DNA from: Taklimakanibacter albus
GTDB lineage: Bacteria > Pseudomonadota > Alphaproteobacteria > Rhizobiales > Aestuariivirgaceae
Assembly (NCBI RefSeq): GCF_016595235.1
Contig: NZ_JAENHL010000008.1
Span: 726,390-790,389 of the forward strand
Direction: 5' to 3'
Length of the DNA stretch: 64,000 nt
Numbering within the stretch: the stretch's first letter is position 1; each line of letters begins with the position of its first letter. Shown here in pieces: positions 1 to 64,000 of this stretch. The notes under the pieces were generated by a model. It searched no databases. It was given only the letters and a program-made list of their open reading frames with translations, and was not told the origin of the DNA. Position numbers and translations under genes: made by a program.

Positions 1-36
1 TCCAAACCCAGCAAGAAGCAGAAAGCCAAATCATGA
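1..36 (+). CDS. 3' end of an upstream gene (partial)
   Basis: The first bases read as an open frame ending in a lysine-rich tail (KPSKKQKAKS) and TGA at 34-36. The stop overlaps the ATG of the next gene by four bases (ATGA), so the two genes are probably translationally coupled and in one operon. Too little is visible to name the product. Confidence 0.6.
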   Translation, partial: SKPSKKQKAKS

Positions 37-671
37 AGCCTGCCACCGTCACCCGCGATGCGCCCTACAAGCGCGAGGAAACCGCCCTTCTCTTCGTCGA
101 CCTGCAGACCATCTTCTGCACGCCGGGGCTCGATCCCCAGCATCCCGAGCTCAATGCGGAGCACTATTATTTCAAGCGGCTCAAGGCCACGACCGTTCCC
201 AATGCGCAGAAGCTGCTGCATGCCGCGCGCGCGTCCGGCGTCCAGGTGCTGCACACGATCATCGAGGCGCTCACCAAGGACGGCCGCGACATCTCGCTCG
301 ACCATCGCCTCTCCAATCTCTTCGTGCCGAAGGGCCTGCCGGAAGGCCAGCCGATTAAGGAACTCACCCCCATCGACAATGAGATCGTGCTGCCGAAATC
401 CTCCTCGGGCGTCTTCAACTCCACCAATATCGATTATGTGCTGAAGAATCTCGGCATCCGCTATCTCATCATCTCCGGCGTCGTCACCGACCAATGCGTC
501 GACATGGCGGTGCGCGACGCGTCCGACCGCGGCTATCTGGTGAGCCTGCCCGAGGATGCCTGCGGCACCTATACGCAGGCCCGCCACGACAATGCGCTCA
601 AGGCCTTCGGCGGCTATTGCTGGGTCACCGACACCGAAACCGTGCTCAAACGGCTGAAGGAGCTCGCCTAG
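33..671 (+). CDS. isochorismatase-family cysteine hydrolase
   Basis: A 212-residue cytosolic hydrolase of the isochorismatase/nicotinamidase/N-carbamoylsarcosine amidase superfamily. The expected triad is visible: Asp23 in FVDLQ, Lys122 in LPKSS and the nucleophile Cys155 in VVTDQCVD, which follows the usual cis-peptide VV pair. Length is normal for the family. It starts at ATG 33 by a four-base overlap with the preceding gene, and its TAG shares a base with the GTG of the next gene, so it is part of a tight operon. The partners (glutamine-synthetase-like ligase and N-formylglutamate amidohydrolase-like enzyme) suggest amide or carbamoyl hydrolysis in amine catabolism. The substrate cannot be read from sequence. 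Confidence 0.85.
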   Translation: MKPATVTRDAPYKREETALLFVDLQTIFCTPGLDPQHPELNAEHYYFKRLKATTVPNAQKLLHAARASGVQVLHTIIEALTKDGRDISLDHRLSNLFVPKGLPEGQPIKELTPIDNEIVLPKSSSGVFNSTNIDYVLKNLGIRYLIISGVVTDQCVDMAVRDASDRGYLVSLPEDACGTYTQARHDNALKAFGGYCWVTDTETVLKRLKELA

Positions 672-2011
672 TGGCCAAGTCTCCCTCCACCCCGGGCCTT
701 ACCGAGCTCACCACTTTCGTCACCACCGATTACGCCGCGATCACCCGTGGCCGCTCGCTGCCGCGGCGCGACTACGAGAAGGCCAAGGGTAACAAGACCT
801 GCGGCTGGGTGCCGGCCAATATGTCGCTCACGCCCTTCGATCTCATCGCCGATCCCAATCCCTGGGGCTCGGCCGGCGATCTGCGCCTCCTGCCCGATCC
901 CAAGGCACGCTACCGCACCCATCCGAAGGGCGCCGCGACGGCGCTCGATTTCGTGATGAGCGATATCGTCGAGCTCGATGGCGCACCCTGGCTGTGCTGC
1001 CCGCGCGCTTTCCTGAAAAAAGCGCTCGCCGATTTCGAGAAGGAGACAGGCTCCAGCGTGATCGCTTCCTTCGAGCAGGAATTCCAGATCCGCAATGCCG
1101 GCTGGTCGAGCGAGCCCGCCTTCGCGCTGTCGGCCCTACGCCATGCCGATCCCTTTGGCCCCGAGCTCGTGGGCGCCCTCGATGAAGCGGGCTGCGAACC
1201 GGAAAACTTCATCGCCGAATATGGCCGCGACCAGTTCGAGATCACCACCGCGCCGGCGCCTGGCCTCGTCGCCGCCGACCGTTGCGTCGCCATCCGCGAG
1301 ATCACCCGCGAAGTGGCGCGGCTCAAGGGCTGGCGCGCCAGCTTCGCGCCCAAGACCGCGGTCTCAGGCGTCGGCAACGGTGTCCATGTACATCTGAGCT
1401 TCGTCAACAAGCAGGGCAAGCCCACCGCCTTCGACGCGAAACAGCCCGGCCGCGTGTCGGCGCTTGCCGGCGCTTTCGCCGCCGGCGTCGTCCGCCATCT
1501 GCCGGCGCTGGTGGCGCTCACCGCGCCGAGCCCGATCTCTTATCTGCGTCTCCAGCCGCATCATTGGAGCTCGGCCTATACCTGGTTCGGCGAACGCGAC
1601 CGCGAGTCGTCGCTGCGCATCTGTCCGACGGTCAGTATCGGCGGCAAAGACCCGGCGCGGCAGTTCAATCTCGAATATCGCGCGGCGGATGCCACCGCCT
1701 GCCCGCATCTGGTGCTGGGCGCCGTCATCCGCGCCGGCATCGAAGGCATTCGCGCCAAGCTCAGCACCCCGCATATCTTCAGCGGCGATCCTGAGACATT
1801 GAGTGAGGCCGAGAAGAAGAAGCTCGGCATCCAGCGGCTGCCGCAGTCCTTGAGCGCGGCGCTCGACACGCTCAAGGCCGATGCAACCGTCTCCGGCTGG
1901 TTTGCACCGGTCGCCATGGAGACCTATCACGGCATGAAGCGCATGGAGATGAAGCTCATCGCCGGCGTCGAAGGCGATGCGCTCTGCCAGCGTTATTCGG
2001 AGATCTATTGA
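671..2011 (+). CDS. glutamine synthetase-family ligase (gamma-glutamyl-amine synthetase-like)
   Basis: 446 residues, glutamine synthetase catalytic fold. The metal-binding E-x-E is present as FEQEF (Glu135, Glu137), followed by YGRDQFEI, the KTAVSG..GNGVHVHLSF segment that matches the nucleotide/metal-binding GxGxHxH motif, and LEYRAAD near the C terminus in place of the usual R-x-PD. The start is GTG 671, which overlaps the preceding stop (TAGTG); an upstream extension of the frame lies entirely inside the isochorismatase gene and is not real. The divergent motifs and the setting suggest gamma-glutamylation of an amine (PuuA/GlnT-like) instead of ammonia assimilation. That is an inference from family and context. 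Confidence 0.8.
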   Translation: MAKSPSTPGLTELTTFVTTDYAAITRGRSLPRRDYEKAKGNKTCGWVPANMSLTPFDLIADPNPWGSAGDLRLLPDPKARYRTHPKGAATALDFVMSDIVELDGAPWLCCPRAFLKKALADFEKETGSSVIASFEQEFQIRNAGWSSEPAFALSALRHADPFGPELVGALDEAGCEPENFIAEYGRDQFEITTAPAPGLVAADRCVAIREITREVARLKGWRASFAPKTAVSGVGNGVHVHLSFVNKQGKPTAFDAKQPGRVSALAGAFAAGVVRHLPALVALTAPSPISYLRLQPHHWSSAYTWFGERDRESSLRICPTVSIGGKDPARQFNLEYRAADATACPHLVLGAVIRAGIEGIRAKLSTPHIFSGDPETLSEAEKKKLGIQRLPQSLSAALDTLKADATVSGWFAPVAMETYHGMKRMEMKLIAGVEGDALCQRYSEIY

Positions 2012-2772
2012 TGCGGCATGAGATGGTCGACCCGCCGGCAGCCGAGACGGTCAATCCGGATGGCACATCGCCTTATGTGCTGCTGTGCGAACACGCTTCC
2101 AACCATATCCCGGCGCGCTATCAGAAGCTCGGCCTCGATGATGGCGAGCTCACCCGCCATATCGCCTGGGATATCGGCGTGGCGCCGATCGCGCGCGCGC
2201 TATCGGAGGCCCTCGATGCGCCTTTGATCCTGTCCGGCTATTCGCGCCTGCTGATCGACTGCAACCGGCCGGTCGGCGTGCCGACCTCGATCCCGGAGGT
2301 CAGCGAGACCACGCGCATTCCGGGCAATGAAGGCCTCGACGCCAACGAGCGCCAGCGGCGCGCCGATGATTTCTACTGGCCGTTCCAGCGGGCGGTTGCC
2401 GATCTCCTCGACCGGCGCCAGGCCGTCGGCAAACGCAGCATCGTCTTCGGCGTGCACAGCTTCACGCCGGTCTTCAAGGGCTTCCAGCGCCCCTGGCATG
2501 CCGGCATCCTGTTCCGCAAGTCGACGGCCTATGGCGAGGCGCTGGTCGCCGCGCTGCAGGAGCCGGGGCTCAATGTCGTCGCCAACGAGCCCTATCGCAT
2601 CGATGACGACAGCGACCAGACCGTGCCGGTGCATGGCGAGGCGCGCGGCCTCGACGCGGTGCTGATCGAGATCCGCCAGGACCTCATCGGAGATCATGCC
2701 GGTCAGGCGCAGTGGGCGAAACGGCTGGCACCGGCGCTTCAGGCCTCGGCGGACGCTCTCGCAAAGGCCTGA
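2011..2772 (+). CDS. N-formylglutamate amidohydrolase-family protein
   Basis: 253 residues. Family hallmarks are LLCEHASNHIP near the N terminus (metal-binding Glu/His), HIAWDIGV, the SRLLIDCNR segment, GVHSFTP and EIRQDLI near the C terminus. These are typical of the FGase/HutG2-like hydrolases that split N-acyl glutamates. ATG 2011 overlaps the preceding TGA (TGATG). The gene ends 34 bases inside the convergent aminotransferase fusion gene. With the ligase upstream it could release glutamate from a gamma-glutamyl or N-formyl intermediate. The exact acyl group is unknown. Confidence 0.82.
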   Translation: MRHEMVDPPAAETVNPDGTSPYVLLCEHASNHIPARYQKLGLDDGELTRHIAWDIGVAPIARALSEALDAPLILSGYSRLLIDCNRPVGVPTSIPEVSETTRIPGNEGLDANERQRRADDFYWPFQRAVADLLDRRQAVGKRSIVFGVHSFTPVFKGFQRPWHAGILFRKSTAYGEALVAALQEPGLNVVANEPYRIDDDSDQTVPVHGEARGLDAVLIEIRQDLIGDHAGQAQWAKRLAPALQASADALAKA

Positions 2773-5700
2773 TCGAGCACATCGCACAAGAGATCGGCCT
2801 CGCGCCGCGTGAAGATCATCGCCGGGCGCATCTTGACGACATTGTCGTAAGGCCCGTCGGTGCCGATCAAGACGCCCTCCTCGCGCGCCAGATTGACGAC
2901 GCGGTTGGCGAAATCGGTGGCATAGGCCTTGGTCGTCCGGTCGGTCACGAGATCGAGGCCTAGGAACAGGCCCATGCCGCGTACATCGCCGATCACCTCA
3001 TAGCGCTTCTGCATGTCGCGGAAGCGCGCCATCAGATAGTCGCCGATCGCCTTGGCATTGTCGCGCAAGCGGTCGCGCTCGATGATCTCCAGCACCTTGA
3101 GGCCGATGGCGCAGGACACCGGATTGCCGCCGAAGGTGTTGAAATATTCCATGCCGTTGTTGAAGGCCTTGGCGATGTCGGGCGTGGTGACGAGAGCGGC
3201 GAGCGGATGGCCGTTGCCGATCGGCTTGCCCATGGTGACCACATCGGGGACGATCCCTTGAGTCTCGAAGGCCCACATATGGGTGCCGACACGGCCGAAA
3301 CCGACCTGCACCTCATCGGCGACGCAGATGCCGCCGGCTTCGCGGATGATGCGATAGGCCTCTTCCAGATAATGCGGCGGAAAGAAAATCTGGCCGGCGC
3401 AGCTCGGGATGGATTCGGCGATGAAGGCGGCCGGCTTCCTGCCCGCCTTGCGGATCGCCTCGACCTGGCGGGCGACGCTTTCGGCAAAACGTTTGCCATG
3501 CTCCTCGATGGGCCAGTCGGCGGGGGCGCGATAGGTGTCCGGCAATTGCGCCTCCCAGACATGGGACGGGCGGCCCGCGCCGCCGGCGCGCTTGTATTTG
3601 TAAGGGCTGATATCAATCAGCTCGGCGACATGGCCGTGATAGGCCCAGTCGACGACCACCATGTCCTTCTCGCCCGTCTTGGCGCGCGCCATGCGCAGCA
3701 TCAGGTCATTGGCCTCGCTGCCGGTGCAGACGAAGCTCGCCACTTTGAGATCGCCCGGCAGCGTGGCGCCGAGCTTCTCGGCATAGTCCACCATATTGTC
3801 ATGCAGATAGCGCGTATTGGTGTTGAGACGTGAGCTTTCGCGCGCGATCACCTCGACGATTTCGGGGTGGGTGTGGCCCAGATGCGCGACATTGTTGAAG
3901 CAGTCGAGATAGGCGCGGCCGTCATCGGCGATGAGCCACACGCCCTCGCCGCGCACCATCTTCAAGGGCTTGCGGAAGGAGATGCTCAGATTCGGCAGCA
4001 GCGTCTTCCGGCGCAAGGCGACGATCTCGTCGCCCGGTCTGCCGTCGCGGTGGAAGGTTTCGGGCGTCAGGCCGGCAAAATCATAAGCCGGGGGATAGAG
4101 CTTCGCCCAGACGTCGAGATAGCTCTCCTCGCCGACCCCCGGAATGGGCCCGATATCGTCGGTGGAATAAGCGACGAGCTGCAGATGGAGATGCGGCAAC
4201 CAGCCGCCATTGTCCTGCGAACTGCCGAGCGTGCCGATCTTCTCACCGGCGGAAAGCATCTGGCCGTTCTTGAGATGCTTTGCCGTCTCATGCGAGAGAT
4301 GGCCCCACAGGCTCGAGAAGGTGACACCGGGCTCGGGCTCATGCTCGATCAAGACCACGCAGCCATAACCGAGCGGCTCCTTCTCGATCTCGACGGAGGC
4401 GACGCGGCCGGCAAGCGGCGTGAAGACCGGCGTGCCGGCATCGGCGAAGATATCGAGGCCCAGATGACGGGTGCGGCGCACCTTATCGATGAGCTTGGAC
4501 TGGAACATCTCGCCCGCATAGACGGCGCGTTTCTCGCCCCAGGGACCGATGCCGAGCTCGGCATTTTCCGCTTTGCACAGCGTCTGCCAGGCCGTCTCGC
4601 AGGCGGCAACATCCATGGCGGCCGCCGCCTTGACGAGCGGATGCGACGCATCGCCGAAGGGCACTTGCAGGATGCAGTGATTGGAGAGCGGCCGGCCCCA
4701 GATCGGGCTCAGGCTCTTGCGGTTGCGGGTGAGCCATTCGGCAGCCTTCGCGGCGCCCGGCGCCACCTCGAAGCCGCAGGCCTGGCGCAGGATCGCCTTG
4801 GCGATGAAAGGATCGATGCGGCGCAAGCGGCGCAGCATGTCCCAGGCCGGCCGCTCGCTGATATTGAGATAGGGATTGTCGGCGATGCGCGGCGCGCGTT
4901 CGGCCGAGATGGTGACGCTGGTGACGAGCCGCATGGCGACGAGATCAAACAGGAGATCGACCTCGTCAGGCTGCAGCGGCATCTCGCGGTGATAGGCGGC
5001 GAGCATGAAAGAGAGCGCGCCCAACGGGTCCTCGGCATCGAGAACGGCGTAAGCCGCGGCCACCGCCATCTCGCAGATGAGGGCGGTGTGGAGCGCATCG
5101 CCGAAATCGATGAGGCCCGCAATGGCCTGGCCGTCGGCCGAGACCAGGACGTTCCAGTCATTGGCGTCATTGTGGATGACGGAGGCCCGGAGCTTCGCAA
5201 GGCGCGGCTCGATCTCGGTCTCGAAGCGGGTGATGAAATAATCGCAGATTTCGCGCGCTTCAGGCTCGTGGATGGCGGCGAGCCGCGCTCGCGAGCGGCC
5301 GGCCTTGCGCAGGTCCCAGTCAAGATCGCGATGGGCGCCGACATGGCCGAAGCTCTGCAACGCCCGATCGAGACGGCCGAGGAAACTGCCGAAGCTCGCC
5401 AGCAGCTCCGGCGTCTTCGCGGCTTCCGCAAAGGGCGCGCCTTCCAGATAATCGACGGCGCGGATGAGATGATGTCCGCCCTTGCCGTCCTCGATCACCG
5501 GCAAAGCCTCGCCCGATTTCGACAGGCGCACCAGCGGTACGGCGAGGTCGGGATCGGCCTCTTTGACATGGCGGATCATCGCCACCTGGAAACGGATGGC
5601 GTCCTCGGGCTCCGCCGCATTGACGATCTTCAGCACTGCCCCCTGTCCTTGCGGCCCGAAATGGAAATTCTGGTCGCGCTCGCTGGCGAGACGGCCTTTC

Positions 5701-5786
5701 AGGCCCTTCAGGCCGAAATGACGCTCGGCGATCTCGGCCGCCATGGCTTCGCTGATCTCGGGGCCGGGATGGTTGATGATCGACAA
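2739..5786 (-). CDS. trifunctional fusion: APH-type kinase, M23 peptidase domain, class III aminotransferase
   Basis: About 1015 residues in three blocks. Residues 1-340 are an aminoglycoside-phosphotransferase-fold kinase (catalytic [10 protein letters not shown] and metal-binding GLIDFGDA). Roughly 380-570 is an M23/LytM domain ([31 protein letters not shown]). 590-1015 is a class III PLP enzyme ([33 protein letters not shown] with the PLP lysine). HYKK-like kinases and AGXT2L/PHYKPL phospho-lyases use the same two catalytic folds, so phosphorylation of a hydroxy-amine followed by phosphate and ammonia elimination is plausible. TTG 5786 is chosen because GGAGAG sits five bases upstream; the frame also opens at TTG 5819. 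Divergent from an Lrp-type regulator. Confidence 0.82.
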
Positions 5787-5896
5787 GGCACTCTCCAAGA
5801 GGGATGCGGGAAGCGCCAAGATGTGGCATTCCTGCCGTCAACTCAACCGCCACTTCGTTCCCCTGGCCCGCCCTTTTGACCGGTTCCGCCGCCATT

Positions 5897-6316
5897 ATGA
5901 CGCCCGACGACAAAGACCGCGAAATTCTGACCCTCCTGCGCGAGGATGCCCGCATCAGCGCCAAGGCGCTCGCCGCCAAGGTCGGGCTCGCCCGTTCGAG
6001 CCTGCGCGACCGCATCGCCAAGCTGGAAAAGGCCGGCATCATCCGCGGCTACCGGACCGACATCGCCGATCCGTCCTTGTCGGCGGTCGCCTGCCTCCTG
6101 GTGAAGCTGAAGACGACACCCTCGCCGCAAGTGGTGAAGCGGCTCGAACGCCTGCCCGAGGTCAAGCGCTGCCTGTCGCTCGCCGGCGAGATCGATCTGC
6201 TGATCGACATCGCGGCGGAATCGCTCGCCCGCCTCAACCAGATCCGCGACGAGATCTCCCATTTCCCGGAAGTGGCCGAGACTACCACCGCCGTGGTGCT
6301 GCGGCAGGAGATTTAA
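5897..6316 (+). CDS. Lrp/AsnC-family transcriptional regulator
   Basis: 139 residues: N-terminal winged HTH (DREILTLLREDARISAKALAAK then VGLARSSLRDRIAKLEKAGII) and a C-terminal RAM/AsnC ligand-binding domain (GEIDLLIDIAAES). ATG 5897 gives the standard family length; the open frame further upstream overlaps the divergent gene and is not family-like. It is divergent from the trifunctional kinase/aminotransferase gene with a gap of about 110 bp, so it probably senses an amino acid or amine and controls that gene and itself. The ligand is unknown. Its stop codon abuts an R1 repeat. Confidence 0.88.
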   Translation: MTPDDKDREILTLLREDARISAKALAAKVGLARSSLRDRIAKLEKAGIIRGYRTDIADPSLSAVACLLVKLKTTPSPQVVKRLERLPEVKRCLSLAGEIDLLIDIAAESLARLNQIRDEISHFPEVAETTTAVVLRQEI

Positions 6317-6469
6317 CCCTCGCCCCTCGAAGAGGGGAGAGGGAGGGACCCATTGCGCAGCAATGGGAGGGTGAGGGGCCTCTGGGTGAGTTCTGCAAGA
6401 GGTTCCTCACCCTTCCCACCGCTGCGCGGCGGGCCCCTACCCTCTCCCCGCTGAAGCGGGGCGAGGGTT
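6315..6469. repeat. R1 palindromic repeat element (copy 1)
   Basis: Ends are inverted (AACCCTCGCCCC at the left, GGGGCGAGGGTT at the right). Inside are several purine-rich hairpins, including ACCCATTGCGCAGCAATGGG and CACCGCTGCGCGGCGGG. A close relative lies at 15973-16189 and shorter relatives at 36963-37101, 45814-45863 and 46255-46305. The element fills the whole gap between two convergent genes and supplies the last bases of both TAA stop codons. Confidence 0.75.
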
Positions 6470-7406
6470 ATCTCCGCCAGTACGGAATCCCCAGCATCGC
6501 AGGCGCGCCCGAATGCGAGCGGCGGATGGCGAGGGCCAGGATGGCGCAGACATAAGGCATGGCGAGCAGCAGCTGATAGGGAATGGCGACGCCAATGCCC
6601 TGGATCTGTAACTGCAGCGCGTCGAGGAACGAGAAGACCAGCGTCGCCAGGAGCACCGGCACCGGGCGCCACAGGCCGGCGATGACGATCACGATGGCGA
6701 GCCAGCCGCGGCCATTGGTCATTTCCGGCACGAAGCGCGCCGCCGAGCCCACTGTGAGAAATGCGCCGCCGAGGCCCGCCATCAGCCCGCCGAAGACCAC
6801 CGCCGCATATTGGCGCGCCGCCACATTGAGGCCCTTGATGTCGAGCGCCTTGGGATTCTCGCCAACGCAGCGCAGTTCGAGGCCGTAGCGGGTGCGGAAC
6901 AGGAAATACCAGGTGGCCGGCACCAAAAGGAAAGCCACATAGGTCAGGATCTTCTGGTCGAACAGGATAGGCCCGAGGAAGGGAATGTCGGACAGGAGCG
7001 GCAGCGGCACCGTGTCGAAGAATGGCGTGGTCGGCGTCTGGCCGGCATTGGCGAAAGCGGCGCGCAGCCAGAAGATCGACAGGCCAGACCCTAAGAGATT
7101 GAGCGCCAGGCCAGTGACGATCTGCTCCACTTTGAGCGTGATGACCATGAAGGCGAAGATCAGGCTCATCAGGCCGCCGGTGATCATCGCAATGACGACG
7201 CCGAGCCAGAGCGAGCCCGTATAATAAGCGCCGATATAAGCGGTGAAGGCGCCCATCAGCATGGTGCCCTCGAGGCCCATATTATAGACGCCGCTGCGCT
7301 CGGCGATCATCTCGCCCAAGGCCGCGAGCAAAATCGGCGTCGCGATACGCACCGTCGCCGCCAGCACGCTGATGATGATCGAGGTCTCGAGAAGATCGGC
7401 GATCAT
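6468..7406 (-). CDS. ABC transporter permease, nucleoside/purine (BMP) type, second permease
   Basis: 312-residue integral membrane protein of the BPD_transp_2 family (RbsC/YufQ-like), with eight to nine hydrophobic segments and the conserved ERSGVYNMGLEGTMLMGAF signature near residue 40, typical of permeases paired with BMP lipoproteins. ATG 7406 overlaps the stop of the upstream permease gene by four bases. It is the last gene of an operon of binding protein, ATPase and two permeases that follows an adenine deaminase gene, so the substrate is probably a nucleoside or purine base. Confidence 0.9.
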   Translation of the reverse strand: MIADLLETSIIISVLAATVRIATPILLAALGEMIAERSGVYNMGLEGTMLMGAFTAYIGAYYTGSLWLGVVIAMITGGLMSLIFAFMVITLKVEQIVTGLALNLLGSGLSIFWLRAAFANAGQTPTTPFFDTVPLPLLSDIPFLGPILFDQKILTYVAFLLVPATWYFLFRTRYGLELRCVGENPKALDIKGLNVAARQYAAVVFGGLMAGLGGAFLTVGSAARFVPEMTNGRGWLAIVIVIAGLWRPVPVLLATLVFSFLDALQLQIQGIGVAIPYQLLLAMPYVCAILALAIRRSHSGAPAMLGIPYWRR

Positions 7407-8476
7407 GGCTTGATCCGCTTCAGCTTGAATGAGGAGGCCGCCCAGCCGGCGAGATAGAACAGCAGCAGGATGGCCTCGATCGCATAGATGAGCGCCGAGG
7501 GCACGCCGGTCTTGATCTGCATGAAGGTGGCGCCATTGACCAGCGCGCCGAACAGGATGGCGGCGATGACGACGCCCCAGGGATTGAGCAGGCCCAATAT
7601 CGCGACGATGATGCCGGTATAGCCGTAAGACGTGATGGCGCCGGCTTTCAGACGATAATGCACGCCATAGACCTCACTCATGCCGGCGAGGCCCGCCAGC
7701 GCGCCCGAGATCAGCATGACCATCAGGATCACCCGGCGCGAATTGGTGCCCTGCACTTCGAGCGCCCGCAGATTGGAGCCGGCGGCGCGGATCTCAAAAC
7801 CGACCGGGCTCTTCCTGATCATGAGATAAACGAAGGCGGCGGCGATGAGCGCCAGAAGAAAGCCCAGATGCAGACGCGTCTTGTCGAAAAGGATCGGCAG
7901 GATGCTGCCGGGGTCGACCTTGGCGGTCTGCTCGAAGAACCCGCCGGCTTCGCTCCACGGGCCCTTCAGCAGCAGTAGCGAGAGCGCAAAGACGATGATG
8001 TAATTGAGCATCACCGTCGAGATCACCTCATCGACGCGGAAGCGCGTCTTGAGAATGGCGGCCAGCCCGGCATAAAGCCCGCCGCCGACCATTGCGCCGA
8101 TGATGATGACCGGCAGCTGAATCCAGGCTGATGAGCCGGCGAGCGCGCTCTGGCACCAATAAGCGAACATCGCGCCGGCGAAGACCTGGCCTTCGGCGCC
8201 GATATTCCACAGCCTGGCGCGAAAGGCGATCGCGGTCGCAAGACCGGTGAAGATCAACGGCGTCGCCTTGACCAGCGTCTCGGTCGCGGCGCGCCAGGTG
8301 CCGAAGGCGCCCTGCGCCAGGGACTGGAAGGCGGCGAAGGGGCTGACACCGACGGCAAGGAACAGAAGCGCGCACAGAACGAGCGAGGCGGCGAGTGCGA
8401 CGCCGACGGCGAGCGTGCGGCCCCTGGCCGTCGTCTCGCTGCGCGGCTCGATGCGATAGCCCAGGCGTTCGATCAT
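7403..8476 (-). CDS. ABC transporter permease, nucleoside/purine (BMP) type, first permease
   Basis: 357 residues, BPD_transp_2 family (YufP-like). The signature LWNIGAEGQVFAGAMFAYW is present around residue 100, and many hydrophobic helices follow. It overlaps the ATPase gene by four bases upstream and the second permease gene by four bases downstream, so the three are translationally coupled. It should form a heterodimeric channel with the product of 6468-7406. Confidence 0.9.
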   Translation of the reverse strand: MIERLGYRIEPRSETTARGRTLAVGVALAASLVLCALLFLAVGVSPFAAFQSLAQGAFGTWRAATETLVKATPLIFTGLATAIAFRARLWNIGAEGQVFAGAMFAYWCQSALAGSSAWIQLPVIIIGAMVGGGLYAGLAAILKTRFRVDEVISTVMLNYIIVFALSLLLLKGPWSEAGGFFEQTAKVDPGSILPILFDKTRLHLGFLLALIAAAFVYLMIRKSPVGFEIRAAGSNLRALEVQGTNSRRVILMVMLISGALAGLAGMSEVYGVHYRLKAGAITSYGYTGIIVAILGLLNPWGVVIAAILFGALVNGATFMQIKTGVPSALIYAIEAILLLFYLAGWAASSFKLKRIKP

Positions 8477-9996
8477 GCCGCCGCCCCATGGGCGTGGCCC
8501 GCCATCAAGGGGCCGATCCTGGCGATGTCGGCTTCATGACGTGGGAAGATCCCGAGAATCTCGCCGCGGAACATCACCGCGATACGATCGCTCAAGGCGA
8601 AGATGTCCTCGAGCTCCTCGCTGACCAGCAGGATGGCGCAGCCCTCCTCGCGCTTGCGCAGCAATTCGCCATGGACGAATTCGATGACGCCAATATCGAC
8701 GCCGCGTGTCGGCTGGTTGCACAGAAGCAGATGGCGCGCTTTGGCGAATTCGCGCGCCAGGATGACCTTCTGCGCGTTGCCGCCGGAAAGCCTGCCGCAT
8801 AACATGTCGGGACCGCTCGCCATGACCGAATAGGACGCGATCGCCTGTTCGGCGCTCCGGCGCGTCGCCGTCTCATCGAGGAACGGCCCTGAGCGCCAGC
8901 GCTCGTCCCAGTGCTGGCCGAGGATGAGATTCTCGGCAATGCTGAAATCGGACACGAGACCGTCGCGGAAACGGTCGCTTGGCACATAACCGACACCGCG
9001 GCGCGCAATGTCATGGACGGAGAGCGCGCCGATATCCTCGCCGCGGAGGTGTATGCTGCCGCTGTCGGGCCTGACCAGCCCCGCCACCGCCTCCAGCAAT
9101 TCGTCCTGGCCGTTGCCGGCGACGCCGGCGATGCCGATGATCTCGCCCGCCGCAAGGTCGAGCGTGACATTCTTGAGATGGGTCCGCCCGCCTTTGGCGA
9201 GTGAGACGCCCGTGAAGCTCAGCGCCGTCTCGCCAGCGCCAGGCTTGCTGCGCGCATGCACCTGGGCGACGGGCCGGCCGACCATCATCATGGTGAGATC
9301 GTCGCGTGTGACATCCTTCGTCGTCACCGTTCCGACGAGCCTGCCCTTGCGCAGCACGCTGACCCGGTCGGAGCGCATCACCTCGTTCATCTTATGCGAG
9401 ATGAGGATGACGGCGATGCCGGAAGCTTTGAGCTGCTGAATGATGGCGAAGAGCCGCTCGGATTCCTGCGGGGTGAGCACCGCGGTCGGCTCATCGAGGA
9501 TCAGAAGCCTGGCGCCGAGATAAAGCGCCTTGACGATCTCGACCCATTGCTTCTCGCCCACCGACAGATCGGCGACGAGGCGGTCGGGCGCAATTTCGAG
9601 ACCGAACTGCCGGCTGAGATCGAGGATACGGCCGCGGGCGGCGGTCATGTCGAGGCGGAGGCCCGAGCCGGTGCCGACCACGATATTCTCGAGCACGGTA
9701 AAGCTCGGCACCAGCACGAAATGCTGATGCACCATGCCGATGCCGGACGCGATCGCCTTGGCCGGGCTCGTCAGCTCCGCCGTCACGCCATCGATCTCGA
9801 TCTCCCCCGCCTCGGGCTGGAGCAGACCGTAGAGGCAGGCCGAGAAAGTGGATTTGCCAGCGCCGTTCTCGCCCAGCAGGCAATGCAGCTCGCCCGGCGC
9901 AATAGTAAGCGAGACATCGTCATTGGCGATGAGCGCGCCGAACCGCTTGGTGAGATGGCGGACGGCGAGACGGGGAGTGGCGGAGGTAGTGGTCAT
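8473..9996 (-). CDS. ABC transporter ATPase with two ABC domains (BMP/nucleoside type)
   Basis: 507 residues with two tandem nucleotide-binding domains. The first has Walker A GENGAGKST (42-50), signature LSVGEKQWVEI and Walker B LLILDEPTAVL. The second has the degenerate Walker A GVAGNGQDELLE and signature LSGGNAQKVI, as usual in sugar/nucleoside-type ATPases. ATG 9996 is chosen because GGGGAGAAG lies just upstream; an N-terminal extension to 10053 would read through an R2 repeat. It energises the two coupled permeases. Confidence 0.92.
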   Translation of the reverse strand: MTTTSATPRLAVRHLTKRFGALIANDDVSLTIAPGELHCLLGENGAGKSTFSACLYGLLQPEAGEIEIDGVTAELTSPAKAIASGIGMVHQHFVLVPSFTVLENIVVGTGSGLRLDMTAARGRILDLSRQFGLEIAPDRLVADLSVGEKQWVEIVKALYLGARLLILDEPTAVLTPQESERLFAIIQQLKASGIAVILISHKMNEVMRSDRVSVLRKGRLVGTVTTKDVTRDDLTMMMVGRPVAQVHARSKPGAGETALSFTGVSLAKGGRTHLKNVTLDLAAGEIIGIAGVAGNGQDELLEAVAGLVRPDSGSIHLRGEDIGALSVHDIARRGVGYVPSDRFRDGLVSDFSIAENLILGQHWDERWRSGPFLDETATRRSAEQAIASYSVMASGPDMLCGRLSGGNAQKVILAREFAKARHLLLCNQPTRGVDIGVIEFVHGELLRKREEGCAILLVSEELEDIFALSDRIAVMFRGEILGIFPRHEADIARIGPLMAGHAHGAAA

Positions 9997-10022
9997 ATGC
10001 TTCTCCCCTCGCCCGATTTCCA

Positions 10023-10112
10023 ACTCGTCATGGCCAGGCCCCGACCCGGCCATCCAGCCGCGCTGCTATGCGGATGGACTGGGTGGCCGCCTCAAGGGCG
10101 GCCATGACGAGT
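10023..10112. repeat. R2 inverted-repeat element (copy 1)
   Basis: A 90-bp element between the ATPase and binding-protein genes. The ends are perfect 13-bp inverted repeats (ACTCGTCATGGCC and GGCCATGACGAGT), and internal hairpin arms include CCGCCTCAAGGGCGG. A second copy lies at 60326-60420. It probably folds in the operon mRNA and could set the ratio of binding protein to ATPase, as REP elements do in other ABC operons; this role is inferred. Confidence 0.75.
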
Positions 10113-10125
10113 GGAGGAGTACCAA

Positions 10126-11139
10126 TCAATCCGACTTCACTTCGTTCAGATTGAGCGCGACGGTCTTGGCGCCGCTCTTGATGGCGGCGATCGTGTCGTC
10201 GACCAGCTTCTGGATGTCGGCCGGAATCTTGCTGGCCCAGGCCTTGTTCAGCGCGATGTCACCGGAGCCGTCCTTCCAGGAGAACCATTTCGGCTCCTTC
10301 GGCGCGTCGAACTTGCCGCCTTCGGCCTTCACCTTCCACCATTCGTCGACGATCCAGTTGATATGCGGATCCCATTTCACGATGGCCGAGGCGACGATCG
10401 ACTTCGGCGCGAAGGACGACATGTCGACATAATTGCCGAAGCAGCCGATTTCCTTCTGCTCGCAGACCTCGAAAGCGCCCGACATCTGATAGATCATGTC
10501 GGCGCCGGCGGCGATCTGCGCCGAGGTGGCCTCGTTGGACTTGGCCGGGTCGTACCAGGACTGGATATAGGTGATCTTCTGCTTCACCGCCGGATTGGCT
10601 TCCTTGGCGCCGGCGAAGAAGGCGTTGATCTGGTCGTTGGTGTCCTCGGCCGGGAAGGTCGAGACGGTGCCGACGACATTCGACTTTGTCAGCTTGCCGG
10701 CGAGCTGGCCCATCACGAAGGCCGGCTCATGGGCATGGACGAAGACCCAATAGGCATTGCCGCCCATGCCGCGATTGCCGGAGCCCGACATCACGAACAT
10801 GATATTGGGGAATTCGTCTTTCAGCTTCTCGATGGCGTCGGCATAGGCCGTGTCGCCGAAGAGGATGTCGTATTCGCCGGTCTCGGCATAGGTGCGGAAG
10901 ACCTGCTCGGCATTGTCATAGACATTTTCGGTGTAGTTCACCTCGATCTCGAGGCCATGCGGCTTGGCGGCGATGATGCGGTCCATCGAGGAGACGAAGG
11001 AGGTCTCCCAGGGCGCTTCCTTGCCGGCCGACAGAATGCCGGCGATCTTGAGCTTGGTCGGGTTCTCGGCCAGGACGGCCGAGGTCATCACGCCGAAAGC
11101 GAGCACTAAGCCCGCCAGCGCAGCCCATAGTCTCTTCAT
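10126..11139 (-). CDS. BMP-family ABC transporter substrate-binding protein
   Basis: 337 residues, with a Sec signal peptide (MKRLWAALAGLVLAF..SAVLAE, cleavage near residue 25), followed by a periplasmic BMP/PnrA-like domain (KIAGILSAGKEAPWETSF, YDILFGDTAY, WVFVHAHEPAF, IQSWYDPAKSNEA, AGADMIYQMSG). The family binds purine nucleosides or related compounds. ATG 11139 begins the signal peptide; ten extra upstream codons are unlikely to be used. It is the first gene of the importer operon and follows an adenine deaminase gene on the same strand. Confidence 0.9.
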   Translation of the reverse strand: MKRLWAALAGLVLAFGVMTSAVLAENPTKLKIAGILSAGKEAPWETSFVSSMDRIIAAKPHGLEIEVNYTENVYDNAEQVFRTYAETGEYDILFGDTAYADAIEKLKDEFPNIMFVMSGSGNRGMGGNAYWVFVHAHEPAFVMGQLAGKLTKSNVVGTVSTFPAEDTNDQINAFFAGAKEANPAVKQKITYIQSWYDPAKSNEATSAQIAAGADMIYQMSGAFEVCEQKEIGCFGNYVDMSSFAPKSIVASAIVKWDPHINWIVDEWWKVKAEGGKFDAPKEPKWFSWKDGSGDIALNKAWASKIPADIQKLVDDTIAAIKSGAKTVALNLNEVKSD

Positions 11140-11175
11140 CTGTTTTGTCCTCCCTTGTTGTCTAGCCAATCAAAC

Positions 11176-11290
11176 ACCCTCATGCTGAGGTGCGAGCGTA
11201 GCGAGCCTCGAAGCATGATCCAGGTACAAAGAGCTTGCCGCTTGCCACCCTTCGAGGCCCGCCTTCGGCGGGCACCTCAGGGTGAGGGTT
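11176..11290. repeat. R3 BIME-like repeat (copy a)
   Basis: Two facing hairpin units: the left arm reads ACCCTCATGCTGAGGTGCG then AGCGAGCCTCGAAG; the right arm reads CTTCGAGGCCCGC then GGCGGGCACCTCAG and ends GAGGGTT. The ends are inverted. The same architecture recurs at 26983-27094, next to a RAYT gene, and at 31614-31726. It lies between the adenine deaminase and BMP genes. Confidence 0.78.
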
Positions 11291-11314
11291 ACGCATTAGT
11301 TGCCTCATCGCTTT

Positions 11315-13084
11315 CTAGAACGGCGCCAGAACCGGATCGACCACCTTCAGGTCGATACAGTCGATGGCGCCCAGATCGGTGATCGCATAGTCCGGAATGG
11401 CGGTGATCTGCAGCACGAACATATACATGAACGGCCACGGCAATTTGCAGCCGAGAGCCCGCGCCGCGTCATCGAGAGCTTCCTCGCGCGCGGCCATTTC
11501 CTCAGGCTCCAGATCGGAGACGATGCCGCCGATCGGCAAAGGCAAGAAGGCCGTGACCTTGCCGTCCTTCACGACCGCCTGGCCGCCATTATGGGCGATG
11601 ATGTGGTTGATGGCGACCGCCATGTCTTCCTTGTTGGTTCCGACGCAGACGATATTATTGTCGTCGGGCGCCGTCGAGGTGGCAAGTGCTCCCGTTTCGA
11701 GACCGAAACCGGAGACGAAGGCTACGGGACGGTTATGGGTGCGGCCATAACGCTCGACCACCGTCACATACTGCACGTCCAGCGCCGGATCGGCGAGGAT
11801 GACGCCATCCTTGGCCTTCAGCGTCACGTCGCGGCGCTTGCGCACGAAGATCTGGTCGGGCGACACCGCCATGGCGAGGACCTTGGCCTTCTCGCCCGTC
11901 CCCTTGCCGCGTATCACGAGCTCTTCCGGCTTCACCGGATCGACCTTGAAAGTACGCATCAGCGTGTCGCTGCGCTTCGGGGGCTCGAGCTTGGCGACCA
12001 TGCGGCCCTCTTCGGCGACGAGCTTGCCCTTGGCGACCACCTTGGCGACGCGGAAATCCTTGATATCCTTGACGAAGAGAATGTCGGCGCTGCGCCCCGG
12101 GGCGATCAGGCCGACCTTGTGATCGATACGCAGTGCCTCGGCGCCGTTGATGGTCGCCATCTGGATGGCGGTCAAAGGCGGAATGCCCATGGCGATCGCC
12201 ATGCGCACCATATTGTCGAGATGGCCGCGCTTCAGGATGTCGCTCGCCACCACATCGTCGGTGCAGAAGGAGATGCGGCGCGTCGCGGTGATGCCGAGCT
12301 CAGTGACCAGGCGCAGATTCTCGGTGAGGAAATGCGAGATCGAGGATTCGCGGATGACGACATGCATGCCGTTGCGCAATTTCTCCAGCATCTCGTCATG
12401 GGTGTAGCTTTCGTGGTCGGCCCTCACCCCGCTCTGCATGTAGGAATTGAGCTTCTGGCCCCGCGCCATGGGCGCGCAGCCGAGCACCGGCAGGCGGCTC
12501 TTCTCGGCGATCTCCAAGGCCTTCAGGACCTTTTCGTCCATTTCCTGGATGAATTCGCGCACCGTCTCCCAGATGCCGACGCATTCGGGCCAGCTATGGG
12601 TGGCGAGATGATCCTCCGGCCCGAAATAATGCCCGACATTGGACACGGGCAGCGTATAGGGCGTCTTGCATGGCGCACCCCAGAAAACTTTCAGCGGGCT
12701 CAGCGCCGCCTCGTCGAGGAACTCGCGCGCCCCGGCGACACCCGCCGAGACGAGGATCTGGTCGAGGCCTGAGACGATCGAGGTCGTGCCCAGCGGCACC
12801 ACCGCTTTGGCGAAGCTAGTGATCGACATCTTCGAGCATTCGACATGGAGATGCCCGTCGATCATGCCGGGGCAGAGATGGAAACCCGTGGCGTCGATGA
12901 TCTTCGTATCCTTGCCCTCATAGATCTTCACATCGCCCACAGCGACGATGCGGTCATGATAGATCGCGATATCGGCCGGATAGATCTCGTCGGACGCCAC
13001 ATTGACCAGCTGGCCACCCTTGATGATCAAGGTGGCCTTCAGCTCGGCGCGGCCGGCACGGATAAAATCGCGAATATCGGGCAA
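11315..13084 (-). CDS. ade: adenine deaminase (first copy)
   Basis: 589 residues, amidohydrolase superfamily. The metal-binding HxH is seen in GMIDGHLHVE (His78, His80), with GTTSIVSGLDQI, FCTDDVVASDIL and the C-terminal adenine-deaminase domain (NRPVAFVSGFGLETGA, CVGTNKEDM, AHNGGQAV). It converts adenine to hypoxanthine and ammonia in the cytosol. TTG 13084 is preferred: AAGGAG lies six bases upstream. ATG 13138 and GTG 13156 are in frame but have no visible ribosome-binding site and would run into the LysR operator. Divergent from the LysR gene and followed by a purine-type importer. Confidence 0.87.
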   Translation of the reverse strand: MPDIRDFIRAGRAELKATLIIKGGQLVNVASDEIYPADIAIYHDRIVAVGDVKIYEGKDTKIIDATGFHLCPGMIDGHLHVECSKMSITSFAKAVVPLGTTSIVSGLDQILVSAGVAGAREFLDEAALSPLKVFWGAPCKTPYTLPVSNVGHYFGPEDHLATHSWPECVGIWETVREFIQEMDEKVLKALEIAEKSRLPVLGCAPMARGQKLNSYMQSGVRADHESYTHDEMLEKLRNGMHVVIRESSISHFLTENLRLVTELGITATRRISFCTDDVVASDILKRGHLDNMVRMAIAMGIPPLTAIQMATINGAEALRIDHKVGLIAPGRSADILFVKDIKDFRVAKVVAKGKLVAEEGRMVAKLEPPKRSDTLMRTFKVDPVKPEELVIRGKGTGEKAKVLAMAVSPDQIFVRKRRDVTLKAKDGVILADPALDVQYVTVVERYGRTHNRPVAFVSGFGLETGALATSTAPDDNNIVCVGTNKEDMAVAINHIIAHNGGQAVVKDGKVTAFLPLPIGGIVSDLEPEEMAAREEALDDAARALGCKLPWPFMYMFVLQITAIPDYAITDLGAIDCIDLKVVDPVLAPF

Positions 13085-13163
13085 AATGCTCTCCTTCTCC
13101 CTTGTTGAGGGCGACTTTCCCGTATTATGCTCGTCCATGCAATTGGCGAAATACACCTAATAT

Positions 13164-13190
13164 TTGGACAATTCGTCCAATTTTTTGGAC
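13164..13190. promoter_or_regulatory. candidate LysR operator, three TTGGAC half-sites
   Basis: Inverted repeat TTGGAC (13164-13169), five-base spacer, GTCCAA (13175-13180). A third TTGGAC at 13185-13190 lies exactly 21 bp, two helical turns, from the first. The site sits between the divergent adenine deaminase and LysR genes, just before the LysR ATG. The geometry fits LysR-type recognition and activation half-sites. Assignment to this regulator is inferred from position. Confidence 0.55.
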
Positions 13191-13196
13191 AATCAG

Positions 13197-14153
13197 ATGG
13201 ATCTGGAGGCCATAGACTATTTCATCAAGGTCGCCGACGCGCGGTCTTTGTCGAATGCCGCCAAATTGCACCGGTTGCCCAAATCGACGCTGAGCCACAA
13301 GATCCGCCAGCTCGAGGACCGGCTCGGCATCGCGCTGTTCGTGCGCGAGGGACGCGACATGTTCCTGACCGATGCCGGGGCCGAGTTCCTCGACCATGCC
13401 TATCGCATCCAGGCGAGCTGCGACGGGGCGGAAGCCGCCATCGCCGCCATGCGCCAGGAGATCGCCGGCACGCTCACCATCGGCTCGACCGGTGAGTTCG
13501 GTACCTCCTTCACCTCGGAGCTTCTGTTCGCCTTCCGCCAGCGCTTTCCGCAAGTGAAGATCGACGTGATCTTCCTGTCCTCCGGCTATCTCTTCGCGCC
13601 CGAGCGCCAGCAGGCCTTCGACGGCATCTTCTATTGGGGCGAGCCTTCCAATGTCGATTACATCGCCAAGCGGCTGACCGGCGCCTCCTTCGGCCTTTAT
13701 GCGAGCCCCGATTACATCGAGAAACACGGCCGGCCCCAGAGCCCGGCCGAACTGCACGACCATCGCGGCATCGCCTTCCGCATTCCGACGGGCCTGCAAT
13801 CCTGGCACCTGAAGAACGGCGAAGAAACGATCGACGTCCTGCCGCCGGCAAGTTGTGTCGCCAATGACTACTGGATGATCAAATATTTTGCCGTGGCCGG
13901 CGAAGGCCTGGCTTACCTGCCCGATTTCTTCACCGAGATCGAATGCGCCACCGGCCATCTGGAGCCGGTGATGCCGCACTGGCGGTCGCCGGAAGTTTCC
14001 GTCAACCTGCTCTATCCGCGACGGCGTTACGTGTCGCGTAAATTTGCCGCCTTCCAGTCCTTCTGCATCGACTTCTACAAGCAGCGGGCCGAGCATTATG
14101 TCCCGCGCTACTGCGTCGAGGTGGTGAGCACGCCACCGCGCCGCGCACAATGA
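13197..14153 (+). CDS. LysR-family transcriptional regulator
   Basis: 318 residues. N-terminal winged HTH (LEAIDYFIKVADARSLSNAA, LPKSTLSHKIRQLEDRLG) and a C-terminal periplasmic-binding-protein-like effector domain. ATG 13197 gives the usual LysR start a few residues before the HTH; an upstream TTG (13164) would lie in the candidate operator. The gene is flanked by two adenine deaminase genes, one divergent and one 21 bases downstream on the same strand, so it probably responds to a purine and controls both. Confidence 0.88.
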   Translation: MDLEAIDYFIKVADARSLSNAAKLHRLPKSTLSHKIRQLEDRLGIALFVREGRDMFLTDAGAEFLDHAYRIQASCDGAEAAIAAMRQEIAGTLTIGSTGEFGTSFTSELLFAFRQRFPQVKIDVIFLSSGYLFAPERQQAFDGIFYWGEPSNVDYIAKRLTGASFGLYASPDYIEKHGRPQSPAELHDHRGIAFRIPTGLQSWHLKNGEETIDVLPPASCVANDYWMIKYFAVAGEGLAYLPDFFTEIECATGHLEPVMPHWRSPEVSVNLLYPRRRYVSRKFAAFQSFCIDFYKQRAEHYVPRYCVEVVSTPPRRAQ

Positions 14154-14174
14154 TATAAGAGGAGCACGCTTTTG

Positions 14175-15962
14175 ATGCCCAAGACCTGGTTCGACACCGC
14201 CCCCAAGCTCATCGACGTCGCCATGGGTAGAAGCCCGGCCGACACGGTCATCCGCAAGGGCCGCTGGGTGAATGTGCATTCGGGCGAGATCATCCCCGAC
14301 ACCGACATCGCCATCGTCGAAGGGCGCTTCGCCTATGTGGGGCCTGACGCCTCGCATGCGATCGGCCCTGAGACCAAGCTCATCGAAGCCAACGGCCGCT
14401 ATCTCGTGCCCGGCCTCTGCGACGGCCACATGCATGTCGAAAGCGGCATGGTGACGGTCACCGAATTCGCCCGCGCGGTGATCCCGCATGGCACGACGAC
14501 GATGTTCATCGATCCGCATGAGATTGCCAATGTGCTGGGTCTGCCGGGCGTCAAGCTGATGCATGACGAGGCAGCGGGCTTGCCCATCAACGTGCTCGTC
14601 CAGATGCCGAGCTGCGTGCCGAGCGCGCCCGGCCTCGAAAATGCCGGTGCCTCCCTGGGCGTCGCCGAAGTGCGGGAAGCAATGGCCTGGCCCAACATCA
14701 TCGGCCTCGGCGAGATGATGAATTTTCCGGGCGTCACCTTCAAGGACGAGAAGATGCTGGGGGAGATCGCCGCGACCCAGGCCGCGCATAAGACGGTGGG
14801 TGGCCACTATGCCTCGCCCGATCTCGGCCTCCCCTTCCATGGTTATGTGGCGGGCGGTCCCGCCGATGATCATGAAGGCACCCGCGTCGAGGACGCGATC
14901 GCCCGGGTGCGGCAAGGCATGCGCGCCATGCTCAGGCTGGGCTCCGCTTGGTACGACGTCGCCGCGCAGATCAAGGCGGTGACCGAGCGCGGCATCGATC
15001 CGCGCAATTTCATCCTGTGCACCGATGACAGCCACTCCGGCACGCTCGTCCAGGACGGCCATATGAACCGCGTGGTCCGCCACGCCATCGCACAAGGCTT
15101 GAAGCCCATCACCGCCATCCAGATGGCGACGCTCAACACGGCGCAGCATTTCGGCCTGGAGCGTGAACTGGGTTCGATCACGCCCGGACGGCGCGCCGAT
15201 CTCATCCTCACTTCCGATCTCACCACGCTTCCCATCGAAATGGTCATCGCCCATGGCAAGGTCTTGGCCGAGAACGGCAGGCTCACCGCCGACATTCCGG
15301 CCCATGCCTATCCGGCTTCGGCGCGCGACACGGTGAAGATGGGCCGCAAGCTCATCGGCAAAGATTTCGACATCGAAGCGCCCAAAGGCGCCAATCAGGT
15401 GAAAGCCCGCGTCATCGGGGTCATCGAGAACCAGGCGCCGACCAAGGCGCTGGAGCGCTCACTCACGGTGACTCAGGGCCTGGTCGAGATGGACCGCGCC
15501 CAGGATGTCTGCCAGATCGCGCTGGTCGAGCGCCATCGCGCCACCGGCCAGGTGACCAACGGCTTCGTGTCGGGCTTCGGCTATGATACGGACTGCGCCG
15601 TCGCCAGCACCGTCGCGCATGACAGCCACCACATGATCGTCGTCGGCACCAACAAGGACGACATGGCGATCGCCGCCAACAAGCTCGGCGAAGTGGGCGG
15701 CGGCATCGTGGTGGTGAGCAAAGGCAAGGTGCTGGCGCTGGTCGAGCTGCCGATCGCCGGCCTCATGTCGGACGAGCGTGCCGAGGTCGTCGCCGAGAAG
15801 GCCGGCCGGATGGTCGAGGCGATGCGGCACTGCGGCTGCAGCCTCAACAATGCATATATGCAGCATTCGCTGCTGGCGCTGGTGGTCATCCCGGAGCTGC
15901 GCATCTCCGACATCGGTCTCATCGACGTGACGCGGTTTGCAAAGACGGAGCTGTTTGCCTGA
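14175..15962 (+). CDS. ade: adenine deaminase (second copy)
   Basis: 595 residues, amidohydrolase fold with HxH in LCDGHMHVESG (His85, His87), IDPHEIANVLG, HYASPDLGLPFHGYV, CTDDSHSGTL and the C-terminal adenine-deaminase domain (NGFVSGFGYDTDCA, VGTNKDDMAIAANKL). It matches classical Ade more closely than the copy at 11315-13084, which lacks the DPHE motif (GLDQI instead). The two may have different substrates. An AGGAG precedes the start; TTG 14172 directly before ATG 14175 is an equally possible start. Only 21 bases from the LysR gene, so probably co-transcribed with it. Confidence 0.88.
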   Translation: MPKTWFDTAPKLIDVAMGRSPADTVIRKGRWVNVHSGEIIPDTDIAIVEGRFAYVGPDASHAIGPETKLIEANGRYLVPGLCDGHMHVESGMVTVTEFARAVIPHGTTTMFIDPHEIANVLGLPGVKLMHDEAAGLPINVLVQMPSCVPSAPGLENAGASLGVAEVREAMAWPNIIGLGEMMNFPGVTFKDEKMLGEIAATQAAHKTVGGHYASPDLGLPFHGYVAGGPADDHEGTRVEDAIARVRQGMRAMLRLGSAWYDVAAQIKAVTERGIDPRNFILCTDDSHSGTLVQDGHMNRVVRHAIAQGLKPITAIQMATLNTAQHFGLERELGSITPGRRADLILTSDLTTLPIEMVIAHGKVLAENGRLTADIPAHAYPASARDTVKMGRKLIGKDFDIEAPKGANQVKARVIGVIENQAPTKALERSLTVTQGLVEMDRAQDVCQIALVERHRATGQVTNGFVSGFGYDTDCAVASTVAHDSHHMIVVGTNKDDMAIAANKLGEVGGGIVVVSKGKVLALVELPIAGLMSDERAEVVAEKAGRMVEAMRHCGCSLNNAYMQHSLLALVVIPELRISDIGLIDVTRFAKTELFA

Positions 15963-15972
15963 CAGCCGGGCG

Positions 15973-16189
15973 CCCTCGCCCCGCTTTAGCAGGGAGAGGG
16001 AGGGGACCCATTGCGCAGCAATGGGGAGGGTGAGGGGCCTCGCTGCGATTAGCCCCGTCATCAGACAGAATGAAATTGCTGAAATTGAACGAGGGGAGCT
16101 CCTCCTGAAGCAGGCCCCTCACCCTTCCCGCCGCTCCGCGGCGGGCCCCTACCCTCTCCCCGCTGCGCTACGCTTGCAGGGCGAGGGTT
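15973..16189. repeat. R1 palindromic repeat element (copy 2, longer)
   Basis: It begins CCCTCGCCCCGC and ends GCGAGGGTT, with the internal hairpin ACCCATTGCGCAGCAATGGG shared with copy 1 and the arms CCGCCGCTCCGCGGCGGG. About 60 bp of unrelated sequence (roughly 16042-16108) separates the two halves. It fills the gap between the convergent adenine deaminase and autotransporter genes and may act as a bidirectional transcription stop. Confidence 0.72.
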
Positions 16190-16199
16190 GAGTCATCAC

Positions 16200-19100
16200 C
16201 TACCACGCGTAGCGCAGCCCCGCGCTGGCGCTGAGCGCGTCGAAGTCCTCGGCGAACTGCCAGCTGCCGCGCAGGAAGCTCGACCAGCCTTCAGGGCTCG
16301 TCACGGCGAAGCCCACCGATACATCGCCGAAGGTCCCGACCGTATCATCCGACACGCCGGCCGCCGCGAAATCGGGCGCCAGGATCGTCGCGCCGTTGCT
16401 GCCGTTGAACTCCTGCCAGACGCTCGCGGTGAGGTCGGAAGCATAGATCAGCGCGTTGCCGCCGGTGAATTCGTGACCGAGACGGGCGCCGAGCCTTCCC
16501 CTGACGCTCGTCTCGTCGTCGAACTCGACCGCGCCGCCCAATATATCGTCGATATCGTCGATCTCGGTATGGAGGAGGGCCAGCGAGGCTTGCGGCTCGA
16601 CGAAGAGGCCATGATCGAGGCCGATCTTGTAACCGGCATCGATCTGGCCGCCGAGATTGAAGCCCTTGGTGTCGGCCTTGCCGGTGCCCGGCGCCAGATC
16701 ATCAGCGTCGATGTCGATCGACAGGAAATCCGCCTTCACCGTCAGATCGGCATAGAAGGCCTGGTTCAGATAGGTCGCATAGGCGCCGATGCTCGGGCCT
16801 TCATAGTCCCATTTGCTGCTGGTCGACTTGAATTTGAGATCGGAGGTCAGGTAGCCGCCGAAAATGCCGAACAGCACCGTCTCGCCCGGACCTTCGAGGT
16901 CCATGCCGACATCGAGGCCGGCGAGGCCGCCAATGATCGTCTGGCGGCGGTCGAGCGTAATCCCGTTCTCCTCGGCATCGCGTTCGAGATAGGCGCCGAG
17001 CGCCTTGAACCAGAAACCCGGCATCGCACGTCCGGCGGCGGTGGGCGCCACCGGCTCGCTGAAGTCGGCGACCGGCGTCACCTGCGTTCCGGTGATCGTC
17101 GCGCGCAGATCGGCCTGGCGCTGCAGCAGCGTCCCCATCGACTGGAACCAGACATCCTGCGCGGCGGTGAGGCCGCCGGCGAATTCATAGGCGCCGGCAC
17201 CGAGACCGGAGCTGTAGAGCTCGAACAGATCGCCGTCCTCGGCATTGCGCCGCATGTCCCAGGCGAAGAGGCCCATATTGCGCGAGCCTTCGTCGAGCGT
17301 GAAATCACCGCCGCTGGAATCGCCAATGACTTCGGCCACCGTGATGCCTTCGCTGTTCGCCCCGATAGCACCGGTCGCCTTGACGGAAACCTTGGTCACA
17401 CCGCCGAGCGTGCCATTGATGATCAGCCTGTCCGCCTTGCCGCCTTCGGCCAAATCGGCATCGATCACGAGCTTGCCACCCGTGCCGTTGAACGTCACAT
17501 CGCCGGTGACCTCGAGCACATCGCCGGACTGACCGTCCGAGAGGGAGATCGCCCCTGCATTGTTGAAGACTTCGAGCCCGTCGATCGTGGTCGTCTCGTC
17601 ACTTTCCGCATCAGAGGCGGTGATCAGGATGCCACGGTTGTTCAGCGTGTCGTCGCCGTCGCCAAATGTCGTGATGTCGTCTTCATCATCCCCCGCCCCG
17701 ACCGTCCAGCTTCCATTGTTGCTGAACACGTCGTCATATGTACCGAACACGACCCTGCCGATGATGCGACCGTTATTGGCGAGCGTCGTGCGGCCATCGA
17801 TCGTCTTAATTGCGAGATCACCGGCCGCGCCGGAAATGTTGCGCACCGTGCCGAAATTCGTGATCGCGATCGCTTGGCCCGAGCCGGATGACGCCTCGAT
17901 CCCGGCATAGGCGCCCTGCACCAGTCCCGGGGTACCGATAACGATATTCGTTTCACCACCGCGAAAATTCTCGGTGTAGATACCACTGCCAGAATCGCGG
18001 CCCGTGACCTCGCCATTGACGAAAACGTTGACGCTACCCGCGCCATAATCCTTGGCCATGATGCCGCGGTGATTTGCGCTAATGACGCTGCCCGCGCCGG
18101 TCGCGACGGTCAAGTCGCCGCCCTCTGTGCTCCAGTTGAGGGCGACAACGCCGGCGAGTCCGTACTCCGAGATGACCGTGCCATCGACGGCGATGTCGAG
18201 ATTGCCGGTGCCGAAATTGGTGGCATCGATGCCGTTATAGTCGGCCCTGACCGTGCTCTCGGCGCCGACGGTGATCTTGAGGTCACCGCTGCCATAATAG
18301 TTGAACGCGTATATGCCATGATAACGCTCGCTCGTGACATCGCCGTTGACCGTGATGTCGAGGTTGCCGCGGCCATAGTTCGAGGCGGAAATCCCGTTAC
18401 CCCCGTTGTAATCTTCGTCCATCATCGCGACGATCTCACTCCCCACGGCCGTGACGATCGTTATATTGTTGCTATTCCCGGAGTTTACCGCACGAACGGC
18501 GGTGCTGGATTGGCCCGTGACGCGGCCGGCGACGGTGATCAGGAGATCGCCGGTGCCATTGTTCTCGGCTCTGATGCCGCGACTGGTTCCCTCTATCTCG
18601 CTATCCGCGCCCACGGTGATCGTCAGGTTCCGGCTGAACTGCGAATTGACGGCAAACACGCCATCTTTTCCGGTGACCTTGCCATCGACGGTGATACTGA
18701 GATCGCTGCCGAGACCAAAATTATTGGCTTCGATGCCGCGGTCGCCGCCGCTGACTTCGCTTCCCGCACCTGTGGTGATGGTCAGATTGCCGCCCTCGGG
18801 CGTATTATGTGCGACGATGCCGTCGCCAAGTGTTCCGGTGACCTTACCATTGGCGATGATCTCCGTGTCGCCGCCGCCGAAATCGCGGACGTCGATCCCG
18901 TCATTGTTGCCGGTGATTTCGCTTCCCGCACCGGTGGTGACGGTCACTTTGCCGTCAGTGCCGGCATTATAGGCGTAGATGCCATCGCCATTGGTCGCCG
19001 TGACCTTGCCATCGGCGGTGATCGAGATATCACCGCCGCCATAATTCATGGCCTTGATGCCATTGCGCCCGCCGGTCACGTCTCCATTGGTCGAGATCGT

Positions 19101-19457
19101 GATTGCCGCCGGGTTCCCACCAGCACCGCCTTGCGAATAGGCGATGATGCCGGCGCCTGTTCCGCCCTTGATCGTCGAGGCATTGGTGTCGGTGAACTGG
19201 ATATGGCCAAAGCCGTTGATATGGACGCCATCTCCGGCCGCATCGACACTGAAGCCGGGCGCCGTCGAGACATTGGCGTTGTCGACATTGACGATCGTGA
19301 CGGTCGCCGCATTGGCGCCGCTGCACAGGATCGTCGAAGAGCCCGGCGCGGCCGGATCACAGGCGGCATAGGCCTGTCGGCCATAACCGAAGAACGGCGC
19401 AACGGTGAGAATCGTCGTCACAGCCAGATGACGGCGGAAAAGGTTCTTCGATTTCAT
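16200..19457 (-). CDS. autotransporter with repetitive passenger and outer-membrane beta-barrel
   Basis: 1085 residues. Signal peptide to about residue 32 (ending GRQAYA), then a passenger of about 500 residues built from alternating short repeats with a G-D-G-I or R-G-I core and ITV/ITTGAGSE strands, as in beta-helix adhesins. A linker follows, then a C-terminal autotransporter barrel of about 280 residues that ends in an aromatic residue (SLRYAW). Type V secretion to the cell surface is expected. ATG 19457 is the only start in front of the signal peptide. The neighbours give no functional hint. Function could be adhesion or aggregation; this is not shown by sequence. Confidence 0.85.
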   Translation of the reverse strand: MKSKNLFRRHLAVTTILTVAPFFGYGRQAYAACDPAAPGSSTILCSGANAATVTIVNVDNANVSTAPGFSVDAAGDGVHINGFGHIQFTDTNASTIKGGTGAGIIAYSQGGAGGNPAAITISTNGDVTGGRNGIKAMNYGGGDISITADGKVTATNGDGIYAYNAGTDGKVTVTTGAGSEITGNNDGIDVRDFGGGDTEIIANGKVTGTLGDGIVAHNTPEGGNLTITTGAGSEVSGGDRGIEANNFGLGSDLSITVDGKVTGKDGVFAVNSQFSRNLTITVGADSEIEGTSRGIRAENNGTGDLLITVAGRVTGQSSTAVRAVNSGNSNNITIVTAVGSEIVAMMDEDYNGGNGISASNYGRGNLDITVNGDVTSERYHGIYAFNYYGSGDLKITVGAESTVRADYNGIDATNFGTGNLDIAVDGTVISEYGLAGVVALNWSTEGGDLTVATGAGSVISANHRGIMAKDYGAGSVNVFVNGEVTGRDSGSGIYTENFRGGETNIVIGTPGLVQGAYAGIEASSGSGQAIAITNFGTVRNISGAAGDLAIKTIDGRTTLANNGRIIGRVVFGTYDDVFSNNGSWTVGAGDDEDDITTFGDGDDTLNNRGILITASDAESDETTTIDGLEVFNNAGAISLSDGQSGDVLEVTGDVTFNGTGGKLVIDADLAEGGKADRLIINGTLGGVTKVSVKATGAIGANSEGITVAEVIGDSSGGDFTLDEGSRNMGLFAWDMRRNAEDGDLFELYSSGLGAGAYEFAGGLTAAQDVWFQSMGTLLQRQADLRATITGTQVTPVADFSEPVAPTAAGRAMPGFWFKALGAYLERDAEENGITLDRRQTIIGGLAGLDVGMDLEGPGETVLFGIFGGYLTSDLKFKSTSSKWDYEGPSIGAYATYLNQAFYADLTVKADFLSIDIDADDLAPGTGKADTKGFNLGGQIDAGYKIGLDHGLFVEPQASLALLHTEIDDIDDILGGAVEFDDETSVRGRLGARLGHEFTGGNALIYASDLTASVWQEFNGSNGATILAPDFAAAGVSDDTVGTFGDVSVGFAVTSPEGWSSFLRGSWQFAEDFDALSASAGLRYAW

Positions 19458-19619
19458 AGTGTCGCCCAGTCGTGCCCCAGAGATCGTTCAGGGATAGGCC
19501 CGGGCCGGATACAGGGTCAACGAAAAATCAGGTGATCCGTTTTAATTCAACCACAGCGGGCATCACGAACGCCATTCTGGATTGAATCGACGTGACATAA
19601 CCCTACGGAAGATTATGTG

Positions 19620-20690
19620 TTACGGACGCGCGACCAAAGCCAGCTGGCTCGTATCGAGTTCCATCTGGACATGCGCGCCGGCGGCGAAACGTTTGCCGAC
19701 CGGCTGGGTCACGAAGATCGGCTGGCCGGCGGCCTCGAGCGTATATTCCCAATGCGAGCCCAGATAGGTGGCGCGCGCCACCTTTGCCGGCAATGTTCCC
19801 GTCTTGCCGGTCTCGCCGTCCAGCGTCACACCGCTCGGCCGGATGACCAGAAAGACCTTGTCGCCGGTGATGCCGGTGTTGCGCAGCACGAGCTTCGTCA
19901 GGCCCAGTGCGACCGTAACACCGGTCTGGTCGCGCGCGACGATCTCGGCCGGCACCAGATTGGCGCTGCCGATGAAATCGGCAACGAAAGCGTCGGCCGG
20001 GCGCTCATAAAGGTCGGCGGGCGTTCCCTGCTGGGCGATGCGGCCCTTGTTCATCACCACGATCTTGTCGGAGACGGCGAGCGCCTCTTCCTGGTCATGC
20101 GTCACATAAACAGCGGTGAGACCGAGCTTGAGCTGGATCTCGCGAATATCCTCGCGCATCTTGCGCCGCAATTTCGCGTCGAGATTGGACAGAGGCTCGT
20201 CGAAGAGCAAAACCTGCGGCTCGAGAACGAGGGCGCGCGCCACCGCGACGCGCTGCTGCTGGCCGCCCGACAGTTCCGACGGCAGGCGCTCGTCATAACC
20301 GGCAAGGCCCACCAGCGCCAGGCCTTCACGCGCTTTGGCCTTCTGCGCGTCGCGCGACAGCTCGGATTCACGCAAGCCATAGGAGACGTTTTCCATCACG
20401 GTCATATGCGGGAACAGCGCGTAGGACTGGAACACCATGCTGACATCGCGCTCATTGGGCGGCAGCAGCGTGACATCCTTCCCGCCGATGACGACGCGGC
20501 CGGAGCTCGGCGCCTCGAGCCCGGCGATCATCCGCAACGTCGTGGTCTTGCCGCAGCCCGAGGGCCCGAGCAAGGTAACCAGCGTGCCCGGCTCGATCAG
20601 GAGATCGACAGTGTCGACCGCCGCCACGGCGCCGAATTTCTTGGTGACGGCTTCGAGTTTGACCGCCGCCGAGCGGCCTTCGATGCTCAT
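19620..20690 (-). CDS. ABC transporter ATPase, FbpC/PotA-like
   Basis: 356 residues: Walker A GPSGCGKTT (42-50), Q-loop in VFQSYALFPHMTV, signature LSGGQQQRVAVARAL, Walker B VLLFDEPLSNLD and a C-terminal TOBE-type domain. This is the MalK/PotA/FbpC class that powers importers for iron(III), polyamines or phosphonates. ATG 20690 overlaps the permease stop by four bases. It is the third gene of the operon binding protein, permease, ATPase. Confidence 0.9.
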   Translation of the reverse strand: MSIEGRSAAVKLEAVTKKFGAVAAVDTVDLLIEPGTLVTLLGPSGCGKTTTLRMIAGLEAPSSGRVVIGGKDVTLLPPNERDVSMVFQSYALFPHMTVMENVSYGLRESELSRDAQKAKAREGLALVGLAGYDERLPSELSGGQQQRVAVARALVLEPQVLLFDEPLSNLDAKLRRKMREDIREIQLKLGLTAVYVTHDQEEALAVSDKIVVMNKGRIAQQGTPADLYERPADAFVADFIGSANLVPAEIVARDQTGVTVALGLTKLVLRNTGITGDKVFLVIRPSGVTLDGETGKTGTLPAKVARATYLGSHWEYTLEAAGQPIFVTQPVGKRFAAGAHVQMELDTSQLALVARP

Positions 20691-22861
20691 GTCGTAGCGC
20701 CTCCCATTCCCAAAGCGGCCGGCGCCGCACGCCGCGCGGCGCGGCGGCTCTCACCCACGCCCAATTGGATCACCCCGATCACCAGCAGCATGAAGACGAT
20801 GAGCACCGAGCTGTAGGCGATGGCGACACCAAAGTCCGAGACTTCGACCCGCCCCACAATATAGGCGGTGGCAAGGTTATATTGCGCGCTGACCAGGAAG
20901 ATGACGGCGCTCACCGAGGTGATGGCGCGCACGAAAGCATAGACCAGCGACGCGACGATGGCGGGTCTGAGCAAGGGCAGCACGACGCGCCTTATGGTGG
21001 CGAAGCTGCCATGGCGCAGCATCAGGGAGCATTCATCGAGGCTCTTGTCGATCTGCGCCATGGTGGCGAGGCCGGCGCGGATCGACACCGGCATGTTGCG
21101 GAAGACGAAGCAGATGATGAGGATCAGGCCGGTGCCGGTCAATTCGATCGGCGGCACATTGAAGGCCAGGATATAGCTCACGCCGATCACGGTGCCCGGA
21201 ATGGCGAAGCTCAGCATGGTGATGAATTCGAATGCCGACTGGCCGATGAAGCGCTGGCGGTTGAGGAGATAAGCGGTAAGAAGGCCGATGATCGCGGTGA
21301 TAGGGGCGGCGATGGCCGCGAGCTCTACTGTAATGAAGAAGGATGGCCAGGCGCGGCCGCTCCACAGGATGCCGTGATCGGTCCAATCGATGCCGAAAGC
21401 GGTGATGTAATGCTGAAGCGTCGGCCGGTTGTCGATGCCAAGCGACTTCACGAAACCGCCGACCAGGATGATGCCGTACAGCAGGATCGTGAAAGCGAGC
21501 CAGGGCAACGTCGTCCAATAGACGAGCCGTCTCACGCCATCGGGCAGAGACGCCGGCAGGCCGGAATCGCCCTTGCCGGAAATCGTCGTATAGACCTTCT
21601 TGCCGATCCATTGCCGCTGCAGGACGAAGGCGGACAAAGTGAGGAACAGAAGCGCTATAGACAGCGCCGAGGCATGGCCCGGATCGTTCTGGGACCCGAC
21701 GATGGCGAAGAAAATGTCGGTCGAGAGCACGTCGAAATTGCCGCCAAGCACCAGCGGATTGCCGAAATCGGCGAGGCTTTCGACAAAGCCGATGAGGAAC
21801 GCATTGGCAAGGCCCGGCCGCATCAAAGGCCAGGTCACGGTCTTGAAGGTGCGCCAGCGGTCCGCGCGCAAAGTGCGCGCCGCTTCTTCCATCGATGGGC
21901 TGATGCCATCGACGACGCCAATCAGCACCAGATAGGCGATCGGCGTGAAGGCCAGTGTCTGCACCAGGACGAGGCCGAAGAAGCCATAGATCCAGCGGCT
22001 CGGCGGAACGCCCAGGAATTCGCTCATCATCCAGGTGGCGATGCCATTGCGCCCGAAGAGCAGGATGATGCCGAGGCCAATCACGAAGGGCGGCGTGATG
22101 ATGGGCAATATCGCGAGCAGCCGGAGCAGCCCTTTGGCGCGGAACTGGGTGCGCTTGTGGAGAAGCGCAAAGCCCAGGCCGAGCAAGGTGGTGAGCAGCC
22201 CGACCACGATGGCGAGGAGCAGGCTGTTCCAGGTGACGGCCCAGATATCCGGGTTGAGAAGCCGCCCGATGAGCGCGCTTACGCCATAGGCGCCGTCGGC
22301 GTCGCGTGCCGCTTCGATGAGGATCAGCGCCACCGGATAAAATACGAAGAGCCCGATCGAAGCGACGACAGCGGCGATGGAGGAGACGAGGAAGACATCG
22401 CCACGCATGAAGCCCTTGAGCGCCAGGCCGGCCGACAGCAAAAGGAGGAAGGCACTGCCGACGATGAAGGCGCCACCGCCGAGCCCCATTTGCGGTGCCA
22501 CTGGTCCGAACAGACCTTCGAGCGCGGCGATATTCCAGCCCTTGAGGCCGATCGCGAAACCTTGCAGCAACAGATAAGCGAGGCCCAATCCGCCGCACCA
22601 GGCGATGACGCGTGCGTGCGGGCCGCGCCAGACGTCGATCAAGGCGATGATCAGCAGAAGCGGCAGCGGCCAGAGCCAGATGCGCCCGTGCAGCAGCGCC
22701 TGGACAATGCCCGATGCATTGGCCGCTTCGGTCGGCGCGCCAAGCCAGGTGAAGGACCAGAAGCCATTGGCGATACCGTACCAGGGCAGCGCCACGAAGC
22801 CGAGAGCGGCGACGATGACGATCTGCAGGATGAAACGCGATTGCCGGGTGAGCGCGGGCAT
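20687..22861 (-). CDS. ABC transporter permease, duplicated FbpB-like
   Basis: 724 residues with two tandem binding-protein-dependent permease domains; the EAA-type loops are EAARTLRADRWRTF in the first half and DECSLMLRHGSFATIRR in the second. Several additional N-terminal helices precede the first domain. This fused architecture is typical of FbpB/CysT-like iron(III) or 2-aminoethylphosphonate permeases. Four-base overlap with the ATPase gene. Confidence 0.9.
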   Translation of the reverse strand: MPALTRQSRFILQIVIVAALGFVALPWYGIANGFWSFTWLGAPTEAANASGIVQALLHGRIWLWPLPLLLIIALIDVWRGPHARVIAWCGGLGLAYLLLQGFAIGLKGWNIAALEGLFGPVAPQMGLGGGAFIVGSAFLLLLSAGLALKGFMRGDVFLVSSIAAVVASIGLFVFYPVALILIEAARDADGAYGVSALIGRLLNPDIWAVTWNSLLLAIVVGLLTTLLGLGFALLHKRTQFRAKGLLRLLAILPIITPPFVIGLGIILLFGRNGIATWMMSEFLGVPPSRWIYGFFGLVLVQTLAFTPIAYLVLIGVVDGISPSMEEAARTLRADRWRTFKTVTWPLMRPGLANAFLIGFVESLADFGNPLVLGGNFDVLSTDIFFAIVGSQNDPGHASALSIALLFLTLSAFVLQRQWIGKKVYTTISGKGDSGLPASLPDGVRRLVYWTTLPWLAFTILLYGIILVGGFVKSLGIDNRPTLQHYITAFGIDWTDHGILWSGRAWPSFFITVELAAIAAPITAIIGLLTAYLLNRQRFIGQSAFEFITMLSFAIPGTVIGVSYILAFNVPPIELTGTGLILIICFVFRNMPVSIRAGLATMAQIDKSLDECSLMLRHGSFATIRRVVLPLLRPAIVASLVYAFVRAITSVSAVIFLVSAQYNLATAYIVGRVEVSDFGVAIAYSSVLIVFMLLVIGVIQLGVGESRRAARRAAPAALGMGGATT

Positions 22862-22910
22862 GGCGGGCGCGGGAGGGCCGGCGGTCAGTTCCGTCGGCCC
22901 TCCCTGTCAG

Positions 22911-23942
22911 CTATTTCGCGCCGATTTCCTTGTCCCAGCGGCTCAGCAGGCGCTTGCGCTCCGCCGATGAACCGAATTTGGCGAAGTCGTAATCGATCAG
23001 CTTGATGTCGGCCATCTTCGGCGCCTGATCGGGGATCGGCGCCGCCTTGTTGGACGGGTTCTGATAGGAATTCGCCTGCGCGCCGAGCTTCTGCGCGTCG
23101 GGTGTCAGCGCCCAATCATACCATTTTTTGGCGTTCTCCATATTGGGCGCACCCTTGATGATGCTCATCGAGCCGATCTCGAAGCCGGTGCCCTCGCAAG
23201 GCGACACGTTCTTGATCGGTGCGTTGGAGGTGATGCTCGGCGTCACGACATCGTGCTGGAAGGCGATGCCGATCAAGGTCTCGCCGCGCGCCGCGGCCTG
23301 CGCCGGGGCGGCGCCCGATTTCGTATATTGATTGATGTTCTCAGCGAGCGCCTTCAGATATTTGAACGCCTCCTCCTCGCCCATGATCTGCACCAAAGTG
23401 GCAATGAACGTATAGGCGGTGCCGGAGGAATTGGGATTGGCGACCTGCACCTCGCCCTTGAATTCCGGTTTGATCAGATCGGCCCAGCATTTGGGCGCTT
23501 CGAGCTTCTTCTGCTCGAGGAGCTCGGTATTGTAGCCATAGCCGAGCGCACCCAGATAAATGCCGACGGTGCGTTTTTTCGCCGTCTCATGCTGCTTGAC
23601 GGCCCAGTCGTGAAGTTCAGCCAGCTTGGGTGAGTCATACTCCTCGGTGAGCCCTTCCTCGGCTGCCTGGAGATGCGGGTCGCCGGTGCCGCCCCACCAG
23701 ATGTCGCCCTTGGGATTCGCCGCTTCCGCCTTCACCTGCGCGAAGGTCTCGCCCGAGCTCTTGCGGGTCATGGCGACGGTGATACCGGTCGCCTTCTGGA
23801 ACTCGTTCACCATCAGCTGGCACCATTCCTCCTGGACCGAGCAATAGACGGTGAGATTGCCCTCCGCGCGGGCGCCTGTGGACAAGGCCAAAGCGGCCAA
23901 GGCGGCAATAGACGCAACAAGACTTCTGGCTGATAACTTCAT
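22911..23942 (-). CDS. ABC transporter substrate-binding protein, AfuA/FbpA-like
   Basis: 343 residues. Signal peptide ending GARAEG, then a type II periplasmic-binding-protein domain (LTVYCSVQEEWCQLMVNEF, GDIWWGGTGDPH, GYGYNTELLEQ, WADLIKPEFKG, NSSGTAYTF). The fold is shared by binding proteins for iron(III), thiamine, phosphonates and sugar phosphates. The tyrosine pair used by FbpA is not obvious, so the ligand is left open. First gene of a three-gene importer operon. Confidence 0.88.
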   Translation of the reverse strand: MKLSARSLVASIAALAALALSTGARAEGNLTVYCSVQEEWCQLMVNEFQKATGITVAMTRKSSGETFAQVKAEAANPKGDIWWGGTGDPHLQAAEEGLTEEYDSPKLAELHDWAVKQHETAKKRTVGIYLGALGYGYNTELLEQKKLEAPKCWADLIKPEFKGEVQVANPNSSGTAYTFIATLVQIMGEEEAFKYLKALAENINQYTKSGAAPAQAAARGETLIGIAFQHDVVTPSITSNAPIKNVSPCEGTGFEIGSMSIIKGAPNMENAKKWYDWALTPDAQKLGAQANSYQNPSNKAAPIPDQAPKMADIKLIDYDFAKFGSSAERKRLLSRWDKEIGAK

Positions 23943-24042
23943 ACATTCCTCCCAGTTGCCAGTTTGCTCCAGTTCCTGGAGCCGGCTGCCTTTGACGGAT
24001 TATGACAGTTGTGTGACAGCTTGGACCAAGGGGAAAGTCTTG

Positions 24043-24160
24043 GCAAGCGCGTGATCAGGAAAAGTGGATTCCGGTTTTCCGTCCGATCACGCGCTAGACT
24101 TAAGAATCTCGATCACGTTCATCAATTCAGGTCGAATCGACCTGAATTGATCGTGATCTA
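24043..24160. repeat. R4 rhizobial-type long palindrome
   Basis: Two nested palindromes. The first pairs GCGCGTGATC (24047-24056) with GATCACGCGC (24085-24094). The second has perfect 15-bp arms (ATCAATTCAGGTCGA at 24121-24135 and its complement at 24137-24151) around one base, extended by GATCACG (24111-24117) and CGTGATC (24152-24158). I recognise the first half as a common intergenic repeat of Rhizobiales. It lies between the divergent importer and inositol-monophosphatase genes. Confidence 0.75.
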
Positions 24161-24180
24161 CCAAAAATTTAGGAGGTTCC

Positions 24181-24972
24181 GTGGAAACGGATGAGATCGA
24201 GATCAGATTTTGGGCGGCGCAAGCTGTGGCGCGCGATGCGGGGCGGCTGGCGGCGGAGGCCTATCACCGGCGCGCGGAGCTCGATATCGAGCGTAAAGGC
24301 ACCCAGGATCTGGTGAGCGAGGCCGATCGCGCCTGCGAGGACAGGATCGTCGGGACGCTGCAGCACCTCTTTCCGGAAGACGGCTTCTTGGGCGAGGAGC
24401 GCGGCGCCAAGAATACCTCCGCCAAGGCGGTCTGGATCATCGACCCGATCGACGGCACCGCCAATTTCCTGCGCGGCATTCCGCTCTGGTGTGTATCGCT
24501 CGGCCTTCTCGCCGACGGCGAATTCGTGATCGGGGTGATCTATAATCCGGTGACCGAGGAGCTCTATGCGGCGCGGCGCGGCAAGGGCGCCACGCTCAAC
24601 GGCCGGAAGATCGACGTCAGTCCGGCAAAGTCGTTGGAAGAGTCACGGCTCGGCATCGGCTACAGCTATCGCCGCCCACCGGGTCCGCATGCCGAGGCCG
24701 TCAAAGTGCTGCTCGATGCCCATTGCGAATATAGCCGCCTCGGCTCAGGCGCGCTCGGCCTCGCTTTCACCGCCGATGGCCGGCTCGAGGGCTATTGGGA
24801 ATCCCATATCAATGCCTGGGACGTCGCCGCCGGCCTCTGCATCGTCAAGGAAGCCGGCGGTCGCGTGAGTGACTTTCTGAGCGGCGATGGGCTCACCGAG
24901 GGCAATGAAGTCCTGGTGAGCACTCCGCATCTCTATCCGACCTTCAGCACTCTTTTGAAAGTCAGGTCGTAA
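24181..24972 (+). CDS. inositol monophosphatase-family protein
   Basis: 263 residues. The metal-binding signature is complete: GEE (71-73), WIIDPIDGTANF (Asp88, Asp91) and a C-terminal INAWDVAAG. These Mg-dependent phosphatases act on inositol monophosphate, PAP, histidinol phosphate or fructose 1,6-bisphosphate, and the sequence does not decide which. GTG 24181 is preceded by AGGAGG at only four bases; ATG 24190 is the alternative. The stop codon directly abuts the stop of the convergent exporter gene with no spacer. Confidence 0.88.
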   Translation: METDEIEIRFWAAQAVARDAGRLAAEAYHRRAELDIERKGTQDLVSEADRACEDRIVGTLQHLFPEDGFLGEERGAKNTSAKAVWIIDPIDGTANFLRGIPLWCVSLGLLADGEFVIGVIYNPVTEELYAARRGKGATLNGRKIDVSPAKSLEESRLGIGYSYRRPPGPHAEAVKVLLDAHCEYSRLGSGALGLAFTADGRLEGYWESHINAWDVAAGLCIVKEAGGRVSDFLSGDGLTEGNEVLVSTPHLYPTFSTLLKVRS

Positions 24973-26121
24973 TCACAGGGCATTTACGGTTGTCACCGTG
25001 CGCACCGCCGCTCCCGGCGGTGATATGGCGGCGCCCAAGAGTCCTAAGAACTTCTGCAGCGACACGGTCGAGGCGTCGGCCACATAGATCACATCACGAT
25101 CCTGCATGGCGATCGACTGGGCGAAGAAATACTGGTTCGGGTCCTTGAGATTGAGCCGGTAGATCACCGGCACCTGACCGCCCGACGCCGTCACCGGCTC
25201 GCTGGCGAAACGCTCCGCCACCGAACGATTCTCGAAGCGGAACAGGAACACGCCCGACGCGTCGGCGCGGATATCGGAAAGGCCCGAGGCCTTGCCGACC
25301 GCCTCGAGCAGATTGAGATTGCCGGTGCCGAATTCGAGATTGCCCTTGCGCTCGACGGCGCCGAAAGCCGTGTAGGTTCTAGGCTTGCGCTCGATGCTGA
25401 TCTGGTCGCCCGGTCGCATATAGATGTTGTCGGCGGGCGTCTCGATGACGTGATCGAGATATGAGGTGGCGATCTCGCCGCGCCGCGTGATGTTCACCAC
25501 CGTCTCATAGGGCGGATAGGACGAGCCGCCGGAACCGGCGATGACGTCGAGCAGGGAATCGCCGCGCAGGCTCAAAGGATAAAGGCCGGCCTTGCCGACA
25601 CCGCCCGTCACGGTCACGACGGAGGCGACCTTCTCCTTGCGCGCGACATGCACTTGCGGCTCGACCGCCTTGGTTTCGAGCGCTTTGGTGATGGCCGCAC
25701 CCAAGCTCTGCGGCGTGCGGCCGGCTGCCTTGATGGTGCCGGCATAGGGAATCGAGATCGTGCCGCGGCTGCTCACCTCGATATCGGGAATGGTGCCGCG
25801 ATCGGCACTGTTGGTGCTGGCGAAGACGCCGGTCTGATCGGCTTCCCAGATGGTGACGGACAACACGTCGCCGGGGCCGATCGTTTCGGCGCGCATCGGC
25901 TTGCCCTTGCCGAAACGATCGCCGAAGCTCTGGCCGCCATGACGCGACAGATATTCGGCGACGGGACGGCTGACATTGACCAGCGAGAAACCGGCGGTGT
26001 TCTTCTCGAGATAGGCTTTCTCGATCTGCTTGCTTTGCGGGCCTTCACTCGGCAGCGCCGCACAGCCGGTCAACGCAACGGTGAGCATGGCCGACAGGAC
26101 CACGGAATTTTTCGGACGCAT
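24973..26121 (-). CDS. Wza-like polysaccharide export lipoprotein
   Basis: 382 residues. Lipoprotein signal peptide with lipobox ALTGC (Cys near residue 20), poly_export domain (IGPGDVLSVTIWEADQTG) and two SLBB-like repeats (VTVTGGVGKAGLYPL, AFGAVERKGNLEF). Outer-membrane polysaccharide translocons of the Wza/OPX family have this organisation. No copolymerase, flippase or glycosyltransferase gene is nearby, so its export partners must be elsewhere. Confidence 0.88.
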   Translation of the reverse strand: MRPKNSVVLSAMLTVALTGCAALPSEGPQSKQIEKAYLEKNTAGFSLVNVSRPVAEYLSRHGGQSFGDRFGKGKPMRAETIGPGDVLSVTIWEADQTGVFASTNSADRGTIPDIEVSSRGTISIPYAGTIKAAGRTPQSLGAAITKALETKAVEPQVHVARKEKVASVVTVTGGVGKAGLYPLSLRGDSLLDVIAGSGGSSYPPYETVVNITRRGEIATSYLDHVIETPADNIYMRPGDQISIERKPRTYTAFGAVERKGNLEFGTGNLNLLEAVGKASGLSDIRADASGVFLFRFENRSVAERFASEPVTASGGQVPVIYRLNLKDPNQYFFAQSIAMQDRDVIYVADASTVSLQKFLGLLGAAISPPGAAVRTVTTVNAL

Positions 26122-26472
26122 TACTTAGTCTTCCCCTCGATTGGTGAACGATGAATCCACAGCGCCGCCCGTCCCTCAGGGCGCCCATCGGTTCCCCAAC
26201 CCACCTAATTTGATATCATCACAACTGTGCGAGGACTAACGACAATTTCGTGGCGCGCGTTACGTCACCTCGTCACATTCTGACCACATCGACCGTCGCT
26301 CTCAATTTTTTCAAGCACTTGCTGATAGTGCCTAGGCATATGCTGAAATTTCGGGCAGCACGAATTTCAATTGTCGTGGCGATGTTCGTTGCATGTCGGC
26401 CACAGTTTATGAACGCTCTGTCCTTGCGAGAACCCGGTTTGCTTTCCCGGCGTTAGAGGTTAATTTGCGGCC
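26122..26472. other. intergenic region without a recognisable gene
   Basis: This 351-bp stretch separates the divergent exporter and ureidoglycolate lyase genes. It is AT-richer than its flanks and presumably holds both promoters. A 68-codon frame at 26250-26456 has no family features or ribosome-binding site, and I see no strong palindrome. Confidence 0.5.
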
Positions 26473-26964
26473 ATGACGAGTCTCAAAATAGAACCCCTCA
26501 CCCGTTCTGCCTTCGCGTCCTTCGGCGATGTCATCGAGATGGCGGATGCGCAGCACTATCCGATCAACGAAGGCTTCACCGAACGCTTCCACGATCTGGC
26601 GCGAATCGATACCGGTACGGAAGGCGGCGAAACCATCGTCAGCCTGTTCCGCAGCCAACCGCGCGTCTTTCCGCTTGCGATCACCTTCGTCGAGCGCCAC
26701 CCGCTTGGAAGCCAGGCCTTCTATCCTCTCCAGAACCGCGACTGGCTCATTGTCGTCGCGGAAGCAGGCGAGCCCCCCAGTGCCAGGACACTCCGGGCCT
26801 TCCGCGCCACCGGCCGGCAGGGCATCAACTATGCCCGCAATGCCTGGCACTTCCCGCTGCTGGTCCTCGATCGCGACAGCGACTTCCTGGTCGTCGACCG
26901 CAAAGGGCCCGGCAACAATCTCGAGGAAGTGACGCTGCCGGGGGCGGTCATTTTGACGATTTAA
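26473..26964 (+). CDS. allA: ureidoglycolate lyase
   Basis: 163 residues, cupin-like AllA family. Signatures are FASFGDVIE near the N terminus, INEGFTERFHDLARID, LFRSQPR, ERHPLGSQAFYPL, NYARNAWHFPLLVL and FLVVDRKGPGNN. It splits ureidoglycolate into glyoxylate and urea, the last step of this purine route. It is on the opposite strand from the rest of the catabolic cluster and starts from its own upstream region. Confidence 0.92.
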   Translation: MTSLKIEPLTRSAFASFGDVIEMADAQHYPINEGFTERFHDLARIDTGTEGGETIVSLFRSQPRVFPLAITFVERHPLGSQAFYPLQNRDWLIVVAEAGEPPSARTLRAFRATGRQGINYARNAWHFPLLVLDRDSDFLVVDRKGPGNNLEEVTLPGAVILTI

Positions 26965-26982
26965 GTGATTAGACTTCGTCTC

Positions 26983-27094
26983 CCCTCACCCTGAGGTGCG
27001 AGCGCAGCGAGCCTCGAAGGGTCTGCCGCCGCATCCTCGCTCTATCCTGATGTATGCTTCGAGGGCCGCTTCGCGGCCACCTCAGCATGAGGGT
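26983..27094. repeat. R3 BIME-like repeat (copy b, next to RAYT gene)
   Basis: It begins CCCTCACCCTGAGGTGCGAG and ends CCACCTCAGCATGAGGGT, with facing arms AGCCTCGAAG and CTTCGAGGGC. It lies 28 bases beyond the 3' end of the RAYT gene, as expected when a REP-associated transposase keeps its own REP pair. Same family and orientation as copy c at 31614-31726. Confidence 0.8.
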
Positions 27095-27121
27095 AGTTGA
27101 GAGGGAGTTCCCTTCCCACGC

Positions 27122-27694
27122 CTACCAGCGCGCCTTGCGGCCGCGTTTTTTAGGCGTGAGCGAGCGGCCGAGCTCGTATTCGACTCTCGCATAGAAGTCG
27201 GCGTCGCCGGCGGGACGGCCGGTGCGCGTCGCGGCGCGGATCACCTGCATCTGGCGGTCATCGGCGGGCGCGTTGAAATCCCGGTCGCCTAAAAACCACT
27301 TCCAGTCCGACGGTGCGCCCACCAGCCCGGCACGCACCGGGTTGAAGCTCAGATAAGCGAGCGCCGCTCTGGCATGCGCCGGATCGAGCGGGCAGGAAAG
27401 ATAACGCCCGCGCCACAGGCCTTGCGCGCCCAGCCCCTTGTAGCGGGCATAGAGCCGGCGCGTCTCGCCGAGCATGCGGGCCAGTGCGTCACTGGTGGAC
27501 GGAATGGCGATCAGATGCACGTGGTCCGGCATCAGGCAGGCCGAGACGAGCCTGGCACCTCTGAGATTGCGCGTGAGCATGTCGCCATATTCGGCATAGT
27601 CGCCGTCGTCGCTGAAGAGCTTCAGGCCCGGGCGCGCCCGCTGCACCACATGATGCGGCACATCCGGGATGACGATGCGGGCGAGCCTGGCCAT
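27122..27694 (-). CDS. rayT: REP-associated tyrosine transposase (RAYT)
   Basis: 190 residues, Y1/HUH transposase fold (IS200/IS605 relatives). N-terminal ARLARIVIPDVPHHVVQRA, HUH motif HVH (58-60) in ACLMPDHVHLI, candidate nucleophile Tyr in LYARYKGLG (82 or 85), GLWRGRY, and the C-terminal YLSFNPVRAGLV segment. RAYTs are domesticated single-copy transposases thought to disperse REP repeats. The adjacent R3 copy and two further copies in the window support that pairing. It sits 11 bases after the allantoinase gene on the same strand and may be transcribed with the purine operon. Confidence 0.9.
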   Translation of the reverse strand: MARLARIVIPDVPHHVVQRARPGLKLFSDDGDYAEYGDMLTRNLRGARLVSACLMPDHVHLIAIPSTSDALARMLGETRRLYARYKGLGAQGLWRGRYLSCPLDPAHARAALAYLSFNPVRAGLVGAPSDWKWFLGDRDFNAPADDRQMQVIRAATRTGRPAGDADFYARVEYELGRSLTPKKRGRKARW

Positions 27695-27705
27695 TCAAGC
27701 TTCGG

Positions 27706-28620
27706 TCATGAGGGTGGAAACTGCTCGTGCCAGTGGCGCGCAATATCGATGCGGCGCGGCACCCACACTTTATCATGGCTTTGCACATAATCGAGGAAGC
27801 GCTCCAACGCCAGGGCTCGGCCAGGCCGGCCGATCAGGCGGCAATGCAGGCCGACCGACATCATCTTGGGCGAGCCGCGGCGGCCCTCCTCATAGAGGCA
27901 GTCGAAGCTGTCTTTCAGATAGGTATAGAACTGGTCACCGCTGTTGAACCCCTGCGGCGTGGCGAAGCGCATGTCATTGGCATCGAGCGTATAGGGAATG
28001 ATGAGATGCTGGCCGCCCTGCGGCCGCTCGACCCAATAAGGCAGATCATCGGCATAGGCGTCGGAGGAATAGAGGAAGCCGCCCTCCTCCATCACCAGCC
28101 GCGTCGTATTGACCGAGCAGCGCCCGGTGTACCAGCCGAGCGGGCGTTCGCCGGTGATTTCCTTATGGATGCGGATCGCTTCCATCAGATGAGCGCGCTC
28201 ATCGGCTTCCGAATAATCCTTGTATTCGATCCATTTGAGGCCGTGGCTGGCGATCTCCCATTGGGCCTCCTGCATCGCCTGGGTCTGCTCGGGCGAACGC
28301 TGCAGCGCGGTGGCGACGCCATAGATGGTGAGCGGGATCTTGCGTCCGGTGAACATGCGCCACAGCCGCCAGAAGCCGGCGCGCGCGCCATATTCATAGA
28401 TCGATTCCATGTTCCAGTGGCGCTGGCCCGGCCAAGCCTGGGCGCCGACGATCTCGGACAGGAAAGCTTCCGAAGCGGCATCGCCATGGAGCACGCAATT
28501 CTCGCCGCCCTCTTCGTAATTGAGCACGAACTGCACGGCGACATGGGCGCCGCCCGGCCATTTCGGATCGGGAATGGCGCGGCCATAACCTTTCATGTCG
28601 CGGGGATAGAGACTGGTCAT
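27706..28620 (-). CDS. puuE: allantoinase, polysaccharide-deacetylase type (PuuE)
   Basis: 304 residues, NodB/polysaccharide-deacetylase fold used by the metal-independent allantoinase PuuE. Features: YPRDMKGYGRAIPDPKWPGGA, VLNYEEGGENC, RAGFWRLWRMF, EIASHGLKWIEY, RPLGWYTGRCS, YSSDAYADDLPYW, SVGLHCRLIGRPGR. It hydrolyses allantoin to allantoate. ATG 28620 is the family start (MTSLYPRDM); the longer frame runs into the guanine deaminase gene. One base separates it from the upstream stop. Confidence 0.92.
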   Translation of the reverse strand: MTSLYPRDMKGYGRAIPDPKWPGGAHVAVQFVLNYEEGGENCVLHGDAASEAFLSEIVGAQAWPGQRHWNMESIYEYGARAGFWRLWRMFTGRKIPLTIYGVATALQRSPEQTQAMQEAQWEIASHGLKWIEYKDYSEADERAHLMEAIRIHKEITGERPLGWYTGRCSVNTTRLVMEEGGFLYSSDAYADDLPYWVERPQGGQHLIIPYTLDANDMRFATPQGFNSGDQFYTYLKDSFDCLYEEGRRGSPKMMSVGLHCRLIGRPGRALALERFLDYVQSHDKVWVPRRIDIARHWHEQFPPS

Positions 28621-28621
28621 G

Positions 28622-29911
28622 TCACTCACTTCTTTCATGTAACTTGCGTCCGGCGACATAGGTCGCGCGGATGGCGCGGTCGTCGCCCAGGATCGCCAGA
28701 GCGAACAGCATATCCTCGAGCGATTGCGAAAGCTCCTGGCGGCTCGCCAGGACATCGGTCGCCTTGGGATCGATCACCACGATATCCGCCCACTTGCCGT
28801 CATCGAGCGATCCCACCTCATCGGTAAGACGTAGCCTTTCCGCATTGCCGCGCGTCGCCAGATGGAACAGCTCGAAAGCGGTCGGGCGATACCCTGCGAG
28901 CATTTGTACCTTATAGGCGGCACCCAAAGTCGCGAGCATCGAATAGCTGGTGCCGCCGCCGACATCGGTGCCGAGCGCCAGCCTGACGGGGCGTTCCGGC
29001 TTGCCGAGATGGCCCATGCTCATCAGGCCAGAGCCCAAGAACATGTTCGAGGTCGGGCAATGCGCGACGATCGATCCTGTCTCCGACAGGCGTGCGCATT
29101 CGCGCTCGGAGAGATGGACACCATGAGCAAAAAGACTGCGGTCGCTCAGCAGGCCGAAACGGTCATAGACGTCGGTATAATCCTTGTCGTTCGGATACAG
29201 CGCGCGGATGCGGGCGACTTCGCCCGTGCTTTCCGACAGATGCGTCTGCATCAGCGTATCGGGCAGCGACTGCATCAGCTCGCCCGCGACCCGCAATTGC
29301 GCTTCCGAGGAGGTGACGGCGAAACGCGGCGAGACGACATAACGCAGACGATCGCGGCGGTGCCATTTCTGATAAAGCGCCTCGCTGTCGCGGGCACCCG
29401 CCTCCGGCGTGTCGCGCACGGCCTGCGGCACATCGCGGTCCATCATGGTCTTGCCGGTCATGATGGCCATGCGCCGCGTCCCGGCGGCGGCGAACAGCGC
29501 CTCGGCGCAGGATTTGTGCACCGAGGAGAAGACCATCGCCGACGTGGTACCGTTGGTGACGAGGCGGTCGAGGAATTTCTCGGCCGCCGCCGCGGCATAG
29601 GCGGCGTCGCCGTAACGCGACTCCTCCGGGAAGGTGAAACGGTTGAGCCAGTCGAGCAGATCCTTGCCCGGCGCGGCCAGCATGCGATATTGCGGGAAGT
29701 GGATATGGGCGTCGATGAAGCCGGGCAGGATCAGGCAGTCGTCATAGTCGTCGACCGGTGCCGCGCGCCAGGCTTCCGGCAGCGCCCGGCGGGCGCCGCG
29801 CCACAGAATGCGCCCATCATCACCGATCACCACGGCGCCTTGCGGCTCATGCAGGTAATCGGCGGTGGTCGCGCCAAAGGTCAGCACCGCGCCGGTGACG
29901 ATGCGGGTCAT
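28622..29911 (-). CDS. guaD: guanine deaminase
   Basis: 429 residues, amidohydrolase superfamily. Zinc ligands appear in PGFIDAHIHFPQY (HxH), QTHLSES, FAHGVHLSE and ALGTDVGGGTS. The active-site region FTFPEESRY is typical of guanine deaminase. It converts guanine to xanthine. ATG 29911 overlaps the uraD stop by four bases. Coupled translation with uraD upstream and puuE downstream. Confidence 0.92.
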   Translation of the reverse strand: MTRIVTGAVLTFGATTADYLHEPQGAVVIGDDGRILWRGARRALPEAWRAAPVDDYDDCLILPGFIDAHIHFPQYRMLAAPGKDLLDWLNRFTFPEESRYGDAAYAAAAAEKFLDRLVTNGTTSAMVFSSVHKSCAEALFAAAGTRRMAIMTGKTMMDRDVPQAVRDTPEAGARDSEALYQKWHRRDRLRYVVSPRFAVTSSEAQLRVAGELMQSLPDTLMQTHLSESTGEVARIRALYPNDKDYTDVYDRFGLLSDRSLFAHGVHLSERECARLSETGSIVAHCPTSNMFLGSGLMSMGHLGKPERPVRLALGTDVGGGTSYSMLATLGAAYKVQMLAGYRPTAFELFHLATRGNAERLRLTDEVGSLDDGKWADIVVIDPKATDVLASRQELSQSLEDMLFALAILGDDRAIRATYVAGRKLHERSE

Positions 29912-30405
29912 GCCGATATCCTGTCTTCGAGGCGGAAGCGGAAGATACGGGCGATCTGGGTCAGTGCGGTTTCGAACTCCACTTCCGCGCTGTTGCCGAG
30001 GCGCTCGTCGAAGGCGTCGAGAATCTGGTCCTTGGTGGCGCCCTTCACGGCGAAGATGAAGGGGAAGCCGAAGCGTGTTTTGTAGGCATCGTTCAGCCTG
30101 GTGAAGCGGGCGAATTCGTCCGGCGTCAGCCGGTCGAGCCCGGCGCCCGCCTGCTCGCTCGTCGAATCCTGGGTGAGCTTCGCTTTGGTCGCGAGATCAG
30201 GATGAGCACGGATGAGCGCCAGCTGCGCCTCCCGCGGCGCGGCGCGCATCGCCGCGGCGAATGCGGTGATGACATCCTCACGTGTCGCGAAAGGGCGCCT
30301 CTCCCAGGCGCCTTCCGCCACCCAGGGCGAATGCTCGGCCACATCGCCGAACGCGCCTAAGAACGCGTAGAGCGGCATGATGTTGATATCGTCGAGCGCG
30401 GTCAT
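29908..30405 (-). CDS. uraD: OHCU decarboxylase
   Basis: 165 residues of the UraD family. Visible motifs: FGDVAEHSPWVAEGAW (catalytic His), LIRAHPDLA, SEQAGAGLDRL, FTRLNDAYKTRFGFPFIFAVKG and the C-terminal EVEFETALTQIARI. It decarboxylates 2-oxo-4-hydroxy-4-carboxy-5-ureidoimidazoline to S-allantoin after UraH. Four-base overlaps with puuD and guaD on either side. Confidence 0.93.
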   Translation of the reverse strand: MTALDDINIMPLYAFLGAFGDVAEHSPWVAEGAWERRPFATREDVITAFAAAMRAAPREAQLALIRAHPDLATKAKLTQDSTSEQAGAGLDRLTPDEFARFTRLNDAYKTRFGFPFIFAVKGATKDQILDAFDERLGNSAEVEFETALTQIARIFRFRLEDRISA

Positions 30406-31583
30406 TGCGCGCCGATCCAGGCGCCCAATTTGGCACGGTCGTCATCCGTCATGCCGGTCTCATTGCCGAGCGGCATGGATTTGTTGCGCACTGCCTGGGC
30501 CTCGATCTGGCTGGCATAACGGCGCAATTCGTCGAGCGTCTCGAGGGCCACACCCTTGGGCGCCTCCTTGAAGCCGGCATGAGTGGGCTTCACCGCATGG
30601 CACATGGTGCAATGCTTGACCGTGATGGCCTGGACCTCCTGGTCGGAAACGACAAGGCCTTCGCCGATCCGCGCTTTCGGCTGGGTCAGCCACAAAGCGG
30701 CAGCGAGTGCGCCGAAGATGATCGGGATCGTCCAGGCGATCTCCGCGATGTCGTCGCCCACTTCATGGCGCACCAGGAAATGGCGCAAGGACGCGCCGCC
30801 GATGACGATCAGCCCGACCAGGATCCAGGACTGCGGGTGATTGGTGATCATCGGATAGTGGTTGCTGATCATCATTAAGAGGACCGGCAAGGTCAGATAG
30901 GTATTGTGCAGCGAGCGCTGCTTGCCGGTGATGCCGAATTTCGGATCGGGCGCCTCGCCGCGCAACAGCGCCGCGGTGATCTTCCTCTGATTGGGGATGA
31001 TCACCGCGAAGACATTGGCCGCCATCATGGTGCCGATGAAGGCGCCGATATGGATGAGGGCGCCGCGTCCCGAGAATACATGCGTGAAGCCGTAAGCGGC
31101 GATCAGGATCAGCGCGAAGACGGCGAGCGCCAGCAGGCCCGGGCGATGCACCAGCGGCGACCGGCAGAGACCATCATAGATGAACCAGCCGGCGGCGAGG
31201 CCCGCCAGTGAAATCGCGATCGCCTGCCAGGGCGTGAGCACCAAAACCGAAGGATCGATCAGGAAGGTCGTCGCATTGAAATAGAACTGGACGATGAGCA
31301 GCAGGAAGCCGGTCAGCCAGGTGAGATAAGCCTCCCATTTGAACCAGATGAGGTCGGGCGGCATGTCGGCGGGCGCCACCGAATATTTCTGGACATGATA
31401 GAAGCCGCCGCCATGCACTTCCCAGGCCTCGCCATAGACGCCGGCCGGCAATCCAGTGCGGCGCTTCAGCGAAAAATCGAGCGCCACGAAATAGAAGGAC
31501 GTGCCGATCCACGCAATGCCGGCGATCATATGCGCCCAGCGCAGCAGGAGATTGAGCCAGTCGGCGATGAAAGGATCGAGCAT
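30402..31583 (-). CDS. puuD: membrane urate oxidase PuuD with cytochrome c domain
   Basis: 393 residues. The N-terminal 300 residues form the eight-helix urate-oxidase domain of PuuD (LLLRWAHMIAGIAWIGTSF, EVHGGGFYHVQKY, SLHNTYLTLPVLLMMISNH). The C-terminal domain carries a c-type heme site CTMCH (325-329) and a MPLG methionine that could be the distal ligand. It oxidises urate to 5-hydroxyisourate and passes electrons to the respiratory chain. It takes the place of soluble uricase, which is absent here. First gene of the puuD-uraD-guaD-puuE operon. Confidence 0.93.
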   Translation of the reverse strand: MLDPFIADWLNLLLRWAHMIAGIAWIGTSFYFVALDFSLKRRTGLPAGVYGEAWEVHGGGFYHVQKYSVAPADMPPDLIWFKWEAYLTWLTGFLLLIVQFYFNATTFLIDPSVLVLTPWQAIAISLAGLAAGWFIYDGLCRSPLVHRPGLLALAVFALILIAAYGFTHVFSGRGALIHIGAFIGTMMAANVFAVIIPNQRKITAALLRGEAPDPKFGITGKQRSLHNTYLTLPVLLMMISNHYPMITNHPQSWILVGLIVIGGASLRHFLVRHEVGDDIAEIAWTIPIIFGALAAALWLTQPKARIGEGLVVSDQEVQAITVKHCTMCHAVKPTHAGFKEAPKGVALETLDELRRYASQIEAQAVRNKSMPLGNETGMTDDDRAKLGAWIGAQ

Positions 31584-31613
31584 TATGAAGATCTTCGCTT
31601 GGGCCGTTCCACG

Positions 31614-31726
31614 ACCCTCACCCTGAGGTGCGAGCGCAGCGAGCCTCGAAGGGTGTCTTGCAGCATACGCAACTCATCCTGATGGATGCTTCGAGGGCCG
31701 CTACGCGGCCACCTCAGCATGAGGGT
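31614..31726. repeat. R3 BIME-like repeat (copy c)
   Basis: It begins ACCCTCACCCTGAGGTGCGA and ends CACCTCAGCATGAGGGT. The arms AGCCTCGAAG and CTTCGAGGGC face each other around a short loop. Copies b and c are direct repeats that bracket the RAYT-puuE-guaD-uraD-puuD segment. It lies upstream of puuD and downstream of the BMP gene, so it may act as a processing or termination site between the two operons. Confidence 0.8.
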
Positions 31727-31778
31727 CTCGGAAAGATCCGGACATCGGCCGTACCGATGTCCGGCTGTTGTTGACCGC

Positions 31779-32849
31779 CTACTGCGGCAGCTTGTCGTCT
31801 ACGCCTTTGACGAACCAGTTCATCCCGAGGATGTCGCCATCGCCGAGCGGCTTGCCGGCTTCGCCGATGGTCGAGCCGTCCTGCTTGGTGATCGGGCCGG
31901 TGAAGGGATGGAGCTTGCCGCTCTTGATCGCATCCTCGGTCTCGGTCGCCATCTTCACGACGTCATCCGGCAGATTGGTGAGCGGCGACATATGCACCGT
32001 GCCTTCCGCCATGCCATCCCAGGAGGACTGCGACTTCCAGGTGCCGTCGAGCACATCCTTCACGCGGCGGACATAGTATGGCGCCCAGTTGTCGACGATC
32101 GCCGTATATTGCGCCTTGGGAGCGAATTTGATCATGTCGGACGCCTGGCCGAAGCCATGCTTGCCCTGCTCCTCGGCGACCTGCAGCGGTGCCGTCGAGT
32201 CGGTGTGCTGGACCATGATGTCGGCGCCCTGGCTGAACAGCACCTTGGCGGCGTCGGCTTCCTTGCCGGGATCATACCAGGAATTGATCCAGACGATCTT
32301 GACCTTGAAATCGGGATTGACCGACTGGGCGCCCAGCATGAAGGCGTTGATGCCGGCGACGACTTCCGGGATCGGCACCGAGACGATGTAGCCCGCCACG
32401 CCCGACTTCGACATCTTGGCGGCGATCTGGCCGATCACATAGCGGCCTTCGTGGAACTTGGCGTTGTAGGTGGTGACATTCGGCGCGGTTTTGAAACCGG
32501 TCGCGTGCTCGAATTTCACATCGGGGAATTTCTTCGCCACTTTCAGCGTCGGCTCCATGAAGCCGAAAGAGGTGGTGAAGATGATAGCGCAGCCGTCACG
32601 CGCCAGGCGCTCGATGGCGCGCTCGGAATCGGCTTCCGGCACGTTTTCGACGAACACCGTCTGCACCTTGTCGCCGAGCTCCTTCTCGACCGCGAGCCGG
32701 CCCTGATTGTGCTGATAGGTCCAGCCGAAATCGCCGATGGCGCCGACATAGAGCCAGCAGGCCTTGAGCTTTTCCTGGGCCGAGGCGGAGGCCGCCGACA
32801 TGCCCAGCGCCACGGCCAGGACCGCGGCACTCATCATCAGTTTCTTCAT
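31779..32849 (-). CDS. BMP-family ABC transporter substrate-binding protein (second system)
   Basis: 356 residues. Signal peptide ending SASAQE, then a BMP/PnrA domain (CWLYVGAIGDFGWTYQHN, FTTSFGFMEPTLKVAKKF, NAKFHEGRYVIGQIAAKM, IWINSWYDPGKEADAA-like segment, ADIMVQHTDSTAPLQ). AGGAGAACCCC precedes ATG 32849. It is the last gene of a minus-strand run xdhA, xdhB, xdhC, ATPase, two permeases, BMP, so the imported compound is probably a substrate of xanthine dehydrogenase or its precursor. Confidence 0.9.
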   Translation of the reverse strand: MKKLMMSAAVLAVALGMSAASASAQEKLKACWLYVGAIGDFGWTYQHNQGRLAVEKELGDKVQTVFVENVPEADSERAIERLARDGCAIIFTTSFGFMEPTLKVAKKFPDVKFEHATGFKTAPNVTTYNAKFHEGRYVIGQIAAKMSKSGVAGYIVSVPIPEVVAGINAFMLGAQSVNPDFKVKIVWINSWYDPGKEADAAKVLFSQGADIMVQHTDSTAPLQVAEEQGKHGFGQASDMIKFAPKAQYTAIVDNWAPYYVRRVKDVLDGTWKSQSSWDGMAEGTVHMSPLTNLPDDVVKMATETEDAIKSGKLHPFTGPITKQDGSTIGEAGKPLGDGDILGMNWFVKGVDDKLPQ

Positions 32850-32882
32850 GGGGTTCTCCTTACTCCCTGTAGCATTTGCGGT

Positions 32883-33758
32883 TCATCGATCAGGCACGAA
32901 TGGCTGCCCAAGACAGGCCGGCGCATTGCTGCGCGTCAGCCGCTGGCTCGCCGAAATCAGGACGAGGGCCAATATGGTGGCAATATAAGGCAGGCTCAGC
33001 AAGAGCTGCGAGGGAATGCCGAGCGCGAAGGTCTGCACCGTGTAAGCGAGAATATAGACGGCGCCGAAGAGATAGGCGCCCACCACCACGCGCCAGGGCA
33101 GCCAGGACGAAAAGACGACCAGCGCCAGCGCGATCCAGCCGCGCCCGGCCGTCATGTTCTCGACCCATTGCGGCGTGTAGGCGAGCGAGAGATAGCCGCC
33201 GGCGAGGCCTGAGCAGGCGCCGCCGAACAGCACGCACGCATAACGCACCAGGATGACGCGATACCCCAGCGCATGCGCCGACGCGTGGCTGTCACCGACG
33301 GCGCGGATGACGAGGCCGATCTTGGTGCGGAAGAGCACATAGGAGACCGCCGCCACCAGGATGAAGGAGACCGGGATCAATATGTCGATGCCGAGCCACT
33401 TGGGCAAACGCACGCCAGGCTCGCCGACGAAGGACTCGCCCAGGAGTCCAGAGAGGCCGAGGCCGAGCAGTGTCAGCGACAGTCCCGTCGCCACCTGATT
33501 GGTCACCAGCGTCAAGGTGAGAAAGCCGAAGAGCAGCGCCATCGCCATGCCGGCCAGGATCGCCGCGAGAATGCCGAGATAGGGATTACCCGAAAGAAGG
33601 CCGGCGCCGAAGCCCGCGACCGCGCCCATCACCATCATGCCCTCGACGCCGAGATTGAGGACGCCCGAGCGCTCGGTCACCAATTCGCCGAGCGCCGCCA
33701 GCAGCAAGGGCGTCGCGGCGGTGACGATGGTGAGGAGGATGGCGGTGGCGGCATCCAT
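32883..33758 (-). CDS. ABC transporter permease (second BMP system, second permease)
   Basis: 291 residues, BPD_transp_2 family, with the signature ERSGVLNLGVEGMMVMGAV and eight or nine hydrophobic helices. ATG 33758 (MDAATAI) is the true start, with GGAG upstream. A much longer open frame extends to 34679 but only by reading the neighbouring permease gene out of frame. It starts five bases after the stop of that permease gene. Confidence 0.9.
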   Translation of the reverse strand: MDAATAILLTIVTAATPLLLAALGELVTERSGVLNLGVEGMMVMGAVAGFGAGLLSGNPYLGILAAILAGMAMALLFGFLTLTLVTNQVATGLSLTLLGLGLSGLLGESFVGEPGVRLPKWLGIDILIPVSFILVAAVSYVLFRTKIGLVIRAVGDSHASAHALGYRVILVRYACVLFGGACSGLAGGYLSLAYTPQWVENMTAGRGWIALALVVFSSWLPWRVVVGAYLFGAVYILAYTVQTFALGIPSQLLLSLPYIATILALVLISASQRLTRSNAPACLGQPFVPDR

Positions 33759-33763
33759 CTTTG

Positions 33764-34832
33764 TCACTCCGCCGGCTGGACCGTGGCTGAGACCTGCGTC
33801 TTCAGCCAGCGGAAGCGATAAAGGATGAGCGTGTCGCAGGCGAGAATATAGAACAGCAAGATGCCCTGGAACACTTTGGCGATGCGGTCGGACAGGCCGA
33901 GGGAGACCTGCGCCGCCTCGCCGCCCAGATAGCTCAGCGCCAGCATCAGGCCGGCGAAGATCGCGCCGATCGGGTTGAGCCGGCCCAGGAACGCGACGAT
34001 GATGGCCGTGAAGCCGTAACCCGGCGAAATCTGCGGCTGCAACTGCGCCACCACGCTCGCCACTTCGGTGATGCCGGCGAGACCGGCGAGACCGCCCGAC
34101 AGCAGGAAGCAGAACATGATCGTGCGCGGGCGCGAGAAGCCGGCGAAGCGCCCGGCGCGGGGCGCATTGCCGCTGACGCGGATCTCGAAACCCTTCAGCA
34201 TGCGCGCCATCACGAAAGCGAGGATGAGGGCGGCGACGAGCGCAAATAAAGCGCCCAGATGGATGGAGCCCGACAGCATCGGCAGCAATTGCCAGCCGTC
34301 GAAGGTGATCGTCTTGGGGAAGTTGAAGCCCTGTGGATCGCGCCAGGGGCCGCGCACCAGCCAGTCGAGCAGCAACTGCGCCACATAGACCAGCATCAGC
34401 GAGGTCAGGATCTCGTTGGCATTGAAGCGCGTCTTGAGCCAGGCCGGGATCGCCGCCCAGCCCATGCCGCCGGCAATGCCGAAGAGCAGCATGGTGATGA
34501 GGGTGAGCGGCGACTGCCAGGCCGGGAACAGCACCGGGATCATGCCGCCGAAGATCGCGCCCATGGTGAACTGGCCCTCGGCGCCGATATTCCACACATT
34601 GGCGGTGTAGCAGACGGCGAGACCGACGCCGATCAGCACCAGAGGCGTCGCCTTCACGATCAACTGCTCGACCGACCACATCAGCGTCAGGGGCTCGACG
34701 AAATAGACATAAAGCCCGTGCAGAGGATCGATGCCGCGGATGGCGAAAAGCACGGCGCCGGTGATGAGCGTCAGCGCGATGGCGATGACCGGCGACAGCA
34801 GCGCCATGCGGGTGGAGCGCTCGGCGCGCTTC

Positions 34833-34849
<17 letters not shown>
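33764..34849 (-). CDS. ABC transporter permease (second BMP system, first permease)
   Basis: 361 residues, BPD_transp_2 family, with the segment VWNIGAEGQFTMGAIFGGM near residue 90 and about nine hydrophobic helices. ATG 34849 overlaps the 3' end of the ATPase gene by 17 bases. It pairs with the permease at 32883-33758. Confidence 0.9.
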
Positions 34850-36382
<1,533 letters not shown>

Positions 36383-36386
<4 letters not shown>

Positions 36387-37510
36387 CCGCCCTGGCCCTT
36401 TTTTGCAGCCATTCTAGAGGGTGTTCGGGCCTGAAAGCCAGGAATTCGCCCGGTTCTCAACATCTCATCCCGTTCCAGAAGCTCGGCCACGGTGGCGGCG
36501 GCGATGATGGCGGGCTCCTTGGAGGTGATGCCGGCCACGCCGATCGGGCATTTGAAGGCGGCGAAACCCGCATCCGGGACACCCGCCTGGCGCAAACGGC
36601 TCAGGAATCGGGCTCTTTTGCTGGCGCTGCCAATGAGCCCGACATAGGGAAAACGCTTATCCCGAAGCGCCTTGTCGATGATCGCCAGATCCAGCGCATG
36701 GCTGTGGGTCATGACCAAAAGGAAACTATCACGGGGCGCCGCGGCGAGCTCGGCCAAGGGATCACGCGCCTCGACCGGGGTGACATTGGCCGGCATCGCG
36801 GCAGGGAACGAATCGGGCCGCGGATCGATCCAACGGATGGCGAAAGGCAAGGGTGCCAGCGCCAGGACCAGCGCCCGGCCGACATGACCGGCGCCGTAGA
36901 GATAAAGCGGCCGCTGCGTTTCGCCGAAGGATTCGATCAGGCTTCCGACTTCGGCCAATTTTCCCCCTCTCCCGTCCGCAGGATGGGAGAGGGTGGTCGA
37001 AGGCCGGGTGAGGGCTCTTTGATCGACCATAACTGTTTCAGAAGAGCCCTCATCCGCCCTGTCGGGCACCTTCTCCCATTGCTGCGCAACGGGAGAAGGG
37101 GAATTAACTGAGATGATACGTCTCTCGACATGATCCCTTTCCAGCCGGCCGGTTGTCCTGAACACTCCTGCCGCTTCCGCCGCCGCGAGCTCCCTGATCT
37201 CCGCGAGCACCGATGGATCGAAGATCTCGGTCAGCAATTCCACCCGGCCGCCGCAGCATTGGCCGAGCTCCGGGCCCAGCACATGGCGGCTCACCGACAT
37301 GGCGCGGCCGGACTTCATCATCCTTTGAGCTTCGGCAAGCGCGCGCCATTCGAGCGCGCCGCCGCCGATCGTGCCATGGAAACCGCGCGGCGTCAGGATC
37401 AGGCGGGCGCCCTCCTCACGTGGCGCTGAGCCTTCGACACGATAGACCGACACCATGGCGCAGGGCTCACCAGCTTCGAGCGATTTCGCTATGTGAGCCC
37501 AGACCTTCAT
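36383..37510 (-). CDS. xdhC: xanthine dehydrogenase accessory protein XdhC with an in-frame repeat insertion
   Basis: 375 residues. The N-terminal XdhC/CoxI domain (CAMVSVYRVEGSAPREEGA, FHGTIGGGALEW, LGPELGQCCGGRVELL) binds the molybdenum cofactor. The C-terminal Rossmann domain (LYLYGAGHVGRALVLAL, LVMTHSHALDL, YVGLIGSASKRARF) completes the protein, which sulfurates and inserts MoCo into XdhB. Between them residues 136-183 are encoded by an R1 repeat, so the linker is about 48 residues longer than usual. Both domains remain open and intact. ATG 37510 overlaps the xdhB stop by four bases. The longer upstream frame lies inside xdhB. Confidence 0.88.
36963..37101. repeat. R1 palindromic pair inside xdhC
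   Basis: Left unit 36963-37016 (CCCCCTCTCCC hairpin with GGGAGAGGGTGG, ending GGGTGAGGG); right unit 37047-37101 (CCCTCATCCGCCC, GGGCACCTTCTCCC, GGGAGAAGGGG). The two face each other around a loop flanked by CTCTT and AAGAG, so the whole could form one long cruciform. The right unit closely matches the repeats at 45814-45863 and 46255-46305. Its length keeps the xdhC frame open. Confidence 0.85.
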
Positions 37511-39819
37511 GCGGACATCGCCTTTACCGCCTTCAAAATCGCCTCCGGGGTCGCCGGCGCCTCCAGAGGCGGCGCCGTTCCGGGTTTGAGGGCGGCGATC
37601 GCATCGGTGATCGCCGAAAAAACCGACAGGGCCAGCATCAAAGGCGGCTCGCCCACCGCCTTCGAGCGGTAGATCGTATTGGCCAAGTTGCCGGGCGAGG
37701 CGAACAGCTTCACGCGGAAATCCGCCGGCACGTCGGAGGCGCATGGGATCTTATAGGTCGAGGGCGCATGAGTGCGTAAACGGCCCTCTTTGTCGAAAAC
37801 CAGCTCCTCGGTGGTGAGCCAGCCCATGCCCTGGACGAAGCCGCCTTCGATCTGGCCGAGATCGATCGCCGGATTGAGCGAGCGCCCGACATCGTGAAGA
37901 ATATCGACGCGGTCGACCCGCATCTCGCCGGTCAGCGTATCGATGGTCACTTCCGAGCAGGACGCGCCATAGGCGAAATAGAAGAACGGCTTGCCCTTCA
38001 CCTTGTCGCGGTTCCAGGTGATGTTGGGCGTCGCATAGAAACCCGTCGCCGACAATTGAATGCGCGCCTGATGGGCACGCTTCGCCAGCTCGCCGAGGCT
38101 CATGCTCTGATTGGCGATGATCACCCGCCCCTTCTCGAAGCGGATCTGATCGGGCGCCACCTGCCATTCGCGCTCGGCGAAAGCGATGAGCCGCTTCTTG
38201 ATCTGGGACGCCGCCTCCTTCGCCGCCATGCCGTTCAGATCGGAGCCCGACGAGGCGGCGGTCGGCGAGGTGTTGGGCACTTTGCCGGTCGTCGTGGCGG
38301 TGATCTTCACGCGATCCGGCGTGATGCCGAATTCCTCGGCCACCACTTGCGCCACCTTGATATAGAGCCCCTGCCCCATCTCGGTGCCGCCATGGTTCAG
38401 ATGCACCGAGCCGTCGGTATAGAGATGGACGAGCGCGCCCGCCTGGTTGAGATGGATCAGCGTGAAGGAGATGCCGAATTTGACCGGCGTCAGCGCCAGG
38501 CCCTTTTTGAGGATGCGGTTCTTCGCGTTGAAGTCCTTGATCGCTTCGCGGCGCGCATAATAGTCGCTGGTCTTTTCGAGCTCGGCCACGACTTCAGCGA
38601 TGATGTTGTCGGTGACCTTCATGCCGTAAGGCGTGCGGTCGCGCTTCGGCCCGTAGAAATTGCGCTTGCGCACATGGAGCGGGTCGAGCGCCAACCGGTG
38701 CGCGATGGCGTCCATCATCCGCTCGGCCAGCATCATGCCCTGCGGGCCGCCGAAGCCGCGAAAGGCGGTGTTCGACACGGTGTTGGTGCGCAGGCGCCGC
38801 GATTCGATGCTGACCGCCGGATAATAATAGGCATTGTCGGAATGGAACATCGCGCGGTCATTGACGCCGAGCGACAGATCGGCCGAATAGCCGCAACGCG
38901 ACAGGAGGCTCGCGTCGACCGCCGTCAGGCGGCCGGTCTTGTCGAAGGCGGCATCGTAGTCGATGCGCATGTCATGGCGCTTGCCGGTCATGATCATGTC
39001 GTCGTCGCGGTCGAGACGGCATTTCACCGGCCGGCCGGTTTTATGGGCGCCGAGTGCGGCGAGCGCCGCCCATTGCGCCGCCTGGCTTTCCTTGCCGCCG
39101 AAGCCACCGCCCATGCGCCGGCATTCGCAGGTGACGAAGGCATCGGCCACGCCCAGCATCTTGGCGACGCAATGCTGCACCTCGCTCGGATGCTGGGTCG
39201 AGGAATAGACGGTCATGCCGCCCGCTTCTTCCGGCATGGCGAAAGCCACCTGGCCCTCGAGATAGAAATGCTCCTGGCCGCCGACGTGGAAACTGTCGGA
39301 GAGGCGCATTTTCGCGGCCGCGATCCGTTTTTCGGGCTCGCCGCGGCGGAACTCGTAGGGCGGCAGCACGTCCGGCGTGCCCTGCTCCAGTGCATCCTCG
39401 ACGGTGATCGCGGCGGGGTCCTTGGCGATTTCGATCCTGGCGCGCCTGGCCGCGCGGCGCGCCTGATCATGTGTCCCGGCCACCACCGCGAAGACGACCT
39501 GGCCGTGGAACAGGATCTCGTCCTCGGCGAAGATCGGATCGTCGCCCATCGCCGGACTGCAATCATTGACGCCCGGAATATCGGCCGCGGTCAACACCGC
39601 AACGACACCCGGAGAGTTACGCACCGCATCGAGGTCACACCGCGTGATCCGGCCTTTTGCGCCTTCGCTTGCATAACCCGGCGCCACATGCAGCGTGCCT
39701 TCGGGCTCGCGCATGTCGTCGATATAGATCGCCCGGCCCTGGACATGCAGCGCGGCGCTGTCATGGGCGAGCGCCAGGCCCACCGTCTCGGTCGTGAAAC
39801 GTTTGACCTCAGCCGGCAT
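37507..39819 (-). CDS. xdhB: xanthine dehydrogenase molybdopterin-binding subunit
   Basis: 770 residues, xanthine oxidase large-subunit family: HVQGRAIYIDDM, GQEHFYLEGQVAFA (Gln of the Mo site), RRMGGGFGGKE, FRGFGGPQGM, NHGGTEMGQGLYIKVAQV and EVTIDTLTGEM with the catalytic Glu region VGEPPLML near the C terminus. It oxidises hypoxanthine to xanthine and xanthine to urate. It overlaps xdhA by 11 bases and xdhC by four, so the three subunits are made from one mRNA. Confidence 0.94.
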   Translation of the reverse strand: MPAEVKRFTTETVGLALAHDSAALHVQGRAIYIDDMREPEGTLHVAPGYASEGAKGRITRCDLDAVRNSPGVVAVLTAADIPGVNDCSPAMGDDPIFAEDEILFHGQVVFAVVAGTHDQARRAARRARIEIAKDPAAITVEDALEQGTPDVLPPYEFRRGEPEKRIAAAKMRLSDSFHVGGQEHFYLEGQVAFAMPEEAGGMTVYSSTQHPSEVQHCVAKMLGVADAFVTCECRRMGGGFGGKESQAAQWAALAALGAHKTGRPVKCRLDRDDDMIMTGKRHDMRIDYDAAFDKTGRLTAVDASLLSRCGYSADLSLGVNDRAMFHSDNAYYYPAVSIESRRLRTNTVSNTAFRGFGGPQGMMLAERMMDAIAHRLALDPLHVRKRNFYGPKRDRTPYGMKVTDNIIAEVVAELEKTSDYYARREAIKDFNAKNRILKKGLALTPVKFGISFTLIHLNQAGALVHLYTDGSVHLNHGGTEMGQGLYIKVAQVVAEEFGITPDRVKITATTTGKVPNTSPTAASSGSDLNGMAAKEAASQIKKRLIAFAEREWQVAPDQIRFEKGRVIIANQSMSLGELAKRAHQARIQLSATGFYATPNITWNRDKVKGKPFFYFAYGASCSEVTIDTLTGEMRVDRVDILHDVGRSLNPAIDLGQIEGGFVQGMGWLTTEELVFDKEGRLRTHAPSTYKIPCASDVPADFRVKLFASPGNLANTIYRSKAVGEPPLMLALSVFSAITDAIAALKPGTAPPLEAPATPEAILKAVKAMSA

Positions 39820-41287
39820 CGACGAGCTCCCTGACGCCGGTCACCCGCGTGTTGCGTGTCGCTTCACCGGAGATTTCGGTCAGCGCCTTGATGAACAGCG
39901 CACGTGCCGTCTGCATCCGGTAATCTGCGCTGGCGCGATGATCGCCGATCGGCTGGAAATCCTCGGACAGACAGTCGGCCGCCTGGTTCCAGCCCGCCGC
40001 ATCATCGAGCGAGAGATTCTGCACCGCGGCCTCGGTCTTCGCCGCCCGCTTCGGCGTCGCCGCCATGCCGCCATAAGCGATGCGTGCCGAGGCGATCCTG
40101 CGGCCATCGAGCGTGAATTTGAAAGCGGCCAGCACCGAGGAAATATCCTGGTCGAAACGTTTGGTGATCTTGTAGCAGCGGAAGGCTTCGTCGCGCTTGA
40201 GCTTGGGAACGCGCACGGAAGCGACGATCTCGCCCGGCGCCCGGTCCTGCTTGCCATAAGCGATGAAGAAATCCTCCAACGCGACCGCCCGGGTCACCGT
40301 GCCTTTGCGCAATTCGAGCTCGCTGCCGAGCGCGATCAAGGCCGGCGGCGTGTCGCCGATCGGCGAGCCATTGGCGATATTGCCGCCGACGGTGCCGGAC
40401 GCGCGTACCTGCTTGGAGCCGATGCGGCGCAGAAGCTCGGCGAGATCGGGATCGATCGACCCCAGCGCGCGCTCGGCCTCGGCATAGGTCACGGCGGCGC
40501 CGAGCGTTACGGCATCGGCCGTTTCCGCGACCCGGCACAGTGAGCGCATACGGCCCAGATGAATGATCTTGCCGATGTCGCGCAGTTGCTTGGTGATCCA
40601 CAGGCCGACATCGGTGGCGCCCGACAGCAGCACCGCGTCGGGATGTTTTTCGGTCAACTGCGCCAGCGCTTCGTCGCTCGCCGGAGCGGCGAAGAAGCCG
40701 TTGTCGTCGCCGATGAAGAGATCGCTGCCGTCGTCCAATCCGGCCAACGTCTTCTCCGTCTCGCCACGAGCCTTCGACCAGGCATCGTCCGGCCGGCCGG
40801 TACAGCTCGCGAGCGCCGCTTCGACGATCGGGCGGTAGCCGGTGCAACGGCAGAGATTGCCGGCCAGTTGATCGACGACGACCTGGCGGTCCGCCGCGAC
40901 GCCCGACTGGTAGAGCGCGAATAGGCTCATCACGAAGCCCGGCGTGCAGAAGCCGCATTGCGAGCCGTGGCTGTCGACCATCGCCTGCTGGATCGGATGC
41001 AGCCGGCCGCCTTGCGACAGGTCATCGACGGTCACCACTTCCTTACCGTCGACCTGGCCCAGCAGCAGGATGCAGGCATTGACCGGCTCATAAACGAGGC
41101 GGCCGTCCTTCAGGGAGCCGAGGCTCACCGTGCAGGCGCCGCAATCACCTTCGCCGCAGCCTTCCTTGGTGCCGCGCGAGGCCTCTTCGAGCCGGAGATA
41201 ATCGAGCAAGGTGCGCATGGGCGCCATGACGGTGAGCTCGACGACCTCACCGCGGCGAAGAAATCTGATCCTGTTCCGCCCCGTCAT
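39809..41287 (-). CDS. xdhA: xanthine dehydrogenase small subunit (2Fe-2S and FAD)
   Basis: 492 residues. The plant-type 2Fe-2S site is GCGEGDCGAC (Cys44, Cys49, Cys52) plus Cys72. The second cluster uses CGFC (111-114) and CRC (146-148). From about residue 195 follows the FAD domain (LLSGATDVGLWITKQ, GTVGGNIANGSPIGD) and the CO-dehydrogenase flavoprotein C-terminal domain. It passes electrons from the molybdenum site to NAD. First gene of an operon that continues into a purine-type importer. Confidence 0.94.
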   Translation of the reverse strand: MTGRNRIRFLRRGEVVELTVMAPMRTLLDYLRLEEASRGTKEGCGEGDCGACTVSLGSLKDGRLVYEPVNACILLLGQVDGKEVVTVDDLSQGGRLHPIQQAMVDSHGSQCGFCTPGFVMSLFALYQSGVAADRQVVVDQLAGNLCRCTGYRPIVEAALASCTGRPDDAWSKARGETEKTLAGLDDGSDLFIGDDNGFFAAPASDEALAQLTEKHPDAVLLSGATDVGLWITKQLRDIGKIIHLGRMRSLCRVAETADAVTLGAAVTYAEAERALGSIDPDLAELLRRIGSKQVRASGTVGGNIANGSPIGDTPPALIALGSELELRKGTVTRAVALEDFFIAYGKQDRAPGEIVASVRVPKLKRDEAFRCYKITKRFDQDISSVLAAFKFTLDGRRIASARIAYGGMAATPKRAAKTEAAVQNLSLDDAAGWNQAADCLSEDFQPIGDHRASADYRMQTARALFIKALTEISGEATRNTRVTGVRELVDAG

Positions 41288-41372
41288 GCTTTTCTTTTAT
41301 CCATTATGTCCCCGAATAAACTAGCACCGGCGCCGTGTACGAAAAAGGATAATAAACATTACAGGCTGTGCG

Positions 41373-42299
41373 CTATTTTCGCACCTTCCCGCCGCCGGCG
41401 AAGTGGCGCACCGCGATATCGAGGAAGGCGCCGGCCGCGAGCCCGGCGGCACTTCCCGGCCGGTGCACGATGGTCAGCCGGTCGGGCGGAATACGGCGAT
41501 TGGCCAAGGGCACGAAAATGAGCGTGCCGTCGGCGATCTCCTGCTCGATGCCGATCGGCGTCTGGAAGGCGATGCAGCGGCCGCGTCTTGCCAGCGCCGC
41601 CATCAGCCGCAGCGAATTGCATTCGATGGCATTGGGCGGCGGCTTCTTCGCCGCGCCCAGCAGCTTGTCGAGAATGACCCTGAGGCTCAGGCCCTTGGCC
41701 GGCCACGCCACCGGATAATCGAGGCAATGGGCGAAGAGCAGCTTGCGCTCGCGGGCCAGCGGATGGTCGCGCCGCATCACGGCGCCGAGCGGCATGTCGC
41801 GGGTGAGGCGCACCTCCAGCCCGTCGAGCGTCGCCGGATTGAAGGTGAAGCCGATATCGGCGTCATGGCTGCGCACCAGGTCGGTCACCGCATCGGAGCC
41901 CGCCACCGTCACCGTGATCTCGATGCCCGGATGGTCGGCGGCGAACCGCGCCAGGAGATCGGGCAAGGCCGAGACAGATATGCTTTCGACGGTGGCGATG
42001 CGGATGCGGCCGCGCTTCAGCCCGCGCAAGGCATCGAGATGGTCGAGCGTCGTCTCATGGCCCTGCATGGCGGTCTTGAGGCCGGCGAGCAGGATCTCGC
42101 CCGCCGCCGACAGTTTCAGGCTGCGGCCGCGCCGCTCGAACAAGGCAAAATTGAACTGCCGCTCGAGGAGGATGATCTGCCGGCTTATCGCCGAGGCCGC
42201 GACATTCAGCGTGAGCGAGGCGCCGCGCACCGATCCCGCTTCCGCCACCGCCGCGAAATAGCGGTAGCCGGTGGTGAGCAGCGAATCGGGGCGCATCAT
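41373..42299 (-). CDS. LysR-family regulator of the xdh/urate genes
   Basis: 308 residues. LysR HTH near the N terminus (YRYFAAVAEAGSVRGASLTL, VAASAISRQIILLERQF, FERRGRSLKLSAAGE) and an effector domain of LysR type (RIRIATVESISVSALPDLLARF). It lies between uraH and xdhA on the same strand, 85 bases before xdhA. By position it probably controls the xdh-transporter operon. The inducer is likely a purine intermediate, but that is inferred. Confidence 0.88.
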   Translation of the reverse strand: MMRPDSLLTTGYRYFAAVAEAGSVRGASLTLNVAASAISRQIILLERQFNFALFERRGRSLKLSAAGEILLAGLKTAMQGHETTLDHLDALRGLKRGRIRIATVESISVSALPDLLARFAADHPGIEITVTVAGSDAVTDLVRSHDADIGFTFNPATLDGLEVRLTRDMPLGAVMRRDHPLARERKLLFAHCLDYPVAWPAKGLSLRVILDKLLGAAKKPPPNAIECNSLRLMAALARRGRCIAFQTPIGIEQEIADGTLIFVPLANRRIPPDRLTIVHRPGSAAGLAAGAFLDIAVRHFAGGGKVRK

Positions 42300-42315
42300 C
42301 GCATCTCTCTAAGGA

Positions 42316-42358
42316 GCAAATCCTTATCGCCAAAGTCTTCAACTTTGGCGGGATTTGC
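42316..42358. terminator. strong hairpin between uraH and the LysR gene
   Basis: GCAAATCC (42316-42323) and CGCCAAAGT (42328-42336) pair with ACTTTGGCG (42342-42350) and GGATTTGC (42351-42358), leaving a small four-base bulge on one side. It starts two bases after the uraH stop on the minus strand. There is no long U tract, so it may be a Rho-assisted terminator, an RNA-stabilising hairpin or an operator of the LysR gene that begins at 42299. Confidence 0.5.
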
Positions 42359-42359
42359 T

Positions 42360-42710
42360 TCAACTGCCACGATAGGTCGAATAACCGTAAGGCGAAAGCA
42401 GCAGCGGTACGTGATAATGCTCGGCCTTGTTGGCGATGCCGAAACGGATCGGAATCACATCGAGGAAGGGCGGCTCGCTCAACGGCGCGCCGGTCTCCTT
42501 GAGATAGGCGCCGGCATGGAAGCGCAACTCATACTGGCCGAGCTTCAATTCCTCGCCATCGAGCAAGGGCTGATCGACCCGGCCATCCTGATTGCTCACC
42601 ACCGTCTTGAGCAAGGACGGCCCCTCGCCCAGCGACCACAGCTCGATCTTCAAGCCCTTGGCCGGCCGGCCGAGCGCCGTGTCCAATATATGCGTCGTCA
42701 AACGCCCCAT
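42360..42710 (-). CDS. uraH: 5-hydroxyisourate hydrolase
   Basis: 116 residues, transthyretin-like. Diagnostic features are [14 protein letters not shown] at the N terminus, [38 protein letters not shown] and the C-terminal YRGS tetrapeptide that defines HIU hydrolases. It hydrolyses the product of PuuD to OHCU for UraD. ATG 42710 has GGAG eight bases upstream; GTG 42722 is an alternative. Confidence 0.94.
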
Positions 42711-42869
42711 GCGTGTCTCCACTGGTTTTCACAGGAAGGTTAGACGGAAACCGGTGCCTGCGGAAGCTGCGCGTCGAATTGCCCAAAACAATCAGAACAG
42801 AACCGGTCCGCCGTAACAAATGGAGGAAAAGACTACTCAAGAAATGAGGCGGTGACGTTTGATATTAGG

Positions 42870-44006
42870 TCAGGCGCTCGGACGCGCGCCAACTTGCAAA
42901 GTGGCCTGAACATTCTCAAACAAATCCTTGAACAGCACGGTGATTGCATAACCGATTGCAGTGTTTGCGGAATTCAACGTGGCAATCCGAGAGTAAAAGC
43001 AAAAATACCTAAGGAGGAATATTTTATAGATCAACGACAAGTCTCTGTAGAAGTCCACCACTGGCAATGAATTGCTCTTCGCAAAATCTGACGCGTGCTC
43101 GTAAAGATTAGCTCGAATGCGACTCAGCGCTGATGAAATCTTCGATATGCCCCTGACACCAAAGACATAGGTAGGCTCGTAGAATGCCTTTATCTCATCA
43201 TGACTTTCGTCGAACGAGCTACTAACCACAGCATAGACTAAAGCTACCTCGAATTCAGCATAGTCCTTAACCAGCGTATCGTGCGGTAGGGACATCTCGA
43301 AATCTATGACGATCGGATTGTTATACTTTCCTAAAAGAATATTCTCGGTATGAAGATCGCCGTGTATCTGGCCAATGGGCATCTTGATGCCACGACTGGA
43401 GGCGTCGCGCACGATGGCGTCATACTGGCCAAGCATCTGCGCAAGTTCGCTCCGCAGCTTGAAATTGGAGCTGTCCTGAAACGCTGCCCGATCGAGAGGC
43501 TTCAGTTCAACCACGCTGTATTCGGCAGAGCGAAATGCATGGAAATCAAAGAGCACGACATGGAAGAGGTCATCAATGACTGACATTATTTCATATGTTG
43601 AAAGGCTCTTCATCTTGCTGAATAAGGACGTAGCCCCCGGTGTGTGTGGCCCCACCGCGACGTGACGGAATGCAACCAAGGAGTTACCAGACTCGGAATC
43701 CTGTAAGAATCGTTCCTTGGGTGGAATTGAGAGCGCGGGAATTTTCCTTGCCGCTTGCCCGTAGCGACTATTCTCACGATTTATGTTCTTGTCCTCCCCT
43801 ATCTTTACAAAGTAGGGGTAGGTAGATGCGGACTGCACGAAGACTTTGCTTGATCTGGAGATTCCGATCGAAACTTGTTCAATCTGGAAGTCATTGAGAT
43901 GATCCGGCAGATTATAAGTCTCACATACGTATTTTAAGAAGTCTTTCAGTAGTTTATTGTGAGCTTCCGGAAGTTTGCTTTCCTGAATGCTGAACTGCTT
44001 CCCCAT
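42870..44006 (-). CDS. aminoglycoside-phosphotransferase-fold kinase, AT-rich, function unknown
   Basis: 378 residues. The catalytic loop IHGDLHTENILL and metal-binding VIDFEMS place it in the APH/choline-kinase fold. A glycine-poor N-lobe (IGISRSSKVFVQ, YPYFVKIGE) precedes them. The gene is clearly AT-richer than its neighbours and has different codon use, so it was probably acquired. No resistance or capsule context is seen, so the substrate (small molecule or protein) is unknown. Start ATG 44006. Confidence 0.65.
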   Translation of the reverse strand: MGKQFSIQESKLPEAHNKLLKDFLKYVCETYNLPDHLNDFQIEQVSIGISRSSKVFVQSASTYPYFVKIGEDKNINRENSRYGQAARKIPALSIPPKERFLQDSESGNSLVAFRHVAVGPHTPGATSLFSKMKSLSTYEIMSVIDDLFHVVLFDFHAFRSAEYSVVELKPLDRAAFQDSSNFKLRSELAQMLGQYDAIVRDASSRGIKMPIGQIHGDLHTENILLGKYNNPIVIDFEMSLPHDTLVKDYAEFEVALVYAVVSSSFDESHDEIKAFYEPTYVFGVRGISKISSALSRIRANLYEHASDFAKSNSLPVVDFYRDLSLIYKIFLLRYFCFYSRIATLNSANTAIGYAITVLFKDLFENVQATLQVGARPSA

Positions 44007-44540
44007 TTTCGCCCAGTAGTTTCTGTCACCCCCATGGGAATTGAGCAGGTTTTTGCGGCAAGTTGCAAGAGTGCCAGATTATTCGATATTCCCGCCCAGT
44101 ACCCACCGTCTGAGGTTCGACACCACAAGGGAGAGATTTCCGATCCCTCGCCTCGCTCTAGAAAACAAAAAAACAATATATAACAATATCTTAATTAGAT
44201 TCTTGAAAATCGGTCGGCCGTCGGCATTTTTTGTTTTCACCGCGCGACAATCCCGGATCGGCATCGCGCGATCGACGAAAAACTGTCTATGCCAGGATCA
44301 ACAAACAAAAACCTCAGCCAACTGAAGAAGATACCGAAGGTGTAAGCCGACGGTCCAAGAACGAGGATGATTGCGCCAGTAATGGCGTCGCAGAGATAGT
44401 TACAATCCACACAGCAAATAGCGAGGGGCGAACGATTTTTTTAGTGAGCCAGACCTGGATAAGCCGCGTCGTTCTCGCGCCTTGACGCAGGCCTCAAATG
44501 GCTCGAAGTACGGGGCCCCCGCCCCGCGAGTGTCCCATCC
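44007..44540. other. AT-rich intergenic region without a recognisable gene
   Basis: 534 bases between divergent genes, much of it AT-rich (for example around 44160-44200, with AACAATATATAAC). It shares composition with the adjacent kinase gene and probably belongs to the same acquired islet. Short open frames here (such as 44231-44485) lack ribosome-binding sites and family features. No tRNA could be folded. Confidence 0.5.
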
Positions 44541-45791
44541 ATGGCCCCTTCCCACGTCACCATCATCGGCGCCGGCATCATCGGCATCTCGACCGCCGCC
44601 TTCCTGCAGCGCGCCGGCCACAAGGTCACCGTGATCGACCGGGTGGCGCCGGGCGAAGGCTGCTCCTTCGGCAATGCCGGCGGCGTTGCCTTCTGCGAAG
44701 TGGTGCCGACCATCCATCCGCGCGTCCTGCTCAAGATCCCGGGCTGGCTGCTCGACCCCTTAGGCCCACTCACCATCCGCTGGTCCTATTTGCCCCAGGC
44801 GCTGCCGTGGTTCCTGGCGGCGGGGCGCAATGCGCTGCCCGACCGGGTGCGCAAGATCACCGCGGCGCGCGCCGCGCTCGGCCTGCGTGTCGTCAGCGAT
44901 TTCGAGACCCTGCTCAAGGCGGCCAAAGCGAGCGATCTCATGGTCAAGAAGGATTCACTGCGCCTCTATGACACCGAGGCGCAATATCAGGCGGAAGAGA
45001 CCGAGCGGCGCGTCAAGCGCGAGCACGGCTATGACATGAAGCGGCTCACGGCGGCCGAAATCACCGAGATCGAGCCCGACATGGCGCGCGACTTCGCCTG
45101 CGGGGCCTTTCACGGCGGCTGGTATTATGTGCGCAACCCGAAGACCGTGGTGACGGCCATCGCCGAGGAATTCACCCGCAATGGCGGCGAGATCCTCCTC
45201 GACGAGGTGCTAGAAGTAACCCAGGAAGCCGGCCGCGCTTCAAAAATCCGGCTCAAGGCGGCGGGCGAACGGGTGCTCAACCGGCTGGTCATCTGCGCCG
45301 GCGCCTATTCGAAGAGCTTCGCCACGCAATTCGGCGACAAGGTGCTGCTCGAAGCCGAGCGCGGCTATCACCTGGTGATCCCCGATCCCGGCGTCACCCT
45401 CGGCCGCTCCTTCACCTATGCCGCCTCGCCGATGGCGACCACACCCATGGATGTCGGCCTGCGCCTCGCCGGCACCGATGAATTCGCCGGCCTCGATGCG
45501 CCGCCCAACTGGAACCGTGCCGACATCCTGTGGCGCTTCACCAAACGCTGCCTGCCCAATCTTCGGCCGATCGACGAGAACGTGTCGCGCTGGATGGGCC
45601 GCCGGCCCGGCACGCCCGACGGCATTCCAGTCATCGGCCCGTCCAAGAAGCTCGGCAATGTCTGGTATGGCTTCGGCCACAGCCATATGGGGCTTACCTG
45701 GGGGCCTACGACCGGGCGCCTGTTGAGCGAGATGCTCAGCGACACGCCCAGCAATATCGATCTGTCAGCTTTCCGCGTTGATCGATTTTGA
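44541..45791 (+). CDS. FAD-dependent D-amino-acid dehydrogenase-like oxidoreductase
   Basis: 416 residues, DAO superfamily (DadA-like). N-terminal dinucleotide-binding motif VTIIGAGIIGISTAAFLQRAG, then CSFGNAGGVAF, LNRLVICAGAYSK, AERGYHLVIPD and the C-terminal FAD segment VWYGFGHSHMGLTWGPTTG. Such enzymes oxidise D-amino acids or related amines and feed electrons to quinones. No partner gene is adjacent, so the substrate is open. Start ATG 44541 is directly at the Rossmann fold. Confidence 0.87.
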   Translation: MAPSHVTIIGAGIIGISTAAFLQRAGHKVTVIDRVAPGEGCSFGNAGGVAFCEVVPTIHPRVLLKIPGWLLDPLGPLTIRWSYLPQALPWFLAAGRNALPDRVRKITAARAALGLRVVSDFETLLKAAKASDLMVKKDSLRLYDTEAQYQAEETERRVKREHGYDMKRLTAAEITEIEPDMARDFACGAFHGGWYYVRNPKTVVTAIAEEFTRNGGEILLDEVLEVTQEAGRASKIRLKAAGERVLNRLVICAGAYSKSFATQFGDKVLLEAERGYHLVIPDPGVTLGRSFTYAASPMATTPMDVGLRLAGTDEFAGLDAPPNWNRADILWRFTKRCLPNLRPIDENVSRWMGRRPGTPDGIPVIGPSKKLGNVWYGFGHSHMGLTWGPTTGRLLSEMLSDTPSNIDLSAFRVDRF

Positions 45792-45813
45792 GTTGCGGCG
45801 CGCACCAAAAAAT

Positions 45814-45863
45814 CCCCCTTCTCCCGCTTGCGGGAGAAGGTGCCCGAAGGGCGGATGAGGGTG
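45814..45863. repeat. R1-type repeat, left border of the DUF559 cassette
   Basis: 50 bp: CCCCCTTCTCCCGC then GCGGGAGAAGGTGCCC then GGGCGGATGAGGGTG. It is an almost exact inverted copy of 46255-46305 and matches the right half of the repeat inside xdhC. It ends 12 bases before the DUF559 start codon. Confidence 0.85.
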
Positions 45864-45875
45864 TATGGTACCGCC

Positions 45876-46250
45876 ATGACAACGCGGCAAATTGAGCCCA
45901 AGCGCCTCGATCAAGCTCGCCGCTTACGCCGGAGTCAAACTCCGGCGGAGGAGAGGTTGTGGTCAGGCCTACGCGCTCGGCGGCTGCAAGGACATAAATT
46001 CATTCGCCAGCATTCTGTTGGCCCCTTTACGGTCGACTTTCTTTGTCGCGAAGCCGCCCTCATCATTGAGGTCGACGGTGCAACCCATTCGGAGGATCGC
46101 GACATAGATTACGACGCGCGTCGCACGGCCTATCTCGAGTTACAGGGGTATCGCGTCCTCCGCATCCTCAATGACGATATATTTCATCGCTTCAACGATG
46201 TGATGGATATGATCCTTCTGGCGCTCGCGGATAAGCTGCCGCCAGACTGA
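45876..46250 (+). CDS. DUF559-family endonuclease-like protein
   Basis: 124 residues, related to very-short-patch-repair-type PD-(D/E)XK nucleases. N-terminal ARRLRRSQTPAEERLWSGLR and LQGHKFIRQH, then the catalytic-like FTVDFLC (Asp) and LIIEVDGATH (Glu-x-Asp), and the C-terminal YRVLRILNDDI. ATG 45876 is used; the frame is open upstream through the left repeat. The gene is exactly enclosed by inverted R1-type repeats, so it looks like the cargo or the mobiliser of a small element. Activity on DNA is inferred from the family. Confidence 0.82.
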   Translation: MTTRQIEPKRLDQARRLRRSQTPAEERLWSGLRARRLQGHKFIRQHSVGPFTVDFLCREAALIIEVDGATHSEDRDIDYDARRTAYLELQGYRVLRILNDDIFHRFNDVMDMILLALADKLPPD

Positions 46251-46254
46251 CCAA

Positions 46255-46305
46255 CACCCTCATCCGCCCTATCGGGCACCTTCTCCCGCAGGCGGGAGAA
46301 GGGGG
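46255..46305. repeat. R1-type repeat, right border of the DUF559 cassette
   Basis: 51 bp, inverted relative to 45814-45863: CACCCTCATCCGCCC, GGGCACCTTCTCCCGC, GCGGGAGAAGGGGG. It differs from the left border by one indel and a few substitutions. It starts four bases after the DUF559 stop codon. Confidence 0.85.
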
Positions 46306-46335
46306 AATAAGGATGATGTGCGCAATCGTCAGTCT

Positions 46336-46812
46336 TTACGATAGCGCCTCGAGCGCGGTGATCTCGCCACGGCCACCCGGCAGCTCTGCCTCTTCGCCGA
46401 CCTCGAGCCCGAGCAGAGCACGCGCGATCGGCACCGTATAGGCGATGAAACCCTTTTCGAGATCGGCCTCGTCCTCGCCGACGATCGCGAAGCTCTGCAC
46501 GCGCCCATCGTCGCGCTTCACCGTCACCCTCGTTCCGAAGGCGACTTTCGTCGCGGTCTTGGGCGGCTCGACCAGCTGCGCGGTCGACCGGCGCTGCGTC
46601 CAATAGCGCAGATCGCGCGAGGCCCGCGCGATGCCGGCCCGGTCGGTCTCATGCTGGGCATGCGCCAGAATCTTGCGCGCCGCCTCGATCTCATCGTCGA
46701 TCAGCGCCAGACCGCGCGGCGTCACGAAATTGGGATTGGGACTGATCGGATGTTCCGGCAGTTCCTCAGGGGTATCTTGCCCGTCTTGCTCTTTGACGAA
46801 AGCCCGGCTCAT
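46336..46812 (-). CDS. GreA/GreB-family transcription elongation factor-like protein
   Basis: 158 residues. N-terminal coiled-coil region (FVTPRGLALIDDEIEAARK, DRAGIARASRDLRYWTQR) and C-terminal FKBP-like Gre domain (VAFGTRVTVKRDDGR, SFAIVGEDEADLEKG, YTVPIARALLGLEVGEEAEL). Canonical GreA carries an acidic tip; here only DDEIE is seen, so transcript cleavage is not certain. It is a standalone gene, divergent from pepN. Confidence 0.87.
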   Translation of the reverse strand: MSRAFVKEQDGQDTPEELPEHPISPNPNFVTPRGLALIDDEIEAARKILAHAQHETDRAGIARASRDLRYWTQRRSTAQLVEPPKTATKVAFGTRVTVKRDDGRVQSFAIVGEDEADLEKGFIAYTVPIARALLGLEVGEEAELPGGRGEITALEALS

Positions 46813-46854
46813 ATGGGTCTCTTTTTCTCCTAGTCCCCCGGATCACTATAGCAC

Positions 46855-49497
46855 ATGAACAATGTAAGCCCGCAGACCGTTTATTTGAAGGACTACCAGC
46901 CGGTTCCCTATCTGGCCGGCGAGATTTTTCTGCGTTTCGTCCTGGAACCCGAGGCGACGGAAGTCGCGTCCAGGATCGAGTTCCGGCCAAATCCGGCGGT
47001 GCAGCGGAAAGGCGCGCCGCTCGTCCTCGACGGCGAGCGGCTGGAACTCAAATCGGTACAGCTCGACGGCGAGCTGCTCGATCCCTCCCGCTATGAGGTG
47101 ACCGCCACCCACCTGACCATCGCGGATGTGCCGCAACGGCCCTTCACGCTGGAAATCATCACGATCTGCCACCCGAAGGCCAATAGCGAGCTGTCCGGCC
47201 TTTACGTCTCCAGCAATGTCTTCTGCACCCAATGCGAGGCGGAAGGCTTCCGGCGCATCACTTATTTCTATGACCGTCCGGATGTGATGGCGCGCTACAA
47301 AGTGCGTATCGAGGGGCCCAAAGCCGCCTGTCCGGTGCTGCTCTCCAACGGCAATCCGGGGGCGAGCGGCCCCATCCCGGGCGGCGACTGCCATTTCGCC
47401 GAATGGGACGATCCCCATCCGAAGCCCACTTATCTCTTCGCGCTGGTCGCCGGTAATCTCGCTCTGGCGCGCGACGTCTATGTCACCAAATCCGGCCGCA
47501 AGGTCGAGCTGCGCATCTATGTCGAGACCGGCAAGGAGAACCGCTGCGGCTTCGCCATGGAGGCGCTGAAAACCTCGATGCGCTGGGACGAGGAACGTTT
47601 CGGCCTCGAATACGATCTCGACATCTTCATGATCGTCGCCGTGTCCGACTTCAATATGGGCGCCATGGAGAACAAGGGCCTCAATGTCTTCAACGACAAA
47701 TACATCCTGGCGCTGCCCGAAACCGCGACCGATGTCGATTACGTCAATATCGAAAGCATCATCGCGCACGAATATTTCCACAACTGGACCGGCAACCGCA
47801 TCACCTGCCGCGACTGGTTCCAGCTCTGCCTGAAGGAAGGCCTCACCGTCTTCCGCGACCAGGAATTCACGTCCGACATCCGTTCGCGCGCGGTGAAACG
47901 CATCGCCGATGTGAAGCGGCTGCGCGCCGACCAGTTCCCGGAAGATGGCGGCCCGCTCGCCCATCCGGTCAGGCCCGTCTCCTATATCGAGATCAACAAC
48001 TTCTACACCGCCACCGTCTATGAAAAGGGCGCCGAGCTCTGCCGCATGATGCAGACGCTGATCGGGCGTGACGCCTTCCGCAAGGCGATGGATCTCTATT
48101 TCGCGCGCCATGACGGCGAGGCGGCGACGGTCGAGGATTTCGTGCGCTGCATGGCGGACGCCTCGGGTCGGAATTTCGATCAGTTCTTCACCTGGTATGA
48201 GCAGGCCGGCACGCCGGAGGTCACCGTCACCGAGACCTATAACGAAGCGGCCAGGGCCTATGAGCTGACTCTCGAGCAGGCGACGCCCGCCACGCCGGGC
48301 CAGGCCGACAAGAAGCCGGTGCCGATCCCGCTCGGCATCGGGCTCGTCGGGCCCGACGGCCGCGACATGCCGCTCGATCTCGACGGTGTGGGCGTACTCA
48401 ACGAACCGCTGATCGAGCTCAACGAGGCGAAGAAGACCTTCCGTTTCCGTAATGTAGTGAAGAAGCCGGTGCTGTCGCTCAATCGCGGCTTCTCGGCGCC
48501 GATCCGCATCAAGAACGCCGCCCCAATCCCCGAGCAACTGTTCCTGATGAAGAATGACGGCGACACCTTCAACCGCTGGGAAGCCTCGCAACGGGCGGCG
48601 CATGCGCTGATCCGCGCCCGTCTCTCAGGCGGGGTGCCCGCAGCCGATACAAAGTCCTTCATCGACGCCTTGCGGACCGTCCTCACCGACAGCCGGCTCG
48701 ATGATGCCTTCAAGGCGCTGATGCTGGGGCTTCCGGGCGAGCAGGAGATCGCCACGCTGATCGGCCGCGATATCGATCCGGGCGCCATCCATGAAGCGCG
48801 CGACGCTTTGCGCGCCGAGATCGGCCAAGGCCTCAAGGACGTGCTGCTCGATCTGTGGCGGAAGACCGAAAGCCACGCCCCCTTCCGGCCCGACCCGGAC
48901 GAGACCGGGCGGCGGTCTTTACGTTATGCGGTGCTGCAGGCGCTGGCCGGCGGCAATGCGGCGCTCGGCATCGAGCTCGCGAGCGAGCAGCTGGCGCAAG
49001 CCACCAACATGACCGACGAGATCGGCGCCCTCTCCACTCTGGTCACCCTCGAAGGGCCGGAACGCGAGGCGGCAATTGCCGCCTTCCATGACCGCCATAA
49101 GGGCGATCATCTCCTGGTCGACAAATGGTTCGCGCTGCAGGCCTCGGCCCCGCTCAGCAGTACACCCGCAAGAGTGCGCGAGCTGATGCGGCATCCCGAC
49201 TTCACCCTCGCCAATCCCAACCGGGTGAGAAGCCTTATCGGCGTCCTGTCGATGGCCAATCCCTTCGCCTTCCATGCCGAAGACGGCGACGGCTACGCCA
49301 TCCTCGCCGACACGATCCTGGCGCTAGATCCAAAGAATCCGCAAGTCTCGGCCCGGATGGCCACGGCCTTCCGCAGCTGGGGAATGCTCGAGGAAAAACG
49401 CCAGGCGCTGGCCAAGGCGCAGCTCGAGCGGATTCTTGGCACAACGGGATTGTCGCGTGATCTCTTCGAGATCGTGTCGAAATCGCTGGGGCGGTGA
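46855..49497 (+). CDS. pepN: aminopeptidase N
   Basis: 880 residues, M1 metallopeptidase of the bacterial PepN type. The exopeptidase motif GAMEN is at 269-273, and the zinc motif HEYFH (305-309) is followed by the third ligand Glu near 328 (CLKEGLTVFRDQEF). The C-terminal DUF3458/ARM-like domains run to the end. It removes N-terminal residues from peptides in the cytosol. Length matches Escherichia coli PepN. Its stop is one base before the start of the reductase gene. Confidence 0.95.
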   Translation: MNNVSPQTVYLKDYQPVPYLAGEIFLRFVLEPEATEVASRIEFRPNPAVQRKGAPLVLDGERLELKSVQLDGELLDPSRYEVTATHLTIADVPQRPFTLEIITICHPKANSELSGLYVSSNVFCTQCEAEGFRRITYFYDRPDVMARYKVRIEGPKAACPVLLSNGNPGASGPIPGGDCHFAEWDDPHPKPTYLFALVAGNLALARDVYVTKSGRKVELRIYVETGKENRCGFAMEALKTSMRWDEERFGLEYDLDIFMIVAVSDFNMGAMENKGLNVFNDKYILALPETATDVDYVNIESIIAHEYFHNWTGNRITCRDWFQLCLKEGLTVFRDQEFTSDIRSRAVKRIADVKRLRADQFPEDGGPLAHPVRPVSYIEINNFYTATVYEKGAELCRMMQTLIGRDAFRKAMDLYFARHDGEAATVEDFVRCMADASGRNFDQFFTWYEQAGTPEVTVTETYNEAARAYELTLEQATPATPGQADKKPVPIPLGIGLVGPDGRDMPLDLDGVGVLNEPLIELNEAKKTFRFRNVVKKPVLSLNRGFSAPIRIKNAAPIPEQLFLMKNDGDTFNRWEASQRAAHALIRARLSGGVPAADTKSFIDALRTVLTDSRLDDAFKALMLGLPGEQEIATLIGRDIDPGAIHEARDALRAEIGQGLKDVLLDLWRKTESHAPFRPDPDETGRRSLRYAVLQALAGGNAALGIELASEQLAQATNMTDEIGALSTLVTLEGPEREAAIAAFHDRHKGDHLLVDKWFALQASAPLSSTPARVRELMRHPDFTLANPNRVRSLIGVLSMANPFAFHAEDGDGYAILADTILALDPKNPQVSARMATAFRSWGMLEEKRQALAKAQLERILGTTGLSRDLFEIVSKSLGR

Positions 49498-49498
49498 C

Positions 49499-50062
49499 AT
49501 GAAGACATTGCTGGTCGTCGCGCATCCGAGGACGGACTCCCTTACGACCAGCGCAGCCAATCTCTTTGCCACCCGGATCAAGGCGTCCGGACACGAGGTC
49601 GAAGTGGCCGATCTGGTGGCCGAGGGTTTCGATCCGGTCCTGCGGGAAGATGACGAACCCAACTGGACCGGTCCCGACAAGGAATACTCAGCTGCCGTGC
49701 AGGACGAGATGCGGCGCATCGAGCGTAATGACGCGACCGTGATGATCTTTCCGATCTGGTGGTGGTCGATGCCGGCGGTGCTCAAGGGCTGGGTCGACCG
49801 CGTCTGGAATCACGGCTGGGCCTATGGCGGCAAGACCTTTCCGAACCGGCGGGCCTGGATGATCGGCATCGCGGGCGGTGATCAGGAGTCGTTCCGCAAA
49901 CGCGGCTACGACAAGGCGCTCGAGATCCAGCTGAAAACCGGCATTCTCGATTACTGCGGCGTTGCCGATCTGCGCTTCGAAGTCCTCTACGGCGCGCTGG
50001 AAGGCGACGACGCGGTGGCGAAGATCCTGACGGATATCGGGACCATCGCGTCGGAATATTGA
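49499..50062 (+). CDS. NAD(P)H oxidoreductase, flavodoxin-like fold (MdaB/KefF type)
   Basis: 187 residues. Flavodoxin_2 signature: KTLLVVAHPRTDSLTTSAA, then FPIWWWSMPAVLKGWVDRVW and AYGGKTFPNRRAWMIGIAGG. It is likely an FMN/FAD quinone or azo-compound reductase. ATG 49499 follows pepN after one base (TGACATG), so the two are co-transcribed. It is the last high-GC gene before the array of small genes. Confidence 0.85.
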   Translation: MKTLLVVAHPRTDSLTTSAANLFATRIKASGHEVEVADLVAEGFDPVLREDDEPNWTGPDKEYSAAVQDEMRRIERNDATVMIFPIWWWSMPAVLKGWVDRVWNHGWAYGGKTFPNRRAWMIGIAGGDQESFRKRGYDKALEIQLKTGILDYCGVADLRFEVLYGALEGDDAVAKILTDIGTIASEY

Positions 50063-50071
50063 GGCATTCCG

Positions 50072-50359
50072 GTGCAGACACGCGCAAATATGGCTGTGGT
50101 CGCCCTCATCGTGGTGGGAGCGATGCCGGCTTTGTTTAGCTCTCTTGAACTCCTAAGCTATTTTTCGGATGTGAATAGCTACAGGTTTGGGACGGAAGTC
50201 GGCAGCTATTTCTATACGACGGCATATCATTTTATGAGCTACCATGGAATTGTACTTGGACTCTTCCTTGTTGCCGTTGTCGCACGGCAATGGCCTTTCA
50301 GCCTTTTCGCAATAGCAATGCAGTTCGCCGTGATGATAACATCGCTCATCATCCTATAA
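50072..50359 (+). CDS. small membrane protein, first gene of the immunity-like array
   Basis: 95 residues, not recognised. Three hydrophobic segments (MAVVALIVVGAMPALF, HGIVLGLFLVAVVA, FAIAMQFAVMITSLIIL) predict an inner-membrane protein. GTG 50072 is nine bases after the reductase stop. From here on base composition drops and genes become short and crowded, as in immunity-gene arrays. Function is not assigned. Confidence 0.5.
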   Translation: MQTRANMAVVALIVVGAMPALFSSLELLSYFSDVNSYRFGTEVGSYFYTTAYHFMSYHGIVLGLFLVAVVARQWPFSLFAIAMQFAVMITSLIIL

Positions 50360-50384
50360 TCACACGCAATATTGTGGAATTACG

Positions 50385-50765
50385 GTGACAGTCGAACGCC
50401 AGGCCAAGCGAATTCTGATTGGCCTTTCCAATTTCAGCGAGATTGAGCGCGAAGCGGGACCCGGAACTGTCCTCCTTCACAATCTGTTCGGGCTCTATCG
50501 CAATCGCTTACCGCCCCATGACTCCGTGTGGATATATGAGGACGGCTTGATTTGGCAGAACGGGCAGACGCACAAGCAGATAAGATACGCAGAAATTGAT
50601 AAGATCATCCTGCCGCACGACAAGCGGAGTGAGCACCTCCACCTGCTAAGATCGGATGGGTCAATGCTCGAGCTGCCGATCCGGGGCAATGATGGAAAAT
50701 TCTATGACTCTCTGGTGTTCCTCCGCTTTCTGCGTAAAGCGATCAACCTCACCAGGCCCCAGTAG
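50385..50765 (+). CDS. small soluble protein of unknown function
   Basis: 126 residues, not recognised. No signal or membrane segment. The central part alternates strands (SVWIYEDGLIWQNG, IRYAEIDKIILPHD, HLHLLRSDGSMLELPIRG), which resembles a PH-like small barrel. GTG start at 50385, 25 bases after the preceding gene. Its place in the array suggests an immunity protein, by context only. Confidence 0.5.
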   Translation: MTVERQAKRILIGLSNFSEIEREAGPGTVLLHNLFGLYRNRLPPHDSVWIYEDGLIWQNGQTHKQIRYAEIDKIILPHDKRSEHLHLLRSDGSMLELPIRGNDGKFYDSLVFLRFLRKAINLTRPQ

Positions 50766-50793
50766 CGTGAATAGCCAATATTGACGGACTCTC

Positions 50794-51162
50794 ATGGTCA
50801 AAAAGCCCCTGCTCGCAATTGCAGGCCTTGTCTTATCAGCAGGCTGCAGTGTTACGGACCTTGATTTCCAGGGTACCTACGTGCTCAGCAAATCCGATGC
50901 GATTGAGGTTATTGAGGTTTCCGCCGGAGGAACGTACAGGCATCGACTGGAAAAATCGGGCTCAACCATGTTTGAGGAGGCCGGCTATTGGGACAAAGAT
51001 AATTTTGGCAGTGGGCCAGGAATTACGTTCAGGTCCTTTCAGATCGCCTTGCAATCTCCACTTAAGCCAAAGGGATATTGGTTCGTCCTCCCGGAGCGAT
51101 CGTGGACGGGAGACATCTTGTTGTGTGCTGATGACGATCTTTGCTTCAAGAAGATACAATGA
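50794..51162 (+). CDS. small putative lipoprotein
   Basis: 122 residues. A lipoprotein signal peptide is visible (KKPLLAIAGLVLSAGCSV, lipobox LSAGC, Cys18). The mature part is unknown and has a Cys-x5-Cys pair near the C terminus (LLCADDDLCF). A periplasmic immunity lipoprotein is possible from context. After the stop the same frame stays open to 51320, but that extension has no start codon or family features. Confidence 0.55.
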   Translation: MVKKPLLAIAGLVLSAGCSVTDLDFQGTYVLSKSDAIEVIEVSAGGTYRHRLEKSGSTMFEEAGYWDKDNFGSGPGITFRSFQIALQSPLKPKGYWFVLPERSWTGDILLCADDDLCFKKIQ

Positions 51163-51379
51163 TCAAACGGTTGGTTTGCGCTCATCAGCGAGGTGACTGA
51201 GCGATGTGCGGGACGGCGCCCGCCGGCGGACTCTGTCACTGAAATTCCACTGCCTCATGCCGCGGCCGTTAACGATGATTCATACAGCCGCCCGGCGGAT
51301 GCGTTGCAATATTGCATGACTTTCGTGTAATCTTGCGGAGACAGCGGGGAAGCGAGACCGACTTGGCGACGCGGCATCT

Positions 51380-51742
51380 ATGCAGCATTTCTTCATATTG
51401 AACGAGTCCTTCGACAAGAGCGTCGCCGGTGATGTGAACCTGTTCAGCACCGCGGAACGCCTGATTATTGCCGTCGAGGCAATAGATGTTCGAAATGACG
51501 AGTACTCTTGTTTTACGAGCGAGGGGTGCCAAGTCACCTTAAGCGCCGAGAATGACTATGGCCCGGTTTCGGCAACGGTCGAGACCCAGCCACGACATAT
51601 GAATGAGGCAGCATCGATCCTGCGATCCTACCTGTGTTGGCTCGCCAGCAACGGCAAGATCGATGCCGATCTCGCCAGTATCGAGCGCGGAAGCCTGGTG
51701 GAGCTGGTGGGATTGGTCCCACGCTCCTTCGTCGATGGATAA
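51380..51742 (+). CDS. small protein of unknown function, immunity-like
   Basis: 120 residues, not recognised. Soluble, acidic, with a beta-rich N-terminal half (HFFILNESFDKSVAGDVNLF, AERLIIAVEAIDV) and a helical C-terminal half (MNEAASILRSYLCWLASNG). It is preceded by 217 bases that hold no clear gene. Size and acidity fit an immunity protein. Confidence 0.5.
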   Translation: MQHFFILNESFDKSVAGDVNLFSTAERLIIAVEAIDVRNDEYSCFTSEGCQVTLSAENDYGPVSATVETQPRHMNEAASILRSYLCWLASNGKIDADLASIERGSLVELVGLVPRSFVDG

Positions 51743-51801
51743 ATATATGTTTCCCGGCCATATGGCGCACCGGCGCAGAACCCGAAGCGGGTAACAAAGC
51801 C

Positions 51802-52176
51802 ATGGAAATCCTGGACATCAAGGAGGGCTTTCCTGATATCGGCGACCACATGATGCACAATCATATCGATTACCTTTCTTCGGGATCGGTCATGCTGTGG
51901 TTTCATCGGCTTGAGCCCGACCTGACGGCACTCATCAATGTACACGTATATCTTCTTGAGGCGTCGATGAAGAGCGCCGATGTCGAGCTGGATCCCTTCT
52001 TTCCCAACATCGATACTTTCTCGATCGAGAGACAGGCTGTTCTGGGCAGGTCCAAAAACCTCCTGAATATTGCATTCACGAAAGGACACATATCGTTCCT
52101 GTTCGAAAGAGCCTTCCATGTGACGAGCGCCAGGCCCGGGCCAGGCGCTCCAAGAACGATAACGGGCGCCGCATGA
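51802..52176 (+). CDS. small protein of unknown function
   Basis: 124 residues, not recognised. ATG 51802 is the first start that gives a globular-looking protein (MEILDIKEGFPDIGDHMMH); the longer frame overlaps the preceding gene. Acidic and mixed alpha/beta. The stop overlaps the next ATG by four bases, so the two genes are coupled. Confidence 0.5.
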   Translation: MEILDIKEGFPDIGDHMMHNHIDYLSSGSVMLWFHRLEPDLTALINVHVYLLEASMKSADVELDPFFPNIDTFSIERQAVLGRSKNLLNIAFTKGHISFLFERAFHVTSARPGPGAPRTITGAA

Positions 52177-52502
52177 CCGAGGACGATTTCTCCGGGTGGT
52201 CGCTCGAAGGCTGGTCGTTGCAGCATGAATTGCTCGAACTCCGCTTCAACTACTGGCCGGTCTTCACAACGGATAGCGACATCGAACTGTATGATCGCGA
52301 AAACCAGAATACGTACTACAGGGGAAAAGGAATATTCACGCGCCCCACCCGAATGGCCTTCACGAATTTTACGGCGCCCGCCAAAGTCGAAACGGTCAAT
52401 GCCTTCAAGCGCGAAGATGGCACCTTGACCTATCGCTTCGCCCTGGAGGGAGACGCATATGTGGAAATCGAAGCGCGAGCTTATGTGTCAGCTCGCTGGT
52501 AA
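52173..52502 (+). CDS. small protein of unknown function
   Basis: 109 residues, not recognised. Acidic and aromatic-rich (WSLEGWSLQHELLELRFNYW), beta-strand pattern throughout, no signal or membrane segment. It overlaps the gene before by four bases and the gene after by one (TAATG). It fits the immunity-like array by context. Confidence 0.5.
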   Translation: MTEDDFSGWSLEGWSLQHELLELRFNYWPVFTTDSDIELYDRENQNTYYRGKGIFTRPTRMAFTNFTAPAKVETVNAFKREDGTLTYRFALEGDAYVEIEARAYVSARW

Positions 52503-52831
52503 TGTTCAGTCAAGGTGAGAATGTGACGGACATCATTCGCACATTGGTGCTTGTTCTCTTTGCCGGCACCTGGATCGTAGGCGTGCTGACATGGTTTTAC
52601 ATAGTTGCCAGCAGTGTGCACTTCTTCCTTCTTGCCAGTAAGATGGAGTTGCCAGGATATCTCAGATTCAATCCGCTCAATGCGATCCTCCATCCCAGAC
52701 TCTTGTCGGACGAGACCTTGGGCGTCAGGCGAAGGATCTTCAGGGCGGTCGGCCTGTTTATTGCCCTTATGGCATTCGGATTTCTTCAAGGTGGGCTCGC
52801 CTATCTGATAGGTCCCTATGTCAGACCTTGA
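52502..52831 (+). CDS. small membrane protein of unknown function
   Basis: 109 residues with two hydrophobic segments (LVLVLFAGTWIVGVLTWFYI and FIALMAFGFLQGGLAYLI). Start ATG 52502 overlaps the preceding stop. Small two-helix membrane proteins are common immunity proteins for pore-forming or periplasm-acting toxins; no homology is claimed. Confidence 0.5.
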   Translation: MFSQGENVTDIIRTLVLVLFAGTWIVGVLTWFYIVASSVHFFLLASKMELPGYLRFNPLNAILHPRLLSDETLGVRRRIFRAVGLFIALMAFGFLQGGLAYLIGPYVRP

Positions 52832-53144
52832 ACGCAGAGCAGGCGCGGATATGCTGAGATGGCCCCGCAGCGCAATAGTCAGCGTCCTTCTGCTGATCGC
52901 CATAGCGCTTGCTGCTCCGATTGCTGTCTACAAGAGTACCCGCGCCGCCTATCACGCCGTCGGTATCAATGACGGGCAGATCGGGCAACGCCAGGAGATC
53001 ATGGACCTGATCCAGAAGTCGGTGCTCGTCGCGGATTGCCGAACCATTCAAACGCCCAACGTTCCGATCGAATTTCTGACCGTTAAGGCAAACTCGCTCT
53101 ATCTGATCCCGATTGACGGTAAAACCGTAGCCTTCTGCAGTTGA
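52818..53144 (+). CDS. small single-pass membrane protein of unknown function
   Basis: 108 residues. One transmembrane segment (AIVSVLLLIAIALAAPIAVY) near residue 30, then a soluble, probably periplasmic domain. It overlaps the preceding gene by 14 bases. Not recognised. Confidence 0.5.
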   Translation: MSDLERRAGADMLRWPRSAIVSVLLLIAIALAAPIAVYKSTRAAYHAVGINDGQIGQRQEIMDLIQKSVLVADCRTIQTPNVPIEFLTVKANSLYLIPIDGKTVAFCS

Positions 53145-53162
53145 GTCAGCCGAGTTAGACAA

Positions 53163-53573
53163 ATGCCAGGTCATGACTATACAGTGGAATTGAGATTCTC
53201 CGGAGACGCCCTTGATCCGCTTGAAATATCCAAGCGTCTCAACCTGCAACCGAGCAACACGAGAACCGGCTTATCCACTAAGTCAAAGGGCAGAGCCTGG
53301 ACACCCATGTGGGGATATAACGGGCACGACCTGACCGGATTTCAGCTGGAATGGCCGTCGCTGGAACAGGGCCTTCGATTTTTGCCCCTACGGTTAACGC
53401 CCTTGCGGGGAACGCTCATGGATCTTTCCACGGAGTTCAAAGGAATATGGTGGTGCGGACATTTCCAGTCGAGCTTCGATGGCGGCCCCACCCTGACCCC
53501 GTCATTGCTGAAGGAATTGGCGGGCTTCGAGATCCCTTTGCACATAGACAACTACCTCTCGGGAGACGCCTGA
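53163..53573 (+). CDS. DUF4279-like protein, probable immunity protein
   Basis: 136 residues. The pattern YTVELRFSGDALDPLEISK, LNLQPSN, then KGRAWTPMWGYNG matches the DUF4279 family, which is repeatedly found beside polymorphic toxins as an immunity protein. Soluble. Its TGA overlaps the ATG of the next gene (TGATG). This is one of two recognisable immunity families that support the array interpretation. Confidence 0.65.
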   Translation: MPGHDYTVELRFSGDALDPLEISKRLNLQPSNTRTGLSTKSKGRAWTPMWGYNGHDLTGFQLEWPSLEQGLRFLPLRLTPLRGTLMDLSTEFKGIWWCGHFQSSFDGGPTLTPSLLKELAGFEIPLHIDNYLSGDA

Positions 53574-53944
53574 TGGGAGAGATCCTGACGGACTTGAAAC
53601 CTGTACTCGAACCCATTATCTCCCGAAACGAGTTGTTTCTTGGCAACATACGACACTTTGGATTTAACGTATGCTTGTACTTCTACCACTTCATCGATCA
53701 GTCGATCTCACTCATCGATGTAATACTGTTCGATACAGCTGAGGCAACACTTCAAGATGACATCGTCAATCCAGAAAATTTGCTACGAGTCTTGGATGTA
53801 AACATCTCCGACACAGGACCATATGGGCTGAGGACGGTCATGGTGCGGTTTGAAGAACTTGGAAATGTCACTGAATACGAAGTCTTCTTTACCGCGCTAG
53901 CTTGCCATGTCACTTCCAAATCCGTTCATCGAATACCGGAGTAA
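53573..53944 (+). CDS. small protein of unknown function
   Basis: 123 residues, not recognised. ATG 53573 couples it to the DUF4279-like gene. The frame is open far upstream but only as an out-of-frame overlap. Acidic, with beta-strand alternation (FNVCLYFYHFIDQSISLIDV). Its end overlaps the next start by 38 bases. Confidence 0.5.
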   Translation: MGEILTDLKPVLEPIISRNELFLGNIRHFGFNVCLYFYHFIDQSISLIDVILFDTAEATLQDDIVNPENLLRVLDVNISDTGPYGLRTVMVRFEELGNVTEYEVFFTALACHVTSKSVHRIPE

Positions 53945-54140
53945 GACTCGAAGAATCCGGAGCGCCTTGGTGCAAACGATCCTGAATGTTGTCTTGGTTG
54001 TCCTCGCCATACTCCCAGCCATGGGCATCATCCTTTTTGCAACATGGCTTCTGTTTCATCGCCTGAGAACAGGCAAGAAGGCCTCAATGAGTTTCCTTGC
54101 TTGGCTCAAGCACCTCTTAGAAGCCGTCTTGGGTCTATGA
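53907..54140 (+). CDS. small membrane protein of unknown function
   Basis: 77 residues with one or two hydrophobic segments (TILNVVLVVLAILPAMGIIL and FATWLLFHRL) and a basic C terminus. It overlaps the preceding gene by 38 bases in another frame, which lowers confidence. Confidence 0.4.
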   Translation: MSLPNPFIEYRSKTRRIRSALVQTILNVVLVVLAILPAMGIILFATWLLFHRLRTGKKASMSFLAWLKHLLEAVLGL

Positions 54141-54177
54141 AGATGCAACAGGACATTATGACACTCATCGGATTCCT

Positions 54178-54435
54178 ATGACTGACTATCAAAAGATCGA
54201 GAGAATGTTCTCACAGTTTTTGGATAGACCTTCAGCCAATCTGACGGCGGATGAACGTGCTGAAGTGAAAGACTTCATTGATGTTGGCGAGTATGGCCTC
54301 GCCTTGGAAACACTCGTTGCAATCTATCTGGAAGATGAAAAGCTCCCCGATGAAGACGGGAGGATGATGATCGATGCTCTGGCGGCGGAGATGTCCATGA
54401 AACCCGCAGAAATCTGGCTTCCCGAGAAGGAATAG
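54178..54435 (+). CDS. MafI-like immunity protein
   Basis: 85 residues, helical and strongly acidic. The segment VGEYGLALETLVAIYLEDEK followed by LPDEDGRMMIDALA follows the MafI immunity-protein pattern (GEYGLALETL core) seen with MafB-type and other polymorphic toxins. It is followed in the same frame, past the stop, by a short coding relic. Confidence 0.62.
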   Translation: MTDYQKIERMFSQFLDRPSANLTADERAEVKDFIDVGEYGLALETLVAIYLEDEKLPDEDGRMMIDALAAEMSMKPAEIWLPEKE

Positions 54436-54441
54436 GACTCG

Positions 54442-54555
54442 ATGCTCGGCTTGGGCGCCAACATCACTTTCACTTACGGTGACAGTGCACTCAATTGGGA
54501 CGGCACGGCTTCGTTCCCCAAGGAGGCGCCTTAACTGAATGCACCGTCATCGAGA
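54442..54555 (+). pseudogene. short coding relic (possible toxin tail) after the MafI-like gene
   Basis: Frame MLGLGANITFTYG..DGTASFPKEAP stops at TAA 54532-54534, and the same frame continues LNAPSSR. The part EAP-stop-LNAPS lines up codon by codon with GAP-E-LNAPS at 56112-56144, with most differences at third codon positions. I read it as the decayed end of a secreted protein or toxin that once preceded an immunity gene. The call rests on a short match. Confidence 0.35.
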
Positions 54556-54659
54556 TACTGTCACCGACATACCATTGGTGGGAAGGAGCTGCGAGCCGCA
54601 GCAAGAAGGAGTAGCCCCAAGCATCTTCGCCGCCAAACACTGCGTTAACGGAACCGAGC

Positions 54660-55097
54660 ATGGGTGGAACTGAATTCGGAGTCCTCATATCCCTCCTGGC
54701 GGCGCTATTCGCCTTTGGATGGCTCGACGTTCACTGGGGCACAAGAGGACACCACTTTATCATCAGCGGGTTCGCTTTGGTCGGCGGTTTGCTGCCGATC
54801 ACACTGTTGCTAGTGGCTCACCATGCCTATCAGGCTGAACCACGCTCTTGGTGGCTCGATTACTTCAGCCCCATTGCATACACTCTCTGCCCTCCTTGTA
54901 TCGCCGGGCTGGCAAACTTGTCCGGCATAGGTCCACAGATTTTTCTTGGCGCCTCAGTGATCATGATGAACGCACTTCTATATGCCCTTATTGGGACCTT
55001 CGTCCGGTTAGGCATCGTCAAGAACTCCGCCTTTCTTGCCGTGCCGATCGCCGTGGGCGCGGGAATGATGTGGTGGGGAGCGGTTTTTCTCAAATAG
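54660..55097 (+). CDS. four-helix membrane protein of unknown function
   Basis: 145 residues with about four hydrophobic segments (VLISLLAALFAFGWLDV, ISGFALVGGLLPITLLLVAH, IFLGASVIMMNALLYALIG, FLAVPIAVGAGMMWWGAVFL). Start ATG 54660. Not recognised. It is in the immunity-like array, 12 bases before another membrane-protein gene. Confidence 0.55.
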   Translation: MGGTEFGVLISLLAALFAFGWLDVHWGTRGHHFIISGFALVGGLLPITLLLVAHHAYQAEPRSWWLDYFSPIAYTLCPPCIAGLANLSGIGPQIFLGASVIMMNALLYALIGTFVRLGIVKNSAFLAVPIAVGAGMMWWGAVFLK

Positions 55098-55109
55098 ACG
55101 AGGTGTTAC

Positions 55110-55496
55110 ATGCGAGACGAATCAGCCACAGTCATCGCCTTCCTCATCGCGCCGGTTTTTCCGGCACTGCTCCTCGGCATAGGCACGCCCCTGTCCCGTG
55201 ACGGACCGAAGATCATTACCATTCTCGGCCTATTTCCAATCGGTTATGTCTATTCCGCGGCAGTCACCGGACTCTTTGCATTTCCGTTGTTTTTGCTCGG
55301 CACGCGGATGGGGCTTGTTCGCCGGTGGTCGGCGACAATTTGCGGCTATCTCATCGGCACTTTTGTCTCAGCCGGATTACAATGGCCGTACTGGGGCGGA
55401 ATATTCGATCCGGCCACATTACACTATGGAGCGACTGGGGTGGTATCTGGCTTCGTGTTCTGGCTCATCTGGCGCCAAGGACAGGCGCGCACCTAG
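55110..55496 (+). CDS. four-helix membrane protein of unknown function
   Basis: 128 residues with four hydrophobic segments (IAFLIAPVFPALLLGIG, ITILGLFPIGYVYSAAVTGL, FAFPLFLLGTRMG, VVSGFVFWLIW). Not recognised. The short coding relic that follows begins immediately after its stop, in another frame. Confidence 0.55.
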   Translation: MRDESATVIAFLIAPVFPALLLGIGTPLSRDGPKIITILGLFPIGYVYSAAVTGLFAFPLFLLGTRMGLVRRWSATICGYLIGTFVSAGLQWPYWGGIFDPATLHYGATGVVSGFVFWLIWRQGQART

Positions 55497-55526
55497 AATT
55501 CCACGCAAGTTCACTCAAGTCAGGAG

Positions 55527-55682
55527 ATGCGGGACGCTGACTCTTTCCGTCTGCCAGATTCTGCTGGTAATTGGATGCTAAATTTCGGCGGCCCTCTTGG
55601 CCCCATGCCGACTGGAGCCGGATTTGGCGGAGATTTGAGCGGCTACAATACCAATACATGGACGATAGGCGGAGGCCAATAA
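55527..55682 (+). pseudogene. short coding relic, probable C-terminal tail of a secreted protein
   Basis: The frame is open from 55497, has ATG 55527 and ends at TAA 55680-55682. It encodes about 51 residues rich in Gly, Asn and aromatic residues (SFRLPDSAGNWMLNFGG, GFGGDLSGYNTNTWTIGGG). It has no plausible ribosome-binding site of its own, and its stop overlaps the ATG of the next gene (TAATG), as toxin and immunity genes often do. I interpret it as the surviving 3' end of a displaced effector gene. Confidence 0.4.
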
Positions 55683-56047
55683 TGCCCCAGCAAAGATCAT
55701 ACAACCCGGCACTGGCAATTGCGTTGCTCGTCCTAGCAATAGCAGCGGCCTGGTTAATATGGGTAGCGCATCTAGTCCCTGTCCGCGACTACCCACTCGT
55801 GGGAGGCCTCTTTCTCGCTTTGGGTCTATTCAGCAGTGTGATGTGGCGGGTAATCGGCAGCAATTACTGGAAGAAGGGAGTGCGGTCTCCCAAATTGTTC
55901 TCGCCATTTTGGATCAAATTGGGGGAAAGAGGTGCGCAAATTTGTTCTCTAGGACTTGGGGTTATATTCGTCGGCGTTGGCGTATTTCTTTTAGGTGACA
56001 GCGCATTTAATTGGCTGAGCGGATCGCCGAGATTGACAGTTCACTAA
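55682..56047 (+). CDS. membrane protein of unknown function coupled to the preceding relic
   Basis: 121 residues with three to four hydrophobic segments (ALAIALLVLAIAAAWLIWVA, LVGGLFLALGLFSSVMW, LGLGVIFVGVGVFLLG). ATG 55682 overlaps the relic's stop, which favours this start over in-frame upstream codons. A membrane immunity protein is a reasonable reading of the context, not a proven one. Confidence 0.55.
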   Translation: MPQQRSYNPALAIALLVLAIAAAWLIWVAHLVPVRDYPLVGGLFLALGLFSSVMWRVIGSNYWKKGVRSPKLFSPFWIKLGERGAQICSLGLGVIFVGVGVFLLGDSAFNWLSGSPRLTVH

Positions 56048-56051
56048 ATAG

Positions 56052-56195
56052 CAACGCAGAGATCAACACTTCGTCTCGTCGTTTCTTTATCACCACATCA
56101 CCGACCCAGGCGGCGCACCAGAATTAAACGCACCATCACCGAAACTGCCGAATCAAGGATATTCAAAGACTGGAGTCTGTAGTATCAATATTTTA
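56052..56195 (+). pseudogene. short coding relic upstream of the last array gene
   Basis: Open frame without a start codon, continuous with the following gene. Its middle part (HITDPGGAPELNAPSPKLPNQ) matches the relic at 54523-54555 through GAPELNAPS. It is probably a second remnant of the same lost effector family. Confidence 0.33.
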
Positions 56196-56201
56196 TTGAG
56201 C

Positions 56202-56486
56202 ATGGTGCAAAACCGCAAAATCACGCACTTGACCATACTTGCTTTCTATCTGACAGTGGGTGTTTGCATTCTCTTGTTAATAGCTCTATTTGCCACTGGC
56301 CTATATCTTCAATCTCAGCGGCCGGTGATACCGGATGTCGCTAACGGATTCTCCGTTCCAACCAAAATTGTCAGCGGTATCGTCTTTCTTAGAGAGGGTG
56401 AGCAGACGTTTCTTCATTGGCTCTCTTTACTGAGTTTCTTTTCAACTCTTTGTGCGCTCGCCCTGAAGGTTCTTGGAAAGAAGTAG
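56202..56486 (+). CDS. two-helix membrane protein, last gene of the array
   Basis: 94 residues with two hydrophobic segments (ILAFYLTVGVCILLLIALFA and FLHWLSLLSFFSTLCALALK). ATG 56202 is used; TTG 56196 is also in frame. Not recognised. After it the array ends and 180 bases show nothing clear. Confidence 0.5.
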   Translation: MVQNRKITHLTILAFYLTVGVCILLLIALFATGLYLQSQRPVIPDVANGFSVPTKIVSGIVFLREGEQTFLHWLSLLSFFSTLCALALKVLGKK

Positions 56487-56666
56487 CGTAAGCCCCTCCT
56501 TTATTTAGATGATTTTTGGATCGAAATTGCGGTGACCGTGCTGGCCCGGCAAACACTAGACGCCGCGACTGTCCAAACTCTCACTACCTAAACCTCTCTC
56601 CCAGCTTTTTGATATTGAGCAGTAACCGTCACCGTGCCCGCACACAAAGGCCTTCAATCCGGCAAA

Positions 56667-57025
56667 CTATCGCAAGGCGGGGGCCTCATCTACCGAGATC
56701 ACCTTTCCGCTGCGAATTTCGACCACCACGACGAGCAGCGGCCCCCTCTTCGCATTGCGTGCCCAGGAAGGATAGAAGGTCAGAGAATAACGGTCCTTCG
56801 TCTTCCTGAACATCACGTCCCGATAGGGTGACGTGTCATACCCCCTGGCGCTCATCGCCGTGAGCGCCAGCTTGACGATCGGGTGACGCTTGTCGAGCCA
56901 GACAAGAATCGAGTTGTCCTGATTTGCCTGAGGGGGGCTGCCGCGGGCGAGCCTCCGGTGACTCCGAGTATCAGGAGACACAGAGCGACTCCAATAGGCG
57001 CGAAGGCGTTTTCTCCAGAGACCAT
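56667..57025 (-). pseudogene. small secreted protein gene with a frameshift at a C6 tract
   Basis: ATG 57025 has AGGAGG six bases upstream and encodes a signal peptide (APIGVALCLLILGVTGGSPAAA). At the run of six C on the coding strand (plus-strand 56932-56937) the protein-like frame changes to PPQANQDNSILVWLDKRH, continuing to the stop at 56667 (RDVMFRKTKDRYSLTFYPSW, GPLLVVVVEIRSGKV). Seven C would give one continuous frame of 119 residues. It is either a real frameshift, a slippery tract or a sequencing error. The protein family is not recognised. Confidence 0.6.
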
Positions 57026-57357
57026 CTCTTTCCTCCTCAGGCACAAAGGAAGGGCGCATCCGGCGGCATACTCCGCCAGCGACAGACTGATCGGGCTGAA
57101 CTGAACACGGGCTGAACTGGCGACCTACCCAAGTCCAGCAACGATCCTTACTGACCCGTAACGGTTGACATTCCATTCCGGATCGGTCTGCGCAAATCCT
57201 GCCCAAATGACTCCCGGTCAGCCACCGCGCGGCTCGAAAACCGCCCTAAAAACGCTCCTTCCCCCTGCATGATGGGAGGCCCGGTTTCCGGCTGGACAAA
57301 TCATTGCACATGCGAATCAATAGGCGGTGATTCGTGAGGTTGTTGGTTGTTTAGGGG
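57026..57357. other. divergent intergenic region upstream of the histidine kinase
   Basis: 332 bases between the frameshifted secreted-protein gene and the histidine kinase gene. It contains an inverted repeat CGAATCA (57313-57319) and TGATTCG (57328-57334), 24 bases before the kinase start, which could be an operator. No other gene is seen. Confidence 0.4.
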
Positions 57358-59715
57358 GTGCTGGGATTCCCGTTGAATGAGCGCCACGCAGGGGGCGATA
57401 GATTGAGCAGCAGAGCACAATTGGGCGGACTTTTCTTCAAGGAGCGGGTGCTCCGCCTGCCCTTGCCCGGCTGGGCTCGCGTCACCATTGGTGAACGCAG
57501 CCTCCGCATTCTCATCACCGTCCTCGTCTCGCTCTTCCTCATCACCCTGGCGCTCGCCCTCTTCCTGCAGCTGACGCAGAGCCGGACGACCCACCTCGCC
57601 GAGCAGAACCGCCAGACCCTGCTTTATGCCACCGCCGCCGCCCAGCATATCAAGCAGGCGGCCCGCACCCAGCTCCAGTCGGGCTACACGCCCAAACCCT
57701 TCACCCAAGAAGAGCTCGACGCGGCCCTGCTGCCGGAAGCGCAGCGCGAAGGCCGCATCTTCGCCTATGTGAATGCGGCGGGCGTCATCACGGTGAGCTC
57801 GCTGTCGGACGCCTCGATCGCCGGCCAGACGATCGGCGATGTCCTCTCCAATCGTTTCATCACCGAAATCAATATCAACGACACCGAAATGGCGCGCCTC
57901 CAGCTCGCCACCGGCGAAGAAGCCTATGTCGGCATGAGCGATCTCGCGCCCCTGCCCGGCAGCCTGCTCGTCATCCAGAAACGCGCCGACGTCATGCGCG
58001 CCTGGAAGGACAGCGTGATGCAGGTGAGCGTGCTGTTCGCCGTAACCTTCCTCGTCCTCATGATGCTGGGCGGCGCCTTCCACTGGCAGGCGGCCAAGGC
58101 CTCGGAAGCCGACCGCACGCTCACCGTCGCCACCGAGCGGCTCGACAAGGCGCTCGACCGCGGCCATTGCGGCCTGTGGGACTGGGACATCTCGCGCGGC
58201 CGGATCTTCTGGTCGAAATCCATGTATGACATTCTGGGCCTCGAGGAGACCGGCGAGTTCCTCAATTTCGGCGACGTCGCCGAGCGCATCCACCCCGAGG
58301 ACGCGCAGCTCGAGGAAGTGGTCGAGGCCCTGCTCACCGGCCAGAAATCGGTCTTCGACCACGAATTCCGCATGCGCCATGTCGACGGCAACTGGGTGTG
58401 GCTCCGCGCCCGCGCCGAGCTGTCGCATGCGCCGGAAGAGGAATCGCCGCATCTCGTCGGCATCGTCATCGACATCACCGCGCAGAAGCTCGCCGACCGG
58501 CTCAACCAGGAGGCGGAGCTCCGCCTCAAGGACGCCATCGAGAACATCTCGGAAGCCTTCGTCCTGTGGGACTCCGAGAACCGCCTCGTCCTGTGCAACA
58601 CCAAATACCAGCAGTTCCACTCGCTCCCCGCCAGCGTCTGCCAGCCCGGCACGCCCTATGAGCTCGTCGCCAAGACCGCCAAGGAGCCGGCGGTGCGCCA
58701 ACGCATGCCGATCCATAGCCGCGACACCAGCGAAGGCAACACTTTCGAAGTGCAGCTCGGCGACGGGCGCTGGCTGCAGATCAACGAGCGGCGCACCAAG
58801 GATGGCGGCTTCGTTTCGGTCGGCACCGACATCACCCCGCTCAAGCAGCAGGAAGAGCGCCTGCTTCTCTCAGAGCGCGAATTGATGATGACGGTGCGCG
58901 ACCTGCAGAAGGAACGCCTCCTCGCCGAGCAGCAGTCGCAGCGCCTCGCCGACCTCGCCGACAAATATTCGCGCGAGAAGACCAGGGCCGAGGCCGCCAG
59001 CCGCTCGAAGTCGGAATTCCTCGCCAATATGAGCCATGAGCTCAGGACGCCGCTCAACGCCATCATCGGCTTCAGCCAGGTGATGGAGAACCAGATGTTC
59101 GGTCCCGTCGGCGCCGGCAAATACATCGAATATGCCCGCGACATCCACAAGAGCGGCCAGTTCCTGCTCGACGTCATCTCGGACATCCTCGACATGTCGA
59201 AGATCGAGGCCGGCCGCCTCAAGCTCGAACTGCAGACGGTCGATCTCTCCGAGATCGTCCATGAGACCCTGCGGCTCGTCGAGGCGCGCGCCCAGGAGAG
59301 CAAGGTCGAAATCCTGTGCAAGGCGCCGAAGAAACTCAAGGCCAATGTCGACACCCGCGCCGTCAAGCAGATCCTCATCAACCTCACCGCCAATGCGGTG
59401 AAGTTCACGCCGGAAGGCGGCCGCGTGACGCTGACCGCGCGGCTCGAAGGCGAGAATGCGGTGATCTCGATCGCCGATACCGGCATCGGCATCCCGCCCA
59501 AGGACATCGAGAAGCTCGGCCGGCCCTTCGAGCAGGTCGAGAACCAGTTCACCAAGACCAAAGGCGGCTCCGGCCTCGGCCTCGCCATCTCGAAGTCGCT
59601 GGTCGAGCTGCATGGCGGCTCGCTCTCGATCGACAGCGAAGCCGGCAAGGGCACCATCGTCACCGTCCGCCTGCCGGCCGCCGCGGCGAAACCCGCCCAT
59701 TCCGCCGCCGCCTAG
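57358..59715 (+). CDS. membrane PAS-domain sensor histidine kinase, PleC-like
   Basis: 785 residues. Transmembrane segments near 48-70 and 222-242 flank a periplasmic sensor region. Two PAS domains follow (about 255-370 with LWDWDISRGRIFWSKSMYDI, and 395-505 with NISEAFVLWDSENRLVLCN), then a coiled coil, the H-box FLANMSHELRTPLNAIIGF (His560) and the HATPase domain (NLTANAVKFTPEGG, IADTGIGIPP, GGSGLGLAIS). Sequence after the H-box resembles PleC/DivJ-type alphaproteobacterial kinases. No response regulator gene is adjacent. GTG 57358 is the longest start; TTG 57403 is an alternative. Confidence 0.87.
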   Translation: MLGFPLNERHAGGDRLSSRAQLGGLFFKERVLRLPLPGWARVTIGERSLRILITVLVSLFLITLALALFLQLTQSRTTHLAEQNRQTLLYATAAAQHIKQAARTQLQSGYTPKPFTQEELDAALLPEAQREGRIFAYVNAAGVITVSSLSDASIAGQTIGDVLSNRFITEININDTEMARLQLATGEEAYVGMSDLAPLPGSLLVIQKRADVMRAWKDSVMQVSVLFAVTFLVLMMLGGAFHWQAAKASEADRTLTVATERLDKALDRGHCGLWDWDISRGRIFWSKSMYDILGLEETGEFLNFGDVAERIHPEDAQLEEVVEALLTGQKSVFDHEFRMRHVDGNWVWLRARAELSHAPEEESPHLVGIVIDITAQKLADRLNQEAELRLKDAIENISEAFVLWDSENRLVLCNTKYQQFHSLPASVCQPGTPYELVAKTAKEPAVRQRMPIHSRDTSEGNTFEVQLGDGRWLQINERRTKDGGFVSVGTDITPLKQQEERLLLSERELMMTVRDLQKERLLAEQQSQRLADLADKYSREKTRAEAASRSKSEFLANMSHELRTPLNAIIGFSQVMENQMFGPVGAGKYIEYARDIHKSGQFLLDVISDILDMSKIEAGRLKLELQTVDLSEIVHETLRLVEARAQESKVEILCKAPKKLKANVDTRAVKQILINLTANAVKFTPEGGRVTLTARLEGENAVISIADTGIGIPPKDIEKLGRPFEQVENQFTKTKGGSGLGLAISKSLVELHGGSLSIDSEAGKGTIVTVRLPAAAAKPAHSAAA

Positions 59716-59720
59716 CGCCC

Positions 59721-60284
59721 GTGCGAGAAGGCGACCTCCGTCAAGGACTGGAGACGATCCTCCAGCGCGCGCCGCTGCGCATGCAGGCGCTCGCCATCGT
59801 GCGGTCGCTCGACTTGCCGGACTGGGCTATCGGCGCCGGCTTCATTCGCGCGGCGGTCTGGGACGCGCTGTCGGGCTTCACGACTGCTTCCGCCGTAGAC
59901 GACATCGACATTCTGTATTTCGATGCCGCAGACCGCCGCACCGAGCGCGAAGCAGAAATCGAAAAGCGACTGCAGGAGATCGAGCCCGCCCTGCCCTGGA
60001 GCGTGCGCAACCAGGCCCGTATGCATATCCGCAATGGCGATGCTCCCTATGCCTCGACCGCCGATGCGTTGCGCTTCTGGCTCGAGACACCGACCTGTGT
60101 CGCCGTGCGGCTCGATGCGGAAGACCGCTTCGAGATCATCGCGCCTTACGGACTCGAAGATCTATTCTCGATGACCATCCGGCCTACGCCACGCGGCCGC
60201 GTCCGAAGCGCTGCCTACACGGCGCGCATCGCGGAAAAGAAATGGCACGAGCGCTGGCCGAATGTCACGGTCGAGCTACCTTAG
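59721..60284 (+). CDS. nucleotidyltransferase-family protein (DUF925/NTP_transf_6)
   Basis: 187 residues. The family pattern is nearly complete: IGAGFIRAAVWDALSGF, VDDIDILYFDA, WSVRNQARMHIRNGDAPYAS, APYGLEDLFSMTIRPTP and KKWHERWPNVTVELP at the C terminus. These proteins have a nucleotidyltransferase core of unknown substrate. GTG 59721, five bases after the kinase stop, gives the family length; the frame is open far upstream only because it runs inside the kinase gene. Confidence 0.82.
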   Translation: MREGDLRQGLETILQRAPLRMQALAIVRSLDLPDWAIGAGFIRAAVWDALSGFTTASAVDDIDILYFDAADRRTEREAEIEKRLQEIEPALPWSVRNQARMHIRNGDAPYASTADALRFWLETPTCVAVRLDAEDRFEIIAPYGLEDLFSMTIRPTPRGRVRSAAYTARIAEKKWHERWPNVTVELP

Positions 60285-60325
60285 GGCACTCGCTCGTTGG
60301 TCATAGCCTACCCTTTCTCCCATTT

Positions 60326-60420
60326 CGTCATGGCCGGGCCTCGACCCGGCCCTCCAGCCTCACCGCTACACAGCTGTTGCACGGATGGGCTGGATGGCCG
60401 CCTCAAGGGCGGCCATGACG
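60326..60420. repeat. R2 inverted-repeat element (copy 2)
   Basis: Ends CGTCATGGCC and GGCCATGACG are inverted; the inner arm GGCCGCCTCAAGGGCGG is identical to copy 1 at 10023-10112, and the left part (GGGCCTCGACCCGGCC) is very similar. It lies between convergent genes, where it could act as a terminator. Confidence 0.78.
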
Positions 60421-60436
60421 AGAGGTGGGTGTACCG

Positions 60437-61021
60437 TCAGCCCCCCTGCATCAGCCTCACTTGCATGCCACTCCTGACCCGCCGCCGCAGAACTTCCTTG
60501 CGGCCGGGCTCGATGATCAGCAGCCCCTCCTCATGCAAGGACTGCAGCTTCGAGCGTGACAGCCCCAACTCACCGGCGAGAAGCCGGTCGAGCCTGAGGC
60601 TACTCGGCAGAGCAACCTCGAACTCGATGACGATCTGGCCCGGCAGCGCCGCTTCGCCGACATCTTGCTTGTCGATGTCGGCCTCGCCGAACTCATCGAT
60701 CCGCTGGGCGTGCCGGCGCAGGCCGTCGATATCGAACTCCTGCGCCCGCACCCAGTCCGGCGTGCTGAAATGCGCCGCCTCCAGCACCTTGGGATCAATC
60801 TCCTTCAGCGTCCGGCGCTCGAACAGCGGCCGGTTCCAGCTCCGGGCGCAATCGATGCATTTATAGATGAGCCAGGCATCGAGCCGCTTGCCATTGGCGT
60901 TGAGCCTCACCTTGCCACTGGACTGGAAGGGCTTAAGTGTTCCGCAGCCGCCGCAGGCGATCCAGGGTCTCGGGGCGATGCGGGGCGTGATGGTCCATCG
61001 GACCACGGTAGAATTGCACAT
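60437..61021 (-). CDS. DUF1062-family protein
   Basis: 194 residues. N-terminal zinc-ribbon-like cysteine pairs (CGGCGTLKPF and CIDCARSWNRP), then RTLKEIDP, WVRAQEFDIDGLRRHA and a C-terminal LRLDRLLAGELGLSRSKLQSL segment that resembles an S4-type RNA-binding helix pair. This is the DUF1062 arrangement. Function unknown; RNA binding is possible. ATG 61021. Confidence 0.82.
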   Translation of the reverse strand: MCNSTVVRWTITPRIAPRPWIACGGCGTLKPFQSSGKVRLNANGKRLDAWLIYKCIDCARSWNRPLFERRTLKEIDPKVLEAAHFSTPDWVRAQEFDIDGLRRHAQRIDEFGEADIDKQDVGEAALPGQIVIEFEVALPSSLRLDRLLAGELGLSRSKLQSLHEEGLLIIEPGRKEVLRRRVRSGMQVRLMQGG

Positions 61022-61372
61022 GTCGTCTTGGACTTCCGAAAAGGAAGTTCACCAGGACGGCAGCAAGAGAAGCCCTTCACGGGCACGGTGTGGCGGTTGT
61101 TACGGAAAGATGAGAGCTCGAGACAACGGGGCGCGCATGGCCCCGGCGCATTCTGACAAAGCCAGACCGGTCCCAAGCCGCCACCCGTGAACAAAAAACA
61201 GCCCCGGACGGCTTAGCCATCCAGGCTGAAGGGTGAAACCAGATGAGACCGGTCTTTACGACGGCAAAACGAAACCTCTGTGCGCCACTGCTCTCAAGGC
61301 GCGGCGCTGTAGCAGGAAATGGAACAAAACGGAAGCCTGATCGGCCGTAGCGGGTCAGACTGGACCTCAATA
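61022..61372. other. intergenic region between DUF1062 and the Kiwa operon
   Basis: 351 bases. A 97-codon minus-strand frame at 61077-61370 has no family features and is probably spurious. No strong repeat was seen. It may hold the left boundary of the acquired Kiwa segment. Confidence 0.45.
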
Positions 61373-62248
61373 CTAAACGGTGATTTGCCGCTTAGAGTTG
61401 GAAAGGTGTAGCGTGCTTGAAAGCACCGACTGAAAATAATCTTCATCCAGGAATCTGAGTACTTTCTTCAAATCAGGCTTGTTTTCCGGCAGCACCAGAA
61501 CTGCTACTCCGTCAACAGTGGTAGTATTGAGTTCAATCCCGAAAACCTGAGCCGCTTTCTTGGTCTCCTCTAGGTCAATTCTTTCAAGTATGGCACTCTG
61601 CATGACTAGAGCGACTTTCCGCCTGATCCATGTATCAGAAAGCGTCACGAAGTTGGCAACATCTCCTACATGAACGAATTTTCCGCCGGCAAACTCATTC
61701 AAATCATCATCGGTTGCTTCTTTGTAATACTGCGACAAGTCAAAAATCTGGCGAGCCGCAAAGAAACTAAAGAAGGAAAGCTTGGTGTCTTCGAGCACCA
61801 CCGAAAGCCTTGTATCAAGGGTTAAACCGAGTCCCTCGACCTTTCGATAAACGTTTGCAGAATGAAAAAGTGAGAGGCCCTTATTGGATATGATCTTGCG
61901 CTTATCAAAATTTTGAATGAGAGCAATCTTCTTCGCTCCATCAGATCGACCCAAGAACAGCGCCTTGATGCTTTCGAACTCGCCTGTTGAGGGAGAAATT
62001 TCTGGCACACTCAACGGATTAGTGACAGCACCGTGCAAATTATCAAGATCATCATAGTCTGCTATGAATAGAGACTCACCGTCATCAGGCTTGTATTTTC
62101 CATCGAAGGCGATCTCCTGCTGCCCAGCGCTTCGAAACTCAGCCTCCTGTTCTTCAAACATTGAAGTCACTTCCTGCTGAATATCCGCCGACAACGGAAT
62201 TCGTAGCACCCGACGTGAGGCGTCCCGAGTTAGGGCGAATAGATTCAT
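61373..62248 (-). CDS. kwaB: KwaB-like protein of the Kiwa anti-phage system (DUF4868)
   Basis: 291 residues, DUF4868 pattern: an N-terminal variable region, ALFLGRSDGAKKIALIQNFD, GLSLFHSANVYRKVEGLGLT, LDTRLSVVLEDTKLSFFSFF, ARQIFDLSQYYKEAT, and the C-terminal SVLSSTLHLSNSKRQI that resembles the SKR end of the family. In characterised Kiwa systems KwaB is the DNA-binding effector that acts with membrane KwaA. ATG 62248 overlaps the kwaA stop by four bases. AT-richer than the surrounding chromosome. Confidence 0.78.
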   Translation of the reverse strand: MNLFALTRDASRRVLRIPLSADIQQEVTSMFEEQEAEFRSAGQQEIAFDGKYKPDDGESLFIADYDDLDNLHGAVTNPLSVPEISPSTGEFESIKALFLGRSDGAKKIALIQNFDKRKIISNKGLSLFHSANVYRKVEGLGLTLDTRLSVVLEDTKLSFFSFFAARQIFDLSQYYKEATDDDLNEFAGGKFVHVGDVANFVTLSDTWIRRKVALVMQSAILERIDLEETKKAAQVFGIELNTTTVDGVAVLVLPENKPDLKKVLRFLDEDYFQSVLSSTLHLSNSKRQITV

Positions 62249-62760
62249 TCAATGATCTCCAATAGCATGGACCCCGAGATTTTATTAACGAGTTTCACGT
62301 TACTCGGGTCACGGATTTCCCTGTTGCTTATTAGGGTATAAATCATCCCATTCGACGCTTCGGCTTTGTAGAATCGGTAACCTAACACGCGCAACAGTGG
62401 ACTTGGGATGGCGGAGTCAGTGAACCAGAATATGGCCCACGCAACTACGAATATAGCGATCACAACAATGACAGTAACATCCGCAGCGCGGACAAAAAAT
62501 GGAAGAATGTAAGTGACTATAACCCCAAGCAGCAGAGCGTCATTTGATTCAATCTTTTTCGCTTGAAATGGAAATTTCTCCCCGTGCCATTTCAGAGCTG
62601 AAAGAACATAGATGATCGAGAGAGTCCCCATCAATCCAGCTATGATGTAATAGATTGCGTCCCAAAATTCTCCGCCTGACCAAAGCCGCGCTGCGCCGAC
62701 GCTGATGAGTGCCGGTGAGAAAGCCAGAAGAAACAACACTGCCTTGAGACTGTTCCGCAT
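62245..62760 (-). CDS. kwaA: KwaA-like membrane protein of the Kiwa anti-phage system
   Basis: 171 residues with four hydrophobic segments (AVLFLLAFSPALISVGAA, FWDAIYYIIAGLMGTLSIIYVL, ALLLGVIVTYILPFFV, VIVVIAIFVVAWAIFWF). The segment ESNDALLLGVIVTYILPF before the third helix fits KwaA, where a similar TY-I-P motif occurs. A soluble C-terminal domain of about 50 residues follows. KwaA senses phage attachment at the membrane in known systems. Coupled to kwaB by ATGA. Confidence 0.72.
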   Translation of the reverse strand: MRNSLKAVLFLLAFSPALISVGAARLWSGGEFWDAIYYIIAGLMGTLSIIYVLSALKWHGEKFPFQAKKIESNDALLLGVIVTYILPFFVRAADVTVIVVIAIFVVAWAIFWFTDSAIPSPLLRVLGYRFYKAEASNGMIYTLISNREIRDPSNVKLVNKISGSMLLEIIE

Positions 62761-63260
62761 CCGATTTCTTCGCGCTTATCAATAGTGAACAGAACGGGAA
62801 TCTAAGCATTCCGCAGCAGCTAAACAAGGCTGAATTGTCAACTTCATGATGAATAGTTTTTTCCTTGCAGATACACGCCCACGTTCAATCTTTGCTTCTT
62901 GGGCTTTGACAAGCCCGACGATGGTGTGATCGAGTGAAGCGGTGCATGCACAAATTGGGGCTCTGATGCTCGACAAAAGAAGCGCGCCAATGTTCTAGGA
63001 TCGGGATCACCCTCGGCTGATTTCCCTTCCATCTTTGGGCGGCGGCGTTCTATTGCAGGTTAAAAACACTTCACGGTGCCGACATGTCCGCAGGACCACA
63101 CAGCCACCGGACGAAAATTCCCTGCCGGCTAGGCCTATGGCCGGACTAACCCGTTGAAATATCTCGACTGGCCAAGAAATTTCGCGAAATTTCCCTGTAA
63201 TTCCCTGCATTTTCCCTGCAAGGCACCTGTATCCGCCACCATCTGACGGGCGCACACGAC
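62761..63260. other. intergenic region upstream of kwaA, with short TTCCCTG repeats
   Basis: 500 bases with no convincing gene. The part near kwaA is AT-rich and should contain its promoter. At 63191-63218 TTCCCTG occurs three times at 10-11 base spacing. The piece 62880-62990 resembles, weakly, a degraded rhizobial multicopy repeat. A boundary of the acquired segment may lie here. Confidence 0.45.
63191..63218. repeat. three TTCCCTG direct repeats
   Basis: TTCCCTG at 63191-63197, 63201-63207 and 63212-63218, one per helical turn, preceded by AATTTCGCGAAATT, a 14-bp palindrome. It could be an operator or a recombination scar next to the Kiwa segment. Confidence 0.5.
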
Positions 63261-63803
63261 TCAGTCGGCGTCGTCCTGGTTGTTCTTTTCCTGCCACTTC
63301 TTGCGGCGCTGCTGCATGCGCTCCAGGCGGTCGCGCACGGCTTTGGCGAGAAGCCCGCGCTCCTCAGGGGTGAGCTTCTCGATGACCTGGCGGGTCACCA
63401 GCGTGCCGCTGTCGACGAGATCGGTGCTGAGCTTGGTGAAGTCTTCGATGGCCTTGTTGGCCGCGGCCGCGTCGTAGGGGTTGCGCTCGAGCGCGTCAGC
63501 GAAACGCTGGGCGGCGGCGGTCATCTCCTGGCGCGACTGGCGGAAGGCCTCGCGCCGGCTCTTGAGCAGATCCAGGAATTCGCGGCGGCGGTCCTCCGGC
63601 AGGTCGGAGAGGAAGCGGCGCGGGAGGAGCTGGGTGAAGCTCGCCCCGCTCCAGCGTTCCATCCGCTCGGGCGAAAAATACCGCATGCCGATGGCGCCGG
63701 CGATCAGGAAATTGATCGCCAGCGAAGCGACGAGCAGGAACATCGTCCAATGCGGCCAGTTGGCGAAGCGACCTTTCTGCGGCGTGTCGACCGGCGCCGT
63801 CAT
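63261..63803 (-). CDS. periplasmic heavy-metal-sensor-like (CpxP/CnrX-type) protein
   Basis: 180 residues. One N-terminal transmembrane anchor (WTMFLLVASLAINFLIAGAI) and a helical, highly charged periplasmic part with an LTPEERGLLAKAVRDR repeat-like motif of the Spy/CpxP/CnrX kind. Such proteins work in envelope-stress or metal sensing, often next to an ECF sigma factor and a membrane anti-sigma. ATG 63803 shares a base with the stop of the upstream gene (TGATG); a TTG one codon earlier is unlikely. Confidence 0.8.
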   Translation of the reverse strand: MTAPVDTPQKGRFANWPHWTMFLLVASLAINFLIAGAIGMRYFSPERMERWSGASFTQLLPRRFLSDLPEDRRREFLDLLKSRREAFRQSRQEMTAAAQRFADALERNPYDAAAANKAIEDFTKLSTDLVDSGTLVTRQVIEKLTPEERGLLAKAVRDRLERMQQRRKKWQEKNNQDDAD

Positions 63804-64000
63804 CAACCGCCCCCTTCCAGGAGGTCGGGCGCGTCATCGATGCCGGTCAAGACGATCGGGTCGTCGATCTCGACCACGTCGCTGTCGGAACGGAAATTAC
63901 CGAAATTCGTGTTGCCGCCGAGGAAGATGCCGAAAGCGAAAGAGGCGGCGAGCGCCGCGGCCGTGCCCCAGGACCAGATCGACGGCCGGGGCTTGGCCCG
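63803..64000 (-). CDS. membrane protein, C-terminal part (gene continues beyond the window)
   Basis: 66 codons are visible, with one transmembrane segment (WGTAAALAASFAFGIFLGG) and an acidic C terminus (SDVVEIDDPIVLTGIDDAPD). Coupled to the CpxP-like gene by TGATG. By analogy with ECF-sigma operons it may be a small anti-sigma-like protein; the start lies outside the window. Confidence 0.65.
   Translation of the reverse strand, partial: RAKPRPSIWSWGTAAALAASFAFGIFLGGNTNFGNFRSDSDVVEIDDPIVLTGIDDAPDLLEGGG

Follow-up and report, generated by a model that had tools for sequence, protein, structure and literature searches.

The RPEs of Rickettsia are palindromes of roughly 100-150 bp that are translated in frame inside conserved proteins, as described in three papers (PMC10969869, PMC3733652, PMC2267715). 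Outside Rickettsia, translated palindromes have mostly been reported as scattered cases. One of these sources places REPs inside genes of O. terrae, Thauera, Xanthomonas and others, reports different REPs at about the same recB site in two Xanthomonas species, and suggests flexible linkers or loops as neutral REP sites (PMC3733652). An earlier note on the DNA studied here, which held that translated repeats of this kind are rare outside Rickettsia-like elements, therefore understated the literature. A second group of described repeats, comprising RIME / AB-C of rhizobia and Bru-RS of Brucella, is intergenic, palindromic and built of shared modules. Here we examined a stretch of 64,000 nucleotides of Taklimakanibacter albus (the window), in which a palindromic repeat that we call family A occupies the joint between the two domains of the xanthine dehydrogenase accessory protein XdhC.

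A palindromic element in frame within xdhC

The product of the window's xdhC scored 265.7 with the NCBIfam model TIGR02964 (XdhC), above the curated cut-off of 161.6, and carries both Pfam domains of the family (Table 1). Directly ahead of it lies an xdhB-like gene (37507-39819), and the next gene after it encodes an ABC-transporter-like ATPase (34833-36386); the names of both neighbours come from a reading of their translations.

Table 1. Features of the xdhC locus (positions in the window)
Feature	Position	Strand	Basis
xdhC, xanthine dehydrogenase accessory protein, 375 aa	36383..37510	-	ATG at 37510; TIGR02964 above cut-off
XdhC_CoxI domain (PF02625), residues 11-70	37301..37480	-	Pfam match
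Family-A bipartite palindromic element, in frame, residues 136-183	36961..37104	-	sequence, copy alignment, fold
Arm 1 (coding order), encodes ...EKVPDRADEG...	37042..37104	-	boundaries by eye from sequence and copies
Spacer between facing arms, 22 nt, variable among copies	37020..37041	-	sequence and copies
Arm 2 (coding order)	36961..37019	-	sequence and copies
XdhC_C Rossmann domain (PF13478), residues 202-344	36479..36907	-	Pfam match

The element comprises 144 nt, exactly 48 codons, free of stops and in frame. Its facing arms share a longest ungapped match of 19 nt across a gap of 22 nt, and a Pfam domain lies on either side, which bears out the proposal of the earlier note that residues 136-183 are encoded by a facing repeat pair between two intact domains. 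The RNA fold of the element reached −95.9 kcal/mol versus −52.7 (sd 4.1) for 200 dinucleotide shuffles, none of which was as good (z = −10.5); a hairpin of about −96 kcal/mol might conceivably slow translation. The codon-usage score of the insert was −22, a value like that of non-coding DNA, against +39 and +24 for the flanking parts of the gene.

An AlphaFold2 model built on a 30-row alignment gave a pLDDT of at least 90 for 240 of the 375 residues and of less than 50 for residues 137-169 and 180-186, where low values would be expected from the small number of aligned rows over the insert alone. The insert is probably disordered, and the low-confidence linker of the model agrees with the interdomain site that had been assigned to it. 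The peptide EKVPDRADEG had been put forward as a fingerprint of the repeat. It is present alike in XdhC of the window's genome and of its closest relative (Rhizobiales bacterium Y(2018), G055), whose element shares that arm module; the peptide thus marks the arm and is not specific to this single element.

Families A and B in the genome and the genus

A family-A search of the window's own genome (G000, 7.17 Mb) returned at least 80 matches, which merged to at least 39 places. Scoring covered 40 of the 88 first-look candidates of this genome, with the same limit in the others, so that all repeat counts are lower bounds. Some of the 39 places were single arms and two fitted a second family, B, better; when the family-B places examined were added, the number rose to at least 48. 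According to a codon-usage gene caller, 38 of the 39 examined places were intergenic, the copies commonly lying 5-50 nt from the neighbouring gene, and the copy of xdhC was the only one inside a gene, a distribution unlike that of the Rickettsia elements. Since the gene caller was unreliable on such genes (it labelled the xdhC copy of G055 as intergenic), we added a second coding test, which required a reading frame that stays open across the element and coding signal on both sides. Of 81 copies from the genus, just two scored positive on both sides with at least one side above 8, those in xdhC of G000 and of G055. In three further genomes (G054, G056 and G057), none of the 26 copies examined, which were those of the best loci, was inside a gene. 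Overall, 129 distinct places were examined in the genus (48 + 55 + 26), a count that leaves aside one G055 place with too short a flank and covers contig-edge and arm-only places in part; two of the 129 were in genes, in both cases xdhC.

At least one stop-free frame was found in all 27 family-A copies tested, with a mean of 2.7 of the 6 frames versus 1.3 after shuffling. Most of the 27 copies compared start with TTCCC and finish with GGGAA, and inspection of their outer ends by eye revealed no terminal GTAG or CGTC tag. The ends of the element are inverted, but comparison by eye with the empty xdhC sites of G057 and G054 brought out no target-site duplication. Arrival of the element by insertion rather than by recombination is therefore an inference. 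A search for Y1_Tnp/RAYT (PF01797) gave no match in the window's genome and was positive in 5 of 14 control genomes, so that a RAYT-driven spread of family A was rejected. All nine listed Rfam matches were microRNA models far under their gathering scores and were taken as chance. Two of 72,556 plasmid records, both Rhizobium plasmids, matched the element (31 identical bases in one case, 55 nt at 83.6% in the other).

The window also holds other repeats. Another dispersed family (ACCCTCAxxCTGAGGTGCGAGC...GAGCCTCGAAG) has copies in both orientations at 11165-11213, 26971-27094 and 31603-31726; a third palindromic family (CCCCTCACCCTTCCC...GGGCCCCTACCCTCTCCCCGCT) has direct and inverted copies at 6393-6467 and 15973-16165; and a 56-nt direct repeat, 86% identical, is found at 10062-10117 and 60373-60428, 50 kb apart.

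We compared the XdhC linkers of the genus, counting their length from GxCCGG to the Rossmann GAGHVG. The linkers of G057 and G054, two species of the same genus that lack the element and whose xdhC looks intact, measured 66 and 68 residues, versus 116 in G000 and 139 in G055; the incomplete genome G056 gave no clear xdhC match. In G055, a different repeat, belonging to family B, occupies the same joint in frame. It has the arm module in common with family A and another, longer centre. This element matches at least 39 other near full-length places of G055 at 82-91% identity and fewer places of G000. Family B was inside a gene at 1 of 37 evaluable G055 places (xdhC) and at none of 11 G000 places. 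In the window, family-B-type arms that match the G055 xdhC element face each other about 420 nt apart at 45812-46316 (G000:C8:772201-772258 and 772623-772705).

Four intergenic sites were common to G000 and G055 among the 19 G055 copies tested. Three of them kept the arms and an alignable spacer of the same length, while at the fourth (L074 versus L017) the spacer and near flank differed within wider flanks that were 96% identical, hinting that elements may be replaced or re-inserted at old sites. Since spacers of the same length are kept at most common sites but the xdhC elements differ, xdhC would have been hit twice, or once with a later replacement. Between G000 and G055, dN/dS was 0.13 for the N domain and 0.05 for the C domain; between the insert-free G057 and G054 it was 0.16 and 0.17, respectively. 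The C-terminal part of the xdhB-like neighbour gave 0.05 (G000/G055) and 0.14 (G054/G057). The low values of the domains indicate that xdhC is under purifying selection.

Repeats at the same joint in other lineages

To the genus we added further XdhC-type loci; from the named genomes scanned, the best 80 of 572 XdhC relatives were retained. Of 186 loci fetched, 25 did not show both linker motifs, and the rest gave 142 distinct sequences. Their median linker was 73 residues long and eight linkers reached 95 residues or more. In five of these eight, the linker carried a repeat dispersed in its own genome: G000, G055 (L121), Rhizobiales bacterium YIM 77505 (L127), a MAG labelled Pseudoxanthobacter soli (L162) and genome G466 (L364). 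This own-genome test covered these five linkers. The insertion described in the earlier note is absent from most of the relatives measured, including G057 and G054, yet an insert in this linker is not unique to the window, with other repeats in G055 and three further lineages. The insert of YIM 77505 recurs at 83-86% identity over 172-184 bp at four places and more weakly elsewhere. One arm of the linker repeat of the Pseudoxanthobacter-labelled MAG matches dozens of places and the other arm three, and the repeat of G466 has 14 other near full-length matches in that genome. All three are in frame. Like that of the window, XdhC of G055, YIM 77505, the Pseudoxanthobacter-labelled MAG and G057 scored above the TIGR02964 cut-off and carried both Pfam domains; in XdhC of G466 both domains were recognised by reading the sequence.

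The remaining long linkers (L146, L149 and L200, from gammaproteobacterial MAGs; 103-126 residues) were not counted as repeat inserts, with folding z of −2.0, −0.2 and −0.1 against 20 codon shuffles; they hold short hairpin-like stretches and further translated repeats are possible there. Two somewhat shorter linkers (L036 and L275; 88 and 94 residues) contained no strong palindrome. We also searched 397 genomes of the order and looked at 43 loci, 30 of them best matches and 13 split ones, of which 38 could be given a linker length. The only insert among these was that of the Pseudoxanthobacter-labelled gene; the linker of L267 is the same as that of L162.

Of 11 other copies tested in YIM 77505, nine were intergenic and two lay at the edge of a called frame. 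The 26 copies evaluated in the Pseudoxanthobacter-labelled MAG comprised 13 intergenic, eight edge, four inside a called frame and the one of xdhC. Three of those inside (L227, L336 and L338) were rejected as in-gene copies because one of their flanks scored negative. The fourth, L228, scores as coding on both sides; having no Pfam match and reading like a wrong-strand frame, it was set aside rather than excluded. In G466, nine other copies were divided into six intergenic, two edge and one inside a called frame (L386), which was rejected with one side scoring negative. Beyond the genus, then, there is less support than within it for xdhC as the sole gene hit.

To examine the independence of the inserts, we built a tree of the 114 XdhC proteins whose linkers reach 60 residues or more, leaving out the middle of the linker. 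On this tree, whose bootstrap was not fully settled, the insert label required four changes, at least three of them forced by well-supported branches, versus a mean of 4.9 for shuffled labels. Five insert events, with different families in G000 and G055, are the simplest count, the tree itself needing four. As a control, facing palindromes with arms of at least 18 and a spacer of at most 160 were sought in 80 xdhC neighbourhoods (396 kb, about 362 kb of it called coding). They were present in two xdhC linkers (L121 and L127) and at a single place outside called genes, while all other called genes were free of them. This control is small, excludes G000 and G466 and has a threshold above the L162 insert; it supports the view that such palindromes are rare in genes. 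The recurrence count carries ascertainment, XdhC having been examined because an earlier finding named it.

Explanations for the insert and comparison with described repeats

We consider it probable that a non-RAYT, RIME/BIME-like intergenic palindrome is accepted now and then, as a neutral passenger, by a linker tolerant of any in-frame insert that lacks stops, at a joint that is a recurrent landing site. A dispersed bipartite element that normally lies between genes would have been copied into the joint between the two domains of XdhC. Because the copy is stop-free in frame and its length is a multiple of three, the ribosome would read through this family-A copy in the cell, and the protein would gain 48 residues with neither domain lost. 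The insert would then be retained as a passenger that is neutral or almost so. The other palindromic repeats that G055, YIM 77505, the Pseudoxanthobacter-labelled MAG and G466 would have received at the same joint suggest that it is an unusually safe landing site. That insertion was the direction of change and that the insert is neutral are inferences. Five hits on one linker could also be compatible with selection or with a targeting preference.

The recurrence might mean that the joint is a site of convergent recruitment in the order, where a hairpin pause or a disordered spacer improves maturation or regulation. This we regard as doubtful, and if it were true, selfish intergenic repeats would be a source of protein linkers. 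The insert might be useful, and have been gained repeatedly, if the hairpin between the two domains makes ribosomes pause and thereby lets the N domain fold ahead of the rest, or if the longer linker alters the hand-over of cofactor from XdhC to the enzyme. Different repeats at the same joint in five genomes, the strong fold (z = −10.5) and the retention of both Pfam domains in the inserted proteins (in G466 by sequence reading only) speak for such a use. We find it unlikely, however, as 137 of the 142 distinct XdhC-type sequences have no confirmed repeat insert, the genes of G057 and G054 look intact without it, the inserts differ in sequence, length and spacer, and dN/dS of the domains shows no consistent shift between the inserted and insert-free pairs.

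It is likewise improbable that xdhC DNA or its transcription attracts repeats, which would make the joint a hotspot of mutation and not just a tolerant site. Such targeting is favoured by the location of the genus's only two in-gene copies, among the places examined, in xdhC, and by the control, in which strong facing palindromes occurred in two xdhC linkers, no other called gene and one place outside. Nevertheless, inspection by eye of the five insertion points revealed no common target motif, the repeats differ, and tolerance alone predicts the same pattern.

A single ancient insertion, inherited by all and lost many times, in which gene conversion with local repeats replaced the original sequence, has little probability. 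The sister rows G000 and G055, which carry different repeats at one site, allow one replacement there, and spacer and flank likewise differ at one of the four common intergenic sites, but many insert-free lineages separate the insert bearers and the tree needs four changes, at least three of them forced. Finally, an artefact of sequence or assembly, or the chance read-through of a broken gene, would account for the non-coding codon usage of the insert (−22 versus +39 and +24 at its sides) and is highly improbable given its exact multiple of three, its lack of stops, domains under purifying selection and the same design in four further genomes.

In five genomes this one protein joint has taken up repeats that differ from each other, while among the places examined in the window's genus a copy was inside no gene but xdhC. 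This recurrence at one joint makes the choice between tolerated accident and protein raw material directly testable in one enzyme system. The case is also a warning that gene callers based on codon usage may overlook or split genes of this type, as our simple caller did in missing xdhC of G055.

Among described systems, the xdhC element resembles the RPEs in being palindromic, 144 nt long, strongly folded (z = −10.5) and open in frame within a conserved protein. It differs in distribution: RPEs, compared here by description only, are known for in-gene sites and their copies are often in frame in genes, whereas only 1 of the 39 examined places of G000 and 2 of the 129 places of the genus were in genes. 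With the GTAG/CGTC REPs, as portrayed in PMC3733652, it shares mostly intergenic palindromes, often dimers near genes, with few in-gene copies; the elements here, however, are 144 to about 193 bp long and have no terminal GTAG or CGTC tag by eye. The RAYT-associated REPs and REPINs similarly form facing palindrome pairs across a genome, but G000 has no Y1_Tnp (PF01797). The word XdhC is absent from the main text of PMC3733652, and no report of repeats in XdhC was found in the literature searched.

In organisation, the element also resembles RIME / AB-C and Bru-RS. Families A and B form a mainly intergenic mosaic of shared palindromic modules, with common arms and different centres, and 31 bases of the arm recur identically in a Rhizobium jaguaris plasmid. 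Descent from RIME-like elements, judged here by description, is plausible though not proven; no report of translated copies of RIME / AB-C or Bru-RS was found in the literature searched. Taken together, translated palindromes are of a known kind; what looks new is that different repeat families have used a single linker repeatedly.
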